Shown: one piece after another, positions 1 through 64,000 of the stretch
Layout: every line of letters begins with the position of its first letter
How positions within the stretch are numbered: position 1 is the first letter of the stretch
From: Bryobacter sp. CoA8 C33
GTDB taxonomy: Bacteria; Acidobacteriota; Terriglobia; Bryobacterales; Bryobacteraceae
DNA: 64,000 nucleotides
Reading direction: 5' to 3'
NCBI GenBank assembly: GCA_019931185.1
Contig: JAINDK010000018.1
Coordinates: forward strand, 62,001 to 126,000
Made by a program: the position numbers and the translations under genes
Notes under the pieces: model-generated
Databases searched by the model: none
Seen by the model: only the letters and a program-made list of their open reading frames with translations
Told to the model about the DNA's origin: nothing

Positions 1-1299
1 GATCTCCACCGCCTCGCCCAGGGCCGTCACCACCGCGTCCACGCGCCCATCCCCGTCGAGGTCGGCAAACGCCGCACCCCGATGTGCCTTCACCGCCTTG
101 TCGAGCCCTGCCGCCGCCATCGCGAACTTTCCATCGCCCTGATTGCGAAACACCGCATTTGCCTGCTTGTAGCGCACGGCCTCAAACTGCTCCACCAGAT
201 CATTCACATGCGAGTTTGCGGTAAACAGATCTTTCCAGCCGTCGTTATCGAGGTCTACCAGACCAACTCCCCACCCGGCATAGGCATTGGTCAGCCGCCC
301 CAGTTGCGACCGGCCCGTATGGTCGGCAAACGCCCCCTGCCCCTGATTGCGAAATAGCGGAAAGGTCTCACCGTTCAACGCCGTCAGAACAATATCGGGC
401 CGTCCGTCATTGTCATAATCGCGGAACTCCGTTCCCATGCTCGCAATCGGCTTGCCGCTATCCACCAGCGCCACGCCCGCCAGCAGCGCGGTCTCCTCGA
501 ACTTTCCGTTGCCGAGGTTACGGAATAGAAAATTCGGCATCCCGTCATTTGTCACGAACACATCCATTCGCCCGTCGGCATCGTAGTCGGCAAAGCCGAT
601 CGACATACCGCGACCGCGGTGGCGGCCGACGCCAGAACTCTCCGTTACCTCTTCAAAGCGTCCTGCCCCCAGGTTGCGGTACAACTGATTGGGCCGCGGT
701 TCAAAGTAACGGGGATGGCAGTACACCCGCAGCTTTCGCCCCGCATCTCCGCAAAAGCGCGGCTGCGCAAGATCGATTTTCCCGTAGTTCGTAATCCATA
801 AATCGAGCCGGCCGTCCTGGTCGTAATCAAACCAGCCCGCCGCCACCGCCCATTCGTCCATACGGATTCCGCTGTCCGCTGTCACGTCGGTAAACTTTCC
901 ATTCCCCAGATTGCGGTAGAGCGTAATCCGCTTGAGCCCCGCCACTACAAGATCCATCTGCCCGTCCCCATCAAAATCTCCTGCCGCTGCTCCCATCGCG
1001 TAGCCCTCACCCGCAAGACCCGCCTCGGCCGTCACATCATGGAAACGCCAGCCACCATCGTTGCGGTACAAACGATTGGCGTGTTTCGTCTCCTTGCGCA
1101 AGGAGGGCAGGGAAGCGCCGTTGGCAAAGAACAGATCGGGCCGGCCGTCGTTGTTGTAGTCGAAAATCGCCAAGCCACCCGGCATCGTCTCCACCATGTG
1201 CTTATCCGGAGTGGGGGAATTCTCAAGTACAAAGTCAATCCCCGTCCCGGCGGGCTCAAAGCGAATCTGGGCTAGTAGCAAAAGCGTGAACAACATCAT
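1..1299 (-). CDS. CRTAC1-family FG-GAP/VCBS repeat protein, partial (C-terminus outside window)
   Basis: Reading the minus strand from ATG at 1299 gives 433 uninterrupted codons that run off the left edge. The protein opens with a short hydrophobic leader (MMLFTLLLLAQ) and then repeats blades of the type DYNNDGRPDLFFAN, DFDGDGQMDLVVAG, DYDQDGRLDLWITN and DYDADGRMDVFVTN, each followed by LYRNLGNGKF-type strands. These calcium-binding FG-GAP/VCBS repeats form a beta-propeller. The arrangement matches CRTAC1/ASPIC-UnbV proteins of Acidobacteria, whose UnbV domain would lie beyond the edge. The start codon overlaps the stop of the upstream TPR gene (ATGA), so the two are probably translationally coupled. 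Likely exported; substrate or partner unknown. Confidence 0.85.
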   Translation of the reverse strand, partial: MMLFTLLLLAQIRFEPAGTGIDFVLENSPTPDKHMVETMPGGLAIFDYNNDGRPDLFFANGASLPSLRKETKHANRLYRNDGGWRFHDVTAEAGLAGEGYAMGAAAGDFDGDGQMDLVVAGLKRITLYRNLGNGKFTDVTADSGIRMDEWAVAAGWFDYDQDGRLDLWITNYGKIDLAQPRFCGDAGRKLRVYCHPRYFEPRPNQLYRNLGAGRFEEVTESSGVGRHRGRGMSIGFADYDADGRMDVFVTNDGMPNFLFRNLGNGKFEETALLAGVALVDSGKPIASMGTEFRDYDNDGRPDIVLTALNGETFPLFRNQGQGAFADHTGRSQLGRLTNAYAGWGVGLVDLDNDGWKDLFTANSHVNDLVEQFEAVRYKQANAVFRNQGDGKFAMAAAGLDKAVKAHRGAAFADLDGDGRVDAVVTALGEAVEI

Positions 1300-2777
1300 T
1301 TCGGGGCCGTGATTTGCAGTTCTTCTTCGACGACACGGTCCTGCTGCCGGATGCGGGCCTGGATCCGCTGGTATTGATCGAGGGCGGCCCGTGCCTGGTC
1401 CGGCTTACCGGCCGCCTGCCAGGCGCGCGCCAACTGGAAGTGCAAGCTGCCATCGGTATCGAGCGGCAAGGCAGCGGTGACATGCGGCAAAGCCAGATCT
1501 GCCTTGCCTTCGAGCAGATAAGCCCGGGCGAGCGAGGCACGGGCCGGCAGATTGCCGCCGTCGGCCTTGACGGATTTTTCGAGATAAGGGCGGGCCTGTT
1601 CCGGCAGTTGCTGTCCCAGGTAAATTTCTCCGACCAGATGCAAAAGGTCGGAAGCACCCGGGGCGGCCTGGAGCAAACGCAGCGCCAACTCGAGCGACCG
1701 CGCATAGTCCTTTTGCGCCACCAGCGCCCCGGCCAGTTCGCGTTCCAGATCGCCATCGCGCGGGGCCAGCCGCAGGGCTTGCTCCCAGGCCTTTGCTGCT
1801 TCGGCATGCCGGCCGCGTTCGCGATGCTCCTCGGCCACGTAGCGATAGAGTTCGACCGACTCCGGCAGCAGCCGCAAGCGACCAAAGGCCTCCGCGGCCA
1901 GAGCGCGGTAGCTCATCGTCCGCCAGTAGAGTGTGTTTGCGGTCTGCCCGGTGCGGCTCAACTGCAGGGCTGCCCGATAGCGTTTGGCGATGAATTCACA
2001 TTCGGGTGTCTTCACTCCGCAGTCGAGCGGCCCGAGTCGAGCCTCGGCGGCCTCCTCGTGCAGCGCCCACTCTGGGTGCCCGGTGGCACGGTAGATAGCG
2101 GCCAGCGCCGTGCGCAGTCCGCGCATGGCCGGTGTCTTCTCGAGCGCTTTCCGGTAGAAGAAAAATGCCGAGCGCCGCTGGCTGGCCTGATCGCGCGAGG
2201 CGGCCAGCAGCGCAAAGAAGGGGCCTGACTCGGGATAGAGCTTTTCGAGGCGTGCGAAGCTTTCCGCTGCCGCGGCTTCATAGTTGCGTCCCAGCAGAAA
2301 CCAGAGCGCAGGCTGCCTGGGCTCGGCCTGGGTCAACCGCTCGAGATGCGGAATGGCTCGCGCGGGTTGCCCGCTGAGTGTCGCGGCATCGGCCAGCATC
2401 TGTCGCGCCTCCAGATCCTCCGGGGCGAGTGCCGCATACTTTTCAAGCGGACTGAGTGCTTTAGCCGCTTGACCGGTCCGCAGATAGCTTGCACCGAGAA
2501 AGAGTAAGGCCGGCGGGATACCGGGTTGCAGCTTGAGGGCCGCCTCGAGCGGAGCAATGGCCTGCGCATCCTGCCCGGCCATGTGCAGCGCCATGCCTTC
2601 GTTCAGCAAAAGGCCGGCATTGTTGGGGATCTCGCGTGTCAACTCCCCATAGAGAACTGCCGCCTCCGCATGCCGCCGCTCCCCCATCAGCCCCTTGGCG
2701 CGCTTTGCCTTCTCGGCCTGTGCCGCTGTTTGCGCTCCCAATAACCCCGCGAACAAGATCAACAACCCCAGACGCAT
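1296..2777 (-). CDS. Exported tetratricopeptide repeat protein
   Basis: This 493-residue protein begins with a signal-like segment (MRLGLLILFAGLLGAQ) and then consists almost entirely of TPR helices. Typical TPR signatures are visible, for example HAEAAVLYGELTREIPNNAG near the N-terminus and HAEAAKAWEQALRLAPRDGD in the middle. TPR arrays are protein-interaction scaffolds. Its stop codon overlaps the start of the FG-GAP protein (ATGA). TPR and CRTAC1 proteins are frequent neighbours in Acidobacteria, so they may act together at the cell envelope, but the sequence shows no enzymatic domain. Start ATG at 2777; no strong Shine-Dalgarno is visible. Confidence 0.85.
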   Translation of the reverse strand: MRLGLLILFAGLLGAQTAAQAEKAKRAKGLMGERRHAEAAVLYGELTREIPNNAGLLLNEGMALHMAGQDAQAIAPLEAALKLQPGIPPALLFLGASYLRTGQAAKALSPLEKYAALAPEDLEARQMLADAATLSGQPARAIPHLERLTQAEPRQPALWFLLGRNYEAAAAESFARLEKLYPESGPFFALLAASRDQASQRRSAFFFYRKALEKTPAMRGLRTALAAIYRATGHPEWALHEEAAEARLGPLDCGVKTPECEFIAKRYRAALQLSRTGQTANTLYWRTMSYRALAAEAFGRLRLLPESVELYRYVAEEHRERGRHAEAAKAWEQALRLAPRDGDLERELAGALVAQKDYARSLELALRLLQAAPGASDLLHLVGEIYLGQQLPEQARPYLEKSVKADGGNLPARASLARAYLLEGKADLALPHVTAALPLDTDGSLHFQLARAWQAAGKPDQARAALDQYQRIQARIRQQDRVVEEELQITAPK

Positions 2778-2788
2778 ACATCTATGTT

Positions 2789-2823
2789 GGCAAAAAGAAA
2801 AGCGGCCCGCCGAAGCGGGCCGC
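2789..2823 (-). terminator. Intrinsic terminator of TonB receptor 1 (TTCG loop)
   Basis: On the minus strand a perfect 9-bp stem (positions 2815-2823 pairing with 2802-2810) encloses the stable tetraloop TTCG and is followed by TTTTCTTTTTG. It lies 22 bp downstream of the receptor stop codon, so it should end the receptor transcript before the TPR gene. Confidence 0.88.
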
Positions 2824-2845
2824 CTATTCTGATTGCGAGTCAGCC

Positions 2846-5800
2846 TTAGAAGCCGAGCCGGATCGCCAGACGGAACAACCGTTCGTCGCCCGCGGTGGTG
2901 ACACGGAGGAAGTTTACGTTCGTCACGTCCGTTGAGCCGAATCCGGTTGAGAGCCGGCTGTTGGTGAAGTTATAAGCTTCCCCACGCAAGCTCACGTTTA
3001 CCCGCTCGGTAACGAGGAAGGTTTTCGAGAGCGTGAGGTCATGCCGCAGCATTCCCGGATTGCGCAGGCTGTTGCGGCCCATCGAGCCGAATCGGCCCGC
3101 TTCGCCGGGGGCGAGAATGACGTTGCGGAAAGCGCTGGTGTCATAGAAAGTGCCGGTGGATCCGATCCTTTCCAGACGGTTCACGGTGAGATTCACCTGA
3201 TCAGGGGTCTGCGCGTTGCCAGGCAGGTTCAGCGTGCCGCCCGGCGCGCTGGGCGTAAACGGCGTACCGGTGAAGGCTGCCGTAATGCCGCTCAGGCTCC
3301 AGCCACCTACAACGTAATCGAGCGCCTTCGAAGTGGTGAACTTCTGACCTTTACCGACTGGCAAATCATACACCCAGCCCATTTGGAAGACATGGCGGCG
3401 GTCATAACCAGCCGGCGCGATGTTGCGGCTGTAAACCGGAGTCCAGTTCCAGGTCGTTCCCGCCCAACCTTCGTCGTCGGTGGCGTTGATCGCCTTCGAC
3501 CACGTGTATGCGCCCTGCACGGTGAGACCCTTCGCCTGACGGCGGATTGCCATCTGCATCGAGTGATAGCGTGAGCTTAACTGGCCATCCCAAAGCAGGG
3601 TGGCGATGTTGCGGCCAAAGCGCGAGGAGTAGGGACGACCAGGGTTGCCGAGCCCAATCACCTGACCGGAGTTGATGTCGCGGTCCGCGGCAAGGTGAAC
3701 ACTTTGCGTGCCGACATAAGCCAAACTTGTAATGAATTCGCCGGGTAGCTTCCTCTCCAGCGTGAAGTTCCAGCTCTGCGTGTAGCCGCGAGTAATTTGG
3801 CCCGCGGGGGGAGTGCGCATGTCGGCCACCGGAGGCAGCGTCACGACACCGGAGGAGATATCCGGACCGGTGACGGGCGGAATCCCTTCAGCCAGCGAGC
3901 GGATGGATTGGTTGACGTTCGGCGCGTCAAAAGCGAAGTTCACCGTCAGCGGATAGAAGCCGCGGAGTGGGCGAGACCAGGGCAGCGGGCTGAAGTTGAT
4001 GCCGTAGCCGGTACGCAGCACCGTTTTGTCGTCAAGACGATAGGCGATGCCGAGGCGTGGGGCAAACATCATCCTGTTCACCGTGAAGCCATTGTTCCGG
4101 GGTACGCTGCCACGGCCACCAAGGAAGACCTGGTTCGTTTCCGGATCCAGACGTTCAATACCGAAGCCGTTTGAGCGGCCCATGAGCGGGTAATTCTCAT
4201 AGCGCAGACCGGCGCTCACCGTGAGCTTGCGGTTTACCTGCCAGCGGTCTTGCACATACCAGCCGAACTGCCATTCCCGTGCCGTCGCGAGAATGTATTG
4301 GAGGCTCTTCTGTACATTGTTCGGCAGGCCCAAAAGGAATGCCGCGTAACCATTGAAGTTGTTGAATGTGCCATTGCCGGCAATACCGCCATTGAAGTTG
4401 AACGCGCCACGCGGACCGGCACCGAGTTCCGGTTGCCAATGGTTCATGCGGAACAGCACCCCATCGAAGCCGATAGCAATGCTGTGGCTGCCCTTGATCC
4501 AGCGCAAGCTTTGGGTCGCGGTGAAGTTCTCTTCGATACGTGTCAGCGGCATCCAGTTCGGAACGCCGAAGCCGTTATAGCCGTTGATGGAGATGTTCGG
4601 GAAGCCCTGCTGACGCGGATCCGGACCACCGATCCCTGGAATTCCAAGCTGGGTTGAGAAGTCCTTGCCGAAGTCCTGGCCTTGTACCACCTGATCCTGA
4701 CGCTGGTAGCCAATCACACCGTCATAAAGCAACGTGGGCGTGATCGTGTAGGTTTGTCCCAGAGACATGTTGCGTACAACGGTGTCGCCGAGCCCGGGGT
4801 CGGAACCCGGCGCCGGACCCACACCGTCGCCGAAAACACCACGACCGCCAACCAGCGCGTTCATCTGGCCATAACGGCCCCAGATGGCGTGCTTTGAGTT
4901 GCGGTTGTAGTTGAGTTTGACGTCGTTGTAATAGCGATTGAACTGAGGGGTGGCGCCGATTGAGTAGTTGGCTTGCGCACCGGGAGCATTGGGCAGCGGG
5001 TAGAAAGCCTGAATCCGGTTCGCTTGAGCACTAATCCGGTTAGCCGGAATCCGGTTGCCCGGGAAGGGCGTGCGTTCGCCCGGCACGGCGCTCGTCAGCG
5101 GGTCAAAAATTATCGTGTCCTTTATTGCGCTGAAGTCCCCCGTGCGGATGTCGGCCGTTGGCACTGAGTACACGCCGGTGGCCCCGTCACGCTGCTTCGT
5201 ATTGTCGTAAGAGTAAAAGAAAAAGAACTTGTTCTTGACGATCGGGCCGCCGATCGTGCCGCCGAAGTTGTTGTAGATGCGGACCGGTTTGCGCTGGGTT
5301 GGCGAGAGGAAGAAGTTCCGCGCCCGCAGCCGCTGATTATCATGAAATTCAAAGGCGCTACCGTGAAATTCATTCGTGCCGCTCTTGGTAATTACGCTCA
5401 CGGCGGCGCCACCCGCGAAGCCCTGTTCGGCATCGCCGGCTGTCGTCGTGATGTTGACGTTTTCCACCATTTCAGCGGGGGTCACGTAGCCGGCATGGTG
5501 CGGCAGCCACAGGTTCACCGAGGCGGCGCCGTCAATGCGGGTTACGTTGTTGTTGCGGTTCGTTCCATTGATATTCGTTGAGAGCGAACGTCCCGGGGTA
5601 TCGGTGATTGAGTTCTGGAATACCGCCGGCGTTGCGCCTGGCACGAGATTGATCAGACTCTGGTAGTTGCGGAAGCCGGGAAGTGGCATCGCCTTTACCA
5701 GGCCCTTGGAGATTTCCGAGTGCGTATCGGCTTTATCGGTCTGCAGTGTTACCGTCTCCGCCTGCACCGTGATCTGCTCGCTCAGGGCGCCCACTTCCAT

Positions 5801-6139
5801 GCGGATGTTGGTACGGTTGATCACGTTCGCCGTGATGTTTAATCCCGTCCGTTGCTGCGACTTAAAGCCTTGTTGCGTCACCTTCAACTCATAAATGCCC
5901 GGAAGGACATTCAGAATGTTGTAGATGCCGTTGCTGTCGGAGGTGCCATCATACACCTGCCCCGTGGCATTGTTGGTGAGCGTAACTTTAGCGCCCGGAA
6001 CGACGCTGCCGCTCGGATCTTCGACCACACCTGTGATCGAACCGTAAAGTACTTGAGCTGCCACCGGCGCTACGCTGAGCGCCAGCATCAGCAGGGTCGC
6101 GGCGAGGAGGTATAAACTCCTGTGGCGATACTGATTCAT
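2846..6139 (-). CDS. Oar-like TonB-dependent receptor (1)
   Basis: This 1097-residue outer-membrane protein has a signal peptide (about residues 1-28, ending PVAAQ), then a carboxypeptidase-regulatory-like domain (about 30-115: VLYGSITGVVEDPSGSVVPG, later GIYELKVTQQGF), then a plug domain (about 120-270, with VINRTNIRMEVGALSEQITV and VTRIDGAASVN), then a long barrel ending in the aromatic LFRLAIRLGF. Known Oar-like receptors of this size import or display large ligands; the substrate cannot be read here. Start ATG at 6139 has the Shine-Dalgarno AGGGGA eight bases upstream. It is divergent from uxaC and ends at a strong terminator. Confidence 0.93.
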   Translation of the reverse strand: MNQYRHRSLYLLAATLLMLALSVAPVAAQVLYGSITGVVEDPSGSVVPGAKVTLTNNATGQVYDGTSDSNGIYNILNVLPGIYELKVTQQGFKSQQRTGLNITANVINRTNIRMEVGALSEQITVQAETVTLQTDKADTHSEISKGLVKAMPLPGFRNYQSLINLVPGATPAVFQNSITDTPGRSLSTNINGTNRNNNVTRIDGAASVNLWLPHHAGYVTPAEMVENVNITTTAGDAEQGFAGGAAVSVITKSGTNEFHGSAFEFHDNQRLRARNFFLSPTQRKPVRIYNNFGGTIGGPIVKNKFFFFYSYDNTKQRDGATGVYSVPTADIRTGDFSAIKDTIIFDPLTSAVPGERTPFPGNRIPANRISAQANRIQAFYPLPNAPGAQANYSIGATPQFNRYYNDVKLNYNRNSKHAIWGRYGQMNALVGGRGVFGDGVGPAPGSDPGLGDTVVRNMSLGQTYTITPTLLYDGVIGYQRQDQVVQGQDFGKDFSTQLGIPGIGGPDPRQQGFPNISINGYNGFGVPNWMPLTRIEENFTATQSLRWIKGSHSIAIGFDGVLFRMNHWQPELGAGPRGAFNFNGGIAGNGTFNNFNGYAAFLLGLPNNVQKSLQYILATAREWQFGWYVQDRWQVNRKLTVSAGLRYENYPLMGRSNGFGIERLDPETNQVFLGGRGSVPRNNGFTVNRMMFAPRLGIAYRLDDKTVLRTGYGINFSPLPWSRPLRGFYPLTVNFAFDAPNVNQSIRSLAEGIPPVTGPDISSGVVTLPPVADMRTPPAGQITRGYTQSWNFTLERKLPGEFITSLAYVGTQSVHLAADRDINSGQVIGLGNPGRPYSSRFGRNIATLLWDGQLSSRYHSMQMAIRRQAKGLTVQGAYTWSKAINATDDEGWAGTTWNWTPVYSRNIAPAGYDRRHVFQMGWVYDLPVGKGQKFTTSKALDYVVGGWSLSGITAAFTGTPFTPSAPGGTLNLPGNAQTPDQVNLTVNRLERIGSTGTFYDTSAFRNVILAPGEAGRFGSMGRNSLRNPGMLRHDLTLSKTFLVTERVNVSLRGEAYNFTNSRLSTGFGSTDVTNVNFLRVTTAGDERLFRLAIRLGF

Positions 6140-6250
6140 GTGTTTCCCCTTGAAGTGAGACTAGTCCTATCATTTTGAAGGACTTAAATAAATTATCGCC
6201 TTCTGTTCGAGGCAGTGTCAACCGCGGGGCTGCGATAGGATAAAGGCCTG
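6140..6250. promoter_or_regulatory. Divergent control region between TonB receptor 1 and uxaC
   Basis: This 111-bp intergenic region must carry promoters for both divergent genes. A 7-bp inverted repeat, tcctatc at 6165-6171 and gatagga at 6234-6240, brackets an AT-rich core (acttaaataaattat). The second arm lies just before the uxaC ribosome binding site. No promoter or operator can be assigned with certainty. Confidence 0.4.
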
Positions 6251-7654
6251 ATGAGCTTCATCCACGACGATTTCCTCCTCCAAACCGCTGCTGCCCGCCG
6301 TCTCTATCACGACTTCGCGGCAGGTGAGCCCATCCTCGACTACCATTCCCATCTGCCGCCGAAGGACATTGCCGAAAATCGCCGTTTCAGTAACCTGTTT
6401 GAAATATGGCTCGAGGGTGACCACTACAAATGGCGTGCCATGCGCGCTAACGGCGTCCCCGAATCCCACTGCACCGGCGACGCCTCTCCCGCTGACAAGT
6501 TTGAAGCTTTTGCCCGCACGGTGCCCTACACGCTGCGCAATCCCCTCTACCATTGGACCCATCTTGAGTTGAAGCGATACTTCGGCATCGAGGATCTGCT
6601 CGATGCGAACTCCGCCCGCACCATCTGGGACCGCGCCAATTCCCGCCTCGCCTCCGATGACCTCTCCGTCTGGGGGATCCTCCGGCAGTTTCACGTCAAG
6701 GCAATCTGCACCACCGATGATCCGGCTGAGGATCTTCGCTACCACGAGGCGATCGCCAAGAGCGATTGCCCGGCAAAGGTTTTTCCCACCTTCCGGCCGG
6801 ACGGTGCTTTCCGTGTCCAAACCCCCGATCTATTTCTTCCCTGGATCGAGAAGCTCTACGAGTCCTCTGGTATCTCAATTGACAGCTTCAGCGACTTTCT
6901 CGCCGCTCTCCGCAAGCGCCATGACGACTTCCACGCGATCGGATGCCGGCTCTCCGACCATGGCCTCAATCGTTGCTTTGCCAACTTCTGTAGCGAGGAC
7001 GAAGCGGCCGCTATCTTCAACCAGGCTCGTGAAGGCGGCATCGTCAGTGGCGAGGACTACGACCGTTACGCCAGTTTCCTGATGCTCTTCCTCGGCCGCC
7101 TGGACGCTGAAAAAGGCTGGACCAAGCAAATCCATCTCGGCGCCCGCCGCAATGCCAACACCCGCGCCTATCAACAACTCGGGGCCGACAAAGGTTTTGA
7201 TTCGATCGGGGATACTCCTCAGGGCGATGCTCTCGCCGCCTATCTCGACCGTTTGGATCAGGAGGACATGCTCCCCAAGATGGTCCTCTACAATCTCAAC
7301 CCCAACGAAAACTACGCCTTTGCCACCATGTGCGGCAATTTCATGGACGGCCGCACTCCGGGCAAGATTCAATTCGGCTCCGGGTGGTGGTTCCTCGATC
7401 AGAAGGAGGCGATGGAGTGGCAGATGAACGCGCTGTCCAACTGCGGCTTGTTCTCGCGGTTTATCGGGATGCTCACCGATTCGCGGTCCTTCATGAGTTT
7501 CCCGCGTCATGAGTACTTCCGCCGCACCTTGTGCAACCTGGCCGGTGACGATATGGAAAAAGGCCTGCTACCGGCCGACTATACTCTGGTCGGCAACATG
7601 GTACGCAATATCTGCTTCAGTAACGCCCGCGATTTTCTAGGCTTGCCGCTTTAG
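6251..7654 (+). CDS. uxaC: Uronate isomerase (glucuronate isomerase)
   Basis: The 467-residue product matches UxaC of the amidohydrolase superfamily in length and along its whole sequence. Family hallmarks are the early metal-binding HSH motif (ILDYHSHLPPKDIAENRRF), WIRAN-like text (WRAMRANGVPE), the central ICTTDDPAEDLRYHE and the C-terminal GWWFLDQKEAMEWQMNAL. UxaC interconverts D-glucuronate and D-fructuronate (and D-galacturonate and D-tagaturonate) in the cytoplasm. A Shine-Dalgarno-like AAAGG precedes ATG at 6251. No other Ashwell-pathway gene is adjacent, but a myo-inositol oxygenase gene at 36.8 kb could supply D-glucuronate. Its stop overlaps the stop of the convergent small gene by four bases. 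Confidence 0.95.
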   Translation: MSFIHDDFLLQTAAARRLYHDFAAGEPILDYHSHLPPKDIAENRRFSNLFEIWLEGDHYKWRAMRANGVPESHCTGDASPADKFEAFARTVPYTLRNPLYHWTHLELKRYFGIEDLLDANSARTIWDRANSRLASDDLSVWGILRQFHVKAICTTDDPAEDLRYHEAIAKSDCPAKVFPTFRPDGAFRVQTPDLFLPWIEKLYESSGISIDSFSDFLAALRKRHDDFHAIGCRLSDHGLNRCFANFCSEDEAAAIFNQAREGGIVSGEDYDRYASFLMLFLGRLDAEKGWTKQIHLGARRNANTRAYQQLGADKGFDSIGDTPQGDALAAYLDRLDQEDMLPKMVLYNLNPNENYAFATMCGNFMDGRTPGKIQFGSGWWFLDQKEAMEWQMNALSNCGLFSRFIGMLTDSRSFMSFPRHEYFRRTLCNLAGDDMEKGLLPADYTLVGNMVRNICFSNARDFLGLPL

Positions 7655-7956
7655 CGGGTATGGCGCGTGCGCATGCGCCGCGCCAGTTTTTCAATCTCTT
7701 CGAGTTTCCGGATCAAGCCGACGCTCAGGACGTGATGCTCGTACTTTCTTAGCTCCTCGTCCACTTCGCGCGCCATGGCGATAAGCTTCCCGGCATCGGC
7801 CAGCAGTTTCTTCTGCTCGTCCTTGAGGATCGCCTCGCTCTGTAGCGTGCCGTCCGGGAGACGCTTCGGTTTTTCCTTTTCCTCGGCCGGGGGGAACTGT
7901 TGCGCCAAGAGGCTTCCCGCCCACCCCGCCAGGAACCGCTTCCGGCCCATGCTCAT
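7651..7956 (-). CDS. Small hypothetical protein with twin-arginine-like or hydrophobic N-terminus
   Basis: This 101-residue protein starts GRKRFLAGWAGSLLAQQFPP, which resembles a short export signal, followed by a charged, helical region (ILKDEQKKLLADAGKLIAMA and VDEELRKYEHHVLSVGLIRK) ending in an Arg-rich tail. I do not recognise a named family. It is convergent with uxaC (stop codons overlap as TTAG) and divergent from the DUF488 gene 25 bp away. Two in-frame ATGs, at 7956 and 7950, are possible starts. Confidence 0.6.
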   Translation of the reverse strand: MSMGRKRFLAGWAGSLLAQQFPPAEEKEKPKRLPDGTLQSEAILKDEQKKLLADAGKLIAMAREVDEELRKYEHHVLSVGLIRKLEEIEKLARRMRTRHTR

Positions 7957-7981
7957 CTTTCGCTACTCTTTCTATTTGGCA

Positions 7982-8458
7982 ATGCAGCCGCTTTTTACCA
8001 TCGGGCATTCAAACCACGCCGCCGAGGCGTTTGTGAAATTGCTCCTTGCTCACAACATCGCATACCTCGTCGACGTGCGCACTTTTCCCGGTTCCCGGCA
8101 TAACCCGCAGTTCAATCGCCCCGAACTCGAGACGGCGCTGCCAGCCGCCGGAATCGGCTACGAGTGGGCGGGTCGTCATCTGGGCGGGCGCACCCGCGCC
8201 CCTTACTCCCATCTTCGTCAAACTCCGGCCTTTCGGAACGCTCTCCGGGAACTGATACGCCTTTCCCAGTCCCGCAATACCGTCATCATGTGCGCCGAAG
8301 AGGACCCCTTCGATTGCCACCGCCGCTTTCTCATCTCCCGCGCCCTGATGGAAGACTTCGCCTTCTCCGCCATCGAGCACATCCGCAAGGACGCGACGAT
8401 CCTGCACGAACCGGGTTTTCCTGAATCAGCCCTCCAGCTCAGCCTCGAGTTGGTCTAA
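7982..8458 (+). CDS. DUF488 family protein
   Basis: From ATG at 7982 the protein begins MQPLFTIGHSNHAAEAFVKL, the usual start of DUF488 proteins, and continues with YLVDVRTFPGSRHNPQFNRP, the GRTR motif and the two-cysteine segment MCAEEDPFDCHR. It has 158 residues, normal for the family. DUF488 is a widespread small cytoplasmic family of unproven function, sometimes linked to stress or nucleotide metabolism. An in-frame upstream ATG at 7949 would add eleven residues before the conserved IGHSN region and is less likely. Confidence 0.88.
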   Translation: MQPLFTIGHSNHAAEAFVKLLLAHNIAYLVDVRTFPGSRHNPQFNRPELETALPAAGIGYEWAGRHLGGRTRAPYSHLRQTPAFRNALRELIRLSQSRNTVIMCAEEDPFDCHRRFLISRALMEDFAFSAIEHIRKDATILHEPGFPESALQLSLELV

Positions 8459-8467
8459 TCAAGCCGC

Positions 8468-10246
8468 TTAGTGATTGTGGCGCGGAATCTTCTCGCCCAG
8501 GTCGCGATACTTGACGGCGAACTCGAGCACGCCGCCAAACTCCAACTGCGCCACATGCGCCCGGTAGAACTCCTGCCAAGGCGTTTGCGTCTCGGCCACC
8601 GGTAGCTGTTGTTCGCGCCGCCGCGCCTCCAATTCCTCCTCGCTCAACAGCACATCCACCCGCCGCTGGTTGAAGTCGACGCGAATCTGGTCCCCCGTTT
8701 TCAGCAGCGCCAGATTGCCCCCCACGGCCGCCTCCGGCGACGCGTTCAAAATCGAAGGGCTGGCGCTCGTGCCGCTCTGCCGCCCGTCTCCCATCGTCGG
8801 CAACTGGTTCACGCCGATGCGCACGAGCCGGTCCGGCGGCAGCATGTTCACCACCTCCGCCGCTCCCGGGTAACCAACAGGACCGCAACCGCGGATCACC
8901 AACAGACTCTTCTCGTCGATGCCCAGCGACTCATCATTGATCCGCTCGTGGTAATCCTCCGGCCCATCAAACACGATGGCCCGCGACGTGAAGGCGTTCT
9001 CGTCGCCCGGCGTCTCGAGAAAACGCCGCCGGAATTCTTCCCCAATCACTGAGGTTTTCACCAGCGCGCTCGAGAACAGGTTGCCATCCACCACCAGAAA
9101 CCCTGCATTCTCCTTGAGCGGCTGCCCCCAGGGCCGGATCACTCGCGGATCCTTCGTCCGCGCACCGCCATAGCTTTCGCCGATGGTCTTGCCATTGACG
9201 TTGAGGGCATCCTCATGGATCTTGCCGGCGCTCATCAATTCACCGATCACCGCCGGGATCCCGCCGGCGAGATGGAAGCTCTCCGTCAGATACTCGCCCG
9301 CCGGTTGTACATTGGCGAGCAGCGGAATGGCATGCCCGACGGTCTCCCAGTCCTTCGTCTTCAAGGGCACGCCCATGTGCCGCGCAATCGCGATGAGGTG
9401 CGGCGGGCAGTTGGTCGAGCCCCCGATCGCGCTACAGACGACGATCGCATTCTCAAATGCCTTTCGCGTCATGATCTTCGCGGGCTTGAGATCTTCCTTC
9501 ACCATGTCGACGATGCGCTTGCCCGTGCGGTAAGCCATCTGCGTTCGCTCCCGGTAAGGCGCCGGAATGATCGCGCAGCCCGGCAGGCTCATGCCGAGGG
9601 CCTCGGCCAGGGAATTCATCGACGAAGCTGTCCCCATCGTGTTGCAGTGGCCCGGGCTGGGCGCCGACGCCATGACCAGTTCCATAAAGCCGTCATAATC
9701 AATTTGCCCGGCTGCGTAGAGCCGCCGCGCCTCCCAACAGCTCGCCCCGCTCCCCGCCAGCTTGCCCTCGTGATAGCTATTCAGCATCGGCCCGCCGCTC
9801 AGTACAATCGCCGGAATGTTCACGGTTGCCGCCGCCATCAGACAAGCCGGTGTCGTCTTGTCACAGCCCGTCGTCAACACCACGCCGTCGAAAAAGTAAC
9901 CATGCAGAATCTCGACCAGCCCCAGATAGGCGAGATTACGGTCGAGCGCCGCCGTCGGTCGCCGGCAGTTTTCGAAGATCGGGTGTACCGGAAAGACAAA
10001 CGGCACCCCACCCGCATCGCGAATCCCGTCCCGCGTGCGGTCCACCAGCTCCAGGTGGATGCGGTTGCAGGGGGAAAGGTCAGACCCCGTCTGCGCAATG
10101 CCGATAATCGGCTTGCCGGACTGCAACTCCTCCCGCGTTAGACCATAGTTGGCGTAGCGCTCCAGGTAAACGGCTGTCATCCCCAAATTGTCAGGATTCT
10201 GAAACCAGTTGTAGCTGCGCAGAACAAACTTGCGATCACGGTTCAT
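8468..10246 (-). CDS. IlvD/Edd-family sugar-acid dehydratase (pentonate dehydratase type)
   Basis: The 592-residue protein has the iron-sulfur cysteines at the positions known for D-xylonate/L-arabinonate dehydratases: C60 (SPCNRIHLE), C128 (TTGCDKTTPA) and C201 (SPGHCNTMGTASSMN). The C-terminal part has the GTSAS loop. These enzymes carry a [2Fe-2S] cluster and convert aldonic acids to 2-keto-3-deoxy acids in the cytoplasm. Length and motif spacing favour the pentonate/hexonate subfamily over true IlvD, although the exact substrate is open. The start is set at ATG 10246 because AGGAAG lies just upstream; an in-frame extension to 10273 lacks such a site. It is divergent from TonB receptor 2. 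Confidence 0.88.
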   Translation of the reverse strand: MNRDRKFVLRSYNWFQNPDNLGMTAVYLERYANYGLTREELQSGKPIIGIAQTGSDLSPCNRIHLELVDRTRDGIRDAGGVPFVFPVHPIFENCRRPTAALDRNLAYLGLVEILHGYFFDGVVLTTGCDKTTPACLMAAATVNIPAIVLSGGPMLNSYHEGKLAGSGASCWEARRLYAAGQIDYDGFMELVMASAPSPGHCNTMGTASSMNSLAEALGMSLPGCAIIPAPYRERTQMAYRTGKRIVDMVKEDLKPAKIMTRKAFENAIVVCSAIGGSTNCPPHLIAIARHMGVPLKTKDWETVGHAIPLLANVQPAGEYLTESFHLAGGIPAVIGELMSAGKIHEDALNVNGKTIGESYGGARTKDPRVIRPWGQPLKENAGFLVVDGNLFSSALVKTSVIGEEFRRRFLETPGDENAFTSRAIVFDGPEDYHERINDESLGIDEKSLLVIRGCGPVGYPGAAEVVNMLPPDRLVRIGVNQLPTMGDGRQSGTSASPSILNASPEAAVGGNLALLKTGDQIRVDFNQRRVDVLLSEEELEARRREQQLPVAETQTPWQEFYRAHVAQLEFGGVLEFAVKYRDLGEKIPRHNH

Positions 10247-10267
10247 AAGGCTTCCTGTCATTTTCCA

Positions 10268-10289
10268 ACACAATCATCCTTCATTGTGT
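10268..10289. promoter_or_regulatory. Inverted repeat, candidate operator of the dehydratase
   Basis: The arms acacaat (10268-10274) and attgtgt (10283-10289) form a perfect 7-bp inverted repeat with an 8-bp spacer, 22 bp upstream of the dehydratase start and within the region shared with the divergent TonB receptor. This geometry suits a dimeric repressor such as a GntR or LacI family protein, but no such regulator gene is in the window. Confidence 0.45.
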
Positions 10290-10377
10290 GTCAAGACTCG
10301 CAGCCGGTGAATGTTCGCAATTCCCTGGATGTGATAAATTTGACAAATTAAAGTCTTTCCCTTCAGGAGGAAACATC

Positions 10378-13300
10378 ATGCAAGCCCGTTTGTTTGCAAC
10401 GCTTACAATACTGTTATTTGTCTCGGCCAGCCTCTTCGGCCAAACCTTGGGTGACATTTCTGGCACCGTCACCGACCCTCAGGGTGCGCCTGTCGCCGGC
10501 GCAACCGTACGGCTCACCAATGCCGCTACGAACGCCGTGCGCACCTCAACTTCCAACGACTCCGGTCTTTACGCGTTCCCCGCGCTGGTTCCCGGCAGCT
10601 ACAGCGTCAAGGTGGACAAAGCAGGCTTCAAGACTTACTCGCAAACCAACATCGAAGTGCAGGTGCAGGCGCAGGTTCGCGTTGACGTTGCCATGCAGAT
10701 CGGGCAGGTGAGCGAAACGGTGGAAGTTTCAGCCAGCGCCTTGGCTCTCAATACGGAGAACGCCACTGTCGGTACCGTCGTCGAGCAGAAGCGCATCGTT
10801 GAGCTGCCCCTCAATGGCCGCAACTACTTGCAATTGACCGCTCTTGCCCCAAATGTCAGCTTCGGCTTTCCAAGCGCCGGCCAGGCCGACGCCCGTCAGG
10901 GTGGCGACCGCGCCAACCAGAACATATCGGTTGCCGGTATGCGCAACAACTTCAATCGCTTCACCTTGGACGGCGTCGAAAACACCGACCCCAATTTCAA
11001 CACCTACGTGATCTTCCCCTCGGCCGAAGCATTGCAGGAATTCAAGGTGCAGACCGGCGTGTATCCCGCCGAATTCGGCCGTGGCGCCACGCAAATCAAC
11101 GTTTCCACCAAGGGCGGCGGCAATCAGTTTCATGGCTCGCTCTATGAATTTCTACGCAACGAAACGATGGACTCGCGCAACTACCGCTTCACCGGTCCGG
11201 ACCGGGTGAAGGATCCGTTCAAGTGGAACCAGTTTGGCTTCGTTCTCTCCGGCCCGGTGGTGATTCCCAAATTGTTTAATGGGCGCAACAAGCTCTTCTT
11301 CATGTCCAACTATGAATGGTTCCGCCAGCGCCGTAACGTGATCGGCAACTTCACACTGCCGACACCGGACAACTTCGCGGGCAATTTCAATACCGCCGTT
11401 CAGACGAATGGCATTTACGATCCGCGCTCCCGCACGATCGCCAATGGTGTCGTCACCGGGGCGAGCTTGTTCCCCAACAACACCATCCCCCAAAGCCGAT
11501 TCGCTTCCGTCTCCACGCGGCTGCTGGCCTTCTATCCCCAGCCGAACAACATGGCCGCCGGGTTGAACAACAACCATGTCATCTCCTTGGCCCGGCCGAT
11601 CAACAAAGACCAATTCATTCAACGCTTCGACTGGGTGGAAAGCGACAAGTCCAACTGGTTCGGCCGCTATTCGAGGTCCGAAGAGAACCAGCTCACCGGT
11701 AACCTGTTCCGCAACGGCGAACTCATCATCACCGATGCCAGCCAGTGGACGGTCACGAATACGCGGGTGATTTCCTCGAACATCGTCAACGAGTTCCGCT
11801 TCGGCTTGACCCGCTTCTACAACACCACGGGGCCCGAGCTGGCCTTCACCACCGATGTGGTCGGCACCCTCAGCATTCCTGGCCTTTCCTCCGGTCCGCC
11901 TGTGCAGTGGGGCATCCCGAGTGTTGGCATTACCGCTTATTCCGGTTTTGGCAATTCCTCGGAAGGTCCCTATGAAAACAACAACCAGGCCATGCAGTTC
12001 ATCAATAACTTGAGCTGGATCCGCGGCAAGCACACCATCAAGTTTGGCGGCGAAGTCCGCAACGACCAGTACAACCAGGTGGGCAATCAGTTTGCCCGCG
12101 GCCAGTTCACCTTTGACCGCAACGCCACGCGCAGCCCGCTGGTGGCCGGCTCCGGTAACGCTTTCGCCGACTTCCTGCTGGGCGAGGTCTTCCAGGCCGA
12201 GGCCGCTGTCTCGATCGCCCGGGCCCAGTTCCGCGCTACCGGCTTCGCCTTCTACATTGACGACACGTGGCGCGTCAGCAACAAGCTGACCCTCAACCTG
12301 GGCCTGCGTTATGAGAACACGCCGCCGTGGGAGGACCAAACTGGTACTCTCTTCAACGGCATCGTCCGCCAGGACATCCGGCCCACCAGTCCTTTCGGGG
12401 CCGTGGTGCAGGATCAGAGCCTTCACCCCTTTTTCATGCGTCAGGGCGCTTCCCGCCAGAACTGCTATGAAGGCATCAATCTGCGCTGGATAGCCGGCGG
12501 TGAATTCCCCACCTTCCCAATCCAGACACGTTGCGATGGCTCGCTTGGTAACCGCCTTGTCGGCCGTGACAACAATGACTGGGCGCCGCGGCTTGGCGCC
12601 AGCTACCAGCTCGATTCGAAAACTGTCATCCGCGTCGGCGCCGGCGCGTTCTATTCGCAGGACACGGGCAACCCCCGCTTCGACATGGCCCGCAACCTCG
12701 CCGGCCGGCTCCGTGACAACTCGAGCCAGGTCAGCCCCCAGCTCACCTGGCAGAACGGTCTTGCCTCGATCGCCGGCGGCACGGCCAATGTTGCGCGTCC
12801 CTACACTTTCGCCAATCCCTTCGACCGCCGCACTCCCTACACATTACAGTACCTGTTCAACATCCAGCGTGAATTCTCAAGTAACGTTGTGTTTGAAATC
12901 GGCTACATGGGTTCGGTTTCACGCCGGCTCGAAGCCTTGCGCGCCGTCAATGAGTCCATCCCCGTTGACCCCGCGGTCTCCAATCTTTCACTGGCCGCCC
13001 GCTCCCCCTTCCCCGAGTTTGGGCGCATCCAACTCGTCGATAACGGCGGTCGCGGTAACTACAACTCCCTCGGCATGAAGCTGACCAAACGTTACTCGAA
13101 CGGACTGACCGGCCTGTTCTCCTACACCTGGTCGAAGTCGATCGACACTGCCAGCGCCATCCGCAATCAAGGCGGTGACGTGCTGTTCCCGCAGAACAGC
13201 GGCTGCCGGCAGTGCGAACGCGGCTTGTCCGGCTTCAACACCGAGCACCGCTTCGTCACCAGTCTGCTCTATGACCTTCCGGTCGGCAAGGGCAAGAAGT

Positions 13301-13782
13301 TCAATGTGTCCAATGGCTTCGCCGATGCAGTGATTGGCGGCTGGCAGATTGGCTCGATCATCACCGTTCAGTCGGGCTTCCCCCTGACGGTCGTCAATGG
13401 CCGCGACCGCTCCAATACCGGCGCGTTCTTCGACCGGCCCAATGCCACCGGCCAGAATCCGCAGGTCTCCAGCGTCACCACCGAGAACGCCTTCAATACC
13501 GCTGCGTTCATTGAACAGGCGGCCGGTACTTATGGCAACGTCGGCCGCAATACGCTCATCGGGCCGAGCTTTGTCCGCTGGGATTTCTCGAGCTTGAAGA
13601 ACTTCCGGATGCCGTACAAGGAAGGCCACAACCTCCAGTTCCGTTTTGAAGCCTTCAACTTCCCGAACCATCCGAATTGGGGCAACCCCGACGCGAATAT
13701 CCAGTCCGGCAACTTCGGCAAGATCCGCGGCACTCGTGGCGATATGCGGAACTTGCAGTTGGCGCTCCGCTATACCTTTTAG
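10378..13782 (+). CDS. Oar-like TonB-dependent receptor (2)
   Basis: Start ATG at 10378 is fixed by the strong Shine-Dalgarno AGGAGG eight bases upstream; an upstream in-frame start at 10288 is not needed. The 1134-residue protein has a signal peptide (MQARLFATLTILLFVSASLF), a carboxypeptidase-regulatory-like domain (TLGDISGTVTDPQGAPVAGA), a plug with the family motif VVEQKRIVELPLNGRNYLQL and FTLDGVENTDPNFNT, and a barrel ending LQLALRYTF. It shares a 131-bp control region with the divergent sugar-acid dehydratase, so the two may respond to the same signal. A strong terminator follows. Confidence 0.94.
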   Translation: MQARLFATLTILLFVSASLFGQTLGDISGTVTDPQGAPVAGATVRLTNAATNAVRTSTSNDSGLYAFPALVPGSYSVKVDKAGFKTYSQTNIEVQVQAQVRVDVAMQIGQVSETVEVSASALALNTENATVGTVVEQKRIVELPLNGRNYLQLTALAPNVSFGFPSAGQADARQGGDRANQNISVAGMRNNFNRFTLDGVENTDPNFNTYVIFPSAEALQEFKVQTGVYPAEFGRGATQINVSTKGGGNQFHGSLYEFLRNETMDSRNYRFTGPDRVKDPFKWNQFGFVLSGPVVIPKLFNGRNKLFFMSNYEWFRQRRNVIGNFTLPTPDNFAGNFNTAVQTNGIYDPRSRTIANGVVTGASLFPNNTIPQSRFASVSTRLLAFYPQPNNMAAGLNNNHVISLARPINKDQFIQRFDWVESDKSNWFGRYSRSEENQLTGNLFRNGELIITDASQWTVTNTRVISSNIVNEFRFGLTRFYNTTGPELAFTTDVVGTLSIPGLSSGPPVQWGIPSVGITAYSGFGNSSEGPYENNNQAMQFINNLSWIRGKHTIKFGGEVRNDQYNQVGNQFARGQFTFDRNATRSPLVAGSGNAFADFLLGEVFQAEAAVSIARAQFRATGFAFYIDDTWRVSNKLTLNLGLRYENTPPWEDQTGTLFNGIVRQDIRPTSPFGAVVQDQSLHPFFMRQGASRQNCYEGINLRWIAGGEFPTFPIQTRCDGSLGNRLVGRDNNDWAPRLGASYQLDSKTVIRVGAGAFYSQDTGNPRFDMARNLAGRLRDNSSQVSPQLTWQNGLASIAGGTANVARPYTFANPFDRRTPYTLQYLFNIQREFSSNVVFEIGYMGSVSRRLEALRAVNESIPVDPAVSNLSLAARSPFPEFGRIQLVDNGGRGNYNSLGMKLTKRYSNGLTGLFSYTWSKSIDTASAIRNQGGDVLFPQNSGCRQCERGLSGFNTEHRFVTSLLYDLPVGKGKKFNVSNGFADAVIGGWQIGSIITVQSGFPLTVVNGRDRSNTGAFFDRPNATGQNPQVSSVTTENAFNTAAFIEQAAGTYGNVGRNTLIGPSFVRWDFSSLKNFRMPYKEGHNLQFRFEAFNFPNHPNWGNPDANIQSGNFGKIRGTRGDMRNLQLALRYTF

Positions 13783-13807
13783 TCCGGGAGCCACGTCCTT
13801 TCAAAAC

Positions 13808-13838
13808 AAAAAGCCTTCTCTCACGAGAAGGCTTTTTT
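13808..13838 (+). terminator. Intrinsic terminator of TonB receptor 2
   Basis: A 9-bp stem (agccttctc at 13812-13820 and gagaaggct at 13825-13833) with loop TCAC is flanked by A and T runs, including TTTTTT at 13833-13838. It lies 25 bp after the receptor stop. The mirrored A-run may also let it serve the convergent phosphatase gene. Confidence 0.9.
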
Positions 13839-13869
13839 CGATTTTCCCGCCGCTGTAGCAGGCCTCGCT

Positions 13870-15522
13870 TTAGGGCAAATACCGCACCAGCAGAAGCGTG
13901 GCGTCGTCGTGCGGTTCCACCCCCGCCAGATAACTCGTGAGGCTGTCACGCAGGTGGTCGTGTATTTCCTGAACGGAGCCCTGCGCGCGGGCCATCAGGG
14001 CGGCGGCGATACGCTCGCGGCCGAAGAATTCATTCGGGCCGCGCCGGCCCTCCTCCACTCCGTCGCTGAACAGCACGAGGGTGTCGCCGGGATGCAATTG
14101 AGCGGGCGCCGGCTCAAACGTGGCGATGTCGAGCAGCCCCACGGGAAAACCATCCTGATCGAGGGCCTCCAGCGTCGGGCCGCCGGCATGGTTGGGGCGC
14201 ACGATAAAGGGCCGCGAATGCCCCGCGTTGATGTATTCGAGACGGCCGCCCGCGTCGATGTTGCAGGCAAAGATCGTTGCGTACTTTTCGCCAGCCGTGC
14301 GCTCCAGCAGAAAGCGGTTCAGGCGTGGAAGCCACTGATCCAGCTGCGCGCCAGAGCTGGCCGCCTCGAGCAGCACGCCTTGCAGCAGGGAAGCGAGCAG
14401 CGCCGCGCCGACGCCCTTGCCCGAGACATCGGCGACCGCCACCAACCAGGACCCGTCCGGGCGGCGCAGCACATCGTAGAAATCTCCGCCCACCTGGTGT
14501 GTGGGAATCGAGCTGCCGACGGCGGCCACCGGCCCTTCGGCCGCCAGCTTATGCGGCAGCAGGTTGGACTGGATCGTCCGGGCGAGAGCCAATTCCTGCT
14601 CGAGGCGGTGCTTCTTGCGCTCTTCCTCAAGCAGGCGGGCGTTCTCGAGAATTGTCGAGGCTTCCAGCGCCAATGTCTGCAGCAACTCGCGGTTGCCCTC
14701 CTCATGGACGGCCTCCCCATGGCGTGAGTCCATGTAGATCAGCCCCACCGTGTCCTCCACCGTCGCCGCCATCGTCTCGCCCGTGTTCACGCCGCCCCGC
14801 AGCCGCAGCAGCGGCACGCATAGCACGCGCCGCAGGTCACGCACGCCGGCGGATGCGTTGAAGCGCGAGGACCAGTCCGCCAGGGGGTCCAGTTGAAAGC
14901 TCAATAATTCCTTGCGCTCCTTCAGCGCACGCCGTATCAGATCGGCGGGGATGGGCAATTGCGTATTGTCCAGAACTCTGCCCGTGTTGTCCCGCCCTAA
15001 CTCAACCACGAGTTGATCGGTTTGTTCAAGCAGCAGAAAACCCCGCTCGCAACCGGTTACTGTTAGCGCGGCCTCCACCACGGCGGCCAACACGTCGTGC
15101 GTTGACATCGCGTGCTCAAGGCTGCGCGCCACCTCGGTGAGAGCCCGCAGCTTCGATAGCTCGCTGTCGGCGCCTCGCGCCCCGGGCAGCTTTCCCATCA
15201 GCCGGCGCAACTCCGCGTCGCTCTTTTCCACCAGCACCAGCCGGTAGCCGTCCTCCAGGCCAAAATCAACCGTGTCGCCCGCGGCAAGCCGCTGCGCCCC
15301 GTGGATCTTCACCCCATTCACCCGCACCCCGTGGAGGCTCTCCAGATCGCGGATCCGCAACTCGCTGTCCTGCGTCTCGATCAGCGCATGTTTGCGCGAC
15401 ACGCGGCTGTCGCGCAGGATGAGCTGGTTGTCGTTATGCCGTCCAATTGAAAACGGAAAATGATCGAGGGGAACCTGGAGAGAATTTCCCGATGGGTTGA
15501 TCACTGTGAGTTCGAATGGCAC
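13870..15522 (-). CDS. FHA-GAF-PP2C/SpoIIE-type protein phosphatase
   Basis: Three domains can be read. An N-terminal FHA domain (about residues 1-95) has the phosphothreonine-binding signature FSIGRHNDNQLILRDSRVSRKH. A GAF-like domain (about 120-290) follows, then a long helix (EEERKKHRLEQELALARTIQ) and a SpoIIE-type PP2C domain (about 330-548) with metal-site motifs VGGDFYDVL, ADVSGKGVGAALLAS, LFSDGVEEG and PHDDATLLL. Such proteins control anti-sigma antagonists or kinase signalling by dephosphorylation. The start is taken as GTG 15522, just before FHA strand 1 and 10 bp after the fur stop; the ribosome site is weak, so translational coupling is likely. An upstream in-frame start at 15636 would overlap fur heavily. 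Confidence 0.88.
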   Translation of the reverse strand: MPFELTVINPSGNSLQVPLDHFPFSIGRHNDNQLILRDSRVSRKHALIETQDSELRIRDLESLHGVRVNGVKIHGAQRLAAGDTVDFGLEDGYRLVLVEKSDAELRRLMGKLPGARGADSELSKLRALTEVARSLEHAMSTHDVLAAVVEAALTVTGCERGFLLLEQTDQLVVELGRDNTGRVLDNTQLPIPADLIRRALKERKELLSFQLDPLADWSSRFNASAGVRDLRRVLCVPLLRLRGGVNTGETMAATVEDTVGLIYMDSRHGEAVHEEGNRELLQTLALEASTILENARLLEEERKKHRLEQELALARTIQSNLLPHKLAAEGPVAAVGSSIPTHQVGGDFYDVLRRPDGSWLVAVADVSGKGVGAALLASLLQGVLLEAASSGAQLDQWLPRLNRFLLERTAGEKYATIFACNIDAGGRLEYINAGHSRPFIVRPNHAGGPTLEALDQDGFPVGLLDIATFEPAPAQLHPGDTLVLFSDGVEEGRRGPNEFFGRERIAAALMARAQGSVQEIHDHLRDSLTSYLAGVEPHDDATLLLVRYLP

Positions 15523-15532
15523 CGGAAGAAAC

Positions 15533-15991
15533 TCAGCAGGATTGCCGCGCCGCTTCCATCTCAGCGGCTCGCAGCGCCTGGCAATGCGAACAATAGCCGC
15601 CGATCTCGGTGCGCACCAAGGCGATCTGAAAGCCAAAAGTGTCTTCGACTTCCTTCCGGATACGAGCCAGCGGATCGCCGAAATACTCCTCTACCTTGCC
15701 GCAGCGCAAGCAGATCACATGCGCGTGCTCCCGCTTCATCCGCGTCTCGTAGTAGTGCTGATCACCGTCCTTGTGCAGCAGGTCCAGTTCGTCGACCAGC
15801 CCGGATTCCTTCAACATCTTCAGGGTCCGGTAAACCGTCACCCGGTTGAGTTTCGGATCCGTTTCCCGGGCTTTCAAATAAAGCGTTTCCGCATCGAGAT
15901 GCTGTCCGCTCTTGTCGATCAGATCCAGTAGCACCTGCCGCTGGCGAGTGAGGCGGACGCCCTTTTCCTTGAGTGTGCGCGTCATTTCCAT
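15533..15991 (-). CDS. Fur/PerR-family metalloregulator
   Basis: The 152-residue product has the Fur winged helix (GVRLTRQRQVLLDLIDKSGQ, then LNRVTVYRTLKMLKESGLVD), the histidine-rich region with the first CxxC (REHAHVICLRCGKVEEY) and the second zinc motif (GGYCSHC). It represses metal or peroxide genes as a dimer. Which metal it senses is not decided by the sequence. The start ATG at 15991 has GAGGG nine bases upstream. The phosphatase gene follows after 10 bp in the same direction, an unusual pairing. Confidence 0.92.
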   Translation of the reverse strand: MEMTRTLKEKGVRLTRQRQVLLDLIDKSGQHLDAETLYLKARETDPKLNRVTVYRTLKMLKESGLVDELDLLHKDGDQHYYETRMKREHAHVICLRCGKVEEYFGDPLARIRKEVEDTFGFQIALVRTEIGGYCSHCQALRAAEMEAARQSC

Positions 15992-16088
15992 GGGAGTACC
16001 CTCATTTTTGCATGACAGTGAAAATAATGCCTCATCCCTCTCGCGGGCGCTTCCGCCGCCCTCCTCTCTTTTATACTCGCTAGAGCAG

Positions 16089-17606
16089 ATGACCAGACGG
16101 GAATTGTTTTTCACCCCAGCCCTCATGATCGCCGCCGCCGGCACGCCCCGCCCTCTGTCATTGAACGAGGACAGTAACCATTTCTTCGTCAACCGGCGCA
16201 AGCAACGGCTCACCCGCGAATTGATCCGGCAGTGGGTCGACCAGTACCGCGGCACGTTGGTGGAAGAACTCATCCTCAACGTCAATGCCATGCGCTCGAG
16301 CTTTGCCTCCAGGCACAGAGAGGCTTGGTGGGATGGATTTGATCCGCAGGCCGGACCGGGCCAGAAATTCCTCGACGGGCTTGCCGATGCCGCGCGCCCA
16401 ACCTGGTTTGAATGGATTCGTTGCGCCTGGCAAATGCACCAGGACGGCCTGGATCTGTACTCCATCTGGATACCGGAAATCCGGCGCCAGGGCATGAAGC
16501 CCTGGGTGAGCATGCGCATGAACGATCTCCATGATGTCGACAAGGAAGAGCATCCCCTGCACAGCAGCTTCTGGAAGGAGCACAAGGATTGGCGCCGGGT
16601 TCCCTACCGCGGTGAACAGCGCGACAAGGCTCTTGATTACACTCGTCCGGAGGTGCGGGCTTACCAGTTCCGCTACCTCGAGGAAATCTGTGAACGCTAT
16701 GATTTCGACGGCCTGGAGCTGGACTGGATGCGTTTCGGTTTTCACCTGCCGCCCGGGCGCGAGCACTCCGGCGTGCTGCGTGAGTTCCAGCACGAAACAA
16801 GAAAGCTGCTCCAGGTTTGGGAAAAGATACGCGGGCACAAAATCACTCTCGCCGTCAGAGTGCCCTCGGCGCCGCGCACCGCCCGCCGTCTCGGCATGGA
16901 TGCCGTCGAGTGGGCGCACCTGGGGCTGGCCGACTTCGTCACGGTCACGAATTTCTGGCGGACGGTTGACAACGGCATGCCCGTGGAACAGTGGCGCAAA
17001 CTCCTGCCGAAAACCGTGCGATTGGCCGCCGGCCTCGAACTCGGGCTTAATGCCTTTCCGGGTTCGGTGGCCGCCAAGGGGAGAGCCTGGCAAAGCAATT
17101 CGCTCGAGACCGCCCGCGGCTCCGCCCTCGCTTATCTCGAACAGGGCGCCGGCAAGATCTATCTGTTCAACTACATGGATTCCGACACCACTCTCGATGT
17201 GCCCAGCCAGTACCCACCGCTGCTGCGCGGCTTGACCGACGCCGCCGCACCCCGGCGGCATGTCGTTACCTACCAGGACACCTGGGCCCCCGGCGAGACG
17301 CCGGCCGCCGCCTTGCCGGTGCAACTCGAGGCCGGCCGCTGGACTGCCTTCCGCCTATTGACCGGCCCGCCTGCCCCACAAGGTGTCGTTCGCCTCGGCC
17401 TGTCCCAGCCTTCGGTAACCGTCCGTCTCAATGGCGAACTGCTGGCGCCGGGCGTCAAGCGCGAAGACCTACTGCCCGGACCCAGCATGTCCCTCCTTGA
17501 GTTTGCCTGTCATGGGCTGCGCCCCGGAGAAAATGTGGTTGAGGTGGCCGCCGACTCCCCGGTGCGCATCGAATGGGTCGAGGTGGCAGTCAGCCCGGCG
17601 CGATAA
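16089..17606 (+). CDS. Glycoside-hydrolase-like TIM-barrel protein (GHL10-like)
   Basis: This 505-residue protein starts MTRRELFFTPALMIAAAGTP, an export-type leader with twin arginines. The body has the pattern of glycosidase-like TIM barrels, including GMKPWVSMRMNDLHDVD, the acidic strand end FDGLELDWMRF, and the parallel strand ITLAVRVPSAPRTARRLGMD. The acidic D-G-x-x-x-D-W motif is where GHL10-type families have their putative catalytic acids. A C-terminal beta domain (about 400-505) may bind carbohydrate. It lies 13 bp upstream of the penicillin-acylase-family gene in the same direction. Substrate unknown; family assignment is by motif only. Confidence 0.7.
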   Translation: MTRRELFFTPALMIAAAGTPRPLSLNEDSNHFFVNRRKQRLTRELIRQWVDQYRGTLVEELILNVNAMRSSFASRHREAWWDGFDPQAGPGQKFLDGLADAARPTWFEWIRCAWQMHQDGLDLYSIWIPEIRRQGMKPWVSMRMNDLHDVDKEEHPLHSSFWKEHKDWRRVPYRGEQRDKALDYTRPEVRAYQFRYLEEICERYDFDGLELDWMRFGFHLPPGREHSGVLREFQHETRKLLQVWEKIRGHKITLAVRVPSAPRTARRLGMDAVEWAHLGLADFVTVTNFWRTVDNGMPVEQWRKLLPKTVRLAAGLELGLNAFPGSVAAKGRAWQSNSLETARGSALAYLEQGAGKIYLFNYMDSDTTLDVPSQYPPLLRGLTDAAAPRRHVVTYQDTWAPGETPAAALPVQLEAGRWTAFRLLTGPPAPQGVVRLGLSQPSVTVRLNGELLAPGVKREDLLPGPSMSLLEFACHGLRPGENVVEVAADSPVRIEWVEVAVSPAR

Positions 17607-17619
17607 ACTAACGCTCTAT

Positions 17620-19730
17620 ATGAGCAAGCCGATGTCGATTCTCTTTCTCACCGTGACGCTCCTCAGCGCGAAGACGGAGATTCTCTGGGACAAATATGGG
17701 GTGCCTCACATTTTTGCTGACTCTGTCGAAGCCATGTTTCATGCCCATGGTTACGCTCAGATGCAGAATCAGGCCGATTTGCTGCTGAGCCTCTATGGCG
17801 AGTCGCGCGGACGGGCGGCGGAGTATTGGGGAGAATCGAAAGCCCCGCTCGACCGCTGGATTCACGCCAATGGCGTGCCGCAGCGAGCCAAGGATTGGTA
17901 TGCTGCCCAGACTCCCCAATTTCGCAAGTATCTCGATGCCTTCGCGCGCGGCATCAACGACCACGCCGCCAAACATCCCAACCACGTCAGTCCGCAATAC
18001 CGGCAAGTATTGCCGGTCACCGCCGTCGACGTGGTCGGCCATACGCTCCGCGCGGTTCACTACATGTACATGGGCTCGATGAACCGTCTCCGTTCCGAAA
18101 TCGCTCCCCTCTTGCAGCCGCGGCAAAGAGCCATGCTCGACCGACGCTTCCCCGCCGTTGAGCATGATGCCGGATCCAACACCTGGACCGTCGGCCCTTC
18201 CCGCTCGGCCTCGGGCAAGGCGATGCTCATCATCAATCCCCACTTGGCCTGGGAGGGCTTCTACTCCTACATGGAAGTGCATCTGAACGCCCCCGGCTAC
18301 AACCTTTACGGCGCTCCGCAGATCGGATTCCCCACTCCTGTGATTGGCTTCAACGAGCACGCCGGTTGGGGGCGGACCGTCAACACGATCGATACAGTCG
18401 ACTTCTACAAGCTCACCGTCAAAGGCAATCAGTATCAGTTCGACGGAGTCTGGAAAGACTTTACGGCATCGTCCTCCACCTTGAAAATCAAACAGGCCGA
18501 CGGCACTTTCAAGACCGAGACCGTTACCACGCGCCACAGCATTCACGGACCTGTGGTCTATGACAGCGGCGGTGTGTCGGTTGCCATGCGCGTTGCCGGC
18601 ATCGACCGTCCGCGCATGCTTGAACAGTGGTTCCGCATGGGCGGCGCCAAGAATCTCGCGGAGTTCAAGGACGCCATGCGCCTGATCGCCGTTCCGATGT
18701 GGAACGCGAACTTCGCCGACGACAAGGGCAATATCTACCTCATCTGCAATGGCACAGTCCCGCGCCGTAAGTCTGGCGATTGGGAGACCTATTCGAAAGT
18801 TCTGCCTGGTGATCGCTCCGACTATTTGTGGACAGACTATCTGCGGCTCGAAGAATTGCCCCAGTCGGAAAACCCGAAGTCGGGTTTCAATCAAAATGCC
18901 AATGAGCAGCCCTGGCACTCCACGCTCCCCCAACTCGATCCGGTAAAGTATCCCTCCACGATTGCCCCGCCCCTTTCGCGCCCGGTCACCTTCCGCACCA
19001 AACGGAGCCTGCGGATGATCTCCGAGGACAAGTCCATCACCTACGAAGAGCTCATTGACTACAAACACAACACGCGCGTCGAATTGGCCGACGCCGTGCC
19101 CCGGACCTATTCGCCGCCAAGGGCCAGGCCACCGACGCCCGCACCCAGCGCGCCCTTGCGGTGCTGGAGAAATGGGACCGCCACCTCGATACAACTTCCC
19201 GTGGCGCGGTTCTGTTCATCGATTTTTCCGATCGCTACTTCAGTGGCGGAGACTTCATCAACAAGGATCTCCGCGTTCCCTTCAATCCGAAGGACACCCT
19301 CAATTCCGCCTATGGGGTGGCTGACGTCAAAGCCGCGCTGGCCGCGCTCAGCCTCGCTGCCGCCCACGTTGAGAAAACCTACGGCGCGCTCGATATAGCC
19401 TACGGTGAGGTCTATCGCTTCGAGCGTGGCGCCAAGGATCTGCCCGGCAACGGCGGCGCCGGCCGCTTGGGTTTGTTTCGCACAATGTCCTTCAGCAAGA
19501 AGAAAGGCAATCGCTTTTATCCGACTCACGGAGAAACCTTCGTGTGCGCCATCGAATTCTCCTCGCCGCAGAAGGCGAATTGCGTGCTCGGCTACGGCAA
19601 TGCTTCCCAGCCCGGCTCAAACCACATGGATGACCAGTTGCAACTGATGGTCGACAAGAAGATGCATCCGGTCTGGCGGCTTCGCAAGGATATCGAAGCC
19701 AACCTCGAGAAACGCGAAGCGCTCAATTAG
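17620..19730 (+). pseudogene. Penicillin acylase family protein, interrupted by one frameshift
   Basis: Two reading frames together encode one protein of about 703 residues. Frame 1 runs from ATG 17620 with TEILWDKYGVPHIFADS and the Ntn-hydrolase site GSNTWTVGPSRSASGKAML, where Ser186 would be the nucleophile after autocleavage. At about 19096-19103, in the C-rich text gtgccccgga, coding continuity moves to another frame. That frame reads PDLFAAKGQATDARTQRA and continues with LEKWDRHLDTTSRGAVLFID to a stop at 19730. One missing base fits this. The family hydrolyses amide bonds of penicillins, acyl-homoserine lactones or related molecules, usually in the periplasm. Either the gene is broken or the base is a sequencing error; codon usage stays normal on both sides. 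Confidence 0.8.
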
Positions 19731-19742
19731 TTGAGCGCTTCG
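19715..19742. repeat. Perfect 12-bp inverted repeat centred on two overlapping stop codons
   Basis: The arms cgaagcgctcaa (19715-19726) and ttgagcgcttcg (19731-19742) pair perfectly around TTAG, which contains both the TAG of the acylase gene and the TAA of the convergent SGNH gene. Because of this symmetry both proteins end in EALN. It may act as a bidirectional 3-prime-end hairpin, although no T-run follows. Confidence 0.75.
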
Positions 19743-20452
19743 GCCACTGCCTTCTCAATGAATGGCAGGATGGTGGCATAACCTCTTTCGTTGGGAACGA
19801 GTCCGTCGGCGGTCAATTCCTGACGGAAGTTGCGACCCTGTCCGAGCACCGCGTAAAGATCGGCGTAGACCAGCCCTTCTTTCTTGGCCAGCCCCTTCAG
19901 CCATCCGTTGAGGCCCAAGATCTTGCCAGCAGGCCGGCGTTCGCTGAGAATGCGGAAGCAGTCGCAGATTGGCGTAACTGACGTGAGCACCACTCTGATG
20001 CCATGCAGCTTGGCCAACTCGACCATCGTCTGGTAATTCTCAGCAATTGTGCCTTCCGTGGCCGGTCCCGCATAGCCGGCAAAGTCGTTCGTCCCCCCGG
20101 AGATCACAACCACTTTCGGTTTCAGGGCGATCACATCCTGCCGGAATCTCACTAGCATTTGCGGCGTCGCCTGGTTGGCGATCCCGCGGTTCAGCCAGCC
20201 CGACCGGTTGGGAAAATTTTGCCACTTGTCCCAGATGTCGTCCCCGAAGAACACAACACGCGCTTCGCCCGCCGCGGGTGGTTTCAATTCAGCGTTCTCG
20301 CTGCCGTAGCGGGTCAGTTGACCCCAATCACTCAGCAGACGGATGTAGCGCCTGTTCTCCTGTTCCAGTTCTTCCACCAGCGTCAGCTTCTGGTCCTGCG
20401 CCGGCAGCAAGCCGGTCAGCCCAAATAGCACGCTCAGCCAGGCGCGTCGCAT
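19727..20452 (-). CDS. SGNH-hydrolase-fold protein lacking catalytic Ser and His
   Basis: This 241-residue exported protein (leader [19 protein letters not shown]) has the SGNH fold signatures, but block I reads VVFFGDDIWDKW, with Asp72 where GDS has the serine, and block V reads DGLVPNERGY, with Val219 where DGLHPNE has the histidine. The block III motif ISGGTNDF (Asn) and the block V Asp are kept. It is therefore likely a pseudoenzyme or a protein with a changed chemistry. Start ATG 20452 overlaps the TGA of the upstream beta-propeller gene, so they form an operon. The 3-prime end overlaps the acylase gene by four bases. Confidence 0.82.
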   Translation of the reverse strand: MRRAWLSVLFGLTGLLPAQDQKLTLVEELEQENRRYIRLLSDWGQLTRYGSENAELKPPAAGEARVVFFGDDIWDKWQNFPNRSGWLNRGIANQATPQMLVRFRQDVIALKPKVVVISGGTNDFAGYAGPATEGTIAENYQTMVELAKLHGIRVVLTSVTPICDCFRILSERRPAGKILGLNGWLKGLAKKEGLVYADLYAVLGQGRNFRQELTADGLVPNERGYATILPFIEKAVAEALN

Positions 20453-21996
20453 CAGTTCGGAAGACCGAAGCAATAGAGTTCACCGTCGAAGGTGTTGATG
20501 TAGATGCGGCCGTTGGCCACCGCGATCCCCGACCAGTGATTCCACTTCGTGATCTGCTTGCCGGAGTTCCACAATTCCTTGCCCGTCTGTGCATCGAGTG
20601 CATAGAGTACGGCGTGGGTCGACTTCGGCACGCGCCGCTCCATGCGGAAATCGAGACCGACATCGGGGAAGGCTTGTGCCGTGTTTTCGCCGCTGCCGTA
20701 GGCGAAAACAACGCCATTAGCCACTACCGGCGGCTCGGCCTGGTCCATGTCGCGCGATAGCCACACCGGATCGAGTTGCGCTTTGCCATCTTTGCCATCG
20801 ACCACCTTGAAGGCGGCAATCGCGCCCTTCTTGATCAGGCCATTCTCGATCGGCGCCTTGAACTTGGAATGCTTCGGGCCCCAGAAAGGCGTGAGCACCC
20901 AGCGCGTCCCCTTACCATCCAGCCAAGTCGTCAACGAGCCCCAGATGCCGGCCTCGGCAAAGTCCACCATCTCGTTGCATATCAGTGGGGTGCGTTGCAG
21001 CGGCGTACGGTGATCATCTCCCCCGATACTCTCCGTATCCATGAAGTACAGCCGGCACTCCTTGCTCGCGTCGACCATGTACTCGCGGCCCTTGTATTCA
21101 AAAATCGTTGGCGTCACCTGCATATCGAGATCGCGCTTCAGCAGCCACTCGGCATTCGACGGCCCATAGTAGTCGACCAGTTCGAGCGCCTTGGTTTGCT
21201 TGTTCTGGCGCACGCCTATCATGCCGTTGCCATAGACCCCGTTCTCGGGGTCCCAACGCCCATCGCCGGTGCCGGTGTACATCGTGTCGTGCTTGGCGCT
21301 AATCGCCGGGCCTGACCGGCCCCACATGCCCCCACCAGCCGGCCCCCAACTGCCTACCTTATGCGTGGCCAGATCATAGGTGTAGGCTACGTTCGGGTTG
21401 CCACCGCAGCCCTGCGCGGAATGTGTATAAATGACGTTCTTCCAGAGATTCATCGCGTAAGGCTTGCCATTGGGAGGCATGAACTTGGTCGGCTGCATGA
21501 TGTGCTTGCCGTCGGCGGCGTTCAGCATGTGCAGACGGCCGTCCCAGGACGCCGCGTAGATTGTGTACTTGCCCGCTCCCGCCTCGCCGATCGTTACGTT
21601 CGCCGTCATCCCGCCGGGGCAAAGCACGCTCGGGCCCCGGCTCCCCGCCGGCTCCTTGTAGGTGTTTTCAAAGTGCGTGTGCCAAAACACCTTGCCCGTA
21701 GCCACGTCAATCGCCCAGACGTTGTCGGAAACTCCAGCCTGGATTGCCAATTGCTTCTTGCCTTCCGCCGTGTCGACGCTGCCAATCACCAGCGGCGGCA
21801 AAAGGCTGTGCATCGCCCGCGTCTCGTTCGGCAGCTTCACCTTCCAAAGCAGCTGTATGTCCTTGACCGTACTGACGCTCAGGCGTTTTTCTTCCTTCTG
21901 CCAGTTGTTCCGCTGCGGATCGCCCCCATCGGTCAGCCAGTTGGCTGTCTGACCGGCCAGCAGGCCGGTAATCATGAAAATGCTTACAAACTTCAT
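20452..21996 (-). CDS. PQQ-type beta-propeller repeat protein (exported)
   Basis: From ATG 21996 the protein has 514 residues, with signal peptide [20 protein letters not shown]. Propeller-type repeats include [57 protein letters not shown] and [15 protein letters not shown]. The AxDxxTGKxxW pattern is that of PQQ-binding-like WD repeats. No alcohol-dehydrogenase active-site Asp/Glu could be assigned, so it may be a structural or electron-transfer propeller. An alternative start ATG at 22005 adds three residues; AGGG lies nine bases before 21996. It heads an operon with the SGNH protein and is divergent from a homologous propeller. Confidence 0.87.
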
Positions 21997-22078
21997 CAAT
22001 GACATCCCTGCGCCCAATATATAACAGGGTTTGGGTATATGATTTGTCTTCAATGGATTTTCGAACTGGAGAAGGGGT

Positions 22079-23605
22079 ATGATTTTTTCGAATCGAGTCT
22101 TGAAGGGCGCCATTTGCACGCTGGCGGCCTTCGGTTTGTTGCACGCACAGCGCGGCGGAAACGATTGGATGACGGCCGGCAACGATGTGCAACGGTCGAA
22201 CTGGATCCGTTACGACGCCAAGATTTCCGAGCAGACCATGCGCAAGCCGGGCTTCCAACTGCTGTGGAAGATGAAGCTCAATAACGTCACTCGCCAGCAG
22301 CAGGCCCTTACCTCACCCGCTCTGCTTGATTTCTACATCGGTTACCGCGGCTTCCGGACGCTGGGCTTTTTTGGCGGATCCGGCGACACGACGATCGGCA
22401 TCGATACCGATATGGGCCGGCTGGAATGGCAAAACGGCGCCGGCAAGAGCATGGCCAAGCCCGGCACTCCTGCTTGTCCGGGCGGCATGACTTCCTCCAT
22501 TACCCGTCCCACGGCGATCGTATATCCGCTCAATGTTGGACGCGGACAGGCTCGCGCAAACCCCGCCCGCTCCGGGGTGGGTGAGCCCTTTGAAGGCGCC
22601 GTCACGCTGAAGCAGACTCCCGCCCCGCGCCCCGGCCCGCCCCCGGCTCCTCCGGCTCCTGCTGCCAGCTCCAATCCCCGGCGGGCCACCGCTCCCCCCA
22701 GCCCCTTTGCCCCCCGCGCACAATTTGTCGTCGCGGTCACCGGTGACGGACAACTCCACCAAATGTACGTCTCCAACGGGGAAGAGCCCAAGGCCCCAGT
22801 ACCGTTTCTTAAGCCCGGCGCTCATGCCGTCGGCCTCACCGCCTTCGACGGCGTTGCCTATGTAGCCACCGTAAATGGCTGTAATGGCGTTGAAAATGGG
22901 GTTTACTCCATCAACCTCGAAACCAAGGAAGTCAACCAGTGGAAGGCGACTGGCAAAAACATCGAAGGCTCCACCGGTTTCGCCGTTGGCCCCGAGGGTG
23001 AAGTCTACGCCGCCTCCGGCAACCAGCTCGTCGCCCTCGAGGAAGCTAAGCTAAACCAGCGCGCCGTCTACACGGCCAAGGAATCCTCCTTCGTTTCCTC
23101 CCCGGTCGTCTTCGCCTTCAATGGCAAGAACTATTTGGCGGCGGCAACCGCTGACGGCCGTGTCCATGTTGTCAATAGCGAGGATATGAGCGGCATTGCC
23201 GCCAGCCAGCCGCTGGCTTCCGGTAACTTCACGGCCGGCGCGCTTGCCAGTTGGGAAGATGAGAAGAAGGTGCGTTGGATTCTCGTTCCGACGGCCACCA
23301 ACATCACGGCGCTCAAGCTGACGGCAAACGGCCTCGAAGCCGGCTGGACCTCGCGGGAAATCCCCTCCGCCATCACCCCCATCATCGTCAATGGCGTCGT
23401 CTTCGCCGCCGCTCCCGGAAACGCGAAAGGCGCCAAGGCCGTACTCTATGCTATCGATGGATTGACGGGTAAAGAGTTCTGGAATAGCGGAACGTCGATC
23501 TCGTCTTTTGTCACCTCGGGTGGGCTCGCCGCCGGCGGCGGCCGCGTCTATCTGAGCACGGTGGATAACCACCAGTATTCTTTTGGATTCTTCATGGAGA
23601 TTTAA
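22079..23605 (+). CDS. PQQ-type beta-propeller repeat protein with Pro-rich insert (exported)
   Basis: The 508-residue protein starts at ATG 22079 after GGAGAAGGGG. It has a leader (about 1-23, ending LLHAQ) and then [20 protein letters not shown], which resembles the start of the divergent propeller ([15 protein letters not shown]). Propeller repeats include [30 protein letters not shown] and [17 protein letters not shown] linker of about 40 residues rich in Pro and Ala (near 182-220, with [17 protein letters not shown]) splits the propeller. The next gene, four bases downstream, encodes a c-type cytochrome, so a periplasmic redox role is plausible but not shown. Confidence 0.86.
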
Positions 23606-23609
23606 GACA

Positions 23610-24059
23610 ATGCGGTATTTGTTTTTCTGCCTGGCTCTGGCAGGCTCAACGGCGGCCCAGATTTTGCCCGATGGCGAGGGAATGAAGGAGACGGAAAAGA
23701 ACTGCAAGACCTGTCATGAGATTGAGCGCTCCATCTCCTTGCGCCAGGACATCAATGGTTGGAACAATACGATCGCCAAAATGGTTGGTTTCGGTATGCG
23801 CTCCCCCGAAAAAGAACTCGCTCTCGTTGCCGACTATCTTGCCAAGCATTACCCGGCCGACGCCATGCCTCCCTTGAACGTCAACACTGCCGGCGCCATC
23901 GAACTCGAGAGCCGCCTCAGCATGAAGCGCAGCGAATCCGCCCTTTTTCTCGCCCATCGCGAAAAAGTCGGCAAAATCAAGACTTTCGCCGAATTGAAAA
24001 AATCGCCTGGGATCAATCCGGACAAGGTCGATGCCAAGAAGAGCGAGATCATCTTCTAG
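23610..24059 (+). CDS. Cytochrome c-like / helix-hairpin-helix protein
   Basis: This 149-residue protein has a signal peptide (MRYLFFCLALAGSTAAQ), a c-type heme site (CKTCH, residues 32-36) in a short cytochrome-like helical domain, and a C-terminal helix-hairpin-helix-like segment (LNVNTAGAIELESRL, then ELKKSPGINPDKVDAKKSEI) of the ComEA/photosystem-U type. It follows the propeller gene after four bases and has GGAGAT upstream, so they are co-transcribed. The pairing suggests an electron acceptor for the propeller protein. Whether the hairpin motif binds DNA outside the cytoplasm is unknown. Confidence 0.82.
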   Translation: MRYLFFCLALAGSTAAQILPDGEGMKETEKNCKTCHEIERSISLRQDINGWNNTIAKMVGFGMRSPEKELALVADYLAKHYPADAMPPLNVNTAGAIELESRLSMKRSESALFLAHREKVGKIKTFAELKKSPGINPDKVDAKKSEIIF

Positions 24060-24108
24060 CCACCCCCCTACACGCTTTCCCAGTAATGACGATACAGTAA
24101 GAGCACTG

Positions 24109-24122
24109 GCACGATTTCGTGC
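24109..24122. promoter_or_regulatory. Inverted repeat upstream of TonB receptor 3, candidate operator
   Basis: GCACGA-TT-TCGTGC is a perfect 6-bp-arm palindrome 36 bp upstream of the receptor start. It could be a repressor site. It is not followed by a T-run, so it is not a terminator of the preceding cytochrome gene. Confidence 0.35.
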
Positions 24123-24157
24123 AGTCAAGAAAATCGTCAAGGGAGAGCCTTCGCTTC

Positions 24158-27100
24158 ATGCTCCGTCTCGCATTATTGCTTCTGTCCATCCTCGCTATAG
24201 CCTGGTGCCAGAATACATCCTCCGTCACCGGCACAATCACAGACAAGTCCGCCGCCTCGATCGCCGAGGCTAAGGTTGTTGTACAAAATCTCGAAACGCA
24301 GGTCCTGCGTGAGATCGCCACGGATTCGACCGGCGTCTTTACCGTGCCCTTATTGCCTCCCGGCCGCTACCGTGTCAGCGCCAGCAAAGCCGGTTTCAAG
24401 CCCGTTTTCCAGGAAATCAAACTCGAAGTCAACCAGACCGCCCGCTTCGACTTCCAACTCGAAGTCGGCAACGTTACCGAGTCGGTCGAAGTCCGGGCCT
24501 CGAACCCCTTGATCGAAAGCGATACCAGTTCCATCGGCCAAGTGGTCGAGCAGCGCCAGGTTGCCGAGCTGCCGCTCAACGGACGCAACTTTGTGCAATT
24601 GGCGACGCTTGGTCCCGGCGTTACCGGCGTGGGTTTCGGTAGCCGCGGCACGATCATGTCCGGCAACCGTCCCGACGACCTCCGGCCCGGCAGCGAGATT
24701 TTCGCCAACGGCAACCGTGAAGGTTCGAACAACTTTCTCTGGGACGGTATCGACAACAATGAGCGCCTCACTTTGTCGATTGTGCTCCGGCCTTCGGTCG
24801 AAGCCGTGCGCGAATTCAAGATTCAAACCAATCTCTTTAGCGCTGACCAGGGACGCAACTCTGGTGCAACAGTCAACATTGTCACGAAGTCGGGCTCCAA
24901 CGAATTCCACGGCAGCGCCTACAACTTCTTGCGCAATCAGGTTACTGATGCGCGGAACTTCTTCTCGCTCATCCGCCCCGCTCTCCGGCAAAACCAGTTC
25001 GGCGCCTCCCTCGGCGGGCCGGTCATCAAGAACAAACTCTTCTTCTTCGCCAACTACGAGGGTTTCCGCCGCAGCCTCCAGCGCACCTTCCTCAATAGCA
25101 TCCCCTCCCTCGCCATGCGGCAGGGTAACTTCTCCGAAGTCCGTGATATCTTCGACCCTGCTACTCTGCGCGCCGACTCGACCGTCTCCACCGGCTTCAC
25201 CCGGCAACCGTTCCCTGGCCGCATCATCCCTGCCAACCGCTTCGATCCGATCATGGCCCGCTTGATCAACGCCTACCCTACTCCGGATCGCGCCGGTTTC
25301 ATTAACAACCAGATCACGAACCCTGGCGAAAAACAGCGATGGGACCAGGGCGACGCCCGCATCGACTGGAACTGGAATGAGAAGAACACAGTTTTTGGCC
25401 GCTTTTCCCGTCAGGACACCACGACCACCCGGCCCTCCACCTTCGCTCCGGTACGTCTGGCTGGAATCGATACTCCCGTCAGCCTCGGCAATGAGGATAC
25501 CTTCGCCGGCGACTCGGCCCTCAAGGCTTATCACTCCGTGCTCAATTGGGTGCGGATGATCACTCCCACCTTCATCATGGAGGCCCGCATGGGCTTCAAC
25601 CGGTTCGCTCTAAACTTCGTGCAGGAGGGCGCCAGCCCCGGTGCGCAGCTCGGCGAAAAGCTCGGCGTACGGGGCTCAAACCAAGGGCCTAACTCGGACG
25701 GGATTCCCATCTTCTCGCCCGCCGGCTACACCGGTATCGGCCAGACCCGTTCCCTGCCGATCATCCGCATTGAGAACACCTACCATCCGGGCGTGAACTT
25801 CACCAATCTGCGTGGCCGCCACACGCTCAAGTTCGGCACGGACTTCCGCCGCCGCCAACTCACGCAATATCAAACGAACCGTGGCAATGGCCGCTTCAAC
25901 TTCGGCCGCACCTTTACCGATAACCCCAACAATGCCGCCGCCACTGGCGACGCCATGGCCGCGCTGCTGTTGGGTACCGCCAGCGTGATCGAGCAGGATT
26001 TCACCCTGTTCGCTCCCGGCATTCGCATCTGGGAATCCAATTTCTTCTTCCAGGACGACTGGAAGGTGAACGACCGGCTGACGCTCAACTTCGGTGTCCG
26101 CTACGAGTACGACACTCCTTCGACGGAAGTCACGAATCGCTGGACGAACTTCGACCCCGTCGCGGGCCGCCTGCTCATTTCCGGCTTCAACACCGACGCT
26201 GCCACGGGCGTGGTGGGCGACCGGAACAACTTCGGACCCCGCCTCGGCTTTGCCTATAAGCTGCGGGCCGGTACGATTCTCCGCGGCGGCGCCGGCATCT
26301 TCTACAACCCCGCGGGCAGCGAAGGCGTCATGCTTCGTCGTCACCGCCAGTTGCCCTTTGGCCCCATTAACGCCATCGATATCAACCAGTTCGTTGCCAA
26401 TCCGCGCCGCGTCGCCGACGGGTTGCCGCCGATCCCCAGCCTCAACTTCCAGGCCGCCGTCGCCAATCCGGTCGGCAACTTCCTGGGCGTCGATACGCGC
26501 TTCCGCTCCGGCATTGCCCAGCAGTACAACCTCCAGCTTCAGCAACAGTTGCCGAAGGAACTGGTCTTCAAAGTTGGTTATGTCGGCAACATGGGCCGGC
26601 GCCTGGATAGCAGCTTCAACTTCAATCAACCCATACCCGGCCCTGGCGCACCCGCGCCGCGCCGCCCCCTCATTGGCCTCGCCCCAGGCGTGATCAACCT
26701 CGACTACAACGTCTCTGACGGCTTGAGCAGCTATCACTCGCTGCAATCAACCATTGAGCGCCGTTTCGCCAGCGGTCTCGGCTTCCTCTTTGCCTACACC
26801 TGGGCGCACTCCATCGACAATGTGCCCAACCAGTTCGGCGGCGCCGACAACGGCCCGATTCCGCAGGACCGGCGTTTCCGTAACGTCGACCGCGGCACCT
26901 CCGGCCACGACATCCAGCACCGCGCCGTCTATTCAATGAACTATGAACTGCCATTCGGTCAGGGCCGCAAGTTCTCCACCGGCAGCAAGGTTCTCAATAA
27001 CATCATCGGCAACTGGGATACCAACCTCATCGTCGCCGCTCAAACCGGCCTCCCCTTCACTCCCGTGCTGGCCAACTCGGTGTCGAACGCTGGGGGTAGC

Positions 27101-27463
27101 CGACCCGATTATTACCGCAACGCCAAGCTCGATAATCCAACAATTGCCCGCTGGTTTGATACTACGATCGGCGCTCCCGGCAGCGGCTCCGCCTGGGGTA
27201 CCCCCACGATCTTCACCTTCGGCAATGGCGGACGCAATATTCTCCGCGGGCCGGGCCGCACCAACGTCGACTTCTCGATCTTCAAGAACTTCATCTTCCG
27301 CGAAAACTGGAAGTTGCAGTTCCGCACCGAGATGTTCAACCTGTTGAACCAAGCCCAGTTCGATCTTCCCAATCCGAACGTCGGCAACCCCAACGCCGGC
27401 ATCATCACGAGCATCGTGGGCAACCCGCGGCAAATGCAATTTGCGTTGCGGCTCAGCTTCTGA
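24158..27463 (+). CDS. Oar-like TonB-dependent receptor (3)
   Basis: The 1101-residue protein starts best at ATG 24158, with GGGAGAG about ten bases upstream, giving the signal peptide MLRLALLLLSILAIAWCQ; an in-frame start at 24119 would add 13 polar residues. Domains are a carboxypeptidase-regulatory-like domain (SSVTGTITDKSAASIAEA), a plug (VVEQRQVAELPLNGRNFVQL, FLWDGIDNNERL) and a beta-barrel ending MQFALRLSF. It follows the propeller/cytochrome pair and is closed by a strong terminator. Ligand unknown. Confidence 0.94.
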   Translation: MLRLALLLLSILAIAWCQNTSSVTGTITDKSAASIAEAKVVVQNLETQVLREIATDSTGVFTVPLLPPGRYRVSASKAGFKPVFQEIKLEVNQTARFDFQLEVGNVTESVEVRASNPLIESDTSSIGQVVEQRQVAELPLNGRNFVQLATLGPGVTGVGFGSRGTIMSGNRPDDLRPGSEIFANGNREGSNNFLWDGIDNNERLTLSIVLRPSVEAVREFKIQTNLFSADQGRNSGATVNIVTKSGSNEFHGSAYNFLRNQVTDARNFFSLIRPALRQNQFGASLGGPVIKNKLFFFANYEGFRRSLQRTFLNSIPSLAMRQGNFSEVRDIFDPATLRADSTVSTGFTRQPFPGRIIPANRFDPIMARLINAYPTPDRAGFINNQITNPGEKQRWDQGDARIDWNWNEKNTVFGRFSRQDTTTTRPSTFAPVRLAGIDTPVSLGNEDTFAGDSALKAYHSVLNWVRMITPTFIMEARMGFNRFALNFVQEGASPGAQLGEKLGVRGSNQGPNSDGIPIFSPAGYTGIGQTRSLPIIRIENTYHPGVNFTNLRGRHTLKFGTDFRRRQLTQYQTNRGNGRFNFGRTFTDNPNNAAATGDAMAALLLGTASVIEQDFTLFAPGIRIWESNFFFQDDWKVNDRLTLNFGVRYEYDTPSTEVTNRWTNFDPVAGRLLISGFNTDAATGVVGDRNNFGPRLGFAYKLRAGTILRGGAGIFYNPAGSEGVMLRRHRQLPFGPINAIDINQFVANPRRVADGLPPIPSLNFQAAVANPVGNFLGVDTRFRSGIAQQYNLQLQQQLPKELVFKVGYVGNMGRRLDSSFNFNQPIPGPGAPAPRRPLIGLAPGVINLDYNVSDGLSSYHSLQSTIERRFASGLGFLFAYTWAHSIDNVPNQFGGADNGPIPQDRRFRNVDRGTSGHDIQHRAVYSMNYELPFGQGRKFSTGSKVLNNIIGNWDTNLIVAAQTGLPFTPVLANSVSNAGGSRPDYYRNAKLDNPTIARWFDTTIGAPGSGSAWGTPTIFTFGNGGRNILRGPGRTNVDFSIFKNFIFRENWKLQFRTEMFNLLNQAQFDLPNPNVGNPNAGIITSIVGNPRQMQFALRLSF

Positions 27464-27481
27464 TCGCCTTGAGCACTCGAG

Positions 27482-27516
27482 GGCGCTCTCCCAACCGGAG
27501 AGCGCCTTCTTTATTT
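27482..27516 (+). terminator. Intrinsic terminator of TonB receptor 3
   Basis: A 10-bp stem (ggcgctctcc at 27482-27491 and ggagagcgcc at 27497-27506) with a 5-base loop is followed by TTCTTTATTT. It lies 18 bp after the receptor stop and slightly overlaps the end of the convergent M14 gene. Confidence 0.87.
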
Positions 27517-28659
27517 GGCAAGTAATGCCGCGGCGATTTGTCCAGCCAACTGTGCTCCGAACTCGCGCCACGATTCCGCCGTTGGCCGCGCCTGCCGCCG
27601 CGGGCTCGCGGCGATCCTCAATTCCATGAGGAACGCCGGAACTTGATGTGTTTTCCACAACCACTGGATTACGTTGGCCCGCCCGGTGCGCTCCACTGCC
27701 ATGCGTGAAAGGTAAGGCCGGTCCGGATCAAACAGTGTTTCTTCTTTCAGCTTTGAATACAGACTCTGGCCCAGTGTCGAATCCGCCGGACCCTCGAGAT
27801 ACTCACCGGTTTCCGTATTGTGCAGTGTGAGAAAGAAGTCGACCTTCTTGCCCTCCTTCAGCCAGTCTTCGATCGCTGCCTTTTGCGCCAGGATTTCCGG
27901 GCGCAGGGCCGCATCATTCGGCGCATCCCAATTGCGGTTCAAATCATAGCCGAACTTGTTAAAGCGAACTCCTCCTTCGGCCACCCCGTCCGGGTCGCAC
28001 CACGGCAGCACCTTCCAGACAATTCCTGTTCCCAGCTTGCGCAGCAAACCCTCTCCCGCCCAGGATGTCCCAGCCTCCCAGGCATGCTGCCGCAACATCA
28101 GCCACACGACAGGCGCAGCCTTGTTGCCGCCCGAACGGTCGAAGGTCCACAGTTCAATCGGCCGCCCACCCACCGAGCGCCCTATCTGCTCCACGACTGG
28201 CTGAGTCTCCTTACGAAGCATCCGCAGATTAGCTTGTGTGTAAGGCGGAATGTGGGCTACAAGAAACTCGCCTTTCTTTGGGCGAAACCGCAGTCGCCAT
28301 CGCGGCTCGGCCGGGTCATAGTCACCGCGGGCCTCCTGCCAGCCACCCTTCTTGCCTTCCTTCCAGTACGGCCGCGTGTCCTTCGTCACCGCTCCGCGGT
28401 TTGGCTGGTAGTTGTATTCGCCCGGCAGGTCCACCAAATCAATGAGGATCTCCGCCCCCTTGGGCACGCCGCTTACCCGAAAAAAGTACCAGTTCGCTTG
28501 CCGGTTCCGGCCATCCTGGTCAGCCTGCCCTTTTACTCCAACGCGAAAGTGCAGCGGGCTGACTTGCGTCACCTGCCCGGCGCTCGCGTTCGGAAAGTCC
28601 GTCAGGATTCGCACCTCGGCCACCAGCAGCCAAGGCAGCAGCCAAACTAGACCCCGCAT
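27511..28659 (-). CDS. M14-family zinc carboxypeptidase, cytosolic-carboxypeptidase-like, with export leader
   Basis: The 382-residue protein has a hydrophobic start (MRGLVWLLPWLLVAEVR), an N-terminal beta-sandwich of the type seen in CCP/Nna1-like M14 enzymes (LRFRPKKGEFLVAHIPPYTQ), and a catalytic domain. Zinc ligands are visible as H192-x-x-E195 (RQHAWEAGTSW) and H280 (FFLTLHNTETGEY); the substrate-binding Asn-Arg is at 241-242 (YDLNRNWD) and the catalytic Glu at 346 (FLMELR). All key residues are present. It starts two bases after the GMC oxidoreductase stop and is the last gene of that operon. Confidence 0.85.
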   Translation of the reverse strand: MRGLVWLLPWLLVAEVRILTDFPNASAGQVTQVSPLHFRVGVKGQADQDGRNRQANWYFFRVSGVPKGAEILIDLVDLPGEYNYQPNRGAVTKDTRPYWKEGKKGGWQEARGDYDPAEPRWRLRFRPKKGEFLVAHIPPYTQANLRMLRKETQPVVEQIGRSVGGRPIELWTFDRSGGNKAAPVVWLMLRQHAWEAGTSWAGEGLLRKLGTGIVWKVLPWCDPDGVAEGGVRFNKFGYDLNRNWDAPNDAALRPEILAQKAAIEDWLKEGKKVDFFLTLHNTETGEYLEGPADSTLGQSLYSKLKEETLFDPDRPYLSRMAVERTGRANVIQWLWKTHQVPAFLMELRIAASPRRQARPTAESWREFGAQLAGQIAAALLAK

Positions 28660-28661
28660 CG

Positions 28662-30242
28662 CTAAATCTCCCTCCGCGCAAACTTCTCAGCCAGATACTC
28701 ACTGGCCCGCATCGCCAGCGCACAAATCGTCATGGTTGGGTTTTGCGTGCCCGCTGTTACAAAGCTGCTGCCATCGACGACAAACAAATTCGCGATGTCG
28801 TGCGACTGATTGTAGGCGTTTAACACACTCGTCTTCGGATTCGTTCCCATCCGGCAAGTGCCTAGCTCATGGATCGAGTAGCCCGGCGGCAGCGGCTTGT
28901 CATTCGTGTGAATCACCTCGAAGCCCGCCTTGCGCCAGACCTCTGCCAGCGTCGCCACCGAATCCTTCGCCATCTCCAGTTCGTTCTCGCTGTACTTGCA
29001 CTCGAAGTTGAGTACCGGGATGCCATAAGTGTCCGCCACGCTTTTGTCAATCTGGACGCGGTTCTCGTATCGCGGAAGCACATCTCCCATCGCCGTTGCG
29101 GACACTCCCGCGCCCCGCGCCGCGACCAGAAGATCGTCGAGTTCCTTGCCCCAGGCAGGGAAAAACTTCGCGTCGGGCGTCCCGCCGGTTGAAAAGTCGA
29201 ATGCGCATCCGCGGATGTACTTCTTGCCCGCCTCCTGGCCCTTGTTCAGATTGGCGAAGCGGGGAATGTAGCCGGCGCCGCCGATCATGTTGCGGCGTGC
29301 CTTGCCGTTTTTGGCCTCCGGCACCAGTGCTACCACTGAGTTTCCGATGTAGAACTGATCCATCAGATAACGGCCAAGCACCCCAGAAGAGTTTGCAATC
29401 TTCGAATTGAGCATTAGCCTGGTTGACTCAAGGCACGAGGCCGCAACCACCACCACCTTGGCGCGCACATGCATCTCGCGCCGTGAATGACGCTCGACAA
29501 TATGCAGTCCGTTCACCTTGCCCGTATTCCGGTCGACGGAAATCTCACGTGCCACGCAATTCGGAACCAGCGTCAGGTTGCCTGTGGCAATGGCCTCGGG
29601 AAGCAACAGATTCCGCGAACTCGCCAGCATACCGTTACCCAGCGAACGGCGGATCTTCGTCACCGTCATGCCGTATTCCTTGCCTGAGCGCGCAACCCGT
29701 TGAATCGCTTCCGTGTCCGGAGATTCGTCGGCCACGAAGATGCCGTCCGGTAACTGCTTGAGCCCCTCCTTGCGCCCGGAGACGCGAAAGATCGGCTCAA
29801 TCCTGTCGTAGTAAGGGGACAAGTCGGCATGCGAGATCGGCCAGTTCTCCCCATAGCCATCATGATCCTTGGCCTTGAACTCGTAATCGCTCAGCCGGAA
29901 GCTCATACGCGCCCAAAAGTTGCTCTTGCCGCCCACCATTCGCACGCGCACCCAGTTGTAAGGCTGGTTCGGCGCGTGCGTGTACGGCACTTCTTTCTCA
30001 TCCACCCACTGATTGGCATTAAACTCGTTAGCCTGGAAAACATGCGGCAGCCTGCCGGGTCTTCCGAAACCGCGATAGGGCAGTTCGTAGACGGGCTTGA
30101 ATTCGCGTGCTTTCTCAAAATCAACCAGCGGACCAGCCTCGACCATCACGCACTTCAGGCCACGCTTGGTCAGCGTGTAGGCAGCCGTGCCGCCTGAGGC
30201 GCCGGAGCCAACAATGAGGACATCGTATTCTTGCTGTGGCAT
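28662..30242 (-). CDS. GMC-family FAD-dependent oxidoreductase
   Basis: This 526-residue flavoprotein has the N-terminal dinucleotide fold ([20 protein letters not shown]), the second GMC segment ([20 protein letters not shown]) and the C-terminal active site ([11 protein letters not shown] with its His, then [18 protein letters not shown] with the Asn). Such enzymes oxidise sugars or alcohols. The upstream gene encodes a protein like subunit 3 of gluconate 2-dehydrogenase, so the pair resembles the membrane-bound sugar dehydrogenases in which the small subunit carries the export signal. No cytochrome c subunit is adjacent. Confidence 0.92.
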
Positions 30243-30251
30243 GGGCTTCCT

Positions 30252-30821
30252 TTACTCGATCGCTTTCCAGTACAGACCGATTCCGGCGGGACGCCGCGAC
30301 CCCGCGCTTTGCCCCGCATTGAACTCCCGCGAGTTGATCGTCGCCGTCCGCACATCGGCCTTCGCCGCCTGCAAGAACCGCGTCATCAAGTCCGCCGGGG
30401 GCTCGTAGCTCCACGGCTTGCGCAGCGGTTCAAGCAGCGCATTGGCCTGCTCGAGCGACACCGTCGCGAAGCTCTGATGCTGTTTCCGTCGTGCTTCCGC
30501 GTTCAGCGCGTCCAGCCCCTTCAGATACAACTGCTGCCTCTCGGGCAGAGACTGCGATAACAAGAAGTCGAGAAACTCCGCCGCCTTTGCTTCCGGCGCA
30601 CCCACACCCCCTTCCGGCCCGGGCATCAACACCTCAGCCAGCCGGGCCAGACTCGCAAACTGCCCCGCGGAAAAGAATCGCGGAGTATATTCCCCCACTG
30701 CCTCAGCCGGGCTGATTTCCAGCTTCGGCAATTCACTGCCGGCCGGGCCCGATTGTTGGGCCAGCAAATTACCGGCCGCCGGTGCGGCCAAGGCGCTTTG
30801 GAAAAACCTTCTGCGTTTCAT
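30252..30821 (-). CDS. Gluconate 2-dehydrogenase subunit 3 family protein (twin-arginine leader)
   Basis: The 189-residue protein starts with the twin-arginine-type leader MKRRRFFQSALAAPAAGNLL and has the subunit-3 pattern (FFSAGQFASLARLAEVLMPG, then EAKAAEFLDFLLS). In known complexes this small subunit escorts the folded flavoprotein through the Tat system and anchors it. It is the first gene of the operon, nine bases before the GMC gene, and is divergent from the YncE/phosphoesterase gene. Confidence 0.85.
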   Translation of the reverse strand: MKRRRFFQSALAAPAAGNLLAQQSGPAGSELPKLEISPAEAVGEYTPRFFSAGQFASLARLAEVLMPGPEGGVGAPEAKAAEFLDFLLSQSLPERQQLYLKGLDALNAEARRKQHQSFATVSLEQANALLEPLRKPWSYEPPADLMTRFLQAAKADVRTATINSREFNAGQSAGSRRPAGIGLYWKAIE

Positions 30822-30892
30822 AAACTGCCTTCAATTCTATTCGAGCCATCCCGCGTCATGACTTCGTAACGCAAAGGCGATACTCTCTCTAC

Positions 30893-33334
30893 ATGCTCGA
30901 GATTGCTCTCCTGGTTGTCCTCTCTCAGACTCCCGCTCCCACCCCCGATGGCGGCTATGAATTGCCCAACGGTTGGAAGCTCACTCCGGCCGGAAAGCAG
31001 ATCAAAACCGAAGACATGGTCCTCGGGCTTTCCCGCACCCCCGACGGCAAGGCGATCCTCGCTCTGCACTCCGGCTTCAACCCCCACGGCCTCGTCGTCA
31101 TGGATGCCAAGACCGACGAGCCCACCCAGCGCGTCGCCCTGAAGTCCGCCTGGCTCGGCCTGGCCTGGGCCCCGGACGGCAAAAGAGTCTATGTTTCCGG
31201 CGGCAATGCCGTCTCCCGCCGCGACCCCTCCAATGCTCCTATCTATGTCTTCGATTATGCCGACGGCCGTATCGGCGCCAAACCAGCCATCGAGTTCAAC
31301 AGTCCCTGGCCGATGAATGAAACCTATTGGTCCGGGCTGCTCCACCATCCGTCCAAGCCAGTTCTCTACGCGGCCAACCGCGGCACTGGTAATCTCGCTG
31401 GCCACGTTGCCATGTTCGACTCTGCCACTGGCAAGCTCCTCGGAAAGATTGCTGTTGAGGTCAATCCCTATGAACTCCTCATGAGCCGCGATCTCAAATA
31501 TCTGTATGTGTCCAACTGGGCCAGCAATTCCGTCAGCGTCGTTGACCTTGCCACGAACAAGGTCGTGCGCAGCATCTCCGTCGGCGCCAATCCCAATGAC
31601 ATGTATCTCACCCGCGACGGCCGCCTCTTTGTATCCTGTGGTAACTCCAACTCGGTTTGGGTTGTCGACACCGTCCGCATGCGCTCCGTTCACCAGATCA
31701 ACACGGCCATGTATGCCAACGCCCCCATCGGCGCCACCCCCAACGCCCTCATTGCCGACCGCGAGGAAAAAATGCTCTTCGTCGCCAACGCTGACAACAA
31801 CACCGTCGCCGTCGTCAACATCGCCGAAGCCGAAGAATACAACGTCATGGGCTTCATTCCCACCGGTTGGTATCCGTCTTCGCTCGAGTTCTCCGCCGAT
31901 GGTAAGAAGCTTTACATCGGCAACAGTAAGGGTTTGGGCGGTTATGCAAACATCCGCGGCCCCCACTCCCCGCTTGACAACGATGGCCAGACCGAGGGCA
32001 AAGGTAGTGTGAAGCAGCTGATGAAGGGCACCATTCAGGTCGTCGAACTCACTGATCTCAAGGCGAAGATCAAAGGCTACACCCAACAGGCCATGCAAAA
32101 CTCGCCCTACCACGATGAACTCAGAACTCTTGCCAAGCCGCCCCAGGGCCCAGGTAATTCCGTGGTGCCGCGCGAGGTCGGTGTCGGCTCCCCAGTCAAA
32201 CACGTCCTCTATATCATTCGTGAGAATCGCACCTACGACCAGGTCTTGGGCGATATGCCCAAGGGCAAAGGCGACCCCCGGCTCACCATCTTCGGCAGAA
32301 ACGTCACGCCGAATGCTCACAAAATCGCTGAAGAGTTCGTCCTGCTCGACAACCTCTATTGCGATGGCGAGGTGAGCGTCGATGGCCACTCCTGGTCGAA
32401 CTCGGCCTACGCTACCGACTTCAACGAAAAGCTCTGGCCCGTTACCTACGGGGGGCACAGCCAGGCCCGCCCCTCGGCCGCCTATGTCCCCGCCGCCGGT
32501 CATCTCTGGGACCTCGCCCAGCGCAAGGGCCTAACCTACCGCAGCTATGGCGAATACGCTACCCGCGCCAGCGATGGCACCACCATGGAGGCTTCCCCCG
32601 GCGTCGGCGGTCTTCTCGGAAAGGTCTCGCCAAAATTCAAGCTCCCCGGCATGCGCGACACTGACAACGTCAAAGTCTTCTTCGAGGAATTCGACCTGTA
32701 CGAGAAGAATTACGATTCCGCCAACCCCAACGACCGGCTCCCCAACTTCGTCGTCATGAGCCTCGGCGAGGATCATACTCAAGGCACCCGCCCCGGCGTC
32801 CCCACCCCCGTCGCCGCCGTGGCCAACAATGATTGGGCGATCGGCCAGCTCGTCGACCGCGTCTCAAAATCCAAGTACTGGCCCGAGACAGCGATTTTCA
32901 TCATCGAGGACGACGCGCAGGATGGACCGGACCACATCGACGCCCGCCGCACGGTCGGTCTCGTCGTCAGTCCTTACACGCGCCGTGCTCATCTCGATTC
33001 CACGCTCTACACCACCAGCAGTTTCCTCCGCACCATCGAACTGCTGCTTGGGCTCCCGCCGATGACGCAGTATGATGCCGCCGCCATGCCGATGTACGCT
33101 TCCTTCTCTGATACCCCCAACCTCACTCCCTACAATCATGTGCCCCCCCAGGTCGATGTCAACGCCAAGAACACCATGGCCGCCTGGGGTGCGCGCGAAT
33201 CCCTCGCCATGGACTTCAGCGAATATGACCGTACCCCAATGTTCGCCCTCAACGAAATCGTCTGGAAGAGCGTCAAAGGCTCCGATAGCGAGATGCCTCT
33301 GCCCCTTCGCCGCTTCCATTTCCGCCGCGACTAA
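30893..33334 (+). CDS. YncE-like beta-propeller / phosphoesterase fusion protein
   Basis: The 813-residue protein has two parts. Residues about 20-420 form a YncE-like propeller with repeats such as LYVSNWASNSVSVVDLATNK and LFVANADNNTVAVVNIAEAE. Residues about 430-800 form an alkaline-phosphatase-superfamily domain related to phospholipase C-type phosphoesterases, with ENRTYDQVLGD at its start, then DGHSWSNSAYATDF, NFVVMSLGEDHTQGTRPG and FIIEDDAQDGPDHIDARRTV, which supply the metal-binding Asp and His residues. The short hydrophobic start suggests export. Its stop overlaps the convergent hrpB stop by four bases (CTAA). Substrate unknown. Confidence 0.9.
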   Translation: MLEIALLVVLSQTPAPTPDGGYELPNGWKLTPAGKQIKTEDMVLGLSRTPDGKAILALHSGFNPHGLVVMDAKTDEPTQRVALKSAWLGLAWAPDGKRVYVSGGNAVSRRDPSNAPIYVFDYADGRIGAKPAIEFNSPWPMNETYWSGLLHHPSKPVLYAANRGTGNLAGHVAMFDSATGKLLGKIAVEVNPYELLMSRDLKYLYVSNWASNSVSVVDLATNKVVRSISVGANPNDMYLTRDGRLFVSCGNSNSVWVVDTVRMRSVHQINTAMYANAPIGATPNALIADREEKMLFVANADNNTVAVVNIAEAEEYNVMGFIPTGWYPSSLEFSADGKKLYIGNSKGLGGYANIRGPHSPLDNDGQTEGKGSVKQLMKGTIQVVELTDLKAKIKGYTQQAMQNSPYHDELRTLAKPPQGPGNSVVPREVGVGSPVKHVLYIIRENRTYDQVLGDMPKGKGDPRLTIFGRNVTPNAHKIAEEFVLLDNLYCDGEVSVDGHSWSNSAYATDFNEKLWPVTYGGHSQARPSAAYVPAAGHLWDLAQRKGLTYRSYGEYATRASDGTTMEASPGVGGLLGKVSPKFKLPGMRDTDNVKVFFEEFDLYEKNYDSANPNDRLPNFVVMSLGEDHTQGTRPGVPTPVAAVANNDWAIGQLVDRVSKSKYWPETAIFIIEDDAQDGPDHIDARRTVGLVVSPYTRRAHLDSTLYTTSSFLRTIELLLGLPPMTQYDAAAMPMYASFSDTPNLTPYNHVPPQVDVNAKNTMAAWGARESLAMDFSEYDRTPMFALNEIVWKSVKGSDSEMPLPLRRFHFRRD

Positions 33335-35607
33335 GGCCAATTGTGTTTCGGATAGCGGCGGCTCAACTGCTGCCGCAACTCCGGATATAGCTTGCTCCAG
33401 AACGAGCCGAGATCCTGTGTCATCTGCACCGGCCGCCGGTTTGGCGCCAGCAGATGCACCAGCACCGCCACTCGCCCGCCGGCTATCCGCGGCGTCTCCG
33501 TCATCCCCCAGAAGTCCTGCAGTCTGCTCTCGATCCAAGGCGTCTTTCCCGCCTCATATCGCACTCGCACGCTCTGGCGCGTCTTGAGCGCGATCGTCTT
33601 TGGCGCCACCTGGTCCAGCCGCGCCCAATCCAGCCTCGGCATCCACTCTCCATTCCGGATCGCCTCGCGGATCTGGTCGAATCCGCATCGCCCCGCGCAT
33701 AACCCGGTCATCTGCTCGAGCAGCACCTCTTCATCAAAGCCAACGTCAAAGCCCTGTTCCCGCGCAAACTCCGCCCGCGCCAGCAGGTGTTCCGTCTCCT
33801 CGACATCGAGAAATCGCCGCCAACCCGCCTCGCGCGCCTTCTGCCCCAATAGCCTTCCTGCCTCCTCCGTCGCCGGCCTCGCTTCCACGCTCGACTCGAT
33901 GCTCAGTCCGCGATACACCAGCGCGCTCTCGCGCTCAAAGCGCTCCTTCTCGCGTGACCAGATGTAGCGCTCCACCTCCTCCACCGGATACTCGAGCAAC
34001 CACTCCGGCTCGATTGGGCAGGCGGCGCGAATGTACACCGTCCCCCGGTCGCCGCGTTCATCTAGATCCACCGCCACAATCCATTCGGCGGGGCGGGGAA
34101 GCGCCTGCCCGAGCCGGGCGCTGATGTTTCCCGCCACCGTGTAGTCCTCGTCCTTGCGCCTCTTGGCGACCCGGTCGGGATAGGCGGCCAGAATCGATTC
34201 CGCCAAGCCCCGCTCCCAGTCCGGTCCGCTGCGCGTCGGCCCCACTTCCCGCTCCAGTTGCCGCGCAATCTTTTCCCCGTAAGCCGGTAATCCTCTCTCC
34301 GCCGAGTGGATCAGATCCGGTGTCCCGCTGCGTTCTCCACTCGATAGCAGTGCCGCGACGCGCGCCGCCGGCCCGGTCACGCACCGTTTCTTCGATTCAA
34401 TCATCATGCGTCCCAGTCGCGGATGCACCGGCATGGCCGCCATCGCCCGCGCCGCCTCGCCCTGCGCCCCCAGTGAGTCCAGCAGACTCCCGGCCCGAGC
34501 CAGATCGTCCTCCCGCGGCGGTGTTAGCCATGGCAGGTCCGCTGCCCTGTCGATCCCCATCGCCCGCAATTGCAACACCAGTCCAGAAAGATCCCGTGAC
34601 ACAATCTCCGGCCTCGCCCGCTCGGCCCGGCTCAGAAAATCCTGCTCCGTGTAGAGCCGAATGCAAAGCCCCGGCCCCGTCCGCGCCGCCCGCCCCGCCC
34701 GCTGGATCGCCGAAGCCCGTGAAATCTTGCCTAGCCCCAACTGCGGCAGACCGGTTGTCCGCGAATCCGTCGCTACCCGCGCCAGCCCCGAATCAATCAC
34801 TGTCGTCACGCCATCGATCGTGATCGAACTCTCAGCAATGTTCGTCGCAAAAATCGCCTTGCGCCGCGCCGACTTCTCGATCGCCCGGTCCTGCTCTTCC
34901 GCGCTCAGGTCCCCATAAAGCGGAAGCAGCGCCATGTCCGCCCGCCCGCAGGCCTCGATCGCCCGCCGGATCTCCGCCGCCCCGGGCAAGAAAATCAGCA
35001 CATCGCCCACGCTCTTTTCCAGCGCCGCCGCTACCCGCTCTTCCAACTTCAGCCCGCTCTCCGGCGTGTAGCGAATCTCTAGGGGAAACAGCCGCCCCTC
35101 CGAGCTCAGCACCGGACACCCATCGAGGTGTGCCGCAATTGGCGCCGCGTCGAGCGTCGCCGACATCACGATGATGCGCAACTCCGGCCGCCAGCGCCGC
35201 TGCAGATCCAGTAACAACGCCAATGCCAGGTCCCCTTCGAGATGGCGCTCATGGAACTCGTCGAGGATCACCGCCGCGACTCCCCGCAGCTTCGGGTCCA
35301 CCGCCAGCCGCCGGTTCAACACCCCCTCGGTCAAATAGCGCAGCCGCGTCCGCGATCCCGAGACGTTCTCAAACCGCACCTGATACCCCACCGTTTCCCC
35401 AACCCGCTCCCCCCGTTCCCAAGCCACCCGCCGCGCCGCCAGCCGCGCCGCCAGCCGCCGCGGCTCGAGCACCAACACCTCGCCCTCGGTGCTGTCCATC
35501 ACCCATGCCGGCACCCGCGTCGTCTTGCCCGCCCCCGGCGCTGCCTCAATTACCAGGTTGCCCCGCGCGGGGATCCGGGGCAGGATCTCGTCTATCGGTA
35601 AAATCAA
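33331..35607 (-). CDS. hrpB: ATP-dependent helicase HrpB
   Basis: The product is a DEAH-type helicase of HrpB type, about 758 residues: Walker A EAAPGAGKTTRVPAWV, DEFHERH box, SATL motif, TNIAESSITIDGV and RAGRAART, then the HrpB C-terminal domain ending PKHNWP. It acts on RNA or nucleoprotein in the cytoplasm; its role in vivo is poorly known. The start is chosen at TTG 35607 because GGAAGG lies seven bases upstream and the protein then starts ILPIDEILPRI as in the family. TTG 35637 and GTG 35622 are in-frame alternatives that would overlap the divergent aminotransferase gene. Confidence 0.92.
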   Translation of the reverse strand: MILPIDEILPRIPARGNLVIEAAPGAGKTTRVPAWVMDSTEGEVLVLEPRRLAARLAARRVAWERGERVGETVGYQVRFENVSGSRTRLRYLTEGVLNRRLAVDPKLRGVAAVILDEFHERHLEGDLALALLLDLQRRWRPELRIIVMSATLDAAPIAAHLDGCPVLSSEGRLFPLEIRYTPESGLKLEERVAAALEKSVGDVLIFLPGAAEIRRAIEACGRADMALLPLYGDLSAEEQDRAIEKSARRKAIFATNIAESSITIDGVTTVIDSGLARVATDSRTTGLPQLGLGKISRASAIQRAGRAARTGPGLCIRLYTEQDFLSRAERARPEIVSRDLSGLVLQLRAMGIDRAADLPWLTPPREDDLARAGSLLDSLGAQGEAARAMAAMPVHPRLGRMMIESKKRCVTGPAARVAALLSSGERSGTPDLIHSAERGLPAYGEKIARQLEREVGPTRSGPDWERGLAESILAAYPDRVAKRRKDEDYTVAGNISARLGQALPRPAEWIVAVDLDERGDRGTVYIRAACPIEPEWLLEYPVEEVERYIWSREKERFERESALVYRGLSIESSVEARPATEEAGRLLGQKAREAGWRRFLDVEETEHLLARAEFAREQGFDVGFDEEVLLEQMTGLCAGRCGFDQIREAIRNGEWMPRLDWARLDQVAPKTIALKTRQSVRVRYEAGKTPWIESRLQDFWGMTETPRIAGGRVAVLVHLLAPNRRPVQMTQDLGSFWSKLYPELRQQLSRRYPKHNWP

Positions 35608-35611
35608 TTCT

Positions 35612-36787
35612 ATGCCTTCCACTCTAAATCCACCCAAACGGCTCCTCTACGGTCCCGGACCGTCCATGGTCGAGCCGCGCGTCTACGACGCCATGTCCAA
35701 GCCCATCGTCGGTCATCTCGACCCCTTCTTCTTCGAGGTGACGCAGGCTGTCAAAACGGGCCTGAACGCTTGCTTTGGAACCGCGAACGAATTCACCGTG
35801 GCCATGTCGGCTACCGGTTCGGGTGGGATGGAAACCGCGGTGGCAAACTTCGTCGAACCCCGCTCCAAATTCCTCATCTTCGCCAATGGCTACTTCTGCG
35901 ACCGCCTGACCGAAATGGGCAAGCGCCAACAGGCCAATGTCATCCGGATCGAAAAGCCCTGGGGCCAGACCTGGACCCCAGAGGAGGCCCGCGAGGCCAT
36001 TCTGCGCGAGAAACCAAATACCGTCGCCTACGTCGCCGCTGAGACCAGCACTGGCTGTTGGACCGATGGCTCGGCCATTTGCGAGGCCGCCCACGAAGTC
36101 GGCGCCCTCGTCATCGCCGATTGCGTCACCGCCCTCGGCTCCATGCCCATCGACTTTGACAAGACCGGCATCGACATCGCCTACAGTTGCTCTCAGAAGG
36201 GCATGGGCTGCCCTCCCGGCCTGTCTCCCTTTACGGTCAGCCCCCGCGCACTCCACTGGCTCACCAAGCAGCGCCAGAGCATCATCCCCACCTGGTACTT
36301 CGACATCAAGCTCTTGAGTGAGTACTTCGGCGGCGCCAAACGCTACCACCACACCGCTCCCATCACGGCCTTCTATGCTCTCCGCGAGGGCCTCGAGATC
36401 ATTCACGAAGAAGGCCTCGACAACCGCTTCACCCGCCATCGCCGCAATCGCAATGCCTTCGTCGCCGGCATCGAGGCCATGGGTCTTGAAATGCACGTCG
36501 CCAGTGGTCATCGTCTCTGGAATCTCATGACTCCCCGCGTGCCCGAAGGCGTAAGCGACATGGCCGTTCGCAAGCATCTCATGGATCACTATGGCATCGA
36601 AATCCTGGGCGGCTTCGGTGAGCTGGCCGGTAAGGTTTTCCGCATCGGCCTCATGGGCGTCCTTGCCACCGAAAAAGACACCCTCTTCCTGCTCGATAAG
36701 TTTGAAGAGGCCTTGCGTGCCAATGGCTTCACCCCCACGTCCAGCGCGCTTCCCGCCGCGCAAGCGGAATATGCAAAGGGGGCTTAA
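35612..36787 (+). CDS. Alanine-glyoxylate / serine-pyruvate type aminotransferase (class V fold)
   Basis: The 391-residue PLP enzyme begins at ATG 35612 with RLLYGPGPSMVEPRVYDAMS, the standard N-terminal motif of the family, followed by VGHLDPFFFEV, the ATGSGGMETAVANFV loop, VIADCVTALGSMPIDF (PLP-binding Asp) and SQKGMGCPPGLSPFTVS (Lys forming the Schiff base). It transfers an amino group between alanine, serine or a related amino acid and glyoxylate or pyruvate in the cytoplasm. The conserved N-terminal motif means that the start cannot lie much further downstream, so its promoter must be inside hrpB. Confidence 0.92.
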   Translation: MPSTLNPPKRLLYGPGPSMVEPRVYDAMSKPIVGHLDPFFFEVTQAVKTGLNACFGTANEFTVAMSATGSGGMETAVANFVEPRSKFLIFANGYFCDRLTEMGKRQQANVIRIEKPWGQTWTPEEAREAILREKPNTVAYVAAETSTGCWTDGSAICEAAHEVGALVIADCVTALGSMPIDFDKTGIDIAYSCSQKGMGCPPGLSPFTVSPRALHWLTKQRQSIIPTWYFDIKLLSEYFGGAKRYHHTAPITAFYALREGLEIIHEEGLDNRFTRHRRNRNAFVAGIEAMGLEMHVASGHRLWNLMTPRVPEGVSDMAVRKHLMDHYGIEILGGFGELAGKVFRIGLMGVLATEKDTLFLLDKFEEALRANGFTPTSSALPAAQAEYAKGA

Positions 36788-36803
36788 AGCCCCCTCCTCT
36801 GCC

Positions 36804-37628
36804 CTACCAGCGGATCTCAGCCGGAAAATACTCGTGGATCAAATCGAGATAGTAAGGCTTCAGAGCCTTCTCGTCCGGCTTCGTGTTCCCCTTTGAATAA
36901 AGATCGTAGGGATTGAACTTCCGTACCCAGTCGAGCATCCGCCGGTCCTTCTCATTCAAGAGGTGCCCATAGGCCCCTTCCCGATGAATCGAATAGCAGG
37001 AATGATAGCGGATCATGTACAGTGCTTCCTCCGGCAGATACTCCTTCACCACGTGATACAAATACTCGTCGTGGCCGAAGGAAATATGCACCTGATCGAG
37101 GCCACAGCCCGCTTCATACACCCCGTTCTCGGTCTGATATTCGGCGATCGCCGAATCCGGGTTCCAGGCGAAATAATCGTGAAACACGATCTTCTCGCTC
37201 CAGCGGCACCCGGTCGGAAACGTATCCCCCACCACCGCCCACTGCGGCTCACCATAGGAACAAAGCACCTTGCCCAGATCGTGGATCAACCCTGTTAACT
37301 GAAACCACCGCGGATGCCCATCGGCGCGGATCGCCTCCGCCGTCTGCAGATTGTGCTCGATCTGTGACAGGTCTGTGTCCGGATCAGAGTCGTCCACCAG
37401 CGTGTTCAAAAACTCCATCATTTCCCATATGCCCCGCTTGCCCTTTTGCAGCGTTTCATACTCCGCCCGCTTGCCCTTGGCAAAGGAATGCGTCTGATGC
37501 CGGTGATTCAGCATGTAGAAATCCTTCACTCCCTGCGGTGAGGATTCATCAAACACCCGGTATTCTTCCTGCTTGCGTCCTTGCTGGTATCGCGACCGGA
37601 CGTGGTCGTCCCACAGATCAAGATTCAT
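36804..37628 (-). CDS. Inositol oxygenase (MIOX)
   Basis: The 274-residue protein follows animal and plant MIOX end to end. Diiron ligands are at H92 ([12 protein letters not shown]), H116-D117 (LIHDLGKVL), H186 ([10 protein letters not shown]), H209 (RYHSCYSIH) and D242 (FNPYDLYSK), with the [10 protein letters not shown] and [10 protein letters not shown] loops and the C-terminal [18 protein letters not shown] cleaves myo-inositol with O2 to D-glucuronate. That is the substrate of UxaC, encoded at 6.2 kb. It lies 12 bp after fabH on the same strand. Distant HD-domain oxygenases such as PhnZ share the ligand pattern, but not the C-terminal region. Confidence 0.93.
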
Positions 37629-37640
37629 CCTGATCCCAGT

Positions 37641-38618
37641 TTATATGGTCCAGCGCCAAACGTTGGCTCCGACCGTAAAGCCCGCCCCCACCGTGACGAA
37701 CAACACGAAATCCCCCCTCTTCAGCTTGCCCTGCTCGACGGCGTCCCGTGTCGCTAGCGGAATCGTGCCCGCCGTCGTGTTCCCAAACCGGTCGATGTTG
37801 ATGATCACACGCTCCGGCCCCAATCCCAGCCGCTCCGCCGTGGCCTGAATAATCCGCATATTCGCCTGATGCGGGATCAGCACCTTGATGTCCTCCGGCC
37901 GCAGTCCCGCTTTCGCAATCGCCGCCAGCGCCGCTTCTTCCATCTTGCGCACGGCGTACTTGAACACCGTCTGCCCTTCCTGCTTGACATAATGCAGCCG
38001 CTGCTCCACCGTCTCCCGGGAACTCGGCATCCGGCTCCCTCCGGCCGGCATCTTCAGCGCCTCCCCGCCCGAGCCGTCGATCTCATTGTGGAAGGAGAGA
38101 AACCCCTCGCCCCGCTCAAGCAAAAACGCTCCCGCCCCGTCGCCGAAAAGTATGCAAGTCGTGCGGTCCGTATAGTCGATAATCCGCGACATCGTATCGG
38201 CGCCAATCACCAGTACCCTCTCATGCATTCCCCCGCGGATCAGGTTCGCTCCCACCGTCAGCCCATACACAAACCCCGAGCACGCCGCCGAAATGTCAAA
38301 ACCCCACGCCCCGCTCGCCCCCAGCCGGTCCTGCACCAGGCAGGCCGTGGAAGGGAAAAACATGTCCGGCGTTACCGTGCAGATCAGAATCGCATCCAGA
38401 TCCTTCGCCTCCATTCCCTTCTGCGCCAGACACGCCCGTGCCGCCTCCACGGCCAGGTCCGAGGTCGCCACCGCCGGGTCGGCCAGATGCCGCGTATGGA
38501 TTCCTGTTCGCGTAAGAATCCATTCATCGGTCGTCTCGACCAGTTTTTCCAGGTCCTGGTTGGTGAGAAGGCCAGGGGGCACGTAGCAGCCAAAGGCCGT
38601 GATCTGAGCGTTGTGCAA
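37641..38618 (-). CDS. fabH: 3-oxoacyl-ACP synthase III
   Basis: The 325-residue product has the FabH triad C113 (ISAACSGFVYGL), H250 (LIPHQANMRI) and N280 (DRFGNTTAGTIPL), and the typical N-terminus AQITAFGCYVPPGLLTNQDL. FabH condenses acetyl-CoA or a branched acyl-CoA with malonyl-ACP to start fatty-acid synthesis. The start codon appears to be TTG at 38618, since the family begins at this point and there is no in-frame ATG nearby; AAGAGA lies upstream. It is followed by the inositol oxygenase gene and is not next to acpP or fabD. Confidence 0.93.
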   Translation of the reverse strand: MHNAQITAFGCYVPPGLLTNQDLEKLVETTDEWILTRTGIHTRHLADPAVATSDLAVEAARACLAQKGMEAKDLDAILICTVTPDMFFPSTACLVQDRLGASGAWGFDISAACSGFVYGLTVGANLIRGGMHERVLVIGADTMSRIIDYTDRTTCILFGDGAGAFLLERGEGFLSFHNEIDGSGGEALKMPAGGSRMPSSRETVEQRLHYVKQEGQTVFKYAVRKMEEAALAAIAKAGLRPEDIKVLIPHQANMRIIQATAERLGLGPERVIINIDRFGNTTAGTIPLATRDAVEQGKLKRGDFVLFVTVGAGFTVGANVWRWTI

Positions 38619-38653
38619 GGGATTGTCTCTTGTTATGTTAGCCTGTCTATCGA

Positions 38654-39367
38654 ATGCCCGTTCAGAGTGCGATTTTCTTTGAAACTGTTCAAGAAATTTA
38701 CGAGCGTGTTTTCTCCGATCTGCGCCCCAATCTGAGCCTCCCTCGCGTTCACGTCGAATTCCATCCCTTCACCTCGCTTTCGAGCAAAATCCGCCTCGTG
38801 CAGGGCGAGCTGACCGTCAGAATCTCCGACCTTCTCAAGGACGCTCCCGCCCCCGTTCAGGAAGGCCTCGCCTACATTCTTCTGTCCAAGCTCTTTCGCC
38901 AGACTCCCCCCCGGCCCATGGCCGAAGTCTACCGCCGCTACCTCATGCGCCAGGATGTCTGCCGCCGCGCCGAGCACGCCCGCCGCCAGCGAGGCGTCAA
39001 GCGCCTGATTCACCCCGCCGGCCGCCACTTCCACCTCGAGGAGATTTTCCATGACCTCAACGCTCAATACTTTTCGGGCAAGCTCGAAATGCCCCTTCTT
39101 GGCTGGAGTCTTCGCCCGAGCCGCACGATCCTCGGCCATTATGATTCCTCCCATCATGCCATTGCCATCTCCCGCCTTCTCGACCAGCCCGGCGTGCCCC
39201 ATTGCGTCGTAGCCTACGTTCTCTATCACGAAATGCTCCACATCAAACATCCCGTGGATCGCTCCGGCTCGAAGCGCCGCGTCCATACCCGGGACTTTCA
39301 GGCCGAGGAAAAACTCTTCGCGCATTACGCCGAGGCTAAGGCCTTCCTCAAAACGGGTCCGCGGTGA
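38654..39367 (+). CDS. SprT-like zinc-metalloprotease domain protein
   Basis: This 237-residue protein has the zinc motif HEMLH (VLYHEMLHIKHPV), preceded by the SprT-type segment FHLEEIFHDLNAQYFSGKLE and followed by HTRDFQAEEKLFAHY. The order matches SprT-like/WSS-type domains, known from DNA-protein crosslink proteases. There is no signal peptide, so it is cytoplasmic. Its stop overlaps the GTG start of the DUF547 gene (GTGA). It is divergent from fabH with 35 bp between them. Confidence 0.8.
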   Translation: MPVQSAIFFETVQEIYERVFSDLRPNLSLPRVHVEFHPFTSLSSKIRLVQGELTVRISDLLKDAPAPVQEGLAYILLSKLFRQTPPRPMAEVYRRYLMRQDVCRRAEHARRQRGVKRLIHPAGRHFHLEEIFHDLNAQYFSGKLEMPLLGWSLRPSRTILGHYDSSHHAIAISRLLDQPGVPHCVVAYVLYHEMLHIKHPVDRSGSKRRVHTRDFQAEEKLFAHYAEAKAFLKTGPR

Positions 39368-40092
39368 ACCGCCGCTTCTTCCTGGCTGCCCCGGTCAGCC
39401 TATTCGCCAACCCGCTGGATGGACTCGCCTACTCCCTTCGCCAGTACGTCACAGCCACCGGCCGGGTCCGCTATGCCGCCCTCAAGGCCGATCTCGCGCC
39501 CTTGGAGGGCTACGTCAAACACCTCGCCACTTTCGATCCCAGCCGCCTGCCCAGCCGTGAGGCCAAGCTTGCCCACTGGATCAATGTCTACAATGCCCTC
39601 ATCCTGTGGAGCTTCGCCAGCGATTACCCTCAGCAAAAAGACCGCCTCCTCAACCCTGTGCGCCGGACAGCTTACTTTTATGCCCGCAATTTCCTGGTCG
39701 CCGGCCGCAGCCGCACTCTCGCCGGCATCGAAGACCATTCCATCCGCGAAGCCTTTCGCGAACCTCGTATTCACTTCGCCATTGTCTGCGCCAGCGCCAG
39801 TTGTCCCGCTCTTTCCCCCGAGATCTACACCGCCGCGAACGTCCTCGCCAAGCTCGAGCAAGACGCCATCCGCTTTCTTCGCGCCGATCGCAATCTTCGG
39901 ATCGATCTCCGCACAAAAACGGTTACCACCAGCGAGATCTTCAATTGGTTCCAGAAGGATTTCGGCGGCAGTCCGCAGGCCGTCTTGCATTTCATCGCCC
40001 GCTATAGAACAGAAGCCCGGCTATCGGAGCCGGGCTGGACTTTACGATTTTTTGATTACGATTGGTCGATCAACGATTCCCCACTGCCGTAG
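39364..40092 (+). CDS. DUF547 domain protein (exported)
   Basis: The 242-residue product starts at GTG 39364, overlapping the SprT-like stop, with a short leader (MNRRFFLAAPVSLFANP). The body has DUF547 marks: AKLAHWINVYNALILWSF, DDHSIREAF-like text (GIEDHSIREAFREPRIHFAI), CASASCPALSPEIYTA and the C-terminal FDYDWSIND. DUF547 proteins have a papain-like fold in distant comparisons, but the function is not established. The gene ends 23 bp inside the convergent membrane-protein gene. Confidence 0.88.
   Translation: MNRRFFLAAPVSLFANPLDGLAYSLRQYVTATGRVRYAALKADLAPLEGYVKHLATFDPSRLPSREAKLAHWINVYNALILWSFASDYPQQKDRLLNPVRRTAYFYARNFLVAGRSRTLAGIEDHSIREAFREPRIHFAIVCASASCPALSPEIYTAANVLAKLEQDAIRFLRADRNLRIDLRTKTVTTSEIFNWFQKDFGGSPQAVLHFIARYRTEARLSEPGWTLRFFDYDWSINDSPLP
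40014..40036. repeat. 9-bp hairpin inside the 3-prime end of the DUF547 gene
   Basis: Arms agcccggct (40014-40022) and agccgggct (40028-40036) pair perfectly around ATCGG, and a T-run (ATTTTTT) occurs about eleven bases later. It looks like a terminator but lies about 55 bp before the DUF547 stop codon, in sequence that codes for the conserved C-terminus. Confidence 0.6.
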
Positions 40093-40615
40093 CCGTGCAT
40101 GGGGTCAGCACGGCCTCAAATTGTTCAAGTACATCGACCAAGCCTCCCACATCAACCGTTTTCGCGCCCATACGGAATAGCACTAAATGCAATTCTACCC
40201 GCAACAATTCTCGCTGAAATTTGACCTTCATCCGATTCAGATCCATAACCAGCTTGGCGTCTGCCTCATTGCCAGACAACATCATGTAGCGCAGTTTGAA
40301 CTCAATACGGTTGAAGTCCAGACGAATTCCCTTCAAGTACCCTCGAAAGGCCTCCACTCGCCCGGCACGGAAGCGGCGAAAATCAGCCGCGGAAATGTAG
40401 GACAGCGATCGAACTGCGTTCAGCTCGCGATTGTCTAGAAGACGCGCCATCGGACGATAATACTCGGAAATGGATTCTCGATCCCCGGCTAAGTCATCCT
40501 CCAACCTAACGTCCAACAGGCGTATGCCACGCCTACGGACCAAGGCAAGCGTCACAAATAAAATGCAGGCACAAGAAACGGCAAATAAGAGAGGTATGAA
40601 ATGTTGGCTGCTCAT
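40070..40615 (-). CDS. Single-pass membrane protein with long helical domain, unknown function
   Basis: From ATG 40615 the product has 181 residues: one membrane helix near residues 7-27 (FIPLLFAVSCACILFVTLAL), then positively charged RRR, then a mostly helical cytoplasmic part (ISEYYRPMARLLDNRELNAV, FRAYLK-like text GRVEAFRGYLKGIRLDFNRI). I do not recognise a named domain. An upstream TTG at 40687 would add 24 residues, but without a good ribosome site. The 3-prime end overlaps DUF547 by 23 bp, and the seven-helix membrane gene lies 93 bp upstream in the same direction. The local DNA is AT-richer than the surroundings. Confidence 0.65.
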   Translation of the reverse strand: MSSQHFIPLLFAVSCACILFVTLALVRRRGIRLLDVRLEDDLAGDRESISEYYRPMARLLDNRELNAVRSLSYISAADFRRFRAGRVEAFRGYLKGIRLDFNRIEFKLRYMMLSGNEADAKLVMDLNRMKVKFQRELLRVELHLVLFRMGAKTVDVGGLVDVLEQFEAVLTPCTATAVGNR

Positions 40616-40708
40616 GAAAACACTATTAGCAACAGCATAATCGCGAGCGCGTTCAATTGCAAGCCATTTGTCTGGAAATGCAAGCAATAATCAGGGAAAT
40701 AATCCTCT

Positions 40709-41500
40709 CTAGTGCTTCCCGGCTCGGGAAAGAGCCGTATTCAAATCCTCAAGCCGCGCAAAAAGACGTTCTGTCTCCGCTAAATTAAGGGGCCCTCGGG
40801 GTGTGTTGAAGCTTTCTTCTTGCCCAGTAGCCCGAACCCGCAGCAGCCACAGCAAGCACACTACCGCTGTACCACCCAACTGGATAAAGTTTGCCAGTAG
40901 ATGTTGTGACCGGTAATTCCCGTCTTGCGCAACGAAATGCGAAAGCGAGCTTAACGTGAAGTGGCAACCCAGCAAAAACGAATGCTGCAGATGCATTTTG
41001 CTCATTGGTACTGGCATCCACGCAAGGAAGAGCAAAAAAAGCAAAACGAATACGGTAAACCCTACAGATACCGAATCATGGTATCGGATCGCCACCAACA
41101 AAAAATCCGATTTGTTGGCAGGTAACCTATTCAAGTAGGAAAACCAAATTCCAATCATGACTATCATTGCTGCCCATAGTGCAAATAGTGTTTGGATGGA
41201 AGCCTTTCGAATTGCTGGAAATCGCCCGAGTGCCTGACGCGACACCTCCTGTATCACCAGGAACTGAAAAACTGTTAACAAATAGCAATCTGCTTGAAAA
41301 AGAATCGAGTAGGCGCCATCAGGAAACATCACCGTGCGCGCTATTGCGGAGAGCAAAGTAATGCAAACATGGTACGATAGGAGAAATTGGAAAAACCGAA
41401 ACGAGTTTTGCAGCTGCCGACGTGATATTTCTACGATCACCGCAAGCTGAAATAGGGCCGAACCAGTCCATAGGATCCAGATTTCAGCCGTAAAATTCAT
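40709..41500 (-). CDS. Seven-helix integral membrane protein, unknown function
   Basis: The 263-residue protein has about seven hydrophobic segments (near residues 7-27, 35-55, 66-87, 103-122, 143-165, 172-191 and 200-221), for example ILFQADCYLLTVFQFLVIQE and VGFTVFVLLFLLFLAWMPV, and a short charged C-terminal tail (LFARLEDLNTALSRAGKH). No transporter or kinase motif is visible. AAGG lies six bases before ATG 41500. Its leader contains a strong 10-bp hairpin (41509-41542), and a 51-residue secreted peptide is encoded 145 bp upstream in the same direction. Confidence 0.75.
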   Translation of the reverse strand: MNFTAEIWILWTGSALFQLAVIVEISRRQLQNSFRFFQFLLSYHVCITLLSAIARTVMFPDGAYSILFQADCYLLTVFQFLVIQEVSRQALGRFPAIRKASIQTLFALWAAMIVMIGIWFSYLNRLPANKSDFLLVAIRYHDSVSVGFTVFVLLFLLFLAWMPVPMSKMHLQHSFLLGCHFTLSSLSHFVAQDGNYRSQHLLANFIQLGGTAVVCLLWLLRVRATGQEESFNTPRGPLNLAETERLFARLEDLNTALSRAGKH

Positions 41501-41508
41501 AATTTACC

Positions 41509-41542
41509 TTAGGGGGTACTAGTGATCACACATACCCCCTAA
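41509..41542. promoter_or_regulatory. 10-bp perfect inverted repeat in the leader of the seven-helix gene
   Basis: Arms ttagggggta (41509-41518) and taccccctaa (41533-41542) are exact complements around a 14-base loop. In the minus-strand message the hairpin ends just before the ribosome binding site of the membrane-protein gene. It could be an operator, an attenuator between the small peptide gene and the membrane gene, or the end of the peptide transcript. Confidence 0.6.
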
Positions 41543-41645
41543 ACACTACCATAATGGCATTCGTTTTACAATTGTAGCTGAATCGGTTTATCGCTGTACC
41601 GGTCCAATCATTCTAACCGAATCCCCAGCGCCTACTCAATGGGTA

Positions 41646-41801
41646 TTAAGCGCAGATTTGATAGCCCCAAACTGTAAAGCATTGCGGTATACGATTGCCA
41701 TCCTTATCGCAGGGGCAGGAGGGAAAAGGCAATGTCGCTCCCACATGCGGAACCACGAAGATTGCCGAAAAAACGGCCGCCAATAAAATCTTTTTAAACA
41801 T
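41646..41801 (-). CDS. Small secreted peptide with four cysteines, unknown function
   Basis: A 51-codon frame runs from ATG 41801 to TAA 41646 with the Shine-Dalgarno AGGAG ten bases upstream. The peptide starts MFKKILLAAVFSAIFVVP, a classic signal peptide of about 21 residues ending near VGA. The remaining 30 residues (TLPFPSCPCDKDG, then NRIPQCFTVWGYQICA) hold four cysteines, enough for two disulfides. The signal peptide, ribosome site and compact Cys-containing tail support a real gene. It lies upstream of the seven-helix membrane protein. Possible roles such as a signal, a toxin or a structural peptide are guesses. Confidence 0.65.
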   Translation of the reverse strand: MFKKILLAAVFSAIFVVPHVGATLPFPSCPCDKDGNRIPQCFTVWGYQICA

Positions 41802-42005
41802 ATTCAACAAGCTCCTGGAAAATTTGATTTAGAACCTCAAATGGTTCATAGTAGCAACAGGACGTATAGTTCCTACACTCCCACCTTAAACACCCTATTC
41901 CAGTTTTGAAGTCGGCACTAGAAAATTTTCGTGTTTCAGAACAATTCGGTTTTGCCGGGCACAAGAACAAGCAGCCACCACCCGATTTGTTGTATCAATA
42001 AATAC
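41802..42005. promoter_or_regulatory. Intergenic region between the divergent peptide gene and the helical-protein gene
   Basis: This 204-bp AT-richer region must contain divergent promoters. The only clear structure is a 5-bp inverted repeat (gaacc at 41832-41836, ggttc at 41843-41847) 31-46 bp upstream of the peptide start. No confident promoter boxes were found. Confidence 0.35.
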
Positions 42006-42467
42006 ATGGAGGCTGATGGCGCATCCGGAAAGCGGAAATGGCAACGGTCTGCCATGGAGGACCTCTGGGAAAGAACTCTGGCCCAAATCGAAACGCGAAT
42101 GGGCAAATTGGCTTATCTTTCCCGGCTTCACAATCCCGAGACGGACCGCTATGAACACCATGGCTTGATGACTGTTTTCGGCGAGGAAGCCGCTGAGGAC
42201 GCCCTCCGCCGCTCCCACGAAGACGTCCTGATGAGCCTTCTGGGCCTCAGTATCTTGGATCAGAAAGACGATGTCAGCAAATATGTGGAGAGTCTGCCGC
42301 AGAGCAAAAGGCGATTGCTCAGCTCCTGGGAGAAAAATCGCTCCTACCAGGCGCTATTGCCAAATCGCGCCACCGACGCCCAGCGAATTCTCTTTGAGGC
42401 TAATCTGCGGCTCATCATCCAGCATCTGAAGGGCGATTTCGCCGCCGCCGAGAAGTCTCGAATGTAG
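42006..42467 (+). CDS. Hypothetical helical protein
   Basis: From ATG 42006 the product has 153 residues, is charged and mostly helical (MEDLWERTLAQIETRMGKLA, DRYEHHGLMTVFGEEAAEDA, ATDAQRILFEANLRLIIQHL) and lacks membrane segments and cysteines. I do not recognise it. There is no strong ribosome site; ATG 42054 (MEDLWERT) is an alternative start. The 3-prime 53 bp overlap the convergent XRE-S24 regulator gene, so expression of the two may interfere. Confidence 0.6.
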   Translation: MEADGASGKRKWQRSAMEDLWERTLAQIETRMGKLAYLSRLHNPETDRYEHHGLMTVFGEEAAEDALRRSHEDVLMSLLGLSILDQKDDVSKYVESLPQSKRRLLSSWEKNRSYQALLPNRATDAQRILFEANLRLIIQHLKGDFAAAEKSRM

Positions 42468-43245
42468 TCGCTACAGCCACTACTTGCCCAATAATTTCAA
42501 TGTCGTTCGGGTAAAGAAATACCTGCGGCGGCTCAGCCGACGAAGGATGGAACATCACTACCAGCCGGTCACGGTCAAGATGACACCACCCGCATAACCA
42601 CCCATCCCGCGTCTCCAGGAAGTAGATCGGCCGGTCCCACTCGTTCGTCCAGCCGTTGTTCATCACCCGCGAGCTTTCATTGATCACCAGAAGCGACCCA
42701 GGCTGCAAAATCGGGTGCATCGACCAGTCCTCGCTACCCACCACCGCATACCTCTTGCGCCGCGCATCCGCCGAATTTAACAAGTGCAGCGGCAACGCCC
42801 CCCATCGCGTGATCACCCGGCTGAGAAACGTTGTTTTCGTCAGGTCCACTCCCGGGTCCAGGCTCAACGGAGCTTGAATCTCGCCAAAACCCATGGTGCT
42901 GTAATGAATTGAATGAGTTTGCTCGATCTCCCGCGTCTGTGCGTCTCCTGGCTGATCCGCTAAATTCACACCGTACCAGGACAATACTTCGAGAAAATCC
43001 AGCCGGTAAATCGTCGACAACGCATAGAGACGGTAGATCGTTGGCAATGTCCCATTGTTCTCGATTTCGCTCAGCCTGCTGAGTCCAATCGAATACTCTT
43101 CATTGCCACGCTTCTCCGCAATTCTCTGACTGGCGTCCGCAACCGCCCGAAATGTCAATCCGAGCCGCTCACGAGCCTTTCGCAGCCTTTGGCCTGCTTC
43201 GTCAGTATTCAGTAAGCTCTTACCGGGTGCGGCAACACCCGCCAT
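42415..43245 (-). CDS. XRE-type HTH regulator with S24/LexA-like C-terminal domain
   Basis: The 276-residue protein has an N-terminal HTH (AGQRLRKARERLGLTFRAVA, then EEYSIGLSRLSEIENNGTLP) and a C-terminal S24-like beta domain (GSEDWSMHPILQPGSLLVIN) resembling phage repressors and LexA. The Ser of SMHP matches the catalytic serine, but the usual downstream Lys region reads GWLCGWCHLDRDRLVV, without Lys, so self-cleavage is doubtful. Start ATG 43245 has GGAAG eight bases upstream; GTG 43254 is an alternative. It may sense a ligand through this domain. It lies between the helical protein and ubiX. Confidence 0.82.
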   Translation of the reverse strand: MAGVAAPGKSLLNTDEAGQRLRKARERLGLTFRAVADASQRIAEKRGNEEYSIGLSRLSEIENNGTLPTIYRLYALSTIYRLDFLEVLSWYGVNLADQPGDAQTREIEQTHSIHYSTMGFGEIQAPLSLDPGVDLTKTTFLSRVITRWGALPLHLLNSADARRKRYAVVGSEDWSMHPILQPGSLLVINESSRVMNNGWTNEWDRPIYFLETRDGWLCGWCHLDRDRLVVMFHPSSAEPPQVFLYPNDIEIIGQVVAVATTFETSRRRRNRPSDAG

Positions 43246-43367
43246 ATGCGACACTTCCAGAAGAAATCATTTTCAATTATAGGCCAGAATAGATAAAGGT
43301 GATAGTCCTTTTTTTTTCGATCTTGTTCTGATTCCAGAACGGCGCCTTGAAAAGTGGAGTACAACTC

Positions 43368-43955
43368 GTGAACAAGACTCGCATTATCGTCGGCATAAGC
43401 GGGGCATCCGGCAGCATTTACGGCCTCCGGCTCCTTGACAAGCTCGGCCGCCGCCCCGATGTCGAAAGCCACCTAATCCTGAGCCGTAGCGCCGAGCGCA
43501 CCCTCTTCCTCGAAACCGGCAAACTGGCGGCTCAACTGAAAGATCTGGCCAGTTGCACTTATCCCGTCGAGGATATCGGCTGCCGCCTGGCCAGCGGCAG
43601 CTACCCCGTCGAAGCCATGGTCGTCGCCCCTTGCTCGATTCACACCATGTCCGCCATCGCCGCCGGCATCACTTCCAACCTCCTCGTCCGCGCCGCCGAT
43701 GTCACGCTCAAGGAACGGCGCAAGCTCATTCTCATGGTCCGCGAGATGCCTCTCCATCTCGGCCACCTCCGTACCATGGTCAGTCTCGCCGAAATGGGAG
43801 CCATTCTCGCCCCGCCCATTCCCGGCTTCTACACCAATCCCCAAACGGTTCTTGATATCGTGGATCATTCGGTGGACCGGGTCTTGGATCTTCTGGGCTT
43901 ACCCTCGGCGGACACCAAGCGCTGGGACCCAAAGGCGGGTTATGAAACAAGCTAA
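43368..43955 (+). CDS. ubiX: Flavin prenyltransferase
   Basis: The 195-residue product has UbiX/Pad1 motifs: IIVGISGASGSIYGLRLLDK (FMN binding), YPVEAMVVAPCSIHTMSAIA and LKERRKLILMVREMPLHLGH. UbiX prenylates FMN with dimethylallyl phosphate to make the cofactor of UbiD-type decarboxylases. Start GTG 43368 has GGAG eight bases upstream; an upstream TTG at 43347 is less likely. Its 3-prime end overlaps pheA by 14 bp, so they form an operon. No ubiD gene is in the window. Confidence 0.93.
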   Translation: MNKTRIIVGISGASGSIYGLRLLDKLGRRPDVESHLILSRSAERTLFLETGKLAAQLKDLASCTYPVEDIGCRLASGSYPVEAMVVAPCSIHTMSAIAAGITSNLLVRAADVTLKERRKLILMVREMPLHLGHLRTMVSLAEMGAILAPPIPGFYTNPQTVLDIVDHSVDRVLDLLGLPSADTKRWDPKAGYETS

Positions 43956-44778
43956 GCAATACCTCAGAGCGGGATTTCAGGGCGAACGCGGCGCCTTCAG
44001 CGAAATCGCCGTCCGCCAACTGCTCGGCAGTGAGAGCGACCCCATTCCCTTTGAGTGGTTCGATGGCGTTTTCCATGCTCTCATCGAAAAAAAGATCGAT
44101 GCCGCCGTCATCCCCATGGAAAACACCCTCCACGGCAGCGTAATCGAAAACTTCGACCATCTCTTCAATCACGACGTCGAAGTAATCGGCGAGACCAGCG
44201 TCCGTATTGTCCATAACCTCATCGCCCTGCCCGGCGTCGCCTTCAAGGATGTCAAGGAAGTCTACTCCCATCCCGTGGCATTGAATCAGTGCCTAAAATT
44301 TCTCAAGGACAACCCGCGGATCGAGAAAAAGACCTTCTACGACACCGCCGGCAGCGTAAAAATGCTGGCCGAGACCAAACGTCGTGATGCCGCCGCCATT
44401 GCCTCCAACCTCGCCGCCGATATCTATGGTGCCCGCATTCTCAAACGGGGCATCGAAGACGACCGCGCTAATTTCACCCGCTTCTTCCTCCTCCAACGCC
44501 GGGGCGGCCAAATCAAAGGCAAAATGCCCCTCGCCCGCAAAGTCTCCATCGTCTTCTCCACCCGCAATGAGCCGGGCAGCCTCTTCCGCGCCCTCGCCGC
44601 CCTTGCCTTGCGCGATATTTCCTTGACCAAAATTGAAAGCCGCCCCCTCAAAGGCAAACCCTGGGAATATCTCTTCTACGTCGATTTCGAAGGCTCTCTC
44701 AAGGAATCAAAGGTCCAAAACGCCCTCCGCCACCTCGAGGAAGTCGCCGATGAACTCAAGGTCCTCGGCGGCTATTAG
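43942..44778 (+). CDS. pheA: Prephenate dehydratase
   Basis: From ATG 43942 the 278-residue protein has the dehydratase domain (FQGERGAFSEIAVRQLLG, AVIPMENTLHGSVIENFDHL, EVYSHPVALNQCLKFL) and the catalytic segment NFTRFFLLQRR, followed by an ACT regulatory domain (VSIVFSTRNEPGSLFRALAA, then LTKIESRPLKGKPWEYLFYV). It converts prephenate to phenylpyruvate for phenylalanine synthesis and is presumably inhibited by phenylalanine through the ESRP-containing ACT domain. There is no chorismate mutase domain. The start lies inside the ubiX end. Confidence 0.95.
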   Translation: MKQAKQYLRAGFQGERGAFSEIAVRQLLGSESDPIPFEWFDGVFHALIEKKIDAAVIPMENTLHGSVIENFDHLFNHDVEVIGETSVRIVHNLIALPGVAFKDVKEVYSHPVALNQCLKFLKDNPRIEKKTFYDTAGSVKMLAETKRRDAAAIASNLAADIYGARILKRGIEDDRANFTRFFLLQRRGGQIKGKMPLARKVSIVFSTRNEPGSLFRALAALALRDISLTKIESRPLKGKPWEYLFYVDFEGSLKESKVQNALRHLEEVADELKVLGGY

Positions 44779-44784
44779 ACACGC

Positions 44785-46053
44785 CTAGCGCGGGTTCTCC
44801 GCGCGTCCCCCCGCCGGCCTTGTCGTGCCGCTCAGTTTCACCACATCCGCGTCCCGCCCCGCCGGAATCGCAATTTCCATGAACCCGACGTTCATTTCTT
44901 CCCAACTTTGGTCACCCCAGTAAATTGTTTTTGTCGCGTCCGGATTGAAGCGATTGTTCGCCGAGTTATCAAACCAACCCGTGCACTGCAGCGTGTCCCC
45001 TTTTCTCAGTAGCAGTGGTTCCTTGAAAAAATATGTCGTCTGCCAGTTGAAGTCATAACGCGGCACATCCAGCAGCCTGCGAGTCCCGTTTAACTCGATT
45101 CGGTATGCCTTCCCCCGCAGGTGCATATGCGGCTGCATGCTGACCAGTTTCGCCTCATCGAGTAGTGTCGCCGATACTCTGGACTCATAATTCGCCTCCC
45201 CTGGCGGAATTACCAAATTGGCATCGGCAGGGGAAATCGTCAGTACTCGCTCCCGCGGTGCGCTCCGCGCAAAATACAAACCGAGTTCCGAGGAATCCCG
45301 CGTCGCCTTGCCATTTGCCGTGTAATGAATCTCAAAGACCATGTCCGACCCCGCCCGAATCAGCTTCGCCCGCCCGGCGCCCCATCCCTGCGGTTGATAA
45401 CCAGGCTCATAGCCCAACAGCAATTCCCGGCGGTCGATTTCTCTCTCCTCTGGCCGCCTTGCCGCCCGCTCTGCCCGCGAGGCGACATACAATTGTCCCA
45501 CCGGCGCCTCCCGCACATAGCTCGACCCCGGCGGCCTCACAAAAGCATTGATGTGGTGCACCACCTGCGTCTGATCGATCTTCCATTCCGCCGCCGCAAT
45601 CCAACGGTCCGTCTCGAAATTCAGCCGCGACACCAGAAAAGTGTATTGCAGCGTCCCCGCCGCCGGGATCTCCGCCGCCGGTATCCTCAGGATCAAATCC
45701 GGCGTGCCCAATTGCCAGCCTGCCGCTGCTCGTGGCGGAGTCAAGATGAAGTTCTGTTTAGATAGATCCGGCGAATCGAGCCAAGTCAGCAAAGTTTTTT
45801 TCTCCCCTTCCGTCAGCGCTCGTACCTGCGCCAGATGCTCCGAGGAAGCCTCATCCGCATGCCAGGGTGGCATCGTTCCTTTGCGGATCGACTGGCTCAT
45901 CGCCTTGGCCCAGGGCCGGATCGCACGCACGGAATCAAAGGCCATCGGTGCAATTCCTCCCGCCTGGTGGCAGGCCATACACCGGGCCTCGACGATCCGC
46001 GCACCCTCCGGCAAAACTCCCGCAACCAGCATAAATAGAACTGCTGTCACCAT
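44785..46053 (-). CDS. Cytochrome c / copper type-II monooxygenase-like fusion
   Basis: The 422-residue exported protein has a heme-binding CMACH at residues 25-29 in a short cytochrome domain (MPPWHADE follows). The rest, about 105-400, resembles the two-domain copper core of peptidylglycine and dopamine monooxygenases. The ligand order is kept: H166-H167 (VVHHINAF), H243 (FEIHYTANG), H309 and H311 (MQPHMHLRGK) and a Met near 387 (EEMNVGFME). Known enzymes hydroxylate C-H bonds using ascorbate; here the fused heme domain could be the electron donor. The substrate is unknown. Start ATG 46053 is preferred over TTG 46059. Confidence 0.85.
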   Translation of the reverse strand: MVTAVLFMLVAGVLPEGARIVEARCMACHQAGGIAPMAFDSVRAIRPWAKAMSQSIRKGTMPPWHADEASSEHLAQVRALTEGEKKTLLTWLDSPDLSKQNFILTPPRAAAGWQLGTPDLILRIPAAEIPAAGTLQYTFLVSRLNFETDRWIAAAEWKIDQTQVVHHINAFVRPPGSSYVREAPVGQLYVASRAERAARRPEEREIDRRELLLGYEPGYQPQGWGAGRAKLIRAGSDMVFEIHYTANGKATRDSSELGLYFARSAPRERVLTISPADANLVIPPGEANYESRVSATLLDEAKLVSMQPHMHLRGKAYRIELNGTRRLLDVPRYDFNWQTTYFFKEPLLLRKGDTLQCTGWFDNSANNRFNPDATKTIYWGDQSWEEMNVGFMEIAIPAGRDADVVKLSGTTRPAGGRAENPR

Positions 46054-46157
46054 GCCCAAACAATACCAGACTGTAACAGCGAAATGAATTTCATTCTGGA
46101 AATCAGCCCGAGGCTGTTGTACACTCTCTGGAGATTGATTCGTCCGGAGGTGTAAAC

Positions 46158-46173
46158 CTATGAAAAATCATAG
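46158..46173. promoter_or_regulatory. Palindrome CTATGA-AAAA-TCATAG before TonB receptor 4
   Basis: This 6-bp-arm perfect inverted repeat overlaps the start of a possible leader peptide and lies 28 bp upstream of the receptor start. A second one, aatgaa-t-ttcatt at 46083-46095, lies further upstream. Either could be an operator for the receptor or the divergent monooxygenase gene. Confidence 0.4.
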
Positions 46174-46189
46174 AGTTGGCTTCCAATAA
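46160..46189 (+). CDS. Possible nine-residue leader peptide of TonB receptor 4
   Basis: ATG 46160 opens a nine-codon frame (MKNHRVGFQ, TAA at 46187-46189) that has a better Shine-Dalgarno (GGAGGT, eight bases upstream) than most genes here. It ends eleven bases before the receptor start, which has its own AGAGGTG. Such short upstream frames can couple or attenuate translation. It could also be a chance ATG. Confidence 0.4.
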   Translation: MKNHRVGFQ

Positions 46190-46200
46190 TCAGAGGTGAA

Positions 46201-49200
46201 ATGACACGAACGAAAATGACCACGTGGTTGATAGGGCTCGTACTGAGTTGTGGTCTGGCCTTAGGCCAGGTTGCGACCGGTTCCTTGAGCGGAACGATAA
46301 CCGATGCCAACGGCGCTTCCGTGCCTGGCGCAAAGCTGGTAATCACCAGCAAGGATACCGGCACCAAGATCGAGGCGGCCAGTTCTGACGCCGGCCTCTA
46401 CGTTTTCCCTGCCGTGCCTGCTGGCGCTTGGACCCTCACGGCTGAAAAGAATGGCTTCAAGAAGCTGACTCGCTCGGGCATCGAAGTCCGCATCGCTCAA
46501 CGGCTTGACCTTGACCTGAAGCTGGAAGTCGGCGATGTCCAGCAAACAATCGAAGTTACGGCGGAGACGCCGCTTCTCGAAACCTCAACCAGCGACAAGA
46601 GCGCTGTTTTCTCCCCCAAGTTCATGAATGAAGTGCCCCTGTTCACAGGCGCTATCCGTAACCCCCGCAGTTTCATCAGCTATCTGCCCGGTGTCAATGC
46701 CGGTGCCGAACTGAGTGTCAGCGGCTCCGGTGGCCGCGCCCAGGAAGTGCAGATCGACGGCGCTTCGCTCATCATTCCCGAATCGGGCGGCACTGTCTTC
46801 AACATGCCTTCCGCCGAAATGTTCCAGGAATTCAAGATGACCACCGCGGCCTTCTCCGCCGAGTACGGCCGTTTCGGTGGCGGCGTGGAATCCTACGCCA
46901 CCAAGAGCGGCAGCAACTGGTTCCACGGCACTGCCTTCTTGAACATGCGCCGCGACATCTGGAACGCCAACGCCTGGGCCCGCAATGCGAGTACCAACCC
47001 GGCGACCAGCTTCCGTCCGAAAGAGCGCCAAAATGAAATCGGTGGCGCCGGCGGTGGCCCCGTCTACATCCCTAAGGTTTATGACGGCCGTAACAAGAGC
47101 TTTTTTTATTACACCTATACCCAGCGTCTGCTGCCCGCCAACATTAGTTTCCCGGTCAGCACTGTGCCAACGGCGCTGATGAAGCAGGGCAACTTCTCCC
47201 AGTTGGGCAACCAGCTCATCTATGACCCGGCCACCACCTCCGGTAATGACCGCCAGCCCTTCCCCGGCAACATCATTCCTCAGAGCCGATTCACTCGCGT
47301 TGCCCGTAACCTGATCCCACTGATTCCCGATCCCACAAGAGCCAGGGACGCAGCCGGTGGTCTGTATGACTTCGTAAACACGCAGGTCATCGACCAGAGT
47401 ATCTGGAGCATCAAGGCCGACCACAATTTCACCACGACGAACCGTCTAAGCTTCTTCCTCAGCCGGGAAGATGGTGGAAACTCGGATACAACGAATTTTG
47501 CCGGTCCGATCGGAAATGGTCTGGGCAGAAATACGCAGAAGCCTTACAACGTGCGTGTGAACCACGACTACAGCTTCTCTCCCGCTTTGTTCATGCACAC
47601 CACCTTCGGATATTCCGCGCAGCGGCAAGGCTGGGACAACCCTGCTCAGGCCGGAGCCGCTTCTCGCTTGGGGATCCCCGGTCTCAGTGGTCTTGCTGAC
47701 GCCATGCCGCGTATCCAGTTTCGCGGCCAGGCTGGCCTCACGCCCTATGGCGTTCAGGATGGCAAAGTGGGCCAGGGCGGTCAGGACAATGACACGCTCA
47801 TGATCACCCAGGGCTACACCTGGCTTAAGGGCAAGCATGAGATCAAGTTCGGCTGGGACTGGCGCGCACTCTCCACCTTTGGCTTCGACCTCGCCGGATC
47901 GAACGGTCTCTACATCTTCAACCGTCTCCAGACTGCCGTTCCGAACTCCTCTAGCGGTAGTGGGCACGAATTCGCCAGCCTTCTTCTGGGTGCGGTTCAG
48001 GAAGCGACCAGCACCGTGCTGCCGATCCTCCTCGACCAAGTCGAGTACCGCTACACCTCCGGTTACATCCAGGACAACTGGCGCATCTCCAAGAAACTCA
48101 CCCTGAATCTCGGTATGCGCTATGAAGTCCCCATCGGCTGGCACATCGGGAATGGCAATTTCTCTGGCTTTGATCCGACGAAGCCGAACCCCGGCGCGGG
48201 CAACCTTCCCGGTGCTCTCGTATTCTATGGCAACGGTCCGGGCCGCACCGGCCAGATTCGCCCCTACAAGACTGACTGGTCCAACATCGGCCCACGCCTT
48301 GGTTTTGCCTATCAATTGGGATCCAATACCGTGATTCGTGGCGGCTGGGGTATCTACTACCAGACCCTCGGCAACGGTGGCTGTGGCTGCCGTCAGGGTT
48401 TTGCCAACACCAACGCTCTTGTCAGCACAGACTCGAACCCCATCCTCAATTGGGACGGCGGCATTCCTGTTAGCTCCAATTTCCGTCCCCCGCCACTGCT
48501 CGATCCGACTTTGTCGAACTTCCAAAATATCGACTTTTTCCACCCGAACTACGGTCGTGCTCCTCGTATCTACAACTGGAACTTGAATATCCAGCACACC
48601 GTCAAGGGCTTCCTCCTCGATGTGGCTTATGTCGGCAACCGCGGCAATGGTCTGAACTCCACGATCAACCAGAACCAGTTGCCCGCCAGCGAGCTTGCCA
48701 AGGGTAGCCTCCTGACGCAGCCTGTTGCTTCCGCCACGGCTCAGGCAGCAGGCGTTCGTTTGCCCTACGCTGGCTTCCCCACCAATCGCACCGTCGCTCA
48801 GTCCCTGCGTCCTTATCCGCAGTATCTGGACGTCATCGGTCGCAACACCGGTCAAGGTCAGACCTGGTATGACAGCCTTCAGACCAAAGTGGAACGCCGC
48901 TTCGGTAACTTCCAGTTGCTCGCTTCCTACACTTGGTCGAAGTCGCTGGCCAACTCGCACTTCCGCCAGATCTTCAGCCAGCAGTTCAATATCGGTGCTC
49001 AGGATGCCTACAACCTCAAGGACATGAAGAGCTACAACCCGTTTGACCAGCCGCATGTTTTCAACGTTGTCTGGACCTACGACATGCCCTTCGGCAAAGG
49101 TAAGAAGTTCCTCGGCACCTCGCCCCTGCTGGTCAACCGGCTGGTCAGTGGCTGGGTTGTCAGCGGCGCCCAGCGTTACTACTCGGGTAACCTGATCCAG

Positions 49201-49677
49201 ATCGTCACTCCGGGTAACCCGCTTGGCCAGATCTTGTTCTCCACGGCTACCAAGGCCGTCCGGAACAACGTCGATATCCGTACCGGTGCCAGCTATGGTG
49301 ACCTCGATCCGAACAACCCGAATGTCCGTTGGCTTGCGCCGCGATCCTTTTCTTCTGCCGCTGCGTTCACGCTTGGTGACGCCGCTCTCTACCACGGTGA
49401 CTTCCGGCAACCAGCTATCGCATTCGAAAACATCGGTATCTCTAAGCAGACAGTTCTCTGGCAAAATGAAAAAAACCCTGTTATTTTGTCCTACCGAGCT
49501 GATGCCTTCAACCTTTTTAACCGAACCCGGTTCGGTGGTGTGAATGGAGTGATTTCAGACATCCAAACAGTCACACCGGACAACCCATTTGGCTATGGCA
49601 ATCGAGCCTTTGGCCGTCCCACCGGTCCTCAGGTTGGCGCCCGCGCGATCACCATGGGCCTGCGTCTCACCTTCTAA
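46201..49677 (+). CDS. Oar-like TonB-dependent receptor (4)
   Basis: The 1158-residue protein has a leader (about 1-23: TTWLIGLVLSCGLALGQ), a carboxypeptidase-regulatory-like domain (TGSLSGTITDANGASVPGAK), a plug (QTIEVTAETPLLETSTSDKS, VQIDGASLIIPESGG) and a long barrel ending ITMGLRLTF. AGAGGTG lies just before ATG 46201. The plug lacks the ELPLNGRN motif of receptors 2 and 3 and reads NEVPLFTGAIRNPRSF instead, so it belongs to another subgroup. It is divergent from the cytochrome/copper monooxygenase gene and ends at a strong terminator. Confidence 0.94.
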   Translation: MTRTKMTTWLIGLVLSCGLALGQVATGSLSGTITDANGASVPGAKLVITSKDTGTKIEAASSDAGLYVFPAVPAGAWTLTAEKNGFKKLTRSGIEVRIAQRLDLDLKLEVGDVQQTIEVTAETPLLETSTSDKSAVFSPKFMNEVPLFTGAIRNPRSFISYLPGVNAGAELSVSGSGGRAQEVQIDGASLIIPESGGTVFNMPSAEMFQEFKMTTAAFSAEYGRFGGGVESYATKSGSNWFHGTAFLNMRRDIWNANAWARNASTNPATSFRPKERQNEIGGAGGGPVYIPKVYDGRNKSFFYYTYTQRLLPANISFPVSTVPTALMKQGNFSQLGNQLIYDPATTSGNDRQPFPGNIIPQSRFTRVARNLIPLIPDPTRARDAAGGLYDFVNTQVIDQSIWSIKADHNFTTTNRLSFFLSREDGGNSDTTNFAGPIGNGLGRNTQKPYNVRVNHDYSFSPALFMHTTFGYSAQRQGWDNPAQAGAASRLGIPGLSGLADAMPRIQFRGQAGLTPYGVQDGKVGQGGQDNDTLMITQGYTWLKGKHEIKFGWDWRALSTFGFDLAGSNGLYIFNRLQTAVPNSSSGSGHEFASLLLGAVQEATSTVLPILLDQVEYRYTSGYIQDNWRISKKLTLNLGMRYEVPIGWHIGNGNFSGFDPTKPNPGAGNLPGALVFYGNGPGRTGQIRPYKTDWSNIGPRLGFAYQLGSNTVIRGGWGIYYQTLGNGGCGCRQGFANTNALVSTDSNPILNWDGGIPVSSNFRPPPLLDPTLSNFQNIDFFHPNYGRAPRIYNWNLNIQHTVKGFLLDVAYVGNRGNGLNSTINQNQLPASELAKGSLLTQPVASATAQAAGVRLPYAGFPTNRTVAQSLRPYPQYLDVIGRNTGQGQTWYDSLQTKVERRFGNFQLLASYTWSKSLANSHFRQIFSQQFNIGAQDAYNLKDMKSYNPFDQPHVFNVVWTYDMPFGKGKKFLGTSPLLVNRLVSGWVVSGAQRYYSGNLIQIVTPGNPLGQILFSTATKAVRNNVDIRTGASYGDLDPNNPNVRWLAPRSFSSAAAFTLGDAALYHGDFRQPAIAFENIGISKQTVLWQNEKNPVILSYRADAFNLFNRTRFGGVNGVISDIQTVTPDNPFGYGNRAFGRPTGPQVGARAITMGLRLTF

Positions 49678-49700
49678 CCTTCGCGTAAGCGAAGCAACCA

Positions 49701-49735
49701 GGGGCTCATCCTTCGGGATGAGCCCCTTTCTTTTT
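49701..49735 (+). terminator. Intrinsic terminator of TonB receptor 4 (TTCG loop)
   Basis: An 11-bp perfect stem (ggggctcatcc at 49701-49711 and ggatgagcccc at 49716-49726) with loop TTCG is followed by TTTCTTTTT. It lies 24 bp after the receptor stop. Confidence 0.93.
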
Positions 49736-52052
49736 ACCGGATTGCCATCGTCACTCCGCTCTGCGAATCCACGCCTCCGATATTGACCAATACCGGCACC
49801 GCCGCCCCCGTCGGCGCGCTGCTCGGCACGGTTACATTTACCTGCAACAAGCCTGGAACACTCCCCGGGGGTGACACCGCTCCAGCGACACTCGCGGCAA
49901 TACCGCCAATCGTCACACTGACACTCGCCGATGGTGTCACCGCAGGAGTGGCCGGAATCAGATTGGAGGCCGCCGTCCCTGGCGCAAGCAGTGACGCATT
50001 CGTTGTCCCAATCCCATTCACGTACAAAACCACGATGCCTCCTTTGGTCGCCGCACTTGCGTTTGAGTTCAACGAATAGTCACCCGTCGTCGCATTGAAA
50101 TTCAGAATCGCTCCCTGTCCCCGGCCGGATGCATCCGTCGTATAGACGCCCGGTGTAGTCGGCGCTACTGCCAGTGTGAACGGCTGTGAACTCAACCCGT
50201 TGTAGCTCAGGAGCAAATCCGCCGACGCTCCAGAGATGTTGTAAGGGACAATCACGCTCACCTGTTTGGCACTGGTGTACAAAACCGGTGCCGCGACCCC
50301 GCCGATTGTGACTGAGGTAGCTGGTCCTGTTGCTGGCAGCACATTCGGTATTTGCGGCGCCGGCACGGCTGGATTGAACAGGGTCAGGCTCGCCGGTCCT
50401 AGCCCCAGACCGAAGATCGTAATAATCTGCCCCGGAGAAATTGTCCCCTGGTTGTAGCTGGCCGAATCGACCACGGCATTCACTTGTGGCCGTGGCCCGA
50501 ATACTTGAAATTGAGCCTCCGAGGAAGTTCCGCCACCCGGGTTTGGTGTCGAGACTGCCATCCGCAGATAACCTGGAGTCAGAAGAAACGAAGCCGGGAC
50601 CGTCACCAGCATCGCATTCTCCCCGGCTTGCCTTGCCGTCAGCGGCCCCTGTAGGCCTGTTGTACTCGGAGTCCCCGCCAGCACTCCGGTTGAGGAGTTG
50701 ATCGTCATGCCGGTGGGAAGTGCTTGCGCTGACCAGGTCAAGGTGCTACCCACGGCCGCGCCCAAGGCCACCGCTGCGTTACCGCCTGCGTAAGCGCTAC
50801 CCATCGTACCCGCTGCAAGAGCATTGGTTGGCCCGGCGATCCGCAAGGAACTGATCGTTGCCGGCAGAATATTCATTTTGAAGTGCATGTAGCTGATAGA
50901 ACTTACCGGACTCGTTGAGTCCTCTAATTCCAGCGTGAAAAAATACGTCCCCGCCGCCGTCGGTGTCCCCTGTAGTTGGGCGCCGCTCAAGCTTACTCCC
51001 GGGGGCAGTTGCCCGCTTCGCAGCCGCCAGGTGTACGGCGCCGTTCCTCCCACGGCTGTCAGCGGAATCGGCGCCAGCGCCAGGCTGACCCTCCCTCCGG
51101 GTAGGGGCGAACCCATCGGGATTCTTAGCCCTGTTGCCGTATTCGTATAAACCGGAATGAAGAAACTCTCCGTCGTCGTGGATGTTCCATCGGTGACCGT
51201 GATCGTTGACTCAGCGGTGAACCCAGTAGCCGATACCGTTGAGTTCGAGAAGTAATTCTCCCCGTACAAGGTCACAAAACTTTGCGCCGATTGCTGAATC
51301 ACGCCCAACGGCCAGGTGCTGAAAACATTCGGCGGCGCAGCCACCACATTCAACGTCACCGGTAGTGTGATCTGCGGATTCGAAGCACCCGTTGAGCGAA
51401 TCGTCACACTGGCCGTATAGCTACGCGGTGCAAGCCCCGTCGGGTCTACTGATACCGTAATTGAATTCAATAGCCCAGCCAGTGTGATATTTCCTGTCGG
51501 GCTTACCCGCAGCCAAGGCGCCCCCTGTACTGCCAGCGTCGCCGCCGTCGCCGCTCCTGTATTCGAAAGAATGAAGGTACTCGTCAGAGCCGGATTACCC
51601 GTCACCGGCAACCCGGTCGTGTATTGAAACGTCAACGACGTAGGGGACAGGGTAATCGCCGGCGGCGGCGTACCCACCACCAGTGTTACTGCCACAGCCG
51701 TCGTCGGTGGCGGTGTCCCTGTCGTTCCCGTGATCGTGATCGTCCCGGTATAGGTGCCCGCCGCCAGCCCCGTTGGATTTACCTGCACGCTGACGGTCTG
51801 CGGCGCCCGCCCGCTCTGTGCCGAAACCAACAGCCATCCCGCAAAATGAGGTGCCGGCCCACTGATCGCTACCGTAAAGCTCGCCCCTGCCGGCGCGCTC
51901 TGCACGTTCACATTTTGTGCCTGTGGTAACGTTGTCGATCCCACTGTCGCCTGAAAACGTAGCGTGCTTGCGTTCGTCGACAAAGTTTGCGAATACGACG
52001 GCATGAGAACACAGCCGAAAAGAAGAGAAAGAAGATAGGGGCGCGAGGACAT
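49734..52052 (-). CDS. Exported Ig-like repeat protein with Solibacter C-terminal domain (TIGR03437-like)
   Basis: The 772-residue protein has a signal peptide (MSSRPYLLSLLFGCVLMPSY), several beta-sandwich repeats with the BACON-like pattern (STLRFQATVGSTTLPQAQNV, SPTSLTFQYTTGLPVTGNPA), putative Ig domains (APYTWRLRSGQLPPGVSLSG) and a C-terminal region typical of TIGR03437 (ISPGQIITIFGLGLGP, VTIGGVAAPVLYTSAKQVSV, LQVNVTVPSSAPTGAAVPV). That domain is known almost only from Solibacter and relatives. It is probably a cell-surface or secreted adhesion protein. Start ATG 52052 has GAGGGAG eight bases upstream; GTG 52058 is an alternative. Confidence 0.9.
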   Translation of the reverse strand: MSSRPYLLSLLFGCVLMPSYSQTLSTNASTLRFQATVGSTTLPQAQNVNVQSAPAGASFTVAISGPAPHFAGWLLVSAQSGRAPQTVSVQVNPTGLAAGTYTGTITITGTTGTPPPTTAVAVTLVVGTPPPAITLSPTSLTFQYTTGLPVTGNPALTSTFILSNTGAATAATLAVQGAPWLRVSPTGNITLAGLLNSITVSVDPTGLAPRSYTASVTIRSTGASNPQITLPVTLNVVAAPPNVFSTWPLGVIQQSAQSFVTLYGENYFSNSTVSATGFTAESTITVTDGTSTTTESFFIPVYTNTATGLRIPMGSPLPGGRVSLALAPIPLTAVGGTAPYTWRLRSGQLPPGVSLSGAQLQGTPTAAGTYFFTLELEDSTSPVSSISYMHFKMNILPATISSLRIAGPTNALAAGTMGSAYAGGNAAVALGAAVGSTLTWSAQALPTGMTINSSTGVLAGTPSTTGLQGPLTARQAGENAMLVTVPASFLLTPGYLRMAVSTPNPGGGTSSEAQFQVFGPRPQVNAVVDSASYNQGTISPGQIITIFGLGLGPASLTLFNPAVPAPQIPNVLPATGPATSVTIGGVAAPVLYTSAKQVSVIVPYNISGASADLLLSYNGLSSQPFTLAVAPTTPGVYTTDASGRGQGAILNFNATTGDYSLNSNASAATKGGIVVLYVNGIGTTNASLLAPGTAASNLIPATPAVTPSASVSVTIGGIAASVAGAVSPPGSVPGLLQVNVTVPSSAPTGAAVPVLVNIGGVDSQSGVTMAIR

Positions 52053-52139
52053 AAACACTACTCCCTCGATCTATCGACAAGTAAGTGATTCACTGCATTG
52101 ACCCAAAGCATTTTGAAGGAATACCCCCGGTAGCATAAA

Positions 52140-54452
52140 ATGAAGCAAATCCAATCTCCTATGCGAACTTTCCTCTGCTTGGGGCTCCTTCTGGCTCTTG
52201 GCCTATCCCACGGGCAGACAGCTGACTTTCATTCCGCCGTCAAACCCGTACTCCAGAAAACCTGCTCTCCCTGCCACAACGAGCGCAACCCCTCCGGCAG
52301 CGTCAACATTGCTCCCTTTACCGAGCCCTCCTCTGTTGCCGCCTATCGTGATGAGTGGGAGCGAATCCTCAACAAAATCCGTAGCGGCGAAATGCCCCCA
52401 AAGGGCTTCCCCCGCCCCGAGCAGGCGCGCATCGATGCCCTCCTGGCCTATGTGCAGCGTGAATTTGAAAGCGCCGATGCCCGCATTGCCCCCGACCCCG
52501 GTCGTGTCACTGCCCGTCGCCTCAACCGCGCGGAATACACGAACACCATCCGCGACCTGCTTGGTGTCGAATTCCGCGCTGATCAGGACTTCCCTACCGA
52601 CGATAGCGGTCACGGCTTTGACAACATCGGCGATGTCCTCACCATATCTCCACTTCTCATGGAGAAGTACTTGAGCGCCGCCGAAAAGATTGCCGCTCGT
52701 GCCCTCGGCCTCGACCCTCTTCCCAAGAAGCCCATCGAGTTTGAGCTCCACTTGAAGGACAAGAAGATCCGCCGCGTCGCCCCGAGCCTCATTGAGGCTA
52801 GCCACCGTGTCGAGTGGGATGGCGAGTACGATATCGAAATTGGCCTCCCTGGCGAGCGCATCAATGGTGCTCCCGTCCAGCTTGGCTTCTGGATGGACGG
52901 CAAACTCCTCCATACCCGTATGGCTGAAACAAAGCCGAGTGGGCTGGTCTACTTCAACCCTTACTCCTCGGAACGATTCCGTCTCTTCCTCCCAGCGGGT
53001 GAACATAAGTTCCGCGCTGGTTTTATCGACGATGACTTCATCAGGACCTTGGCTCCGGACGACCTCTACCGCGACAAGAAGAACAAGTTCCTCAATATGA
53101 TCAAACTCGTAGGCCCTTTTCCGGCCAAGGAGGAACCCGCCAGCCGCAAGGCAATTCTCATCTGTGACCCCCAAACCGGCCCGGGCTGCGTGGAAAAGAT
53201 CCTCAGCCGTCTGGCGCGCCGGGCCTGGCGCCGCCCGGTGACGGCCCCGGAGGTCCGGAAGCTGGCCAGCTTTGTGCGCCTAGCCCAGGCCGATGGCCAG
53301 CCGGTCGAGCAAGGCCTCCAGGTCGCTCTTACTGCTCTGCTCGTCTCCCCCCACTTCCTCTTCCGCATCGAGCGCGATCTCTATCCCAAGGATCCGGCGC
53401 GCACCCACCCCGTCACCGACCTCGAGCTGGCCTCCCGCCTGAGCTACTTTCTCTGGTCGTCGCTCCCCGATGAGGAACTGCTTCGACTCGCCGAACAGAA
53501 ACGCCTCCGTGCCCCCGGCATTCTCGAAGCGCAACTCAAGCGCATGCTTGCCGATCCGAAATCCGCTGCCCTCGCTGCTAACTTTGCCGGGCAGTGGCTC
53601 GAGACGCGCAACCTGACCAGCGTCAAACCCGACCCCAAGAAGTTTCCTGAATGGACGCCTGAATTGCGCGATGCCATGCAGGAAGAAACCAGACTCTTCT
53701 TTGAAGCCGTCTTGCGTGACAATCTCCCCATCCGCACCTTCCTCAACGCCGATTTCACATTCCTGAACAATACTCTCGCCAAGCACTACGGCATTCCCGG
53801 CGTCGAAGGCCCCGATTTCCGTCGCGTAACCCTCAGCCCGCGGACGCGCCGCGGCGGCGTCCTCACCCAGGCCAGCGTTCTCACCGTCTCCAGTTACCCC
53901 ACCCGTACCTCTCCCGTCATTCGTGGCAAGTTCATTTTGCAGAACATCTTCGGTGCGCCCCCTCCTCCTCCTCCTCCCGATGTTCCTTTGCTCGACGAAG
54001 ACCAGGTCGGCTCCCGCGGCCCCCTGCGCAATCAACTCGAGCAGCACCGCAGCAACGCCATGTGCGCCAGTTGCCACAACCGCATGGACACGCTCGGCTT
54101 TGCTCTCGAAAACTACGACGCCACCGGCAAGTGGCGCGATCAGGACTCCGGCTTCCTCATCGATGCAAGCGGTGTTCTTCCGAACGGCCGGCATTTCGCC
54201 AACCCCGCTGATCTCAAGCATGTGCTCGCCTCCGATATGGGCGAGTTCTCCCGCAATCTCACCGAAAAGATGCTGACTTACGCTCTCGGTCGCGGTCTCG
54301 AACGCTTCGACCGCAAGACCGTCGCCGCCATCCGTACCCGTCTCGAAGCCGATGACTTTCGCTTTCAGAGCTTAATATGGGAAGTAGTCCGCAGCTTGCC
54401 GTTCCAAAACCGGCGGGCCGAATTTGCCAAGGAAGAGGTAGCAAAGAAATGA
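52140..54452 (+). CDS. DUF1592-family protein with planctomycete-type cytochrome c domain (DUF1587/1592/1588/1585)
   Basis: The 770-residue protein has a leader, a heme-binding CSPCH near residue 43 (PVLQKTCSPCHNERNPSG), a DUF1587 segment (ARRLNRAEYTNTIRDLLGVE), a carbohydrate-binding-like middle, DUF1592 (ASRLSYFLWSSLPDEELL), DUF1588 with a second heme-like CASCH (MCASCHNRMDTLGFALENYD) and DUF1585 (GRGLERFDRKTVAAI). The order is that known from Planctomycetes and Acidobacteria. The biochemical role is unknown; a periplasmic redox protein is likely. Its stop overlaps the DUF1552 start (ATGA), the usual partner. Confidence 0.93.
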   Translation: MKQIQSPMRTFLCLGLLLALGLSHGQTADFHSAVKPVLQKTCSPCHNERNPSGSVNIAPFTEPSSVAAYRDEWERILNKIRSGEMPPKGFPRPEQARIDALLAYVQREFESADARIAPDPGRVTARRLNRAEYTNTIRDLLGVEFRADQDFPTDDSGHGFDNIGDVLTISPLLMEKYLSAAEKIAARALGLDPLPKKPIEFELHLKDKKIRRVAPSLIEASHRVEWDGEYDIEIGLPGERINGAPVQLGFWMDGKLLHTRMAETKPSGLVYFNPYSSERFRLFLPAGEHKFRAGFIDDDFIRTLAPDDLYRDKKNKFLNMIKLVGPFPAKEEPASRKAILICDPQTGPGCVEKILSRLARRAWRRPVTAPEVRKLASFVRLAQADGQPVEQGLQVALTALLVSPHFLFRIERDLYPKDPARTHPVTDLELASRLSYFLWSSLPDEELLRLAEQKRLRAPGILEAQLKRMLADPKSAALAANFAGQWLETRNLTSVKPDPKKFPEWTPELRDAMQEETRLFFEAVLRDNLPIRTFLNADFTFLNNTLAKHYGIPGVEGPDFRRVTLSPRTRRGGVLTQASVLTVSSYPTRTSPVIRGKFILQNIFGAPPPPPPPDVPLLDEDQVGSRGPLRNQLEQHRSNAMCASCHNRMDTLGFALENYDATGKWRDQDSGFLIDASGVLPNGRHFANPADLKHVLASDMGEFSRNLTEKMLTYALGRGLERFDRKTVAAIRTRLEADDFRFQSLIWEVVRSLPFQNRRAEFAKEEVAKK

Positions 54453-55795
54453 TCACGAAGAAAGCACTCTCGCGGCGCACCCTGCTGCGTGGCGCCGGAG
54501 CCGCCATTGCCCTGCCCGCCCTCGATGCCATGGCCCCCGCTCTTGCCTCGAGCCAACTGCCCGGCCCCCGCCCTGTCCGCATGGCCTTTGTCTATGTCCC
54601 CAATGGCATCGACATGCGCAATTGGACCCCGCCCGCCGATGGCCCCCTCCCCGCCCAACTCCCCCGTATTCTTCGCCCTCTCGAACCCTTCCGCGAAGAC
54701 ATCACGATCCTCTCGAATCTGACTCACAATGGCGGCCGCGCCCTGCTCGACGGCGCCGGTGATCATGGCCGTTGCTGTGGCGGCTACCTCAGTGGCGTCC
54801 ATGTCCGCAAGAGCTTCGTCGACATTCAGGCCGGCGTCTCAATGGATCAAATCGTCGCCAATGCCATCGGTCACAAAACACGCTTCCCCAGCCTGGAGGT
54901 CGGCCTCGAGGATGCCCGCCAGGCCGGCGATTGTGACAGCGGTTATTCCTGCGCCTACACCAACAATCTCGCCTGGCGCAGCGAGACTCAACCCCTCCCG
55001 CCTATCCTCGACCCCCGCGCCCTCTTTGAACGCCTCTTCGGTACCGGCGCCGAACTCTCCCCCGAGGCCCGTGCCCGCCAAGCCAAGTACCGCCGCTCGA
55101 TTCTCGATTTCGTTCAGAACGACACCCGCAAGCTCGAGTCCGCCCTTGGCCCGGCCGACCGGCGCAAGATTGACGAATATCTTTCCTCCATCCGCTCCAT
55201 TGAACTCCAACTCCAAAAGGCCGAAAACGATAACGCCGTCATCCACCCCGGCTTGGAAAAACCCTACGGCGTGCCGGCCGATTTCGCCGAGCACTTTAAG
55301 CTCATGACGGACATGATCACCGTTGCCTTCCAGGCCGACCTCTCCCGCATCGTTACCTTCCTCGTCACCCGCGAAGGCACCTCACGCCCCTATCGCGAGA
55401 TCGGCATCCCTGATGGTCACCACCCGCTTACTCACCACATGAATAAGCCGGAACTCCTTGAGAAGGTCACCCAGATCAACACCTACCATGTACAGCAGTT
55501 CGCCGGCTGGATCGAGAAGCTCAAGGCCGCCCGCGAAGGCGACGGCAATGTTCTCGAAAACTCGATGATCGTCTATGGCGCCGGTCTCAGCGACGGCAAC
55601 AAGCATACCCACGAAGACTTGCCCACTCTCATCGCCGGCGGCGGAGGCGGCTACATCCGCGGCGGCCGCCGCATCACCGCCCGCCGTGAGACCCCGATGT
55701 CCAACCTCTTCCTCACCATGATGGACCGCATGGGCGTCCAGGTCGATCACTTTGGTGATGCCACCGGAAGGCTGGCCGGGCTCGACCTCGCCTAG
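54449..55795 (+). CDS. DUF1552 family protein with twin-arginine leader
   Basis: The 448-residue protein begins with a Tat-type leader (LSRRTLLRGAGAAIALPALD) followed by the DUF1552 core: VRMAFVYVPNGIDMRNWTPP, then FREDITILSNLTHNGGRALL, GDHGRCCGGYLSGVHV and the C-terminal MIVYGAGLSDGNKHTHEDLP. It resembles DUF1501/sulfatase-like proteins in distant motif order. It is encoded with the DUF1592 protein by an ATGA overlap, so the pair likely forms one exported complex. Function not established. Confidence 0.93.
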   Translation: MITKKALSRRTLLRGAGAAIALPALDAMAPALASSQLPGPRPVRMAFVYVPNGIDMRNWTPPADGPLPAQLPRILRPLEPFREDITILSNLTHNGGRALLDGAGDHGRCCGGYLSGVHVRKSFVDIQAGVSMDQIVANAIGHKTRFPSLEVGLEDARQAGDCDSGYSCAYTNNLAWRSETQPLPPILDPRALFERLFGTGAELSPEARARQAKYRRSILDFVQNDTRKLESALGPADRRKIDEYLSSIRSIELQLQKAENDNAVIHPGLEKPYGVPADFAEHFKLMTDMITVAFQADLSRIVTFLVTREGTSRPYREIGIPDGHHPLTHHMNKPELLEKVTQINTYHVQQFAGWIEKLKAAREGDGNVLENSMIVYGAGLSDGNKHTHEDLPTLIAGGGGGYIRGGRRITARRETPMSNLFLTMMDRMGVQVDHFGDATGRLAGLDLA

Positions 55796-55801
55796 CTCAT
55801 C

Positions 55802-56554
55802 ATGCAAAGACTGGCGCCGGGCATCATCCCCCCCATGGGGGTTCTCTTCGACAGTGCCTTCGGGGACTCCCTCGAAGACTTGTTCACGCTCTGCCTTCTC
55901 TATAGCCTCGACAAGCGCGGCGAGTGCCGCGTGGCCGGCCTTACCACCAGCAAGCATTGCCTGGACTCCGCTCGCCTTCTCGAGGTCATGCAAAAGCTCT
56001 ACGGCGGCCGCCCCACCGCCATCGGCATGTCCACCACCGGCCCTCAACAACCGTCCGGCCCTCTGCTCCAGGCCGCCCTCGCCGGCCAATCCTTCTCCAT
56101 CCAGCGCGAGATCGATACCGCCGAACCCCACAATCTGCTGCGCAATCTGCTCGAGGGCTACCACGATGGTAATGCCGTCATTATCTCCACTGGGCCGCCC
56201 GCCAATCTGAACGAATTACTGCGCTTGCCCAAAGCCCTCCCTGTGGTGAAGGCGAAGGTCAAAACCCTCTATCTGGCTGGTCCCCACGCCACCCAGCCCC
56301 CTGACTGGCCCGGACCCGTCCAGTGGATTCGGGATGCCGATGCCGCCGCTCTCACCTATCAGCCCCAGCCGGCGGACTTCGAATGGAATCCCCTTCATCC
56401 CGTCAAACTCGCCCTCGAAGCCCAACCGGCCGCTTCCTGGAGCCGGGCTGGCCTCTTTGCCGCCCTCCGCGCGGTTCGCCGTGAAAAGGCCGATCCGGCC
56501 GGCACTGGGATCAAAGAACTCATGGCAACCCCACCCTCCAGAATGCGACCCTGA
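55802..56554 (+). CDS. Nucleoside-hydrolase-like protein with altered calcium site
   Basis: The 250-residue protein follows the nucleoside hydrolase layout: VLFDSAFGDSLEDLFTLCLL at the start, RVAGLTTSKHCLDSARLLEV, AVIISTGPPANLNELLRLPK and VKTLYLAGPH. The usual DxDxxxDD motif reads DSAFGDSLED, so one conserved aspartate is missing and the ribose-binding C-terminal half is short. It may be inactive or act on another ligand. It lies six bases after DUF1552 and overlaps the SGNH start (TGATG), so it is within the same operon. Confidence 0.7.
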   Translation: MQRLAPGIIPPMGVLFDSAFGDSLEDLFTLCLLYSLDKRGECRVAGLTTSKHCLDSARLLEVMQKLYGGRPTAIGMSTTGPQQPSGPLLQAALAGQSFSIQREIDTAEPHNLLRNLLEGYHDGNAVIISTGPPANLNELLRLPKALPVVKAKVKTLYLAGPHATQPPDWPGPVQWIRDADAAALTYQPQPADFEWNPLHPVKLALEAQPAASWSRAGLFAALRAVRREKADPAGTGIKELMATPPSRMRP

Positions 56555-57639
56555 TGCGCCGCCGCGACTTTACCTCCTTTTGCGCCCTGCCCCTGCTTAC
56601 CCACGCCCAAGCCAAGCCCGATCTCCGCTGGCACGACGCACGCCAACTCCGCGTCGAGGGCCAGGGCTGGTCTGATACTGCCTCCCCTTATGACCGTCTC
56701 CCCGCGCGCGCCGAATCCCTCGTCCGCCGCGAGGTCTGGGATCTCAGCCGCTACAGCTCAGGCATCGCTGTCCGCTTCGTCACCGATGCCACTACCTTGC
56801 ATGCCCGCTGGCGCCTCCGTCGTGAACAACTCTCCATGCCCAATACCGCCGGCATGGCCCACAGCGGCCTCGATCTCTATGTGCGCCCTTCCCCCGGCTC
56901 CTGGCGCTGGCTCGGCTTCGCTCCTCCAACCAAATTCCCCGACAACGAGTCCCCTCTCGTCGGCGCCATCCCCGCCGCTTCTCGGGAGTATCTTCTCTAC
57001 CTCCCCCTGTTTAATGCCGTCGAACGCCTCGAGATCGGCATCCCCGCCGGCAGTCGCATTGCGCCCGCCCCCGCCCGCCAACGCAAGCCCATTCTCTTCT
57101 ATGGCACCTCCATTACCCACGGTGCGGGCGCCTCACGCGCTGGCATGACGCACGCTTCGATCCTCGGCCGTCGCTTCGACCGCGAAGTCATCAATCTCGG
57201 CTTCTCCGGCAACGGCCGCATGGAAATCGAAATCGCCCGCCTGCTCACCGAGCTCGACCCCGCCGTCTACGTCATCGATTGCCTGCCCAATATCGTCGCC
57301 GCTCAGGTGCGCGAACGAACCCGGCCCCTGGTCGAAGAATTGCGCCGCGCCCGCCCCACTACCCCCATTGTCCTCGTCGAGGATCGCAACTACCAGGACG
57401 CTTTCCTCGTTGAAACCAAACGCAAGCGCAACGAACAAAGCCAGGCTGCTCTCCGCGAAGTCTTTGCCGGCTTCAAGAAACAGGGTCTGAAAAATATCAG
57501 TTACCTCCCCGCCGCCGGCCTCCTTGGCCGTGATGGCGAGGCTACCATTGACAGCTCCCACCCCACCGACCTCGGCTATGTTCGCCAGGCCGACGCCTTC
57601 GAGCGCGTCCTGCGCCGTATACTCAAACCGGCCGTTTAG
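56554..57639 (+). CDS. SGNH/GDSL-type hydrolase (exported)
   Basis: The 361-residue protein has a short twin-arginine-like leader (MRRRDFTSFCALPLLTHAQA), an N-terminal beta domain of SGNH-N type (about 25-170) and a catalytic domain with block I ILFYGTSITHGAGASRAG (Ser), block II NLGFSGNGRME (Gly and Asn) and block V DSSHPTDLGY (Asp and His). All four catalytic positions are kept, unlike the SGNH protein at 19.7 kb. It likely removes acyl or acetyl groups from a carbohydrate. Its start overlaps the previous stop (TGATG). Confidence 0.85.
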   Translation: MRRRDFTSFCALPLLTHAQAKPDLRWHDARQLRVEGQGWSDTASPYDRLPARAESLVRREVWDLSRYSSGIAVRFVTDATTLHARWRLRREQLSMPNTAGMAHSGLDLYVRPSPGSWRWLGFAPPTKFPDNESPLVGAIPAASREYLLYLPLFNAVERLEIGIPAGSRIAPAPARQRKPILFYGTSITHGAGASRAGMTHASILGRRFDREVINLGFSGNGRMEIEIARLLTELDPAVYVIDCLPNIVAAQVRERTRPLVEELRRARPTTPIVLVEDRNYQDAFLVETKRKRNEQSQAALREVFAGFKKQGLKNISYLPAAGLLGRDGEATIDSSHPTDLGYVRQADAFERVLRRILKPAV

Positions 57640-57742
57640 TTCCCACTCTTCCCCCTCCCTACGAAACTTTTCCGCGACAATTTCGTATACCCACATAAGC
57701 CCGAAGTCGCATCCGCCGTCCCGGGTGTATAACAAATTTCCC

Positions 57743-58084
57743 ATGCCCTTGAAACTTCAATTGGACCGTGTCGGCAGCACCCTCCTCATCACTGTATCCG
57801 GCGACTTCATTCTGGGCCAACCGCTCCGCAATGTCTCTCAGGCCATTCGCGACGCGGCCGCGGTCAAGGGCTTCGTGATCGATCTCAGTCTCTGCAGCCG
57901 CGTCGATAGCTCCGGCCTCGGAGAATTGCTCCTCTGCTACAGCCTCGCCACCCGCGAGCACAAGAAACTTTTGCTTACCGGTGCGTCCGGCTACATCCGT
58001 GAAACCATGCGGATCGCCCGGGTTGATACCGTCTTGCTCTCGGCCTCCACCCGTGAGGCCGCCCTCGCCCTCGTCGAGCCTTAG
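57743..58084 (+). CDS. STAS-domain anti-sigma-factor antagonist
   Basis: The 113-residue protein is a single STAS domain: [20 protein letters not shown], then [20 protein letters not shown], with the phosphorylatable Ser at 56-57, and [20 protein letters not shown]. Such proteins are switched by phosphorylation and by PP2C phosphatases like the one at 13.9 kb. No anti-sigma kinase is adjacent. The stop overlaps the stop of the convergent sigma54 activator by four bases (TTAG) inside the short palindrome AGCCTTAGGCT. Confidence 0.88.
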
Positions 58085-59781
58085 GCTTCCAGCTCCGTCC
58101 TCAGCCCCAGATTCCGCACCATCCGCAGCAGTGAGTTCGGATGGACTCCCAGAATTTGCGCGGCCGCCTTATAGTCACCTCGCCCCTTGCGCCATGCCTC
58201 CACGATCGCCGCCCGCTTCGCGTCGTGCACGCTCCGGTGAAAAGCAGGCGCATCCTCCGCCGGCGCCAATTCCAGCAGATTGTCCGGCAGGTCCTCCACT
58301 TGCACTTCCGCCAGGTCCCCCAGTACCACCGCCCGCTCCACGACATTCTCCAACTCCCGGATATTCCCCGGCCAGTCATAGGCCCGCAGCGCCGCCATCG
58401 CCCCCGCGCTGAACCCATTTACCTGCCGTCCCGCCGAGGCCGCCGCCCGCGCCAGAAATCCTCGCGCCAGTAGTTCGATATCCTCACCCCGTTCCCGCAA
58501 CGGCGGCGTTCGCAACGTGATGACATTCAGGCGATGAAAAAGATCTTCCCGGAAGGCTCCCCGCCGTACCTCCGCCGACAAATCCCGATTCGTTGCCGCC
58601 ACGACCCGTATGTCCAACGCAATCACCTTGCGGCCCCCCACCCGCTCACACTCCCGCTGCTGCAATACCCGCAGCATCTTCGCTTGCAATGCCAAGGGCA
58701 TCTCACCAATTTCATCGAGGAATACCGTTCCTCCCGCCGCCAGTTCCAGCTTCCCTTGCCGCTGTTCGGTGGCCCCCGTGAACGCACCCTTCTCGTGGCC
58801 AAATAACTCGCTTTCCAGCAGATTCTCCGCAATCGCCGCGCAGTTTAGCGCCACAAACGGCCGTCCATGACGCGAACTCAACCGGTGCAGCGCCCGCGCC
58901 ACCAGTTCTTTGCCCGTTCCCGATTCTCCCTGGATGAGCACCGTCGTGTCCCGCGGCGCGATCTTCTCGATCTGCCTCACCAGCGCCCGCGTCGACGTCG
59001 ATTCCCCCAGGATCCCCGTCGGCGGCACTGCCCGTTCCTCGGCCAACTCCGCCCGGATCTGCAGGTTCGTGATTTCCGCGGCCGTTTCCAACGATGCACT
59101 GGCAATCGCGCACAAGGCGGCAAAGACCGACTCGGTTCCCTCCACCTGCTCGCCATGCCACAGCAGGCATGCCCCATGGCCCGGCCCGTAGCGGAACGTC
59201 TGCACCAATAGCCCTTCTTTTCGGGCTGCCCCCTGTCCCAATACCTCCCCCAGATACTTCTCCCATCCTTTGTCCTCTTCCCGTCCCCGGAGTACCAGAC
59301 GCGCCGCCCAATCCGCCGGCGTTCCCCCCACGAATACGTCCAGCAGCCCCGATCCCACCTCCGCCCCCGCAATCTCCCGCACCTGCGCCTCAAATGGCCC
59401 CTGATCCTCAAGATCGAGTCCGTGCATCGACCGGAACAGAAAGAATAAACTGCACGCCGCAATCAGTGAATGCCCGCGCTCTCCCTCCTCCTCCACACGC
59501 AGCAATAACTCCACTTCTCCCAGTTGAATGTGGTCCCCATCACGCAGCACCGATTCTCCCACCACAACCCCGTTCAACGAACACGGCGCCGCCGGCGCCA
59601 GCAAGCTCAGCGAAAACAACTCGCCCTTTACCTCAATATCGACATGCCGCGGCGCCAATTGCCGCCCTTTCAGCACGATGTCGCAATCCTCGCTCGCCCC
59701 GATCCGGTTGCGTCCTCCAGATAACTCGAAGCGCAGACCCGCCTCCGGACCTCGCACGACAATGAGTTTCGCTGAATTCAT
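58081..59781 (-). CDS. FHA-domain sigma54-dependent transcriptional activator
   Basis: The 566-residue activator has an N-terminal FHA domain (about 20-95; [20 protein letters not shown], where the usual Ser of SxxH is Ala43), a GAF-like middle (about 105-245), an AAA+ domain (Walker A GESGTGKE at 285-292, sigma54-contact loop GAFTGA at 332-337, Walker [13 protein letters not shown]) and a Fis-type HTH (about 525-560; [20 protein letters not shown]). It activates sigma54 promoters, perhaps on a phospho-signal. Start ATG 59781; an in-frame GTG at 59802 is possible. It is divergent from a small secreted gene whose promoter fits sigma54. Confidence 0.93.
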
Positions 59782-59839
59782 CGTGTTGCTCGAGCTTGAC
59801 ACTTTGCGCCAAGCCCCTTCTTCCTTTCGCGCGGCTGCT

Positions 59840-59945
59840 GATTTACCCTACTGGATATCGATTCACTCTCCGGCTTCGAAATCATACCAGATAACAATGT
59901 AAGTTATTGATTTTATGAAGATCGATCCTTGGCCCTCCGCTTGCA
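59840..59945 (+). promoter_or_regulatory. Sigma54 promoter and upstream region of the first small secreted gene
   Basis: TGGCCCTCCGCTTGCA at 59930-59945 matches the -24/-12 sigma54 consensus with GG (59931-59932) and GC (59943-59944) separated by the required ten bases. It predicts a start of transcription near 59956, about 50 bases before ATG 60006. Upstream, TATCGATTCACTCTCCGG (59856-59873) and GTAAGTTATTGATTT (59899-59913) recur before the second paralog at the same distances and may be activator sites. The whole 106 bp aligns without gaps to 60615-60720. Confidence 0.72.
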
Positions 59946-60005
59946 CCCTTCCCTCGCGTCCGGTACACAAGACCGGTAAATCACCAAAGAAAAGGGAGCA
60001 CTCCA

Positions 60006-60392
60006 ATGAAAACGACATTCGCCACCATCATCTTCGCCGCCATCGCCATGACTGCCTCTGGAGCTGAACAACTCAACTTCGCCACGCAAAACCCCATCGT
60101 TGTCGGAAAGCAAACCCTGCCCGCCGGTGACTATACCGTGGCACGTAACGAACTGCACGGCTTCCTCTTCCTCGAAAACAGAATGAACCGGGCCAGGGTG
60201 GTAATTCCTCTGCCGGTGGTCGACGACGCCCCCCGCAGAGCCACCAAGCCCACTATCACCCTTTCCTGCACCGCCAACGCTTGCCGTGTCTTCGAGATCT
60301 CCGGCTTGACTAAGGGTAATGCCTACCGCGCCTTCGGCCCACCCACGGGCGAAATCGTCGCCATCACCCTGCGCGGCGCCAACGCCGACTAA
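60006..60392 (+). CDS. Small secreted protein, paralog A
   Basis: The 128-residue protein has a signal peptide (MKTTFATIIFAAIAMTASGA) and a compact beta-rich domain. It shares with the gene at 60777 the motifs NPIVVGKQTLPAGDYTVAR, a cysteine pair (LSCTANACRVFEI) and the C-terminal SGLTKGNAYRAFGPPTGEIV. Proteins with VGxxxLPAGxYTV motifs are common in Acidobacteria, but I know no function. GGGAG lies eight bases before ATG 60006. Its promoter region fits sigma54 control by the divergent activator, and a terminator follows. Confidence 0.82.
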   Translation: MKTTFATIIFAAIAMTASGAEQLNFATQNPIVVGKQTLPAGDYTVARNELHGFLFLENRMNRARVVIPLPVVDDAPRRATKPTITLSCTANACRVFEISGLTKGNAYRAFGPPTGEIVAITLRGANAD

Positions 60393-60417
60393 CATTCCAG
60401 CTCACAGAAAGTGCACT

Positions 60418-60457
60418 AAGGCGGCGGGCCGATCCGGGTCCGCCGCCTTGCCGTTTT
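60418..60457 (+). terminator. Intrinsic terminator of paralog A
   Basis: A 10-bp stem (aaggcggcgg at 60418-60427 and ccgccgcctt at 60440-60449) with a GC-rich loop is followed by GCCGTTTTTC. It lies 25 bp after the stop, so the two paralogs are separate transcription units. Confidence 0.85.
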
Positions 60458-60614
60458 TCTCATTATTCCCTGCACTTTACCCCAGCGAACGAGCCTTGGA
60501 CCAGAATCCCATCGCGGCCCTTCTCTTCCCTCTTGCTCGCCACCTTCCTCCCCAACTATTGGCCCCCGCCGCCTGGTCCAACCGAACTGAATTCCCCCAT
60601 CCCTTATGCGAGCG
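60458..60614. other. Non-coding stretch between terminator A and promoter B
   Basis: These 157 bp hold no convincing gene, repeat or RNA signal. Together with the flanking terminator and promoter they separate the two paralogs. Confidence 0.5.
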
Positions 60615-60720
60615 GATTAACCCAACGGTTTATCCATTCACCCTCCGGTTAGCAAATCCAATCTGGAATCCCCGTAAGTCATTGATTTCCCGTATGTCGG
60701 GCGTTGGCATCCCGATTGCA
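60615..60720 (+). promoter_or_regulatory. Sigma54 promoter and upstream region of the second small secreted gene
   Basis: TGGCATCCCGATTGCA at 60705-60720 has GG (60706-60707) and GC (60718-60719) ten bases apart, an almost ideal sigma54 site. Transcription should start near 60731, about 46 bases before ATG 60777. The upstream blocks TATCCATTCACCCTCCGG (60631-60648) and GTAAGTCATTGATTT (60674-60688) lie at the same distances as in the first promoter. By eye about two thirds of the 106 positions are identical. Confidence 0.75.
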
Positions 60721-60776
60721 AACTTCTCCTGTGCTCGGCACCCAAGACCGGCAAACAAGAAAACGAAAGCACCTCA

Positions 60777-61169
60777 ATGAAAACAATCCTTCTCAGCATC
60801 ATGATCGCCGCCACCGCAATCACCGCCTTTGCAGCGGAAAGGCAATTGCGATTTTCCACCAGCAAGCCGATTATCGTGGGAAAAAAGACTTTGCCAGCCG
60901 GGTCCTACACCGTTGAGCGCGGAGGGGTGAGCCGGCGGGCAATTTACATTGAAAGCAAATTGAGCCGCGAAGGTGCTTTCCTTAGCCTGCCCATCCTTGT
61001 TGATACCGCCTCGAGCCCTTCATCCCCTGCCATAAAACTCGCCTGTGATTCCGCTTCCTGCCAAGTCGTCCAGGTTTCCGGCCTGACGGAGGGCAATACA
61101 TACCGCTCCGTTAGCGCTCCCAATGGTGAGATGGTCGTAATCTCGATGCGTAGTCCTAACGCGGAATAG
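60777..61169 (+). CDS. Small secreted protein, paralog B
   Basis: The 130-residue protein has a signal peptide (MKTILLSIMIAATAITAFAA) and the same domain as paralog A: KPIIVGKKTLPAGSYTVER, LACDSASCQVVQVSGLTEG and APNGEMVVISM. The cysteine pair (C-x4-C) is kept and may form a disulfide hairpin. The ribosome site is weaker than in paralog A. The tandem arrangement with duplicated promoter regions indicates a local duplication followed by divergence while the control region was preserved. Confidence 0.82.
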   Translation: MKTILLSIMIAATAITAFAAERQLRFSTSKPIIVGKKTLPAGSYTVERGGVSRRAIYIESKLSREGAFLSLPILVDTASSPSSPAIKLACDSASCQVVQVSGLTEGNTYRSVSAPNGEMVVISMRSPNAE

Positions 61170-61190
61170 ATCTTATCCTGACAGAGAGAA

Positions 61191-61234
61191 CAACAGGGTG
61201 GCAGCCTTACCGGGTTTGCCGCCCTGCTGTTTGT
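61191..61234 (+). terminator. Probable terminator of paralog B (imperfect hairpin)
   Basis: GGTGGCA (61197-61203) pairs with TGCCGCC (61217-61223), and AACAG pairs with CTGTT across a bulge, giving an imperfect hairpin that starts 22 bp after the stop. The T-run is short (TTTG), so confidence is moderate. Confidence 0.5.
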
Positions 61235-61462
61235 GCTCAAGCGCTTCTCCCGCTTGATCGAAGCAGCGTTTCCCCCAACGCTGGGCAACTCCCTCATGGC
61301 CCCGGCGCTCTTTGCTGTCCGCTACTACGCCTGCCGCTTTGTCCTGTCCCGGCCTTTCTTTTCCCCCCGGAGGCCAATCAGTAGGAAGCCACGAGCAAAA
61401 GCCTAAGATCCTCACTCGCCCCCTTCCTCATCCTCGCCTTCCCCATGACTACCTCTGGCGCT
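61235..61462. other. Non-coding stretch left of the MITE-like element
   Basis: I see no gene with a ribosome site, domain or normal codon pattern in these 228 bp. Short open frames on both strands look like chance frames in GC-rich DNA. Confidence 0.5.
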
Positions 61463-61629
61463 CTAGGAGCCTGTTGAAAAAATCCCCTCTTGCCGATTTC
61501 AACCCTTTCAAGGGGGTCAGCAAACCATTGCCAGCCCGCTGCCGATCGATTCTGGGCCGTTTGTGGGCCAAGAATTTTCAACTCGTGAGGCCGCTTTTCG
61601 AAACAGCGAGTTTTTCAACAAGTTCCTAG
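61463..61629. mobile_element. MITE-like element with CTAG target duplication
   Basis: A 159-bp element (61467-61625) has terminal inverted repeats GAGCCTGTTGAAAAA and, at the right end, the reverse complement of GAACTTGTTGAAAAA (13 of 15 match). It is flanked on both sides by CTAG (61463-61466 and 61626-61629), as expected for a 4-bp target duplication. The ends and the YTAR-like target resemble IS5-group insertion sequences. No transposase is encoded, so it is either a non-autonomous MITE or an internally deleted insertion sequence. No second copy was noticed in the window. Confidence 0.75.
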
Positions 61630-61793
61630 ATCTGTCCCGCCTCGCCAGCGATTGCAAATAGCTGTCTTGCCGGCGCTGCCCGCCGCCCCGGCAAGTTCCG
61701 ATGCTGCCGAGTCCACCATCAGTGCCTCTGTCACTTTGACAAGATCTTCCGCTCACACTCGTTCGCTTTCCTCTGCCGCCGCCCGGTATCTCC
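61630..61793. other. Non-coding stretch right of the MITE-like element
   Basis: These 164 bp lie between the element and the end of the J-like gene. No gene or clear terminator was recognised. Confidence 0.45.
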
Positions 61794-62537
61794 CTATTTG
61801 TCGCGCACCGTGACGGGTATTTGCTTCCACATCGTGATGGCGCTCGGTTTGCTCTGTATAGCGTTTTCCTTGACCGCCGGCTCAGGCACCGCGTCCGGAA
61901 CCACCTGCCCCCGCGCCGGCTCTTTCAAGGACCTGAGCGTCGAGCTCAGACTCCCCAATCCCGCTGTCTCCTCGGCAGCTTTCTCCTCGGTCCTTAACAC
62001 CGGCCAGATGCGCTTCGGATCAGGCAGATTTTCCTCCAAATAGTCCATTCCCGCCGCCGTGATCTGCATCTTCGACTTGTCGTCAACACTGATATGTCCC
62101 AATGTCTTCAAATACCAAAGACACAACTGGATCTGCTCCTCGGTCATTCGCACCATTTTCTCGAACTGCCTTAAAGTAACCGTGGGCACCCGTGGATTCT
62201 GGCACCGTACGTCGTACAGTAGGCACAGCATCGCCATTCGCCGATCCCGCTCCAGGGGCAGGTTCTCAAAGAAGCGCATCCCGGAGAAAACGACCTCCCG
62301 TTCATCTTCCCCGCCACGCACGGCATCAAACATCTTCCTTGCCGCCGGATCCATCAAAACCTCAAGAGCTAGATTGATTTCACGCAGCTTTTCTTCATTC
62401 GGCTCAGACCCCTTCTTCACGTCGTACATGGCAAACAGCGCGTTGTACGCCATTTGGATCACGTCGGGTGTCGCCTTCGAATCGATGCCAAGTAGTTTGT
62501 AGTGGTCCTGAAATTTTCCTGCGGCAGCACTTCCCAT
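61794..62537 (-). CDS. J-domain-like protein without the HPD motif
   Basis: From ATG 62537 the product has 247 residues. Residues about 8-75 follow a J-domain (DHYKLLGIDSKATPDVIQMA, then LREINLALEVLMDPAARKMF), but the HPD loop between helices II and III reads FAMYDVKKGSEPNEEK, so stimulation of DnaK is unlikely. The middle (about 80-165; TVTLRQFEKMVRMTEEQIQL, CLWYLKTLGHISVDDKSKMQ) looks like a winged helix, and the C-terminus is low-complexity and polar. The start is uncertain, since no clear ribosome site is visible and in-frame codons extend to 62651. Function unknown. Confidence 0.65.
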   Translation of the reverse strand: MGSAAAGKFQDHYKLLGIDSKATPDVIQMAYNALFAMYDVKKGSEPNEEKLREINLALEVLMDPAARKMFDAVRGGEDEREVVFSGMRFFENLPLERDRRMAMLCLLYDVRCQNPRVPTVTLRQFEKMVRMTEEQIQLCLWYLKTLGHISVDDKSKMQITAAGMDYLEENLPDPKRIWPVLRTEEKAAEETAGLGSLSSTLRSLKEPARGQVVPDAVPEPAVKENAIQSKPSAITMWKQIPVTVRDK

Positions 62538-63108
62538 TACCGTTGTATCGGCAACCAGGCCCACTCTCAGTAGCTGCCTCGATCCAAGCTCATCAAGAAA
62601 GTCCAATCCGAAGCCTGCCTGCCCGCGGGGCCGATTTCTTCCCCGTTCCACGCACGCGGCCGGCCTGAGTTCCGGTCAACCAGCCAGTCTTGCGCGGCAA
62701 CCCCGATCACCCCGGCGGCTTTCTGAATCAACCGCGGTAGCCAAACGCATCATGAGTTGATCGCCCCAAGGCTAGCCGCCACCCGGCGCAATCTCAAATC
62801 CGCCGTCCCGTCTTGATCGACAACCGGATCGGGCGCGTCCGCAAGCCGCCCCACGCTCGTGTCCCCAGCTTGGTCTCCGCCCCGCCATGGGCACAAACCG
62901 CGGGGCTGCGGGCCTTCGTCCCAGCCATGGCCGGCTGGGGTTAGCATGAACGCCCCTACTTAACGGTGAGCATTCGCCCCCGCCCCGCCTCAACGGTCCG
63001 CCCGGCAAAAGCCGGGAACAAACCTGCCCTTCACCGTCCGGGGCTCTCGCGATAGCTCCACACGGATGCCGCCAGTCCCGCTTGCGGCTGTTGCCGCCTC
63101 AACTCGGA
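62538..63108. other. Unassigned GC-rich region, no convincing gene
   Basis: This stretch of about 570 bp separates the J-like gene from TonB receptor 5. I found a short hairpin, cccagcc (62920-62926) and ggctggg (62933-62939), and a second one around cccggctt-ttgccggg near 63003-63016. There are no convincing coding frames. It could be the decayed remains of a gene or a mobile element. The receptor terminator would be expected just left of 63109, but no T-rich hairpin is evident. Confidence 0.5.
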
Positions 63109-64000
63109 TCAGAAATAAAACTTCGCGCCCAGCACAACACGCCGCGCATCGAGCGTCGACGTGTACTGACCGAAGGTTCCCGATACCTGCCTTCCCTGGG
63201 CGTCGAATCTCGCCGTTGTATCCACGCCCTGGAAGCTCGCGTGATTGAAGAAATTGTAAAACTCAAACCGCAACTGCAGCCGCTTCTGATCACTCTTGCC
63301 AATCGGGATGTTCTTGATAAACGTCACATCGAACACGTTGATGCCCGGTCCGCGCAGTACGTCCTTCGGCGCGTTGCCGATCCCGAAGCTCTCGCGCGTG
63401 GGCGGAGCGAACGCATTCGTGTTGAAATGCCGTAACTCCGTGCGCTCCGATTTCGGAATGATCGGGTTCTGCAACAAAATCACCCGGCTATCGATGCCCG
63501 CGCCGGAAGCCCCCACCAGATCCGCCCCGCTCACCAGCGAATAACCGATACCCAGTGGCTGGCCCGAGGTGAACGTCGTCACCCCCGACAACTGCCAGTT
63601 ATCGAGCAGTGCCTTGACGGCAAAGTTCCCCCCCGCCAGGCGCGAAGCCTTCGGAATGTCGTACAGGTAGTTGAGTACGAAGTTGTGCGTTCGGTCGAAG
63701 CTCGCGCGCCCATACTGCCGCATCCGGTAGTTCAGGTAGGGGTTCACCGCGTCGCCGTTTCCATTCACGATCGTCATCGCCTTGGACCACGTCCACGCCA
63801 ATCCAAATTGCAGCCCCTTGGAAAAGCGCTTGTTCACCTGCGTCTGCAGCGAATGATAATTCGATGTGCCGGCCAGTTCGATATACAGCACATCGGCATA
63901 GCCGGGCAGCGGCCGCAGGAAATTGTCCGCTAGCGGGCTCCCCGTTGTCGGGTCGATGCTGGATGCCTGGAAGCGCGTGCCGTATGGCAGAGCATTCAGC
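63109..64000 (-). CDS. Oar-like TonB-dependent receptor (5), C-terminal part
   Basis: A minus-strand frame open from the right edge to the stop at 63109 encodes about 297 residues of a beta-barrel C-terminus. It contains NYHSLQTQVNKRFSKGLQFG, LAWTWSKAMTIVNG, RTHNFVLNYLYDIPKASRLA, LRFEFYNFFNHASFQGVD and the final aromatic VVLGAKFYF, all typical of the other receptors in this window. The N-terminal regulatory-like and plug domains lie outside. The visible part is intact. Confidence 0.9.
   Translation of the reverse strand, partial: LNALPYGTRFQASSIDPTTGSPLADNFLRPLPGYADVLYIELAGTSNYHSLQTQVNKRFSKGLQFGLAWTWSKAMTIVNGNGDAVNPYLNYRMRQYGRASFDRTHNFVLNYLYDIPKASRLAGGNFAVKALLDNWQLSGVTTFTSGQPLGIGYSLVSGADLVGASGAGIDSRVILLQNPIIPKSERTELRHFNTNAFAPPTRESFGIGNAPKDVLRGPGINVFDVTFIKNIPIGKSDQKRLQLRFEFYNFFNHASFQGVDTTARFDAQGRQVSGTFGQYTSTLDARRVVLGAKFYF

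What the first reader, a model, noticed from the sequence alone, without database searches (positions are those of the whole stretch)
44785..46053. Heme c domain fused to a complete copper monooxygenase ligand set
CxxCH near the N-terminus is followed by HH, H, HxH and M in the same order as in peptidylglycine/dopamine monooxygenases. A fused heme donor could replace ascorbate, which would be new chemistry for the fold in an exported bacterial protein. It is divergent from TonB receptor 4.
Basis: partly seen in the sequence, partly recalled or inferred. Interest (0 to 1): 0.5.

Follow-up and report, generated by a model that had tools for sequence, protein, structure and literature searches.

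The report
Heme-wired bacterial copper monooxygenase relative
This bacterial protein joins a heme electron carrier to the two-copper core of the animal enzymes that make amidated peptide hormones and noradrenaline, which suggests that some environmental bacteria power this kind of oxygen chemistry from a built-in heme instead of vitamin C.

Summary
The 424-aa minus-strand ORF (44785-46059) has a CxxCH heme c domain followed by all six copper ligands of PHM/DBH in order. A family profile finds rat PHM (E 9e-5) with the six ligands aligned. AlphaFold2 (pLDDT 91.9, pTM 0.89) gives the PHM/DBH core (Z about 23; next fold, PNGase F, 8.9). It belongs to a large bacterial family: CxxCH, the likely axial Met and six copper ligands are intact in 227 of 236 aligned sequences (six of the nine exceptions truncated), then 70 of 70 more. 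Five paralogues, two of them outside those counts, have changed copper ligands; all five keep the heme. In a heme-blind Pfam search, 67 of 68 fetched hits carry the heme in the same ORF; one is cut off. Two covarying residue pairs link the heme loops to the stretch before the CuH histidines and to the loop of PHM's Gln272, suggesting that the heme packs beside CuH. PHM's peptide-carboxylate residues are not kept. Most likely it is a periplasmic O2-dependent hydroxylase whose tethered heme, rather than ascorbate, reduces CuH. Catalysis and substrate are untested; without coordinates, copper geometry and heme-copper distance were not measured. I found no publication or NCBIfam model describing it.

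The parts
44785..46059 (-). whole ORF, 424 aa, heme c - PHM-like dicopper protein (TTG start; in-frame ATG at 46053)
46009..46059 (-). short hydrophobic N-terminus, probable signal peptide (residues 1-17; inferred)
   Evidence: sequence; similar hydrophobic N-termini in L004-L006
45724..46011 (-). cytochrome c domain (residues 17-112; end inferred)
   Evidence: Pfam Cytochrome_CBB3 17-79; helices 18-26, 44-60, 84-94 in the model
45967..45981 (-). CxxCH heme attachment C27-M-A-C30-H31
   Evidence: invariant in 106/106 and 70/70
45862..45873 (-). M63-P-P-W, probable distal heme ligand Met63
   Evidence: invariant in 106/106; ligand role inferred
45229..45708 (-). CuH subdomain (about residues 118-277; boundary inferred)
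   Evidence: structural alignment to PHM over 118-412; profile alignment
45553..45558 (-). CuH ligands H168-H169 (= PHM H107, H108)
45325..45327 (-). CuH ligand H245 (= PHM H172)
44824..45228 (-). CuM subdomain (about residues 278-412; boundary inferred)
45121..45129 (-). CuM ligands H311-x-H313 (= PHM H242, H244)
44893..44895 (-). CuM ligand M389 (= PHM M314)
45037..45045 (-). W339-Q340-T341 loop; Q340 aligns with PHM Q272; position 341 covaries with position 67 beside the heme Met loop

Best explanation
An exported (periplasmic or outer-membrane-facing) dicopper monooxygenase of the PHM/DBH fold with its own electron feed. The N-terminal c-type heme takes single electrons from the respiratory chain or a soluble cytochrome and passes them to CuH (H168, H169, H245). 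CuH passes them across the intercopper gap to CuM (H311, H313, M389), where O2 is activated and a substrate C-H is hydroxylated. Shown by tools: the heme motif, the six ligands, the predicted fold and near-strict co-conservation. Supported but not proven: the heme packs next to CuH (covariation). Inferred from PHM/DBH chemistry: electron flow, O2 activation, hydroxylation and ascorbate independence. The substrate is unknown and is probably not a glycine-extended peptide; several paralogues per genome suggest a range of substrates.
For: Profile-to-PDB match to rat PHM (E 9e-5) with all six ligands in register. AF2 pLDDT 91.9, pTM 0.89; Foldseek PHM E 4.6e-15; VIA Z 23.0 to 1phm (2.8 A over 263 residues) and 23.7 to DBH, PNGase F 8.9. 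Heme and copper ligands all intact: 106/106; 54/56 in weaker homologues from related genomes; 227/236 in the union; 70/70 in further sequences. Heme-blind Pfam PF03712 search: heme set in the same ORF in 67 of 68 fetched hits (hits). Interdomain covariation: 67-341 (z 9.3; 11.7 with more sequences) and 35-164 (z 7.4; 6.2 with more sequences), against a maximum of 5.5 in 12 shuffles within clades; 0-1 of 1000 clade shuffles reach the observed mutual information of these two pairs. Residue 164 lies four before H168, and pair 35/164 is acid/base in 110 of 241. Q340 (225/227) aligns with PHM Q272, which shares a water network with Q170, the peptide substrate and CuH ligand H108 (PMC6123673, passages). 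CuH is regarded as the electron-transfer site in PHM/DBH (PMC4846438, passages). The host genome has three Cytochrom_C_asm matches.
Against: No biochemical evidence of any kind. Model coordinates were not given, so neither the two copper sites nor the heme-CuH distance was measured. The query alone scores below Pfam's cut-off for Cu2_monoox_C, and only 1 of 74 members matches the N-terminal Cu2_monooxygen model. The covarying pairs were picked after ranking; part of the 67-341 signal is clade-level (it still scores 3.9-4.2 in four of the 12 shuffles); pair 68-335 is not above the finest clade null; in the combined set 95-290 overtakes 35-164; the 70 extra sequences alone give noise; the window protein itself has G35/T164, not a salt bridge. 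No conserved partner gene points to a substrate. Five paralogues keep the heme but have changed copper ligands: L123, L164, L184, and L092 and L181, which my length filter had left out of the counts and which keep all three CuH histidines but no CuM ligand. So the heme does not always go with an intact CuM.
Confidence: 0.68

Rival explanations
1. Heme-fed dicopper protein that reduces O2, a peroxide or a nitrogen oxide, or oxidises a substrate and passes electrons to the heme (reverse flow), rather than hydroxylating C-H bonds.
For: Ligand conservation and covariation fit either direction of electron flow. Tethered heme c - copper electron transfer is known from heme-c copper nitrite reductases (recalled); the only phmmer hit of the query in the PDB, a probable nitrite reductase (2zoo), aligns only over the heme stretch and at E 0.93. 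In 5 of 6 larger homologues scanned an AhpC-TSA/Redoxin domain is fused in front, which could point to peroxide or thiol chemistry.
Against: The copper core is PHM/DBH, not a cupredoxin, and the full ligand set, with the CuM His2Met site that binds O2 in PHM, is kept in 227 of 236 and 70 of 70 aligned sequences.
Confidence: 0.15
2. Ordinary small-reductant (ascorbate-like) monooxygenase in which the cytochrome domain is only a docking, sensing or structural module.
For: DBH works with ascorbate and carries an N-terminal DOMON domain in which no heme site was found (PMC4846438, passages).
Against: CxxCH and Met63 are at least as strictly kept as the copper ligands, and the two strongest covarying interdomain pairs of the first analysis lie next to the heme motifs and on the CuH side.
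Confidence: 0.1
3. Copper-binding, storage or sensing protein without catalysis that has kept the PHM fold.
For: Five paralogues keep the heme and have changed copper ligands (L092, L123, L164, L181, L184).
Against: Invariance of E388, W339, Q340, Y343, N365 and N372 beyond the ligands in 106 of 106 suggests a selected active site; copper storage would not need a heme.
Confidence: 0.05
4. Chance pattern of His and Met residues without copper sites.
For: The query alone is below Pfam's cut-off for the copper domain and single-sequence phmmer finds no PHM in the PDB.
Against: Profile, fold and conservation results.
Confidence: 0.01

Closest known systems
Peptidylglycine alpha-hydroxylating monooxygenase (PHM; rat 1phm, 1opm, 1sdw)
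   Same: Two-domain copper core, all six ligands in register, Z about 23; Gln272 kept as Q340 (225/227) and the Gln170 position mostly Gln (153/227).
   Different: N-terminal heme c domain; residues aligned with R240, N316 and Y318 (peptide carboxylate binding, recalled) are not kept together; only one Cys outside the heme site in the window protein, so no PHM-type disulfides (disulfides recalled); 16% identity in the structural alignment.
Dopamine beta-hydroxylase (4zel)
   Same: Same copper core, Z 23.7; also carries an extra N-terminal domain.
   Different: DBH's extra domain is a DOMON beta-sandwich without a visible heme site and its electrons come from ascorbate (PMC4846438, passages); here it is a helical cytochrome c.
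Heme-c copper nitrite reductases (e.g. 2zoo)
   Same: Tethered c-type heme beside a copper enzyme; analogous electron wiring (recalled).
   Different: Copper core is a cupredoxin nitrite reductase (recalled); only the heme stretch aligns, near the C-terminus of that chain, at E 0.93.
Cellobiose dehydrogenase cytochrome feeding LPMO copper (recalled)
   Same: A heme domain supplies electrons to a copper oxygenase.
   Different: Separate proteins, b-type heme, single copper; recalled, not tested.

Membership tests
PHM/DBH copper type II monooxygenases | Six copper ligands HH, H (CuH) and HxH, M (CuM) in order | tested here: met
PHM/DBH copper type II monooxygenases | PHM double jelly-roll fold | tested here: met
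   AF2 pLDDT 91.9; Z 23.0 to 1phm, 23.7 to 4zel_A, next fold 8.9; predicted, not solved
PHM/DBH copper type II monooxygenases | Pfam Cu2_monoox_C (PF03712) above curated cut-off | tested here: inconclusive
   20.3 bits against 23 for the protein alone; 23.1 with its neighbours in the frame; 38 of 74 members at E<=1e-3
PHM/DBH copper type II monooxygenases | Pfam Cu2_monooxygen N-terminal domain (PF01082) | tested here: not met
   no match in the query; 1 of 74 members
PHM/DBH copper type II monooxygenases | The two copper sites assembled in three dimensions | not testable with these tools
   no coordinates of the model were returned
PHM/DBH copper type II monooxygenases | O2-dependent hydroxylation | not testable with these tools
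   needs purified protein
Peptide-amidating PHM (PAM) | R240, N316, Y318 for the peptide carboxylate (roles recalled) | tested here: not met
   aligned positions: 309 variable (Q in the window), 391 mostly I/L/V (V), 393 F/Y/W (F)
Dopamine beta-hydroxylase | N-terminal DOMON domain | tested here: not met
   no DOMON match in the query at E<=1; cytochrome c instead
c-type cytochrome domain | CxxCH with Cytochrome_CBB3 profile above cut-off | tested here: met
   31.5 bits against 27; invariant CxxCH and Met63

The most novel reading that the evidence does not exclude
A widespread, expanded bacterial branch of the PHM/DBH fold in which a tethered heme c replaced ascorbate and wires copper oxygen chemistry to the respiratory chain. 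Many paralogues hydroxylate different, non-peptide-carboxylate substrates outside the cytoplasm. In this branch the heme-fed form is the rule.
Probability: 0.55. Interest if true: 0.78.

Novelty: new variant of a known kind. Interest (0 to 1): 0.6.

Why it matters
How electrons reach CuH in PHM and DBH, and how they cross the 11 A gap to CuM, is an old question in copper biochemistry. A natural enzyme with a covalently attached, spectroscopically visible heme beside CuH would let electron delivery be followed directly. It would also add a large group of unassigned, probably O2-using enzymes to Acidobacteriota, Planctomycetota and other environmental phyla; single genomes gave up to 13 matches in the phylum sample (pieces of one gene can count apart). 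No NCBIfam model matches any of 74 members, so that library gives them no curated name.

Tried and rejected
Conserved operon: neighbours were clustered over 31 of the fetched loci. The receptor gene and the Ig-repeat gene stand beside it together only in the three closest relatives (L004-L006); relatives of the receptor also lie in L026 and L048, and of the Ig-repeat gene in L016 and L020. No neighbour family occurs in more than 5 of the 31 loci, so there is no substrate hint.

Plasmid-borne copies, to read annotators' names: none found.

Single-sequence search of the PDB: no PHM; the profile was needed.

Coupling analysis on the 70 additional sequences alone: noise (effective number 54.5); kept only as part of the combined set. 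Pair 68-335 dropped as evidence because 670 of 1000 of the finest clade shuffles reach it.

Rows left out before the ligand counts: 40 ORFs (duplicates, partial or cytochrome-only), 10 partial ORFs, 5. I looked again at 25 matching ORFs from these and neighbouring loci: two near-complete ones, L092 and L181, keep the heme motif, Met63 and the three CuH histidines but lack all CuM ligands; nearly all of the rest are cut or split and show the ligands that their stretch covers.

Literature: ten searches of the open PMC library returned no listing that describes a cytochrome c - PHM fusion; one search listed only 20 of 3,837 papers. Subscription papers and preprints are not held, so absence is not proof. 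I saw search listings for all; I read passages in PMC8812541, PMC6123673 and PMC4846438.

Full report
What is there. The ORF at window 44785-46059 (minus strand, 424 aa) starts with TTG at 46059 or the in-frame ATG at 46053. A short hydrophobic N-terminus leads into a cytochrome c domain with C27-x-x-C30-H31 and M63-P-P-W, then a region with HH (168-169), H (245), HxH (311-313) and M (389). Pfam recognises Cytochrome_CBB3 (2.2e-7) and, below its cut-off, Cu2_monoox_C (4.2e-4, 20.3 bits against 23). The gene lies convergent with a prephenate dehydratase gene and divergent from an outer-membrane receptor gene.

Is it more than chance? From one genome-collection scan (197 relatives, 80 loci kept) and searches of the own genome and of 61 genomes, own included, 106 non-identical sequences that span the protein were aligned; 40 further ORFs were left out as duplicates, partial or cytochrome-only. 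All ten residues (CxxCH, M63, six copper ligands) are identical in 106 of 106, and in 74 of 74 sequences below 80% identity. Some of the scan's seed patterns contained ligands, so I also took 60 stretches from the weaker rows: 56 proteins span the family, 54 with all ten residues; 10 partial ORFs were left out. The union of these and of the Pfam-found set below gives 227 of 236. Six of the nine exceptions are truncated; three (L123, L164, L184) have truly changed copper ligands and keep CxxCH and the Met. A further 70 sequences are 70 of 70 (5 partial ORFs left out; 65 of the 70 are under 80% identical to the earlier set).

The length filter hid some exceptions. Among the ORFs left out, L092 (own genome) and L181 (a relative in the same family) keep the heme motif, Met63 and all three CuH histidines but have lost every CuM ligand. 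So at least five paralogues in this sample have changed copper ligands, and all five keep the heme.

Is the heme always there? I searched with Pfam PF03712, which knows nothing of the heme: the own genome (3 matches), 199 Acidobacteriota (7 with a match at 1e-6), 7 genomes reached through loci (5), 199 genomes of the phylum of Stieleria, Planctomycetota (39 with a match at 1e-4), 68 of the phylum of L061, whose record title says Rhodothermaeota (12) and 299 of the phylum of a Pseudomonadales MAG (1). None of 14 control genomes matched. DNA was fetched for 68 of the 86 distinct hits listed. In 67 of these 68 the heme set is in the same ORF as the copper domain; the remaining hit (L253) is missing its N-terminal part near a contig edge, and its neighbour in the same locus is complete. 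One of the 67 (L184) has Thr in place of the CuM Met. So among the hits examined in these phyla, a PHM-like copper domain clearly without a heme c domain was not seen.

Fold. A profile of the 74-sequence alignment matches rat PHM in the PDB at E 9e-5, with H107, H108, H172, H242, H244 and M314 opposite the six ligands. AlphaFold2 on the same alignment gives pLDDT 91.9 and pTM 0.89. Foldseek's top matches are PHM (E 4.6e-15) and DBH. VIA-align gives Z 23.0 for 1phm (2.8 A over 263 residues) and 23.7 for DBH, against 8.9 for PNGase F, the next fold. The model's coordinates are not in reach of my scripts, so copper geometry and heme-copper distance remain unmeasured.

Where does the heme sit? I used covariation. 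Mean-field couplings over 230 sequences recover pairs expected from the predicted structure: between cytochrome helices (19-89, 26-86) and between paired strands (323-355, 318-362), a sign that the signal is real. The two strongest interdomain pairs are 67-341 (z 9.3, rank 3 of all) and 35-164 (z 7.4, rank 9). In six 70% subsamples, 67-341 is among the six best interdomain pairs in all six and 35-164 in four. In 12 shuffles of the cytochrome part within clades no interdomain pair exceeded 5.5, though 67-341 itself still scored 3.9-4.2 in four of them, so part of its signal is clade-level. With 300 sequences the two pairs score 11.7 and 6.2, and a third, 95-290, comes between them at 6.8; the 70 new sequences alone give noise. 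In 241 sequences thinned to 80% identity, 0-1 of 1000 clade-preserving permutations reach the mutual information of 67-341 and 35-164, at three clade depths; 68-335 is not above the finest null. Residue 35 follows the heme attachment site; residue 164 is four before the CuH histidines, and the pair is acid/base in 110 of 241. Residue 67 follows the heme Met loop; residue 341 is next to Q340, the equivalent of PHM Gln272, which shares a water network with Gln170, the substrate and the CuH ligand His108 (PMC6123673, passages). This puts the heme near CuH, regarded as the electron-transfer site (PMC4846438, passages). The pairs were chosen after ranking, and the window protein itself carries G35/T164.

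Function. The best reading is a periplasmic heme-fed dicopper monooxygenase: donor cytochrome -> heme c -> CuH -> CuM/O2 -> C-H hydroxylation. The peptide-carboxylate residues of PHM (R240, N316, Y318; roles recalled) are not kept, so amidation of peptides is unlikely. The host genome has c-type cytochrome assembly genes (three Cytochrom_C_asm matches). Its own genome holds several paralogues. In the phylum sample 41 of 199 genomes have the family, with up to 13 matches in one genome, pieces of one gene counted apart. Five of six larger homologues scanned, from Planctomycetota, Pseudomonadales and others, add an N-terminal AhpC-TSA/Redoxin domain. Substrates remain unknown, and the gene neighbourhood does not help.

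Novelty. Pfam holds both halves, so the combination is visible in databases, but none of 74 members matches a curated NCBIfam model, and ten searches of the open literature returned no listing that describes it (listed under Tried and rejected). [quoted passage not shown] I rate it a new variant of a known kind: the PHM/DBH core with a different, built-in electron donor.

Noticed in passing
L092 (own genome contig C71, 405-aa ORF) and L181 (relative G035, 421-aa ORF): Two paralogues keep the heme motif, Met63 and the three CuH histidines but have lost the HxH and Met of CuM: natural forms that may carry heme and CuH without CuM.
   Followed up: partly
L085, L104, L110, L114, L117 next to the main gene: A neighbouring stop-to-stop frame of about 235-300 aa has the same type of cytochrome c domain plus a weak match to part of the copper-binding C-terminal domain, with no ligand seen in the aligned part (for L085, L104, L110 and L114; table for L117); possible partner or decayed copy.
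   Followed up: partly
L089 (own genome contig C30); also L054, L137, L140, L179, L195: Some copies are split over two overlapping frames between or within the heme domain and the copper core: frameshifts, assembly errors or separated pairs.
   Followed up: no
L042, L080, L082, L060, L067: These larger homologues carry an N-terminal AhpC-TSA/Redoxin domain (5 of 6 scanned; L070 does not), and L042 and L082 have C-terminal EF-hands.
   Followed up: partly
L260: The single Pseudomonadota-sample hit of the Pfam search scores highest of all Pfam hits listed (8.5e-15) and still carries the heme c domain.
   Followed up: no
window 46201-49677 and 49734-52058: A CarboxypepD_reg/outer-membrane beta-barrel receptor and an Ig-repeat protein stand beside this gene in the three closest relatives too.
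   Followed up: partly
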